Positions 1 through 20,698 of a stretch of DNA of 20,698 bases are shown piece by piece. The notes below the pieces were generated by a model. That model was not told the origin of the DNA and made no database searches. It saw nothing but the letters and a program-made list of their open reading frames with translations. Each line of letters begins with the position of its first letter. Position 1 is the stretch's first letter. Source of the DNA: a virus; IMG/VR virus record IMGVR_UViG_3300033149_004623, positions 1 to 20,698 of that record, one strand, 5' to 3'. The position numbers and the translations under genes are program-made.

Positions 1-285
1 AGACCAGAAGATTTACAAAAAGTATATGATGCTATGGATTTAAAAACCCCATATCATTATAGAACTCCGAATCTGTATGTAGTAGGAGAGAAAGAGCCAG
101 ATAAGCCTGTTACTTGGGCTGACATTGATGCTATGACAGAAACACAGATGAAAGGTTTGATTTATGCCTTGAAACAGACAGGGGCTTTGCCACAGGACTT
201 TCCAGACTATCCAAATATAAAATATAATAGTGACGGAAGTTGGAATCCTAACTGGTTAGATATAGCAAAATCGAACTCCAAATAA
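1..285 (+). CDS. 3' part of an unidentified phage protein (5' end outside the window)
   Basis: The reading frame is open from the first base and ends at a TAA at 283-285, so this is the C-terminal 94 codons of a longer gene. The ATG at 34 is most likely an internal methionine, because the frame continues upstream and no Shine-Dalgarno site precedes it. The visible segment is soluble-looking, with clustered Trp, Pro, Asp and Asn and a WNPNWLD stretch near the end. I do not recognise a family. It lies 24 bases upstream of the lysin gene on the same strand, which fits the end of a virion structural (tail or baseplate) gene, but that is inference from position only. Confidence 0.7.
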   Translation, partial: RPEDLQKVYDAMDLKTPYHYRTPNLYVVGEKEPDKPVTWADIDAMTETQMKGLIYALKQTGALPQDFPDYPNIKYNSDGSWNPNWLDIAKSNSK

Positions 286-309
286 TAATTAAAATGAAAG
301 GAGGTTAGA

Positions 310-1632
310 ATGATAACAGAGAAAACAAACGTGATAGGGCATTTTAAAGGTACTGTAGATGATTTACTTCGACCTTTTGTATTAATTAATTCTGAACATA
401 TTGATAGAGCAAGAAGGTTAGCCTTTATTTATCTTAAATATGATAGAAAATTTGCAATTAGGGCAGATATATCATTTGCTCAAATGTGTCATGAAACAGG
501 CTATTTAACTTTTACTGGAACTGTTAAACCTGATTGGAATAATTTTGCAGGTATAGGAATTACAGGACCGACTGCTGTACAGAAGTTTAAAACAGAAACT
601 TTAGGAGTTTTAGCACATGTTGTTCATTTATGCTGGTATTATTACCCAAATCATGTTAATTCTTTATGTAATTTAAAGTATGACCCTAGACATTTTGGAA
701 CTGTTTATAGACCACATCCTAAATATACAGGGGATACTACTTTAGAATTTCTAAATGGTAAATGGGCTGTACCTGGCAAAACATATGCTCAATCTATAGC
801 TAAAATAGCAAGAATTATAAATAATGAAGAAAATGAGATTGTTATTCAACCTAAACCTAAAATAGATATTTTATTAAAAAGAGGCGATAGAGGGGATGAA
901 GTTAAAAAACTTCAACAGTATCTAAGCTCTATAGGATATTATTTAGTAGCTGATGGTATTTTTGGACCAAAAACTGAAGCTAAAGTAAAAGCTTATCAAA
1001 GAGATAATGGCTTAAAAGAGACAGGATATATAACTCCAGAGCTAAAAGAAAAAATGAATGATTTCAAAGTTAAACAAGATTTTTTTGATATTATAGTACA
1101 AATGGGGCATGTAGGTATTTATAAGGGTATGACAGGTACTCCAGGAGAACGGGAATGGACTAAAAAATTAGGAGATGCTATGCAACCTTTATTAGCTAAA
1201 ACAGGACTTAAATATCGAATTATGGGAGGTTTAGATTGGCTACCTAAAGTTCCAAATATGTGTAAAATTTTCTTTTCACTTCATGCAGATGGTTCTACTA
1301 ATCCAAATGCTAGAGGTTTTAGTTGTGGATTTAAACCTGGAACTAATCAAAGATTTAAAGATACTTTAGCAGTTAGTTATAAAGAATTTAGTGGTTTTCC
1401 ACGTAATTCAGATAACTACACTAGTGGTTTAAGATTATACTATATGTGGACTACTAAAGATGATTATCCAAGAAGTAGATATAAAGTACAAAGGGTGAAA
1501 GCAAATTATTATTGCCTACTTGAACATGGATTCTTTACTAATCCTATTGAAAGGGCTTGGCTAGAGAATAATGTACCTGAAATTGCAAAACATCATGTAA
1601 AAGTAATAAATAATTTTTTGAAAAATGTTTAA
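310..1632 (+). CDS. Three-domain phage lysin: glucosaminidase, peptidoglycan-binding, amidase
   Basis: This is a peptidoglycan hydrolase predicted to cut host cell wall at lysis. Residues about 1-170 resemble the glucosaminidase (lysozyme-like) family, with the signature around ADISFAQMCHETGYL (E62 the likely catalytic acid) and NNFAGIG. Residues about 188-248 match the peptidoglycan_binding_1 repeat (RGDRGDEVKKLQQYL, DGIFGPKT). Residues about 258-440 look like amidase_3, a zinc N-acetylmuramoyl-L-alanine amidase: H267 in GHVG, E280 or E282, H325 in SLHADG, and E405 in LLEHGFFTNP. There is no signal peptide, so export would depend on a holin. A strong AAAGGAGG site lies 7 nt before the ATG. 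Having both a glycosidase and an amidase on one chain is a known but less common lysin layout. The alternative is a virion-associated wall hydrolase, but the adjacent membrane proteins favour endolysin. Confidence 0.9.
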   Translation: MITEKTNVIGHFKGTVDDLLRPFVLINSEHIDRARRLAFIYLKYDRKFAIRADISFAQMCHETGYLTFTGTVKPDWNNFAGIGITGPTAVQKFKTETLGVLAHVVHLCWYYYPNHVNSLCNLKYDPRHFGTVYRPHPKYTGDTTLEFLNGKWAVPGKTYAQSIAKIARIINNEENEIVIQPKPKIDILLKRGDRGDEVKKLQQYLSSIGYYLVADGIFGPKTEAKVKAYQRDNGLKETGYITPELKEKMNDFKVKQDFFDIIVQMGHVGIYKGMTGTPGEREWTKKLGDAMQPLLAKTGLKYRIMGGLDWLPKVPNMCKIFFSLHADGSTNPNARGFSCGFKPGTNQRFKDTLAVSYKEFSGFPRNSDNYTSGLRLYYMWTTKDDYPRSRYKVQRVKANYYCLLEHGFFTNPIERAWLENNVPEIAKHHVKVINNFLKNV

Positions 1633-1807
1633 GAAAAAGAAATATAATAAAATACAATATAATCTTGATAAGTTAGATTCTATTATAACAGTAGCTATTA
1701 TTGGAGAAAAAGATACTATCTATGTAAAAAAAGATGTAGCTAAACTTGCTAAACAAATGCTAAAAATTCGTGGAATGTATGGCAAAATAAAAATAAAAAC
1801 TTATTAA
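1625..1807 (+). CDS. Small basic protein of unknown function in the lysis cassette
   Basis: This is a 60-residue Lys-rich protein with one moderately hydrophobic patch (residues about 18-26, SIITVAIIG), too short for a clear membrane span. It overlaps the lysin stop by 8 nt in another frame and is followed after 12 nt by the holin-like gene, so it is probably co-transcribed and translationally coupled. No clear Shine-Dalgarno site precedes the ATG, which lowers confidence in the start. I do not recognise a family. Its position suggests a possible lysis-timing role, but nothing in the sequence demonstrates that. Confidence 0.6.
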   Translation: MFKKKKYNKIQYNLDKLDSIITVAIIGEKDTIYVKKDVAKLAKQMLKIRGMYGKIKIKTY

Positions 1808-1819
1808 AAGGAGTTAACA

Positions 1820-2125
1820 ATGATTGAAGATTTTTTTACACTACAAGTTTTGAATACTTATGCAGGAGCAACTGCTGCTGTAATAGTAGTTGTTGAAGCA
1901 ATAAAAAAAATAATTGGAATATTTGTCAGAAAAACAGTAGATAATCGTATATGGATAAGTTTAGCTCTTGTAGTATCTTTTGTAGTAAGTTTTGGTATTA
2001 CTATACTTAATGAAAATGCAGAAATAATTAATTATATTATAGCATTTCTTAATTCTTTCGCTATTTTTGGTAGTGCTACTGCTGGTTTTAGAGTAGCAAA
2101 AGAAAAAGTATCTAATAAATTATAG
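1820..2125 (+). CDS. Small multi-span membrane protein, holin candidate
   Basis: This 101-residue protein has two clear hydrophobic segments (about 15-36 and 45-64) and a third probable one (about 68-90), separated by short basic and acidic loops, and a charged tail (RVAKEKVSNK). Size, topology and position directly after a lysin fit a phage holin, which would permeabilise the inner membrane and release the lysin. A GGAG site (AAAAGGAGTTAACA) lies immediately upstream. Holins are too diverse to assign by motif, so the call rests on topology and neighbourhood. The next gene is an equally plausible holin, and the pair could act as holin and antiholin. Confidence 0.65.
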   Translation: MIEDFFTLQVLNTYAGATAAVIVVVEAIKKIIGIFVRKTVDNRIWISLALVVSFVVSFGITILNENAEIINYIIAFLNSFAIFGSATAGFRVAKEKVSNKL

Positions 2126-2138
2126 GAGGTGAATTATA

Positions 2139-2351
2139 ATGAATACCATAAAATCTTTTTTTAAGAATGAAGAACCTCTAGGCTTACCCAAAGGTTCAGT
2201 AAGAGCATTAATTGCGATAGCTATAACTGTTTCTGTTGTTGTGGCTATGTTTTTAGGAATAGAAGTTCCTGGAGAAGTATTTGGTTTTACTGCTTCTATT
2301 ATTGGTTTTTACTTTGGGGCACGAGCAGCAGAAGAAATTACTCCTAAATAA
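2139..2351 (+). CDS. Small two-span membrane protein, possible second holin or antiholin
   Basis: This 70-residue protein carries a charged N-terminus, the segment GLPKGSVRALIAIAI, and two hydrophobic spans (about 22-40 and 47-62) followed by a short polar tail. The LPKGSVRALIA stretch is of a type I have seen in small phage and bacterial membrane proteins, but I cannot name a function. A very strong site (TAGGAGGTGAATTATA) precedes the ATG. It is the last gene of the plus-strand unit, 8 nt before the shared terminator hairpin. Role in lysis is inferred from adjacency to the lysin and the other membrane protein. Confidence 0.65.
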   Translation: MNTIKSFFKNEEPLGLPKGSVRALIAIAITVSVVVAMFLGIEVPGEVFGFTASIIGFYFGARAAEEITPK

Positions 2352-2359
2352 TAAAAAAA

Positions 2360-2385
2360 AAAAGCCCCTATTTTAAGGGGCTTTT
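2360..2385. terminator. Bidirectional intrinsic terminator between convergent units
   Basis: There is a perfect 10-bp inverted repeat, AAAAGCCCCT at 2360-2369 and AGGGGCTTTT at 2376-2385, with a 6-nt loop. An A run on the left (U run for minus-strand transcripts) and a T-rich right flank let it work for both strands. It ends the plus-strand lysis unit and the minus-strand replication unit. The last three codons of the polymerase gene (K-A-P) lie in the right arm and its TAA is in the loop. Confidence 0.9.
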
Positions 2386-4757
2386 GTTATTATTTCTTTT
2401 TTAGTAATATCAATTTCAAATAGGTTTCCCCATGATTTTCCCATTTTTATTTCTACTGGAAATGGAACTTCTGCTTGGATAGTTTCACGAGGAACATTTT
2501 CCATTGTATTTTTTATAATATCAATTATTTGCCAAAAAGTATCTTTATCGTTTGGTGCTTCAATAATAATAGAATCATGAACTAAATTTACAATAGAGCA
2601 GTCAAGGTTTTTTAAGCGTTTTTCAAGTAGCATAGCTGAAACAAAAGTCAAATCACTTGCAACACTTTGTATTTCAAAATTTCTTGATTCATTGAGTAAA
2701 TGTTTATCATTTATTTTTATCCCCCATCTTCTTTTTCTGCCAAAAGGTGTTGTAAATACTTCACCATTTAGAAAACGCTTTTCACAATTATCCAACCATT
2801 GTTTAGCTTGAGGCATAGTTGCAAACCATTCTCGTAATAATATTCTAGCTTCTCTTATAGACATATTAAATTCTTCAGCAATAGAAGTTTCTCCTCTTCC
2901 ATAAGTTGCACCAAAGTTTAATCCTTTAACTTTTACTCTTTGTTCTTTTGTAAAATTATCTCCAAAAATCTTACGTGACATTTCATCATGAGGGTCTCTT
3001 CCTTCTTTAAAGAGTTTTATTAAGAATTCATCTTTACTGACATGAGCTAAAACTCTTAATTCTGCTCCTTTATAATCAGCTTCTATAAGTATTTTTCCTG
3101 GAGGAGCACTAAATATGTTTTTAACACCACTATCACGTTTAATATTTTGCAGGTTTGGTTTTTTAGAAGATAACCTACCTGTAACAGCAGTTTGTAAAGA
3201 AAAATCACTTCTTAATCTATTATCTGGTCCTAATCTTTTTAAAACTCCATTTACATATGTAGATAATATTTTCTGCTTTTTCTTTAATTTTATATATGTA
3301 GGAATAAATGGATGTGCATAATCTACATTTTTTAAAACATTTTCATCAATACACTTCTTTGTTTTTGTTTTTACTGTTGGTCTAATACCAATTACATCAT
3401 ACAAAATCCATCTCATTTGATATGTGCTTTGAAGATTAAGCTCTTCTGAAGCAGATTTAGCTCCTGTTTGTTTAATATAAAGGTCTTTGTTCCAAAAATG
3501 TCCTATTTGCTTTAATATTTCTTGTTTTAGAGCCTTTATTTCTTTTTCCAATTTCTTTTTATACTTCATAACATAAGGAACATCAACAAAAAATCCATTT
3601 TGAGTAACTCTCCGTAAAAAATTAATACCAGTAATAAGTATATGATGATATAACCAATCTAAATCAGGGTCGGCTTTTACTTTAGGTAAAAATATATTGT
3701 AAAGTTGTCTTGTATAGTCACAATCAAATGCTAAATATCTATACAATTTATCTCTAGGGCAATTCTGATAACCTTTATCCTGTTTTTTATATTTTTTAAC
3801 TTCTTTTTCATAATCTTCTGCACCTAAATAACGTATTGCTAAAGCTTTTAAATCATGTCCTCCTTCACTTTCATCTAAACAATAGTGAAGAAGCATTGTA
3901 TCATGGTCAATGTTAGCATTGCCTAATTCTTTTATTCTTAAAAATAATGTATCGAATTGCCCTCGCTGCCAAGTGAATTTTAAATGACTATCAAATAATG
4001 GTTTTATGTATTTTAGGTATTTATCTGGAAATATAATTACTTTACTCTTGTCATAAGCAAAACCAATACAAAGTATTGGACTTTTAAAAGGGTCTAGCCC
4101 TCCAGTTTCTATATCTGAAGCTATAATACCTTGTCTAGTTAAGAGAAATTTAACTGCTTTTTTAGCCATTTCTTCTGAATCTACTACTAAATAATTAGTT
4201 GGTTCAGGTTTCTTTATAGTATTATTATTAAAGATTTCATTAGCATATTCAAAACCATCTTTAAATGCTCTAATGTTTTTCATATTACGAAGTATTGCAG
4301 CAGGATGAAAAATTGGAATTAACCAAATACCATCTTTGAATTTTAAAGCTTTACTATGCATTGTTGATATTTTTAATGAAAAATCATCAGTTAGTGCATG
4401 GAGGGCTACATTACCTAAAGCTATAATCATTTTAGGTTTAACTTGCTCTATTTCATAGAATAACCTATCTCTACAATTTATTATTGCTTCTTTACTAATT
4501 ACATTTGATTTGCTTTTATTAGGCATACATAAAAGAGCATTAGTAATAAAAGGATTAGATGGTAATCCTGCTTGTACTAATGCTTGTTTTAAAAGTTGTC
4601 CACTTTTACCTACAAATGGTACTTTTTTTATTAATTCAGTTTTACCAGGACCTTCCCCTACTATCATTAAATTATTTTTCTCTATTGGTGTAGGAGGTAT
4701 TTGTGGACAGTTTTTATATATGCAATTATCACATTTAAGATAATTCAACTGGTTCAT
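2373..4757 (-). CDS. Uracil-DNA glycosylase fused to family A DNA polymerase
   Basis: This is the replicative-type polymerase of the phage with an added uracil-recognition module. Numbering below is from the upstream TTG at 4766 (797 residues). Residues about 8-180 resemble a family 4/5 uracil-DNA glycosylase: GEGPGKTE and PFVGKSGQLL, HPAAILR, and four cysteines placed as Fe-S ligands (C12, C15, C80, C98). Residues about 193-365 are a DnaQ-like 3'-5' exonuclease (D218 and E220 in SDIETGG, D272 in QFD, Y344 and D348 in YLAFD). Residues about 380-785 are Pol A: motif A DYKGAELRVLAH (D564), motif B with R610, K614, F618 and Y622, and motif C VHDS (D731). Motif C has Ser where bacterial Pol I has Glu. 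The ATG at 4757 sits directly behind GAAGAAG and is preferred to the TTG at 4766, which lacks a Shine-Dalgarno. The gene overlaps the HTH gene upstream. It is the last gene of the minus-strand array. Confidence 0.93.
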   Translation of the reverse strand: MNQLNYLKCDNCIYKNCPQIPPTPIEKNNLMIVGEGPGKTELIKKVPFVGKSGQLLKQALVQAGLPSNPFITNALLCMPNKSKSNVISKEAIINCRDRLFYEIEQVKPKMIIALGNVALHALTDDFSLKISTMHSKALKFKDGIWLIPIFHPAAILRNMKNIRAFKDGFEYANEIFNNNTIKKPEPTNYLVVDSEEMAKKAVKFLLTRQGIIASDIETGGLDPFKSPILCIGFAYDKSKVIIFPDKYLKYIKPLFDSHLKFTWQRGQFDTLFLRIKELGNANIDHDTMLLHYCLDESEGGHDLKALAIRYLGAEDYEKEVKKYKKQDKGYQNCPRDKLYRYLAFDCDYTRQLYNIFLPKVKADPDLDWLYHHILITGINFLRRVTQNGFFVDVPYVMKYKKKLEKEIKALKQEILKQIGHFWNKDLYIKQTGAKSASEELNLQSTYQMRWILYDVIGIRPTVKTKTKKCIDENVLKNVDYAHPFIPTYIKLKKKQKILSTYVNGVLKRLGPDNRLRSDFSLQTAVTGRLSSKKPNLQNIKRDSGVKNIFSAPPGKILIEADYKGAELRVLAHVSKDEFLIKLFKEGRDPHDEMSRKIFGDNFTKEQRVKVKGLNFGATYGRGETSIAEEFNMSIREARILLREWFATMPQAKQWLDNCEKRFLNGEVFTTPFGRKRRWGIKINDKHLLNESRNFEIQSVASDLTFVSAMLLEKRLKNLDCSIVNLVHDSIIIEAPNDKDTFWQIIDIIKNTMENVPRETIQAEVPFPVEIKMGKSWGNLFEIDITKKEIITKAP

Positions 4758-4962
4758 CTTCTTCAATAGAAACTAAATTTACAGTTTCACTAAGGTTACC
4801 TTCATTTTTAAATCTTTTTAACTCATTTCTGCTAATTCGCCATTGAGAACCATATTTAGCTGCCACTAAATATCCTTTTTTAACTAAGCTTAGTACGGTT
4901 TGATAAGATAAATCTAAAATTTTAGCTACATCATTTAAAGAATAAAATTCTTTATTTTCCAT
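4735..4962 (-). CDS. Excisionase-family helix-turn-helix DNA-binding protein
   Basis: This 75-residue protein has residues about 6-51 matching the MerR/excisionase-type winged helix (HTH_17): FYSLNDVAKILDLSYQTV, then KKGYLVAAKYGSQWRISR and a following helix. The tail is acidic (SIEEDEPVEL). Such proteins bind DNA as recombination directionality factors or small regulators. No integrase is visible here, so a regulator of the phage operon or a replication accessory is at least as likely as an excisionase. Its Shine-Dalgarno (AAAAGGAGGG) lies inside the end of the preceding gene, which it overlaps by 11 nt. Its 3' end overlaps the polymerase start, so the three genes are translationally linked. 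Confidence 0.8.
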   Translation of the reverse strand: MENKEFYSLNDVAKILDLSYQTVLSLVKKGYLVAAKYGSQWRISRNELKRFKNEGNLSETVNLVSIEEDEPVELS

Positions 4963-5302
4963 TTTTCCCTCCTTTTTTAACTAATTTAGTTTCAGTTATC
5001 CATTCATAATCGTCAGCATTAGTTAATTTTCTTAATTTTCTAAGTATTGATTTATTATTTATATATTCGTTTTTGAATATTTGAAATATTTCATCATTAG
5101 TAGTTGTATACCTATTAGATTCTAACATCCAATCTTTAGTCATGTATATATCCATTCCAAATAAGTCAGCATATAATAGAGCAAATACTTTACAATAATC
5201 AGATACTATGTTTTCTAATCTTTTTACTCTTTTTTCTAAGTCAATAATATGTTGTACATCAATAGCTCCATACTTATTAATTATATAAGTTCCTTTACTC
5301 AT
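4952..5302 (-). CDS. Unknown 116-residue protein with a short coiled coil
   Basis: I do not recognise this protein. Residues about 17-35 (IIDLEKRVKRLENIV) form a likely amphipathic coiled coil, followed by a mixed polar region with many aromatic residues and a Lys/Gly-rich tail. The start is well supported by AAAGGAGGTTAAAA before the ATG. The gene lies between the DUF669-like gene (after a 79-nt gap holding a hairpin) and the HTH gene, inside the replication operon. A role in replication or its control is inferred from position only. Confidence 0.7.
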   Translation of the reverse strand: MSKGTYIINKYGAIDVQHIIDLEKRVKRLENIVSDYCKVFALLYADLFGMDIYMTKDWMLESNRYTTTNDEIFQIFKNEYINNKSILRKLRKLTNADDYEWITETKLVKKGGKNGK

Positions 5303-5319
5303 TTTTAACCTCCTTTTTT

Positions 5320-5356
5320 AGGGGAAGGTTGAAAGGCTAAAAATCTACCTTCCCCT
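5320..5356 (-). promoter_or_regulatory. Inverted repeat just upstream of a ribosome-binding site
   Basis: A perfect 10-bp inverted repeat, AGGGGAAGGT (5320-5329) and ACCTTCCCCT (5347-5356), with a 17-nt loop fills most of the 79-nt gap between the DUF669-like gene and the 116-residue gene. On the minus-strand transcript it ends about 5 nt before the AAAGGAGG site of the downstream gene. No U-run follows on either strand, so a classical terminator is unlikely. It could stabilise mRNA, direct processing, or bind a protein. Confidence 0.6.
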
Positions 5357-5381
5357 TTCCAGTGCCACCTTGCCTACAAAA

Positions 5382-5960
5382 TTATTTATTTGCTAAGAAA
5401 TCTGCACCACTTGAAGGTGCTATATCTCTTACTGAATTACCATTAGCCCAAGAACCATCATTACGCTTAAATCTTTGAGATTTTAAGTGTAATTTACAGG
5501 TTGCACCAATAGCTAAACCTGAATCAGCAAATTCTTGTAAATGAAAGTTAGCTCTATTGACTTTTTCAGATAGACCAGTTCGTGATATAAATTGCTTTAA
5601 TCTTGTTAAACCAAAAGCTGTACTTGGTACAATATTCCAAAGAATAGTTCTGTTTTGGAATTCTATTGGCTCTAAAACTCTAAATCTCAAAGCTAACATA
5701 ACTTTTCCGTTTCTAGAATAAGTTTTTTCAGCAGTTTCAACCTCACATTCATACCAACCTTCAGGTAAAGGTTCAATTTCAGGAAGTTCATCGCTAGCTT
5801 CTTCTAAATTAAATACTTCATCATTTGCTGGCTGATTAAACTGTTTAGCTTGTTGATTTTGTTTAGGTTGTACTTGCTCTGGCGTATTTTGTGCCCCACC
5901 TCCTGGCTTTTTATAAAATTTTTCTGATACTTCTTCTGGATTGTAAATTGGTTCTCCCAT
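5382..5960 (-). CDS. DUF669-like phage single-strand DNA-binding or recombination accessory protein
   Basis: This 192-residue protein has a Gln/Asn/Pro-rich, probably disordered N-terminus (1-60). The folded domain at about 63-185 matches the DUF669 pattern: LPEGWYECEVETAEKTYSRNG, then LRFRVLEP, a central NRTILWNIVPS stretch, and a closing segment rich in Lys, Arg and aromatic residues. Family members occur beside phage RecA-like ATPases and polymerases and are generally thought to bind single-stranded DNA, though biochemical evidence is thin. The gene follows the ATPase gene by 18 nt and has a good GAAAGGAG site before its ATG. The disordered N-terminus is longer than I would expect. The DUF669 assignment is by pattern, not by search. 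Confidence 0.78.
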   Translation of the reverse strand: MGEPIYNPEEVSEKFYKKPGGGAQNTPEQVQPKQNQQAKQFNQPANDEVFNLEEASDELPEIEPLPEGWYECEVETAEKTYSRNGKVMLALRFRVLEPIEFQNRTILWNIVPSTAFGLTRLKQFISRTGLSEKVNRANFHLQEFADSGLAIGATCKLHLKSQRFKRNDGSWANGNSVRDIAPSSGADFLANK

Positions 5961-5978
5961 TTTATTTTCTCCTTTCTT

Positions 5979-7052
5979 TTAAACGCTTTGTACTTCTTTT
6001 TGTGTTATACTTTTATTTAAAACTTCCAAATCAAAAATATCTTGCATAGTAGGGTCTATAATTCCTACACCTTTAAAATTTGAAAACCTATTCTTCGCTT
6101 GGTAAGTTTTAGTAGGATGGAAATACATAACTCTTTTAACTTCCTTATTTTGTCCTATTTCCATAGTATAATAACCCACATGGTCTACAAAACCTTGAAT
6201 TTCATTACCAAGTTTGCCTGGCATTGCTGGTCGATAATAGATATGCTTATAATCATCTTGAACTTCGGTTATTGAACATACAAATATAACATGCATTGGT
6301 AAATCTCTAAATTTACGTACTAACAACCTTATCATTTCATGATTCTTGCCCCATTCTGTCCATTCTGGACTAGTAGGAACTGCATCAATTCTATAACTTT
6401 CAATACTTACTCCTAATAATTGGTACATACAATATTTTTGTATTTCAGTTAAAGAGTCAAGCATTACTGTATTATAAATAGTAGGCTCTTTAATTTCTTC
6501 AACACTTTTACCTCTATAATATGCTTCAGATTTTTTAAGCATGTCTATATCGTTATTATCTCTAAAATAACAATGTGCTTGTAAATACTCATAAGCTTTA
6601 GAGAGTTGTCTGTAACTATTTATAGTTATTACATCTATATCTCCACGTTCTGCCAGTACTTTATCACCACCTTCTGCATCAATATTTATAACTTTTCTCA
6701 TATCAGGAACGTCTTGAGCAGTACCTGCAAAAGTTGTTTTACCTACACCAAAATCACCATATACAAGCATTTTGATATATCTTTTCTTTTCTCTTGCTCC
6801 CATTAATTTGAATGGTGGTTCTGCTGCACTTATTTCTGGTTCAGCAGATGCTATTTCTTCTTTTTTTTCATTTTTCACCTCCTTTTTTTCTTTTTCGCTG
6901 TTTTTCATCTCTTCCTTCTTTTCTTCTGTTTTAGTATCCGCAACAGCTTCAATTTCAACCCCTTCTATTTTAGGATTTTCTTCAGGAACAATTTCATCTA
7001 TTTCTGAAGTAATTGATTCTGCTCCTGTGGATACTTTATTTTTGCTCTCCAT
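5979..7052 (-). CDS. RecA-like P-loop ATPase of phage replication/recombination (AAA_24 type)
   Basis: This 357-residue protein begins with about 80 residues of very Glu/Lys-rich, presumably disordered sequence. A P-loop NTPase domain follows: Walker A YGDFGVGKTTFAG (K105, T106), an acidic INIDAEGG strand, Walker B TVMLDSLTE (D199), and a strand VIFVCS with a sensor-like position near 255-260. This pattern is that of phage AAA_24/RecA-fold proteins found beside DUF669, PD-(D/E)XK and Pol A genes, thought to act in recombination-dependent replication or strand annealing. The start is supported by GAGGAGG 7 nt before the ATG, although it overlaps the nuclease gene by 55 nt. The charged leader contains a perfect internal Shine-Dalgarno sequence. 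Confidence 0.87.
   Translation of the reverse strand: MESKNKVSTGAESITSEIDEIVPEENPKIEGVEIEAVADTKTEEKKEEMKNSEKEKKEVKNEKKEEIASAEPEISAAEPPFKLMGAREKKRYIKMLVYGDFGVGKTTFAGTAQDVPDMRKVINIDAEGGDKVLAERGDIDVITINSYRQLSKAYEYLQAHCYFRDNNDIDMLKKSEAYYRGKSVEEIKEPTIYNTVMLDSLTEIQKYCMYQLLGVSIESYRIDAVPTSPEWTEWGKNHEMIRLLVRKFRDLPMHVIFVCSITEVQDDYKHIYYRPAMPGKLGNEIQGFVDHVGYYTMEIGQNKEVKRVMYFHPTKTYQAKNRFSNFKGVGIIDPTMQDIFDLEVLNKSITQKEVQSV
6876..6885 (-). other. Perfect Shine-Dalgarno sequence inside the ATPase coding region
   Basis: The minus strand reads AAAGGAGGTG followed 4 nt later by an out-of-frame ATG (6869-6871) opening a six-residue ORF (Met and five Lys) that stops at 6851. It lies in the Glu/Lys-rich leader of the ATPase. 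It may simply reflect GAG-GTG codons in an A-rich tract, but it is a strong enough anti-SD match to pause or divert ribosomes. Confidence 0.4.
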
Positions 7053-8086
7053 GAATCATCCTCCTCTGGTTCTTTGATAAAATTTTCTTTTAATAAATGC
7101 TGCCAATCGCCACCATCATCCATAGCTAAACATACTGTTCTAAAAGGGCAATCCCAAGCACAATCCCTTGTAGGATTAGGATATATTCTTAATTTTGGAT
7201 TAAGAATATCACAGGCTTCATTAATAATTTTTTTGTACTCATTCTTTTTTTGTTCATTATTCTTTTGTATTAAATTATAACGAATAAAATTATCACCAAC
7301 TTCGGTATCCATAGCTCTAAACATTTCCAGAGTCTCTTTTTGAGCATCTGAAGCATTTTCTATGCTACCACAAGTTTCAATTAATGCTTTTCTATATTTG
7401 AAATAAGTAGTATTTTGACTTTTATTAGTACTAACACTTCCATTTTTTAATATTTTAGGTTCTTGAATATTTTCTTTTTTGAATTGAACCCAAATAACTC
7501 CAACAATAGGCTCATTGTAAACAAATTCTGCTCCCCAAGCATATCTTGTAGCTTGTGAATCTGTTTCTAACTTCATTTCATCAAAACTTGATACAGTTTT
7601 ATACTCCATTACCCATAATCTATTGTAACAATCAGTAACAACTCTATCCAACGTAAATTTATAATAAACAGGTTTACCAAAAAATTTAGAAAGCTCTGGA
7701 ATTTTTATTTTAAATTTTACTTCAACTTGGGGAACTCCATTTACTACATGTGTTTTATAATAATTCCGTGCAGGAAGCCAAATATCTGAATAATAATCTA
7801 ACATACCAGGACCTATTTTCTTGAGTTCTTTACATTTTTCATTTAAATCTTTTTCTTCATCAAAACAATTAAAATAAGCTTGTAAAGCTTGTGAAGGTTT
7901 TTTAAAGCGTCTATATCCATGATAATCTTCAAGTGCAAAATGAAAGCCTGTGCCAAACCATAGATTATGGTTAAAGTCTGTTTTTTGAACTAAATTCTGT
8001 CGCATTCTACTGCTTAAATTCCATTTACGTCTACACCTTTTAAATAACACAATATCGTTAGTTCCAAGAATTAATTCATTGTTCAT
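6998..8086 (-). CDS. Cas4/AddB-like PD-(D/E)XK nuclease with likely Fe-S cluster
   Basis: This is a predicted DNA exonuclease. Numbering is from the ATG at 8098 (366 residues). RecB-family motifs are all visible: H53 in GTGFHFALE, D151 in TLDRVV, E165 and K167 in VMEYKT, and Q182/Y186 in SQATRY. C22 near the N-terminus and C313, C317 and C323 near the C-terminus have the one-plus-three spacing that holds a 4Fe-4S cluster in Cas4 and AddB. The ATG at 8086 is the better start because GAGG lies about 6 nt before it; the ATG at 8098 has no ribosome-binding site. It is the first gene after the promoter at 8119-8147. Its 3' end overlaps the ATPase start by 55 nt, suggesting the two work as a pair in end resection or recombination. 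Confidence 0.9.
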   Translation of the reverse strand: MNNELILGTNDIVLFKRCRRKWNLSSRMRQNLVQKTDFNHNLWFGTGFHFALEDYHGYRRFKKPSQALQAYFNCFDEEKDLNEKCKELKKIGPGMLDYYSDIWLPARNYYKTHVVNGVPQVEVKFKIKIPELSKFFGKPVYYKFTLDRVVTDCYNRLWVMEYKTVSSFDEMKLETDSQATRYAWGAEFVYNEPIVGVIWVQFKKENIQEPKILKNGSVSTNKSQNTTYFKYRKALIETCGSIENASDAQKETLEMFRAMDTEVGDNFIRYNLIQKNNEQKKNEYKKIINEACDILNPKLRIYPNPTRDCAWDCPFRTVCLAMDDGGDWQHLLKENFIKEPEEDDSWRAKIKYPQEQNQLLQK

Positions 8087-8118
8087 AAAATACCTCATTT
8101 TTTATTGGTTTATATAAT

Positions 8119-8147
8119 ATTATAGTAGATTAATCAAATTTAGTCAA
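8119..8147 (-). promoter_or_regulatory. Near-consensus sigma-70/sigma-A promoter driving the replication core
   Basis: On the minus strand the -35 box is TTGACT (8147-8142), followed by exactly 17 nt and the -10 box TATAAT (8124-8119). One mismatch to consensus in twelve positions and optimal spacing are unlikely by chance, even in AT-rich DNA, at precisely a functional boundary. Predicted transcription starts near 8112, giving a short leader before the nuclease start. The boxes overlap the last codons and flank of the upstream glycosyltransferase gene. Confidence 0.8.
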
Positions 8148-9584
8148 GTTTTTATTAAATTTATTTTGAAATTTATTAAATATAAGAGGATAATAAAGAG
8201 TTAATTCCGAATCTTTGATTAAGTGTACATCAATATTAAATTTTTCTTTTACTAATTTTTCAAGTCTTCTATTAGAAACAATCACAACATCAACTAACTG
8301 CATCATTTGAGTGCAATTACTTTTGTTAATGCTTTTTGTATATGGATATTTAGGATGAAAATAAGGGTCTGTAAGGTCAAGAATAAAAAGTTTGTTATTT
8401 TTATATCTAGTAACAAATTGAATATCAAACTCCTCAAATCTATCTTGGTAAATAATTACATCACATGTTTCCAAATATGACGTTGCACTATTTATAGAAA
8501 ATATATTATTAAAACTATTTAATGTATAAGCTCTATCAGAACCTTGATGATAAGCTCCTTCCATAATGTCATTAAGTAATACAATGGATATTTTTATCTC
8601 AGAGGATTTTTGCATAATATTATTGCCTTTTTGAACATTATGTAATACTTTTTCAATCTTAGGAATTTCAAAATTAAAGATATATGAAGTTTTCTTATTT
8701 TCAATTAAATATTGTAATTCAAAAGCTGAAAATTTGCTATCATAAAATTTTTCAATATACTCCCTCATTTTCTTTGCATCTTCAGTTCTCTTATTATGTG
8801 ATTCTAGATACATCTTACCTAAATTATAAAAATCATTATCAATACAAGGAACACCTAAAGCCCAACTTTTAATTGTTTTATTATTTGATTTATAACTATA
8901 TAAAGGGTGAGGATTTATTGTAATATCGCTTGAAATTATTTTTTCATTTATAGTAGCTAAATCCCAATCATAATAATTTACTTCAATATTTTTAAAAGAG
9001 TTAATTTTTTTATATCCTTTTTCACATACAATATATAATTTAATTTTAAATTCTAAACCTAATCTTTCTAAATCATTTCTAGCAATATTAATACTATCAA
9101 TATTAAACTTAGTTCCATGCCATAATATAACAAATTCTTTTTTAGAAAGATGGAACTTAATATCTTTATGCAAATCCAAATCTATTCTATCAGGGATAAC
9201 TACAGTTCTATCAAAAGTATAATTTTCCATAAACATACTCTTTAATTTATTTGTACTAAAAGTAATAAAGTCAGATAATTCTACCATTTGCTTAAAATTT
9301 TCTTTTTTATCTTTAGTAGTAGTAAAATAAGAAGCTGGATAATTAATATCCCATACAGGGTCTGCAAGGTCAAAAATAATTGTTCCACCATTAGACTTAA
9401 ATTTTTTAGCAAATTCAATATCTTTTTCTTTAAATCTTTTCTGGAAGATAACAACATTCATTTTTTCTAAATCTTTAGTTTTTCTCGAAACAACTGAATT
9501 TTTGATGTGTTTAGCTACATACTCAGCTCTTATTCTTGTTGAGGCTGAAATTGAAGTTCCATGAGTTAAAAAACCTATTTTCAT
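8130..9584 (-). CDS. GT4-like glycosyltransferase with a duplicated N-terminal lobe
   Basis: This 484-residue protein looks like a GT-B fold enzyme with an extra lobe. Residues 1-135 form a first N-lobe (MKIGFLTHGTSISASTRIRA, VVIFQKRF, IIFDLADP). Residues about 150-290 form the C-lobe (FVILWHGTK, DITINPHPLYSYKSNNKTIK, WALGVPCI). Residues about 329-470 are a second, diverged copy of the N-lobe: VIIYQDRFEEFDIQF matches VVIFQKRFKEKDIEF, ILDLTDP matches IFDLADP, and QMMQLVDVVIVSNRRLEKL matches QMVELSDFITFSTNKLKSM. The second copy has no C-lobe. Donor and acceptor are unknown. It starts in an ATGA overlap with the GT2-GT4 gene. It is the last gene of the glycan block and a promoter for the next unit lies over its 3' end. 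Confidence 0.75.
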   Translation of the reverse strand: MKIGFLTHGTSISASTRIRAEYVAKHIKNSVVSRKTKDLEKMNVVIFQKRFKEKDIEFAKKFKSNGGTIIFDLADPVWDINYPASYFTTTKDKKENFKQMVELSDFITFSTNKLKSMFMENYTFDRTVVIPDRIDLDLHKDIKFHLSKKEFVILWHGTKFNIDSINIARNDLERLGLEFKIKLYIVCEKGYKKINSFKNIEVNYYDWDLATINEKIISSDITINPHPLYSYKSNNKTIKSWALGVPCIDNDFYNLGKMYLESHNKRTEDAKKMREYIEKFYDSKFSAFELQYLIENKKTSYIFNFEIPKIEKVLHNVQKGNNIMQKSSEIKISIVLLNDIMEGAYHQGSDRAYTLNSFNNIFSINSATSYLETCDVIIYQDRFEEFDIQFVTRYKNNKLFILDLTDPYFHPKYPYTKSINKSNCTQMMQLVDVVIVSNRRLEKLVKEKFNIDVHLIKDSELTLYYPLIFNKFQNKFNKNLTKFD

Positions 9585-11245
9585 ATCTCAAGCTCCTCTA
9601 TTAAATTCCAAAGTTTATATTCAGTCTTAACTGCTTTTTTAATTTGATTATAATTATCAAAATCAATATCTTCATATAAAAAGCCTACTCTATCATTAAC
9701 TATCAATGTACAACCACATAAAAGTCCTTCCATAACACTACGACCTGTAGGTTCTAACCAATTTGGAAGAGCTATCACATATCTTGCTCTTTTAAGCCAT
9801 TGAGCAAATTCGATTTGTGTAACTTCTCCCATTATTTCTATATTATTTGAAGTATTACTATTTGTATATTTTTTAAATCTACCAAAGGCTTTTATTTGAA
9901 GCTCAGGATGCTCTTTTGCATATTTAATTAAATTAGTAAAACCTTTGTTATCAGGTTCATCATGTCCAGTCCAAATAGCAAGATTATCTTCTTTATTAAT
10001 CCATTCATCTATATAAAAAAGTTCTGTATCAATAGGGCTTAAAATATAATTACTTTTTGGTATTTTTAAACCTAATTTTCTTTCATTTTCTTCTAGATGT
10101 TTCTTAGACATAAATAAATTTAGTAGACTGTTATTTAATAAGTCGTTATAAGGACTGTCTGGATTAAGTATATCAGCTATCCAATAATCATGTTCATATT
10201 TTATATATTTTTCATTATTAATTATATTTTTAATAAATGTTGGTTTAAAATATCTTATATTATTTAAAATATATAAGTCATATTTTCTTTTTATTTTTGT
10301 TTCTGGATATATTTCATCTATTATATGACCTCTACTGCGACCTGCTTTGATTATTAATTCATTGGTATATTGAGCACCTCCTGATTTATAATTTTTAGTA
10401 GAAAAATCAGCTACCCAAGCTATTTTTAAAGATTTAATATTTGTGCGTTTACTATAATTTAATTCTACATCATTCTCAATAAATTTATAATTATATGTAG
10501 TATCTTGTGTATTTCTAAATAATTGCCTTTTTACTATATTATAATTTTTAGTATCTATATCTAATGAGTTCCATGCAATATTACCAAAATGATGTACATA
10601 ACAACCTCGAGCTAAATAAGTAGAATAATAACCTAATTTTTTTGCTCTTCGCTGAAATTCTATTTCTTCTTCATGCCCTAATTTCCAAGTATGCCAATCA
10701 AATACTCCTACTTTCTCAAAAACTTCTTTTTTGATTAACATACAAAAACCAATAATATTGCTTCGTACATAACCTTCTTTTAAATTTACTATTTCTGCGA
10801 GATTATCAATTTGTTTATCAGTCATTAAAAATCTTCTATCATAAGCTATACGTATTCTTTGTTCAGTCTCACTCGCCCAAGCAGTATATGGGGAAACTAT
10901 ACCTGCATCAGGCACTTGGTCAAAACATTTTTTCAAAATATTTAACCAATTAGGAGTGACTACTGTATCTGAGTTCAAGAAAAGAAGTAAATCATTTTTA
11001 GCTACTTTAATTCCTTGATTACATCCATAAGGAAAACCTTTATTTTCTTCATTAAATATTATATTTAAATCAATTCCTTTTAAACTTTTTACATAATTTT
11101 TAACCTGTTCACTTGAATTATTTTCTATTATTATTAGTTCATAATTACTTGTATTTCTTTTAATACTTTCAATACATCTCTTTAGATAGTAAAGTTCATC
11201 CACAACCAATATTATTATACTGACTTTTCTATCAATCCATTTCAT
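9581..11245 (-). CDS. Two-domain glycosyltransferase (GT2 fused to GT4)
   Basis: Residues about 7-240 of this 554-residue protein are a GT-A fold, GT2 family domain of rhamnosyltransferase type: VSIIILVVDELYYLKRCIES, ENNSSE, NEENKGFPYGCNQGI, the metal-binding LNSDT (D93) and a HEEEIEF acceptor/catalytic motif near 191-197. Residues about 273-545 are a GT-B, GT4-type domain: LKIAWVADFSTKNYKSGGAQ, IWTGHDEPDNKGF, and EPTGRSVMEGLLCGCTLIV near 498-515 with the donor-binding glutamates. One chain could add two successive sugars. The GT2 class is compatible with dTDP-rhamnose supplied by the upstream rmlC/rmlD genes, which is inference. The start has an AAAGGAG site and overlaps the preceding stop as ATGA. 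Confidence 0.88.
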   Translation of the reverse strand: MKWIDRKVSIIILVVDELYYLKRCIESIKRNTSNYELIIIENNSSEQVKNYVKSLKGIDLNIIFNEENKGFPYGCNQGIKVAKNDLLLFLNSDTVVTPNWLNILKKCFDQVPDAGIVSPYTAWASETEQRIRIAYDRRFLMTDKQIDNLAEIVNLKEGYVRSNIIGFCMLIKKEVFEKVGVFDWHTWKLGHEEEIEFQRRAKKLGYYSTYLARGCYVHHFGNIAWNSLDIDTKNYNIVKRQLFRNTQDTTYNYKFIENDVELNYSKRTNIKSLKIAWVADFSTKNYKSGGAQYTNELIIKAGRSRGHIIDEIYPETKIKRKYDLYILNNIRYFKPTFIKNIINNEKYIKYEHDYWIADILNPDSPYNDLLNNSLLNLFMSKKHLEENERKLGLKIPKSNYILSPIDTELFYIDEWINKEDNLAIWTGHDEPDNKGFTNLIKYAKEHPELQIKAFGRFKKYTNSNTSNNIEIMGEVTQIEFAQWLKRARYVIALPNWLEPTGRSVMEGLLCGCTLIVNDRVGFLYEDIDFDNYNQIKKAVKTEYKLWNLIEELEI

Positions 11246-12174
11246 TGAAGCTCCTTTAATATTTGTTTAAAGAAATCAATATGCCAAGACCTAAAATTAG
11301 TCCATGTATAAGGTTCAAGTAGTTTATATTTATCTTTACGTATTTTTTCTTTTTCTTTTAGGAATCTTAATAAATCTTCATAATTATAAAATAAAAAATC
11401 TTCGCTTGTTCTTAAAGTGTGAAAAAATCCAATATCTCTAGCTATTACAGGAACACCTGCATACATTGCATTTAACAAGTCCATAGGTCCACCTTCAGCA
11501 TTTGAGGAGGACAAATAATAATCAAGTTTATCAAAGAAAGTATCATCTGTTATATGTACAACTTCTAAATCTGCATTAAAATCACGCATTTGTTGAATTA
11601 ATTTATTACTTTCGTTATTTTTATTTTTAATTACAAATTTAAATATTTTTTCATCTAAATCTCTTGCAAGTTTAACTAGTATATCTACGCATTTTCTTTT
11701 TAAGTGATAATAAGGTCTACCAGACCATCCAATAACTATTTTTCTTTGGCGTTTAACAGAAACGCCTATACCTTCAATTATTCCTATTTTATTAGAATTA
11801 ATACCTCTTTTTATAAGTTCTTCTTTGCCATGTTGTGACATACATGTAAAATAATCCGCCCATTTTATAACTGCATTTTCTTCATGAAAGTGTTCAGATT
11901 CAAAATGAGTAAATAAGATAATATCACATTTTGATTTTTTTATTTTATCAAGTCTAGGATTATCATTAGTCCAATTAATATAATAGTTAATATCTGCTGC
12001 ATAATTGGGTTCCTTACTGAAAGTAAATTTAATATAATTGCTTTTTAATTTTTGAAGTTCATCTCCAAATTTCTGCATAATCCAACCATCTCTTATATCA
12101 CGAATATGGACATGCTTGGTATCAGGTTTTATCCAAATAATAGAATCAAATTTTTTACTTGTTATTTCTTCCAA
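11242..12174 (-). CDS. GT4-family glycosyltransferase
   Basis: This 310-residue protein has an N-lobe with weak conservation (1-140), a linker strand KIVIGWSGRPYY near 145-156, and a C-lobe with the retaining GT4 donor-site pattern AEGGPMDLLNAMYAGVPVIA (E227, G228). Donor and acceptor are unknown. The start is a TTG at 12174, supported by AGGAG about 10 nt upstream; the next in-frame ATG is at codon 33 and would remove part of the fold. It overlaps the methyltransferase-type gene by 13 nt and the next gene by an ATGA. It probably adds one sugar in the same glycan as its neighbours. Confidence 0.83.
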   Translation of the reverse strand: MEEITSKKFDSIIWIKPDTKHVHIRDIRDGWIMQKFGDELQKLKSNYIKFTFSKEPNYAADINYYINWTNDNPRLDKIKKSKCDIILFTHFESEHFHEENAVIKWADYFTCMSQHGKEELIKRGINSNKIGIIEGIGVSVKRQRKIVIGWSGRPYYHLKRKCVDILVKLARDLDEKIFKFVIKNKNNESNKLIQQMRDFNADLEVVHITDDTFFDKLDYYLSSSNAEGGPMDLLNAMYAGVPVIARDIGFFHTLRTSEDFLFYNYEDLLRFLKEKEKIRKDKYKLLEPYTWTNFRSWHIDFFKQILKELQ

Positions 12175-12653
12175 TGACCAAAATCTCCTATTTTAGTACA
12201 ACCTATTTCAGAACAAAATTTTTTAATTCCAGGAAAATTATCATTATTATCATGAAATAATACATTTCCACATTTTTTTACTATATTAAAATCACGCTTA
12301 GCATCTTCATATTTATGTACACTATCAATAAAAGCAAAATCAAAGTTAGTATGTTTTAATATGTACTTAGTTTCATCTGTACTAGTAACTAACATATAAA
12401 CTATTTTATTTTTAACTTTAAATAAGTCCCATATTTTACTAGTTTCAGGATAAAATTTAACATCAAATGTATACACATTATCACAAATCGAAGCTAATAT
12501 TGTGGTGGAAACTCCAAAATAAGTTCCAATTTCTACTGCTATTTTTGGTTTAATATCAGATATTATTTTAGCAAATAAATTATCTTTCATTACTGCACTA
12601 TGATTAAACATTTCAAGAGGAAGTTTTTTAGCTAAATCTTTATAAGTAATCAT
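12162..12653 (-). CDS. Class I SAM-dependent methyltransferase (Methyltransf_24 type)
   Basis: The 163-residue protein has a Rossmann-like SAM-binding motif I VEIGTYFGVSTTILA (E41, G43, G47), an acidic residue at the end of the second strand (D64), the FDFAFIDSVHKYEDAKRDF segment (D110, H113, D121) and VLFHDNND (H134, D135). This is the pattern of small O-methyltransferases and related cephalosporin-hydroxylase-like proteins common in surface-sugar clusters. Sugar O-methylation, perhaps capping a glycan, is the best guess, but the substrate cannot be read from sequence. It starts in an ATGA overlap with the 86-residue gene and has a GGAG site about 8 nt upstream. Confidence 0.82.
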   Translation of the reverse strand: MITYKDLAKKLPLEMFNHSAVMKDNLFAKIISDIKPKIAVEIGTYFGVSTTILASICDNVYTFDVKFYPETSKIWDLFKVKNKIVYMLVTSTDETKYILKHTNFDFAFIDSVHKYEDAKRDFNIVKKCGNVLFHDNNDNFPGIKKFCSEIGCTKIGDFGHWKK

Positions 12654-12910
12654 TCTACATCTCCTCTCAATTTTCTAAGGTTTAAGAGCATATTAGCTGC
12701 CACATGAAATTTGTTATTCATAATCATAGCATGAACCATTTGTATTTCAGTTTCATTTAATTTCATTTTAAATAATAAGTGTGATTTTTCTAAATTATGC
12801 TCTCTATACATAGCTTCTAGTTTATTCCAACGGTCTAGAGTAAATACTTGAAAAGCTAACAAACCATTATTATCTATCATTATTATATATACTTTCATAA
12901 TTTGTGCCAT
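12650..12910 (-). CDS. Unknown 86-residue Met-rich protein between radical SAM and methyltransferase genes
   Basis: I do not recognise this protein. It begins with a short beta-like segment (IMKVYIIMIDNN), and the rest is predicted helical with many Met and Leu residues (VHAMIMNNKFHVAANMLLNL). It has no cysteine and no membrane span. It follows the radical SAM gene by 21 nt, has an AAAGGGA site, and is translationally coupled to the methyltransferase by ATGA. Possible roles are an accessory or carrier subunit for one of its neighbours; a peptide substrate of the radical SAM enzyme is conceivable but not supported by any leader/core pattern that I can see. Confidence 0.65.
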   Translation of the reverse strand: MAQIMKVYIIMIDNNGLLAFQVFTLDRWNKLEAMYREHNLEKSHLLFKMKLNETEIQMVHAMIMNNKFHVAANMLLNLRKLRGDVE

Positions 12911-12931
12911 TTCAATCCCTTTAATATTGTT

Positions 12932-13900
12932 TTAAATAAAATCAATATTCTGTTTATATTTGTACTCATTAAGTGCCTTATTTATTTCATATCCTCTACA
13001 TGGAGTAGGACATTTACTATAGTCAAATTTCTTTTGAATCATATGACGTTTTTGTAGTAATTCATCTAATAAATCTACTTTTAAAATATTACCATAACAA
13101 GCACTTTCGTCTCCTACATGATGTCTACAAATATAAAAGTTACCGTAACAATCAACTGTACCAAAGAAATCTGCTCCAGGACAGCTTGTAACATTAATTT
13201 TTTCAATATTTTTAGGCATAAAAATATTGATTTTATTTTGTCTCTCCATTATTTCTTTTTTAGTTAGGTTAATAGCTATAGTTATTGTTTCTGGATAATC
13301 TATATTATTAGCAAATACAAATTGAAAATAATCTACTCCTATTGATTCTGCTACAGTTATCATCCATAAAATCTGATGGTAGTTCTCAGGAGTTATAACC
13401 ATATTTATTCCAATTGCAGTATTTATACCTAATTCATTTCTAACCTCTACTGCTTTTTCAATATGTTTTAACACCGTATTTTGTTTATCAGTTCCACATA
13501 TTGTTTTATATACTCTATCATCAGGAGTATCAAATGAGAATCTAACCCATTCCAGATATTTTAAAAATTCTTTATCAAATAATATCCCATTGGTAACAAG
13601 CCCTTGATTAAAATCCAATTCATATCCAAATTTTAAAATATCAGTTAATCTAGAATGTAACGTAGGCTCTCCTCCACCTGAAAAAACTAAACCTTTTACT
13701 CCCATTGACTTGAGTTTATACATAATCATTTGTATTTCGCCTTCAGGAGTTATATACCCATCAAACCTATCTTTTGAATAACAATAATAACAACTATTAT
13801 TACAAGCATTAGTAATATGAAGCTCTATAGTTATAGGCTGAACTAGTTTATTCTGTGCATATAGCCATAACCTGTCTGGGTGATAAAATATTTTATTCAT
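12932..13900 (-). CDS. Radical SAM enzyme with SPASM-like C-terminal Fe-S domain
   Basis: This 322-residue protein has the radical SAM CX3CX2C motif (C33, C37, C40 in ACNNSCYYC), the SAM-binding GGGEP motif at 75-79, and the usual beta strands (LVTNG, RFSFD). The C-terminal region (240-301) contains six cysteines, C240, C251, C258, C268, C297 and C301, arranged as in SPASM/twitch auxiliary-cluster domains (CYGNFYICRH). Such enzymes modify peptides or perform epimerisation, dehydration or dehydrogenation on sugars and other small molecules. Its place between an SDR epimerase and a methyltransferase suggests a sugar or glycan substrate, but this is inference. The ATG has an AAGGAG site and overlaps the SDR gene by 8 nt. 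QueE-type base modification is not indicated. Confidence 0.87.
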   Translation of the reverse strand: MNKIFYHPDRLWLYAQNKLVQPITIELHITNACNNSCYYCYSKDRFDGYITPEGEIQMIMYKLKSMGVKGLVFSGGGEPTLHSRLTDILKFGYELDFNQGLVTNGILFDKEFLKYLEWVRFSFDTPDDRVYKTICGTDKQNTVLKHIEKAVEVRNELGINTAIGINMVITPENYHQILWMITVAESIGVDYFQFVFANNIDYPETITIAINLTKKEIMERQNKINIFMPKNIEKINVTSCPGADFFGTVDCYGNFYICRHHVGDESACYGNILKVDLLDELLQKRHMIQKKFDYSKCPTPCRGYEINKALNEYKYKQNIDFI

Positions 13901-14858
13901 TTTTATCTCCTTGAACTTTTTTAAATACTTCTAAATTAATATAATCAGGATTATTCATATCTCCAAAATAAGAAGAATATTCCCATAAATTTATTATTAT
14001 ATCTCTAATATCATATTGTGGTTGAAAACCTAATTTTGTTTTAGCTAAATCACATTTAACTTTATAATTTCTAAGGTCATGCATATTTTTTATTTCTAAT
14101 TTAACTTTAGACCCTGTTAATATATCTACTTCTTGTTTTACATAATCTCCTATTTGTCCAATAGTGTAATTATCAGAAGCAATATTAAAAACTCCATTTA
14201 TTGAATAGTCTGCTTGAACTGCTCTTAAATATGCTGAAACACAATCCCTTATATCAAGAATAGGTCGCCATATAGAAGGATTATTTATAGTTATTTTATT
14301 GGTGGTAATAGCATATTTGAACATAGTATTTACAACTAAATCAAATCTCATTCTAGGGCTATATCCTGAAATAGTTCCTTTACGAAGTGCAATTATAGAC
14401 ATACCATCTTCCATCTGAAATACTCCACGTTCACCTTGAAGTTTTGAAATGCCATAAGGATAATTACACATAATTGGTGATTCTTCATCATATAGTTCAT
14501 CAACAGTATAACCATAAACTGAACAAGTTGAGGCATAAATAAATCGCTTGATGTCTGCATTTCTAGCTTCAAATGCTAGATAGGCAGGAAGTGCTGCATT
14601 GTATATAAAATTTTGTGCAGGGTACAATTCAGCCATAGGGTCATTAGAAATACCTCCAAGAAATATAAATTGGTCGTAACCTTTCATATCCTCTTTAGTG
14701 CATTTAAGTAAATCTTTTTTGATAATATTTACGTTTTTTGGTAAATAATTACCAAACCAGCATAAATCAATAACATCAACTTCATAGCCATGAGCTATCA
14801 ATTCTGGAACAAGTACTGAACCTACATAACCTGCTCCTCCACCTACTAATATTTTCAT
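13893..14858 (-). CDS. Extended SDR NAD-dependent nucleotide-sugar epimerase/dehydratase
   Basis: The 321-residue protein has the NAD-binding GXXGXXG motif (GGGAGYVGS, 6-14), a D31 that could bind the adenosine ribose, the catalytic S/T pair near STCSVYG (110-116), and the YXXXK motif with Y135 and K139 (YPYGISK). The segment RKGTISGYSPRMRFDLVVN and WRPILDIRD (198-205) are typical of sugar-nucleotide epimerases such as the UDP-glucose 4-epimerase relatives. Reaction is not fixed: 4-epimerase, 4,6-dehydratase and 4-reductase are all possible. It is not clearly an RmlB. The start has an AAAGGA site and an ATGA overlap with rmlD. The C-terminus is slightly extended beyond the fold. Confidence 0.88.
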   Translation of the reverse strand: MKILVGGGAGYVGSVLVPELIAHGYEVDVIDLCWFGNYLPKNVNIIKKDLLKCTKEDMKGYDQFIFLGGISNDPMAELYPAQNFIYNAALPAYLAFEARNADIKRFIYASTCSVYGYTVDELYDEESPIMCNYPYGISKLQGERGVFQMEDGMSIIALRKGTISGYSPRMRFDLVVNTMFKYAITTNKITINNPSIWRPILDIRDCVSAYLRAVQADYSINGVFNIASDNYTIGQIGDYVKQEVDILTGSKVKLEIKNMHDLRNYKVKCDLAKTKLGFQPQYDIRDIIINLWEYSSYFGDMNNPDYINLEVFKKVQGDKNE

Positions 14859-15601
14859 TTTTTATCCTTTCTAATTTTATTATATTTGCTAGTTAATGAA
14901 GTATCTTTTGGAACTTTAAAATCAACTTCATATCTAAAAAGAGGTTTAACATCTTCTTTTGTCTCTTTAGCATATTCAAAAACTGTACGTCTTTTACCTC
15001 CTATATGAATAATACCTGTTAAATTAGATTTAATTAAATCTACTATTATTGGAGCTATTTGGTCTACGTATAATCTTGATGTGTATTGATTCGAAAAAGC
15101 TTTTGCATATGGAAATGGTTTAGGTCCAAAAGAAGCTCTAATAATTAATGAATTATCATACATTTTTACTGCACATTCTCCTCCGAGCTTAGACCATGCA
15201 TATTTATTTACAGGATTAACTGCATCATCTTCTGAATATATACCTTTAGTAATATCTGTAATGGTAGAATTAACTATTTTTTCTCCATCAAAAACATAAT
15301 CTGTAGACATATATATTAGCCTTATATTTCTTACCATACAATAATCAACAATAAAACTAGTACCTATAATGTTAATCCATAAAGCTCTTATAGGGTCATT
15401 ATCTATTTTTGGAGGAGATGTATAAGCTGCTCCATGAAAAATAGTCTTAATATTATGTTTACTTCCATAATCAATTAATGATTGTTGAGATTCTACTTCA
15501 ACTTCGTTATGTGTAGGAAATAAGGCATCAGGCATTAGTTTTTTTAATTCTGAACCTAATAAACCTGAACCTCCTGTTACTAAAATATTATTCTCCTTCA
15601 T
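14855..15601 (-). CDS. rmlD: dTDP-4-dehydrorhamnose reductase-like protein
   Basis: This RmlD-family SDR, in the canonical pathway, would reduce dTDP-4-keto-L-rhamnose to dTDP-L-rhamnose. Numbering is from an upstream in-frame TTG at 15607. Visible are GGSGLLGS (G12, G15, G18), FHGAAYT near 57-63, YMSTDYVFDG (99-108) and YAWSK (Y136, K140). RPADSSL-like residues typical of the family end appear as PKDTSL near 233. At about 248 residues it is shorter than the usual 280-300. The start at 15601 is chosen because AAAGGAG lies 7 nt before this ATG; the TTG is worse placed. It overlaps rmlC by 14 nt. Alternative: a reductase for a related 6-deoxysugar. Confidence 0.83.
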   Translation of the reverse strand: MKENNILVTGGSGLLGSELKKLMPDALFPTHNEVEVESQQSLIDYGSKHNIKTIFHGAAYTSPPKIDNDPIRALWINIIGTSFIVDYCMVRNIRLIYMSTDYVFDGEKIVNSTITDITKGIYSEDDAVNPVNKYAWSKLGGECAVKMYDNSLIIRASFGPKPFPYAKAFSNQYTSRLYVDQIAPIIVDLIKSNLTGIIHIGGKRRTVFEYAKETKEDVKPLFRYEVDFKVPKDTSLTSKYNKIRKDKK

Positions 15602-16217
15602 ATTCAAACTCCTTTGAATTAAGATTTTCTTTCCATTGTTTTAATGTAAATGCATTTTTGTCCTTTTTTGTAATATAGACAATTGACTGTAACCAATAGA
15701 TTTTATTAAATACATCTTCCTGTTCTATAAAGCTCCAATCAATATCTTTATCATATATAGTAATACCTGCTTCATAATTAGGACTATATTCTCCTGTACA
15801 AAAATATTCTACAAAACTATCTTCAAGAAGTAGAGTTCCATGAGCAAAACCTGGCGGAACCCAAATCCAAGCATTAAAATCACTATTTCTCTCAGGTCTG
15901 AATTCATATGCTATTATTTTCCCAAATGTAGGTGAGCCTAATCTAATATCTAAAGCAAAATCAATTAAATGTCCTTTTATACATCTAACTAATTTACCCA
16001 TATATGGATTCCATTGAAAATGAAGTCCTCTAAAAGTGCCTGCTTTAGAATAAGTTTCATTTACTTGCACAAATGTACTAGGAAAATCTATTGATATATT
16101 TACAAAATCAGATTCTCTGTAAACTTCAGTAAAATATCCCCTTTCATCAGTAAAATTAGCAAATTTCAGAATTTTAACCTCTGGAATTTTTAACTTCTTA
16201 AAATCTAATACTTTCAT
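15588..16217 (-). CDS. rmlC: dTDP-4-dehydrorhamnose 3,5-epimerase
   Basis: RmlC-family cupin that epimerises dTDP-4-keto-6-deoxyglucose at C3 and C5. Diagnostic features are FTDERGYFTEVYRESDF near the N-terminus, GTFRGLHFQ with the catalytic His (H66), K75 in MGKLVRC, PPGFAHGTLLLED (H126) and the YX5Y pair Y138/Y144. Length (209) is a little above the usual 180-190 because of an added C-terminal tail. The ATG is preceded by AAAAAGGAG. With rmlD it forms the second half of the rhamnose route. The first two enzymes (RmlA, RmlB) are not in the window, so the host or another part of the genome must supply the substrate. Confidence 0.92.
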   Translation of the reverse strand: MKVLDFKKLKIPEVKILKFANFTDERGYFTEVYRESDFVNISIDFPSTFVQVNETYSKAGTFRGLHFQWNPYMGKLVRCIKGHLIDFALDIRLGSPTFGKIIAYEFRPERNSDFNAWIWVPPGFAHGTLLLEDSFVEYFCTGEYSPNYEAGITIYDKDIDWSFIEQEDVFNKIYWLQSIVYITKKDKNAFTLKQWKENLNSKEFEYEGE

Positions 16218-16232
16218 TTCACTTCTCCTTTT

Positions 16233-16315
16233 TCATCTTATTAATTTTTTAAATTGGTCTTTCCTTGTAGTAGGACATTCAGTGCCAAGCTCTAAAAATC
16301 ATTCCATGTTGTCAT
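16233..16315 (-). pseudogene. Frame-broken short ORF between the GT4 gene and rmlC
   Basis: The gap contains an ATG that overlaps the GT4 stop as ATGA (16312-16315), exactly like most neighbours. It reads seven codons (MTTWNDF) and meets a TAG. If one T is added to the T5 run (plus-strand A5 at 16294-16298), or a ribosome slips -1 there, the frame continues with LELGTECPTTRKDQF and a basic end to a TGA at 16233, immediately before the rmlC ribosome-binding site. The total would be 27 codons. Either a homopolymer error, a small broken gene, a remnant of a lost gene's end, or a frameshifted peptide. No family recognised. Confidence 0.4.
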
Positions 16316-17412
16316 TTGAAATACACCTCAATCCATTTATCTATATTATTTTTAATATCACGTTTTATAGCATCTTTTTTAGCTTCTTTACCCATTTGTT
16401 CACGAAGTTCTTTATCATCCACTAATTTCTGCAAATATCTAATCCAAAATTTAGTTTTATTTTTCTTTGCAAGAAAACCATTTTCGCCATGTCTTATCCA
16501 ACGCCTATAAGGTGGAACATCACTAGCTACTACTGGTACACTCATTGCACCAAATTCAAGTCCTTTTAAGTCAGATTTACCAGCGTTGAATTTATTATCT
16601 ATTAAAGGAACAATTCCAATATCACATTTAGCTATTATTTCTGGAAGTTCTTCTAATTTATAAGGAGGTAAATATTCTATATTGTTTAAATTTTTAAATA
16701 ATTTTTCTTTTACTTCTGGAAAGCCTGCTACAAGAAACTTACAATTTTGAGGTATACAACCATTTACTATCTGTAAATCTCCTATGTGAGTTTTAGTTCC
16801 AAACCATCCTATAGTTGGTATTTCATTTTTAACTTTAGGAACTTTATCATACAATCTATTATCTATAAAATTTTCTAAAACTACTATATTAGGATTAAAT
16901 TTCTTATATGATTCTTTTAATTCAGGTGTTGATACTTGTAATATATCTACAGTTCTTGCAGTTTCAAACATAGTTTTTAAAGTAGTATTTATTCTTTCTT
17001 CAGCTTTTCTATCCCTTATTAATTTATTTTTTGATTGCTTATATTTTGGAGCAATTAATTTTATTATTTTTTGTCCATTTTCAACAGTAATTCTTGCTCT
17101 TGGATGAAAACTATAGAAACTTGGATTATCAGATGGAAGACAAGTATAATCATCATCAATTTCCATTACAGTTTTAATATTTCTTTCTTTTAAACTTTGT
17201 ACTACTTGAAATAATGCTTCAAACCAAACCATTTGGAAAATAACAATATCAAATTTTGTCATATCTATTCCAACAGTTTTATAACTTAAATCATTAGATG
17301 ATATATCAAATTTGTCTTTATAACCAATGAGATTATAAGGATTAACACTATCATAATATATACTCTCAGTTAAAAATCCCATAGCATTTAATTCTATACA
17401 TACCTGCTCCAT
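16312..17412 (-). CDS. GT4-like glycosyltransferase whose N-terminal strand lies upstream of the first start codon
   Basis: A 366-residue GT-B protein. Visible are FDIVIFQMVWF and TVMEIDDDY in the N-lobe, IPTIGWFGTKTH near the start of the C-lobe, CDIGIVPLIDNKFNAGKSDL and KGLEFGAMSVPVVASDVPPY in the donor site, and GENGFLA near the end. These features resemble the lobes of the glycosyltransferase at 8130-9584. The same frame is open upstream to 17481 and encodes KKVLFVIGSKAASGYYR, a perfect first Rossmann strand plus the GYYR motif usual for such enzymes, but no ATG, GTG or TTG lies there. So either translation begins at 17412 (weak AGGA 9 nt upstream) giving a truncated fold, or ribosomes enter by -1 frameshifting from the helicase gene. 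Confidence 0.82.
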   Translation of the reverse strand: MEQVCIELNAMGFLTESIYYDSVNPYNLIGYKDKFDISSNDLSYKTVGIDMTKFDIVIFQMVWFEALFQVVQSLKERNIKTVMEIDDDYTCLPSDNPSFYSFHPRARITVENGQKIIKLIAPKYKQSKNKLIRDRKAEERINTTLKTMFETARTVDILQVSTPELKESYKKFNPNIVVLENFIDNRLYDKVPKVKNEIPTIGWFGTKTHIGDLQIVNGCIPQNCKFLVAGFPEVKEKLFKNLNNIEYLPPYKLEELPEIIAKCDIGIVPLIDNKFNAGKSDLKGLEFGAMSVPVVASDVPPYRRWIRHGENGFLAKKNKTKFWIRYLQKLVDDKELREQMGKEAKKDAIKRDIKNNIDKWIEVYFK

Positions 17413-17444
17413 TCTATAATATCCTGAAGCAGCTTTAGACCCTA

Positions 17445-18794
17445 TTACAAAAAGAACTTTTTTAGATGATTTGTAATTAAATTAGTAGCCTTCTTTTTAG
17501 AATTTAATCTATTAATCATATCCTCTTCAGGCGTACCTTTATGTAATAAGTATAAACAACGAACATTATCATGTTGCCCTATTCTATGTAATCTATCTTC
17601 TGCTTGCTCATTATCATGTGGACCCCATTCATAACCCAAAAATATAGCAGTTTTAGCATCAGTTATTGTTTGAGAAATACCGCTTTTTATTGTAGCAATA
17701 ACTGCTTTTTTATTACTTTCATTTTCCTGAAAAGCACGTACTGTATCTTCTATTTTTTGAGCAGGCATTCCGCCTTGTATAATATAGATATTATTTTTAT
17801 ATAAACCTATTAATATTTCTTTAATATATTTAATTGCTTTAGCAAATGGAGTAAATACTGCAATTGGTCTACCTAAAGAAATTTCTTCTTGTGCAATTTC
17901 ATGAAGCATTTTTAAGCCACCACCAATTATAGGTAAACCAAGTATTTGAGGTGTTATAAGTAACTGTCTTATTCTGGTTCTAAGAGATAATGCATTAGGA
18001 GTTGCTAAAAATTTATTTCCATAATCAAAATACATATCTTCAACTAACTGGTTATAAACCTTTTCTTGTTCAGGTTCCATTTCTACAGTTATAGCCTGTC
18101 TAGTTTTTTCTGGAAGTTCTTTTAAAACTTGGTCTTTTAATCTTCGTATTAAATATTTACTATGAAGCATTTCCCTAAAAGCTTTTATATCTTTTGGAAA
18201 TGGCTCTATTGTATATCCATATTCAGTTTTAATAGTTATGCAGTATTGGCGAACGAAGCTCCAATAACTTGTAAACATTTTAGGGTCAATAAGAGATAAA
18301 GGTGCATACAAGTCAGCAGGAGTAGACCTCATTGGAGTTCCTGTAGGCATAATTAAATTAGAAGTCCAATGAGTTAAAAGTTTAAAATCTCTATAAATAT
18401 TTGTTTTATGGTTTAAAATTCCAGGTAAATGGAATTCATCAGGTATAACAACTTTAAAATATGTATTACCTATTAATTTATATAACTCTTTTACAAAAGC
18501 ATAATTTGTTATAAGAAATTTTGGATTAGATAAAAATTGAGTAAAAGCTTTTTTTCTTTTATTCAATGGTCCAGAATAAACATAACTTTCTTCGTTCAGC
18601 CATTTTTTAATTTCATTTTTCCAAACATATAATCCAGGCTTGGTTGATATACATAAAACTGGATATTCTTTTAATTCTTTTACTACTAAGAGAGCAGTAA
18701 GAGTTTTACCTAAGCCTGCTTCATCACCTAAAATACAGCGTGAATAATTATTTAGTATAAAATCTCTACCTTTAATTTGATAATCTCTAATCAT
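17445..18794 (-). CDS. SNF2-family DNA helicase/translocase
   Basis: The 449-residue protein has all major SF2/SNF2 motifs: Walker A GDEAGLGKT (23-31), Ia near CISTKPGLYVWKNE, II PDEFH (DEFH at 119-122, a variant of DEAH), III MPTGTPMR (149-156), the C-terminal RecA domain with VFTPF (about 313-317), SGISQTIT (motif V region), and VI QAEDRLHRIGQ (397-407). It is a compact phage version without accessory domains. These proteins translocate on duplex DNA and are common in Gram-positive phage replication modules. The start is an ATGA overlap with the upstream gene and probably relies on coupling, as no strong ribosome-binding site is visible. Its last codons contain a slippery heptamer leading into the glycosyltransferase frame. 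Confidence 0.92.
   Translation of the reverse strand: MIRDYQIKGRDFILNNYSRCILGDEAGLGKTLTALLVVKELKEYPVLCISTKPGLYVWKNEIKKWLNEESYVYSGPLNKRKKAFTQFLSNPKFLITNYAFVKELYKLIGNTYFKVVIPDEFHLPGILNHKTNIYRDFKLLTHWTSNLIMPTGTPMRSTPADLYAPLSLIDPKMFTSYWSFVRQYCITIKTEYGYTIEPFPKDIKAFREMLHSKYLIRRLKDQVLKELPEKTRQAITVEMEPEQEKVYNQLVEDMYFDYGNKFLATPNALSLRTRIRQLLITPQILGLPIIGGGLKMLHEIAQEEISLGRPIAVFTPFAKAIKYIKEILIGLYKNNIYIIQGGMPAQKIEDTVRAFQENESNKKAVIATIKSGISQTITDAKTAIFLGYEWGPHDNEQAEDRLHRIGQHDNVRCLYLLHKGTPEEDMINRLNSKKKATNLITNHLKKFFL
17457..17463 (-). other. A AAA AAG slippery heptamer at the end of the helicase gene
   Basis: In the helicase frame the codons are CTA AAA AAG TTC TTT TTG TAA. This places the classic dnaX-type -1 frameshift heptamer (17463-17457) three codons before the stop. 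The -1 frame is exactly the open frame of the downstream glycosyltransferase. No strong stimulatory hairpin or nearby upstream Shine-Dalgarno was found by eye. Confidence 0.5.
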
Positions 18795-19132
18795 GCTTGT
18801 ATACTTTTTTGTATAGTAATAGGTTTATTTTCTTTTTTAGAATAAAATACATGCATTATATAATTTTTATCTTCCTTTTCAACAACTACTGACCCTATAT
18901 AGGTAGAACGTGGTAAATAAGTAGTTCTATCTCCACTGGTATTTATATCTATTCTAAATTCTTCTTTCCTAGTCTCATTTATTGTTTCTAAAACATTAAG
19001 TACTAAATTACCTTTAAGATAAGAAACTGATATAGGCAAAGTTCCTAAAGGTAATAATAATTTCTGTTTAACTTCAAATCTTAATGAATACGACATTACT
19101 CTAGTTGTGTTATGTTCTTTTTCTTCATTCAT
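18791..19132 (-). CDS. Unknown 113-residue protein upstream of the SNF2 helicase
   Basis: I do not recognise this protein. It looks mostly beta-stranded: alternating hydrophobic and polar residues (YSLRFEVKQKLLLPLG, LVLNVLETI, EFRIDINTS, YIGSVVVEKED, YIMHVFYSKK), with a charged N-terminus and no membrane span or cysteines. A TAGGAGG site lies about 5 nt before the ATG, inside the 31-residue ORF, with which it shares an ATGA overlap. It in turn overlaps the helicase start by ATGA. The tight coupling suggests a helicase partner or another replication accessory, which is inference. Confidence 0.68.
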   Translation of the reverse strand: MNEEKEHNTTRVMSYSLRFEVKQKLLLPLGTLPISVSYLKGNLVLNVLETINETRKEEFRIDINTSGDRTTYLPRSTYIGSVVVEKEDKNYIMHVFYSKKENKPITIQKSIQA

Positions 19133-19224
19133 TTTAACCTCCTATAAAAAATATGACATATTCCTATAACAATTATTAATCCAAATAAATAACATATAAT
19201 ATTTTCAAGAGATAATATATTCAT
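19129..19224 (-). CDS. 31-residue single-span membrane peptide
   Basis: This small ORF fills the 94-nt gap between the RuvC-like gene and the 113-residue gene. It begins at an ATG 3 nt after the resolvase stop and ends in an ATGA overlap with the next gene. The peptide has one hydrophobic segment (NIICYLFGLIIVIGICHIF, residues about 8-26) followed by a basic end (YRRLK), giving a plausible N-out/C-in single span. No strong ribosome-binding site precedes it, so it is probably read by coupling. Its function is unknown. A chance ORF is possible, but the exact gap fit and coupled ends argue for a gene. Confidence 0.55.
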   Translation of the reverse strand: MNILSLENIICYLFGLIIVIGICHIFYRRLK

Positions 19225-19226
19225 CT

Positions 19227-19706
19227 CTATTCTTTGCCAAATAATAAATAATAACAACCATGCCTTATGGCATCTCTGGCATGTTTATTTTTTATGTAGT
19301 ATCCCCACTCCTTTAACTTTTCATTGGTGACAAACCCTTTTACTCCTGAAGCCATTTGTTTTATTAATTTTATTTTATACTTTCTACAGACAAATTCTAT
19401 TGCTCCAATAATTCTTACTGTTTCTACAGATGAATATGCTTGAACTAATCTTTTCCCTGAATAAATTCTATATTCTTCACAGACTACAACATTGGGATTA
19501 AATTCTCCTATTTTATCTACGATAGGGTCCCAACCATGTTTAGAAGTCCATTCTATTATTCCTGAAGTACCTAATTTCCCAGCATTAAATAACGCCCATC
19601 CAGATGTTTCTCCAGGGTCAATAGCTAACATTAAATCTGGAATTTCTCTAGAATCATCTCTACTTTTTTTAACTTTAGTAAGAAATTCTAGAAACTTGTT
19701 CTCCAT
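19227..19706 (-). CDS. RuvC-like Holliday junction resolvase / RNase H-fold nuclease
   Basis: The 159-residue protein has a RuvC/RNase H-fold pattern: first strand LAIDPGETSGWALF with D30, a second acidic site VVVCEEYR (E77), and a C-terminal KHARDAIRHG motif with H142 and D145. This is the arrangement of phage RuvC-like resolvases that cut branched DNA during replication and packaging. The first 22 residues are a charged extension before the core. GAAGGAAG precedes the ATG. It overlaps the 70-residue gene by 32 nt. Exact junction specificity cannot be read from the sequence. Confidence 0.85.
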   Translation of the reverse strand: MENKFLEFLTKVKKSRDDSREIPDLMLAIDPGETSGWALFNAGKLGTSGIIEWTSKHGWDPIVDKIGEFNPNVVVCEEYRIYSGKRLVQAYSSVETVRIIGAIEFVCRKYKIKLIKQMASGVKGFVTNEKLKEWGYYIKNKHARDAIRHGCYYLLFGKE

Positions 19707-19887
19707 TTTTTCTTCCTTCTTCTAAAACATAAATATCAAGAAGATTTAAAAGGTCAGAATAAGATAAACCTGTTTGTATCAAAATTTTTTTATCTAATTT
19801 TTTAAGTACCTCAGGTTTATTTAATATTTCTTTTAAACCCTCAATAACAAGTTTTTTATCTTCATCTTTTGTCATTAGAATTATCAT
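19675..19887 (-). CDS. Unknown 70-residue mainly helical protein
   Basis: I do not recognise this protein. It is highly charged and predicted helical, with KDEDKKLVIEGLKEIL, PEVLKKLDKKIL and SYSDLLNLLDIYVLEEG forming amphipathic helices. There is no cysteine or membrane span. An AAGG lies about 9 nt before the ATG at 19887; another in-frame ATG is at 19875. It overlaps the upstream repeat protein by 26 nt and the resolvase by 32 nt in different frames, so all three are probably translated from one message. An early phage accessory protein is the best inference. Confidence 0.62.
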   Translation of the reverse strand: MIILMTKDEDKKLVIEGLKEILNKPEVLKKLDKKILIQTGLSYSDLLNLLDIYVLEEGRKNGEQVSRISY

Positions 19888-20146
19888 TTTTTGTAACCTT
19901 ATAACCTTTATTCTCTAGTATATTAATTAATTCATCTATATCATTAGGTAGTACTGCATAGCCTCTAGCTTCTAAAATTGTTTTAAATTCTTTATCCCTT
20001 TGGTCTAAGTCCATATCTACAGGTTTTATCCTAACCATATATCCTCTAGCTTCAAGACGTACTATCATATCTCTATCTATTTTTCTATTATGGTCTTTGA
20101 GCATAGCTTGTTGTTCTTCTTTTGAAAAATTTATTTCCTGTTGCAT
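19862..20146 (-). CDS. Unknown 94-residue protein with three LEARGY-type repeats
   Basis: The sequence contains three copies of a helix-turn-strand unit: LEARGYMV at 31, LEARGYAV at 58 and LENKGYKV at 77, each preceded by a short acidic/polar helix. The spacing is 27 and 19 residues. Charged residues dominate and there is no membrane span. The unit recalls small alpha/beta repeats but I cannot name a family. The start at 20146 has GGAG 7-8 nt upstream (AAAGGAGATATTTAA), and this whole start region is tandemly duplicated. It overlaps the 70-residue gene by 26 nt. Function is unknown. Confidence 0.68.
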   Translation of the reverse strand: MQQEINFSKEEQQAMLKDHNRKIDRDMIVRLEARGYMVRIKPVDMDLDQRDKEFKTILEARGYAVLPNDIDELINILENKGYKVTKNDNSNDKR

Positions 20147-20206
20147 TTAAATATCTCCTTTATTCCTTTATTTCCTGTTGCATTTAAATATCTCCTTTAT
20201 TCCTTT
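20130..20206. repeat. 37-bp tandem duplication covering a ribosome-binding site and start codon
   Basis: Bases 20130-20169 match 20167-20206 exactly at a period of 37. Each copy carries, on the minus strand, AAAGGAGATATTTAA, an ATG and the codons for MQQEI. The copy nearest the gene body supplies the real start at 20146; the other lies upstream. Because 37 is not a multiple of three, the upper copy opens a separate short frame. Confidence 0.95.
20160..20183 (-). other. Seven-codon upstream ORF created by the duplication
   Basis: From the upper ATG (20183) the frame reads MQQEIKE and stops at TAA (20162-20160), 4 nt before the GGAG of the genuine start. It has its own equally good ribosome-binding site. 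It could act as a decoy or a coupling leader. It may also be a neutral by-product of a recent duplication. Confidence 0.45.
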
Positions 20207-20255
20207 TAATAGATTTAACAACTAAATGATTTATAAGTTCCTGTAGTAAACTCAA
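20184..20255 (-). CDS. Possible 23-residue leader peptide with TTG start
   Basis: A TTG at 20255 overlaps the stop of the upstream gene (TTGA) and lies 7 nt behind a strong AAGGAGG site that is itself inside that gene's last codons. The frame reads 23 residues (beginning MSLLQELINHLVVKSIKR) and ends at TAA (20186-20184), directly abutting the next ATG. It fills the gap between two genes exactly. The peptide is amphipathic and basic near the end. Function unknown; the strong site is otherwise unexplained, which supports translation. Confidence 0.5.
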   Translation of the reverse strand: MSLLQELINHLVVKSIKRNKGDI

Positions 20256-20533
20256 CTTTGCCCCTCCTTATGTCTATATCCAAAACCAAAATCATATCCT
20301 GCCCATAATAAAAATCTTTGCCATCTACTTAATTCTTCTAAAGGTACAGGTAATACCTCAATTATTTTATCTTTCTCAACTAATTTTTCTAATCTACAAA
20401 ACAAATTTTCTATTAATTCTTGATTGCTTTTAAAAACTCCTATACCATCTTCAATACTTAAAAAATCTATAACTACCTCATATGCTTTATTTTTAATACA
20501 TATTATATCTCCTTTACATAAATTTTGTCTCAT
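20252..20533 (-). CDS. Unknown 93-residue protein, possible small beta-barrel
   Basis: I do not recognise this protein. The first part (CKGDIICIKNKAYEVV) looks like the start of an SH3-like or KOW-like beta-barrel, and the last third has an aromatic patch (SRWQRFLLWAGYDFGFGYR). No membrane span is certain, although FLLWAGYDFGF is hydrophobic. A GAAAGGAG site lies about 10 nt before the ATG. Its final codons carry the Shine-Dalgarno for the following small ORF. It is the first complete gene in the window's minus-strand array. Confidence 0.66.
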   Translation of the reverse strand: MRQNLCKGDIICIKNKAYEVVIDFLSIEDGIGVFKSNQELIENLFCRLEKLVEKDKIIEVLPVPLEELSRWQRFLLWAGYDFGFGYRHKEGQS

Positions 20534-20566
20534 TTTTCAAATTCTCCTTTCTGTTCCTTTAATGTT

Positions 20567-20698
20567 TTATACTCCTGAGGCAACCCTTATTAAATAAGCT
20601 GAACCACCAATACCAATAAAACTAATAACAATACTACTAAACAAACAAAATTCAAACCAAAAATTATAATGGGATTCACAATAATACCATTTGTTCCA
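20567..20698 (-). CDS. 3' part of a small membrane protein (5' end outside the window)
   Basis: The minus-strand frame is open from the right edge of the window to a TAA at 20569-20567, giving 43 codons. The segment FCLFSSIVISFIGIGGSAYL is a clear membrane span, preceded by an aromatic-rich stretch (WNKWYYCESHYNFW) that looks like an interfacial region. The start lies outside, so total length is unknown. It precedes the 93-residue gene by 33 nt and is probably in the same transcript. No family is recognised; a chance frame is possible because the stretch is short. Confidence 0.5.
   Translation of the reverse strand, partial: WNKWYYCESHYNFWFEFCLFSSIVISFIGIGGSAYLIRVASGV

Follow-up and report, generated by a model that had tools for sequence, protein, structure and literature searches.

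An exact 37-bp tandem duplication of a translation start signal in a tailed-phage contig, probably a recent product of slippage

Leader frames that end shortly before a gene occur in many bacterial groups, with favoured stop-to-start distances of 10-13, and of 15-16 in Firmicutes, according to PMC4833913, whose authors (Korolev et al. 2016) proposed reinitiation as the explanation for these distances. In E. coli, a Shine-Dalgarno (SD) sequence before the second start raises reinitiation and a greater distance lowers it, as described in PMC2268962. A review (PMC12548453) describes how short frames can deliver ribosomes to a gene, a role that mobile MIRU repeats also play at start codons. Among the papers listed in a literature search there is no phage case of a duplicated initiation region, nor any mention of duplicated or tandem ribosome-binding sites as a phrase, which is not proof of absence.

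The locus described here lies in a virus record of 20,698 bases, analysed over its whole length (the window), with a G+C content of about 24-32% per kilobase. Positions 20130-20206 consist of two identical 37-bp units arranged head to tail plus 3 bp (about 2.1 copies, 100% identity), confirming the exact tandem duplication reported in an earlier, sequence-only reading of this DNA. When the window is matched against itself, the exact run at distance 37 is 40 nt long, and the runner-up at any distance of 4-199 is 15 nt; in 15 second-order Markov simulations the longest self-match per simulated window was 11 to 15 nt. The tandem repeat is real in the sequence and far beyond chance, with the adjacent, near-identical copies above chance level that characterize a tandem duplication. 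Short homology at the unit edges amounts to 3 nt (AAA on the coding strand) and is otherwise absent there; in DNA this rich in AT, three matching A/T bases are weak evidence. Further copies of the unit elsewhere in the window were considered and dropped, as a search with its 24-nt core at up to 3 mismatches found no extra copy within the window. A 12-nt match, ATATCTCCTTTA, at 20505-20516 falls inside the upstream ORF and is presumed to be a chance match.

Table 1. Features at and around the tandem repeat (window coordinates).
Feature	Position	Strand	Basis
Lower unit copy (downstream on the mRNA), 37 bp	20130..20166	-	self-match
Upper unit copy (upstream on the mRNA), 37 bp, identical	20167..20203	-	self-match
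Three extra matching bases (AAA, coding strand), the edge microhomology	20204..20206	-	40-nt run at distance 37
Upper Shine-Dalgarno AAAGGAG	20192..20198	-	sequence
Lower Shine-Dalgarno AAAGGAG, 8 nt before the lower ATG (20146)	20155..20161	-	sequence
Seven-codon frame ATG...TAA, MQQEIKE then stop; putative translation	20160..20183	-	sequence
94-aa ORF whose start signal is duplicated	19862..20146	-	ORF list
93-aa ORF upstream, same direction	20252..20533	-	ORF list

All functional features of the repeat are on the minus strand (Table 1), a point that the earlier reading left unmentioned. Each unit contains AAAGGAG, a 7-nt match to the SD consensus, followed by an 8-nt spacer and then by ATG CAA CAG GAA ATA and 2 nt. 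The earlier reading was correct that an SD and an ATG had been copied, as well as that the two start signals are 37 nt apart (ATGs at 20183 and 20146); its "five codons" beyond the ATG are, however, four, or five if the ATG is counted, plus 2 nt. The seven-codon upper frame that it described is also present, but the stop of this frame runs into the lower SD: the TAA (20162-20160) shares its last two bases with the AAAGGAG there, as the first two A's of that motif. The distance from this TAA to the lower ATG is 13 nt. The upper ATG does not share a reading frame with the 94-aa ORF, which cannot extend upward because an in-frame TAA immediately precedes its own ATG; an extension through the upper ATG was dropped on both counts. 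The 93-aa ORF stops 68 nt upstream of the upper ATG. A similar SD is found at most other genes of the window, so that the lower site is a normal start by the standards of this phage. The idea of a promoter or terminator here was likewise dropped, as the scan lists neither within 20130-20206; promoter-like sites number 16 across 18700-20698, against 12.1 expected.

The contig comes from a tailed bacterial virus to which nothing in the collections searched is closely related. Family matches reveal a cell-wall hydrolase with peptidoglycan-binding, glucosaminidase and amidase domains, and the contig also encodes an AAA protein, a PD-(D/E)XK nuclease, a SNF2-type helicase, glycosyltransferases, a radical SAM protein and sugar-nucleotide enzymes. 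A 159-aa protein has matches to Holliday junction resolvase-type families in PHROG, and a family-A polymerase is nearest to those of Bacillus and Weizmannia phages at about 32% identity. Genes for a glycosyltransferase, a radical SAM protein, an epimerase, an RmlD-like protein and a dTDP-4-dehydrorhamnose 3,5-epimerase form a block in this phage contig (8130-17412, minus strand), which suggests that the phage may make or alter a surface or virion sugar. The resolvase-like protein lies near the helicase (17445-19706, minus strand), and the two also lie close to each other in phage loci L009, L011, L054, L007, L008 and L016, among the best 80 of 481 helicase relatives. A 113-aa protein (18791-19132, minus strand) matches DUF7352 with an E value of 7e-6, 0.4 bits under the curated cut-off.

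Relatives of the repeat and of the proteins around it are scarce. The 94-aa protein has no usable relative in the viral_contigs or genome_contigs collections, and its matches in four phage records (E 0.2-0.8, at most 80% covered) are not significant. A 25-nt stretch of the initiation region has 0 matches in viral_contigs, and the DNA of 18700-20698 has none in the phage records. Searched as single sequences against viral_contigs, the 93-aa and 159-aa neighbours gave no relatives, nor did the polymerase (query taken from 4718 down, its start being uncertain); the helicase gave five distant loci. An alignment of five helicases was used to collect 481 relatives, the best 80 of which correspond to 80 loci. 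Within these best 80 of 481, relatives of the 159-aa protein occur in 8 loci (E 1e-28 to 1e-8), and the 94-aa protein has no relative at E 0.5 or better. The best Pfam match of the 94-aa protein (E 0.0042) is below its cut-off, and its best PHROG match (E 0.0005 over 20 residues) is sub-threshold. This protein contains the motif L-E-x-x-G-Y-x-V three times, at residues 31-38, 58-65 and 77-84, with the first two motifs 27 residues apart and an 11-nt exact DNA match at distance 81; an internal duplication may have enlarged it. The repeats were not returned by a BLASTP self-comparison of the protein.

The position of the duplication is best judged against the positions that were open to it. A 37-bp duplication inside a gene shifts the reading frame. 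Every possible 37-bp duplication in the window was enumerated (20,662) and was scored as tolerated if the duplicated segment was non-coding or contained the start or stop of each gene touched, using a purpose-made list of 27 ORFs, one of them partial. In 1,485 placements no gene is broken; a start codon is included in 758 of them (51%), the commonest class, and a full SD and start in 397 (27%). Like duplications at the 26 leaders of the window would in 13 cases produce an upper frame that stops before the second start. By this control, both the place of the duplication and its mini-frame are as expected from random slippage minus the events that break genes, and the early stop of the upper frame, being what half of the window's leaders would give, lends no support to the selected translation switch that the earlier reading had offered as an alternative to slippage.

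A survey of 88 records (87 loci, some of them redundant, plus the window; 1.33 Mb) identified nine exact tandem arrays with a period of 20-200, the window's included, with arrays built from at most two letters excluded and overlapping periods merged. The other eight have periods of 21, 22, 24, 24, 24, 27, 27 and 42, all but one (22) being multiples of three, and the window array is one of only two of the nine that would break the frame inside a gene. This pattern is as expected if frame-breaking repeats persist only outside coding DNA. Counting against slippage and neutrality, none of the other eight arrays spans a predicted SD start, and the window array is the only one of the nine at a start. 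On a separate point, L036, a viral contig, has two exact arrays of one 27-bp unit about 90 bp apart (2776-3039), probably a coding repeat. In the same 88 records, SD-led mini-frames of 3-20 codons ending no more than 28 nt from a start precede 15 of 1,459 predicted starts, the window's included, a count that was made with mechanical ORFs and a simple SD rule, keeps mini-frames lying inside an upstream gene and includes redundant loci (L008 and L016, for example, are the same match). A mini-frame before a start is thus not unheard of.

The explanation that best fits these results, and which is considered likely, is a recent and probably neutral tandem duplication by slippage in an AT-rich tailed-phage contig, with the output of the 94-aa gene little changed. 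Recent slippage had been one of the two origins suggested by the sequence-only reading, and it agrees with the complete identity of the copies, with the AAA microhomology and with the prevalence of start-spanning placements among those tolerated; the verdict on origin rests on exactness, microhomology and the placement control. Replication is proposed to have slipped between two AAA triplets 37 nt apart on the coding strand, so that the 94-aa gene had its translation initiation region and opening codons copied. The lower copy would have left the gene intact, and the upper copy would have turned into a seven-codon mini-cistron that ends in the lower SD. The duplication was most likely tolerated because the gene kept an undamaged start signal of its own. 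As no single-copy relative was found, we infer the direction and the age of the event.

If the region is transcribed, 30S subunits could bind either SD and ribosomes could start at both ATGs. A ribosome from the upper ATG would make seven residues and halt on the lower SD, 13 nt before the real ATG; terminated ribosomes could then restart at the lower ATG, and independent initiation at the intact lower site would also be possible. The change in output of the 94-aa gene would probably be modest or small, rather than the result of strong competition, because of the published stop-to-start distances, the raising of reinitiation by an SD and the delivery of ribosomes by short frames. The two starts had been called competing, which is only one possible relation between them; under the rules published for short stop-to-start distances (PMC4833913, PMC2268962), a supply of ribosomes from the upper cistron to the lower start is no less likely than competition.

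The same geometry may also be read as a selected bicistronic leader, in which the mini-cistron recruits ribosomes and passes them to the 94-aa gene, after the manner of reinitiation-dependent leader peptides and of engineered bicistronic designs. A short SD-led frame does end shortly before the gene, and the overlap of its stop with the lower SD, together with a stop-to-start distance that the PMC4833913 convention puts at 14, fits a functional leader cistron and counts against slippage and neutrality. The strong AAAGGAG at both sites is in keeping with such a leader, as are the 13 nt between stop and start, near the preferred distances in PMC4833913, the stimulation of reinitiation by an SD ahead of the second start (PMC2268962) and the ribosome-delivering short uORFs discussed in review PMC12548453. 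The lower site, however, needs no helper, because it already carries an equally strong SD; half of such duplications would produce this geometry by chance; and coupling without an SD faded fast with distance in PMC2268962. A selected leader is therefore regarded as unlikely. An assembly or library artefact, with only one copy in the phage itself, is quite unlikely. The source is a metagenomic virus record in which about 500 bp separate the repeat from the contig end, but the repeat (40-nt exact overlap, 77 nt in total) does not reach the length of an ordinary short read, and the contig runs 492 nt past it with an intact ORF. Faced with a 40-nt repeat that it cannot resolve, an assembler is more apt to merge the copies or end the contig than to insert an extra one.

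Other readings give the repeat a regulatory role. The sequence ATTTAAAT around each ATG is self-complementary, and for this reason the two copies can pair. In a switch of this kind, copy number or an RNA hairpin between the copies would set translation; in the hairpin form, the palindrome AUUUAAAU around each AUG would pair with its twin and hide both AUGs, until a ribosome on the mini-cistron opened the stem. Folding predictions are partly favourable, with the two AUGs having unpaired probabilities of 0.14 and 0.17 in a two-copy RNA of 201 nt versus 0.74 in a one-copy control of 164 nt, and with the inter-palindrome stem as the predicted minimum-energy fold in all three unmodified stretches that hold both palindromes. 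Yet the stem consists entirely of A-U and G-U pairs, both SDs remain mostly open (0.70 and 0.81), and any duplicated palindrome would pair likewise. Moreover, the fold is not significantly more stable than composition predicts, whether over 77 nt (-3 kcal/mol, z -1.53, with 15 of 200 shuffles as stable) or over 121 nt (z -0.17, 84 of 200). With no relative to show conservation, no significant RNA fold and no Rfam family (0 matches at the gathering score over the window), the selected switch of the earlier reading finds no support, and setting of translation by copy number or hairpin is extremely unlikely. Very unlikely, too, is a one-step translational rheostat, in which duplication of a palindrome-bearing initiation region would yield both a mini-cistron and an AUG-hiding hairpin, so that translation of the 94-aa gene would depend on mini-cistron ribosomes and be reset by gain or loss of a unit. 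Least probable of all is that the two copies serve as sites for a regulator, in DNA or RNA, their overlap with the start signal being secondary. Each unit does hold the small palindrome, but the core recurs nowhere else in the window at up to 3 mismatches, no Rfam family matches, and the unit boundaries match no gene-independent motif.

A recent slippage duplication would make this locus a clean, small example of how a random event can create a gene-coupled upstream frame in one step, and the placement control indicates that such cases are to be expected in gene-dense phage genomes without selection. As it stands, the locus has little significance; for it to gain any, copy number would have to vary within the population and affect expression.

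Comparison with described systems places the locus as follows. Engineered bicistronic designs (PMC5995908) share the short first cistron and the second SD before the gene, but their tight stop-start coupling is a matter of choice, whereas here the initiation regions are copies of each other and the stop lies upstream. The intergenic repeats before start codons in marine Beggiatoaceae (PMC4679880) are similarly direct repeats in an initiation region; these are heptamers at many genes, mostly without an SD, in contrast to the single 37-bp unit holding an SD and an ATG. Mycobacterial MIRUs (PMC12548453) resemble the locus in that repeated DNA at a start codon supplies a small upstream frame, but they are mobile and multi-copy with a -4 nt overlap, and the 37-bp unit is present only in tandem at one place. 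The termination-reinitiation leader cistrons (PMC4833913, PMC12548453) share with the locus a very short frame that has its own SD and a stop shortly before the gene (13 nt here); these were inferred from an excess of distances over many genomes, whereas the present locus is one case for which no relative was found and in which the gene's own SD is intact. From short slippage duplications between microhomologies the locus shows no marked difference: it has the two identical adjacent copies and the few matching bases at the edges, and in this instance the start signal happens to be covered and the period of 37 is not a multiple of three.
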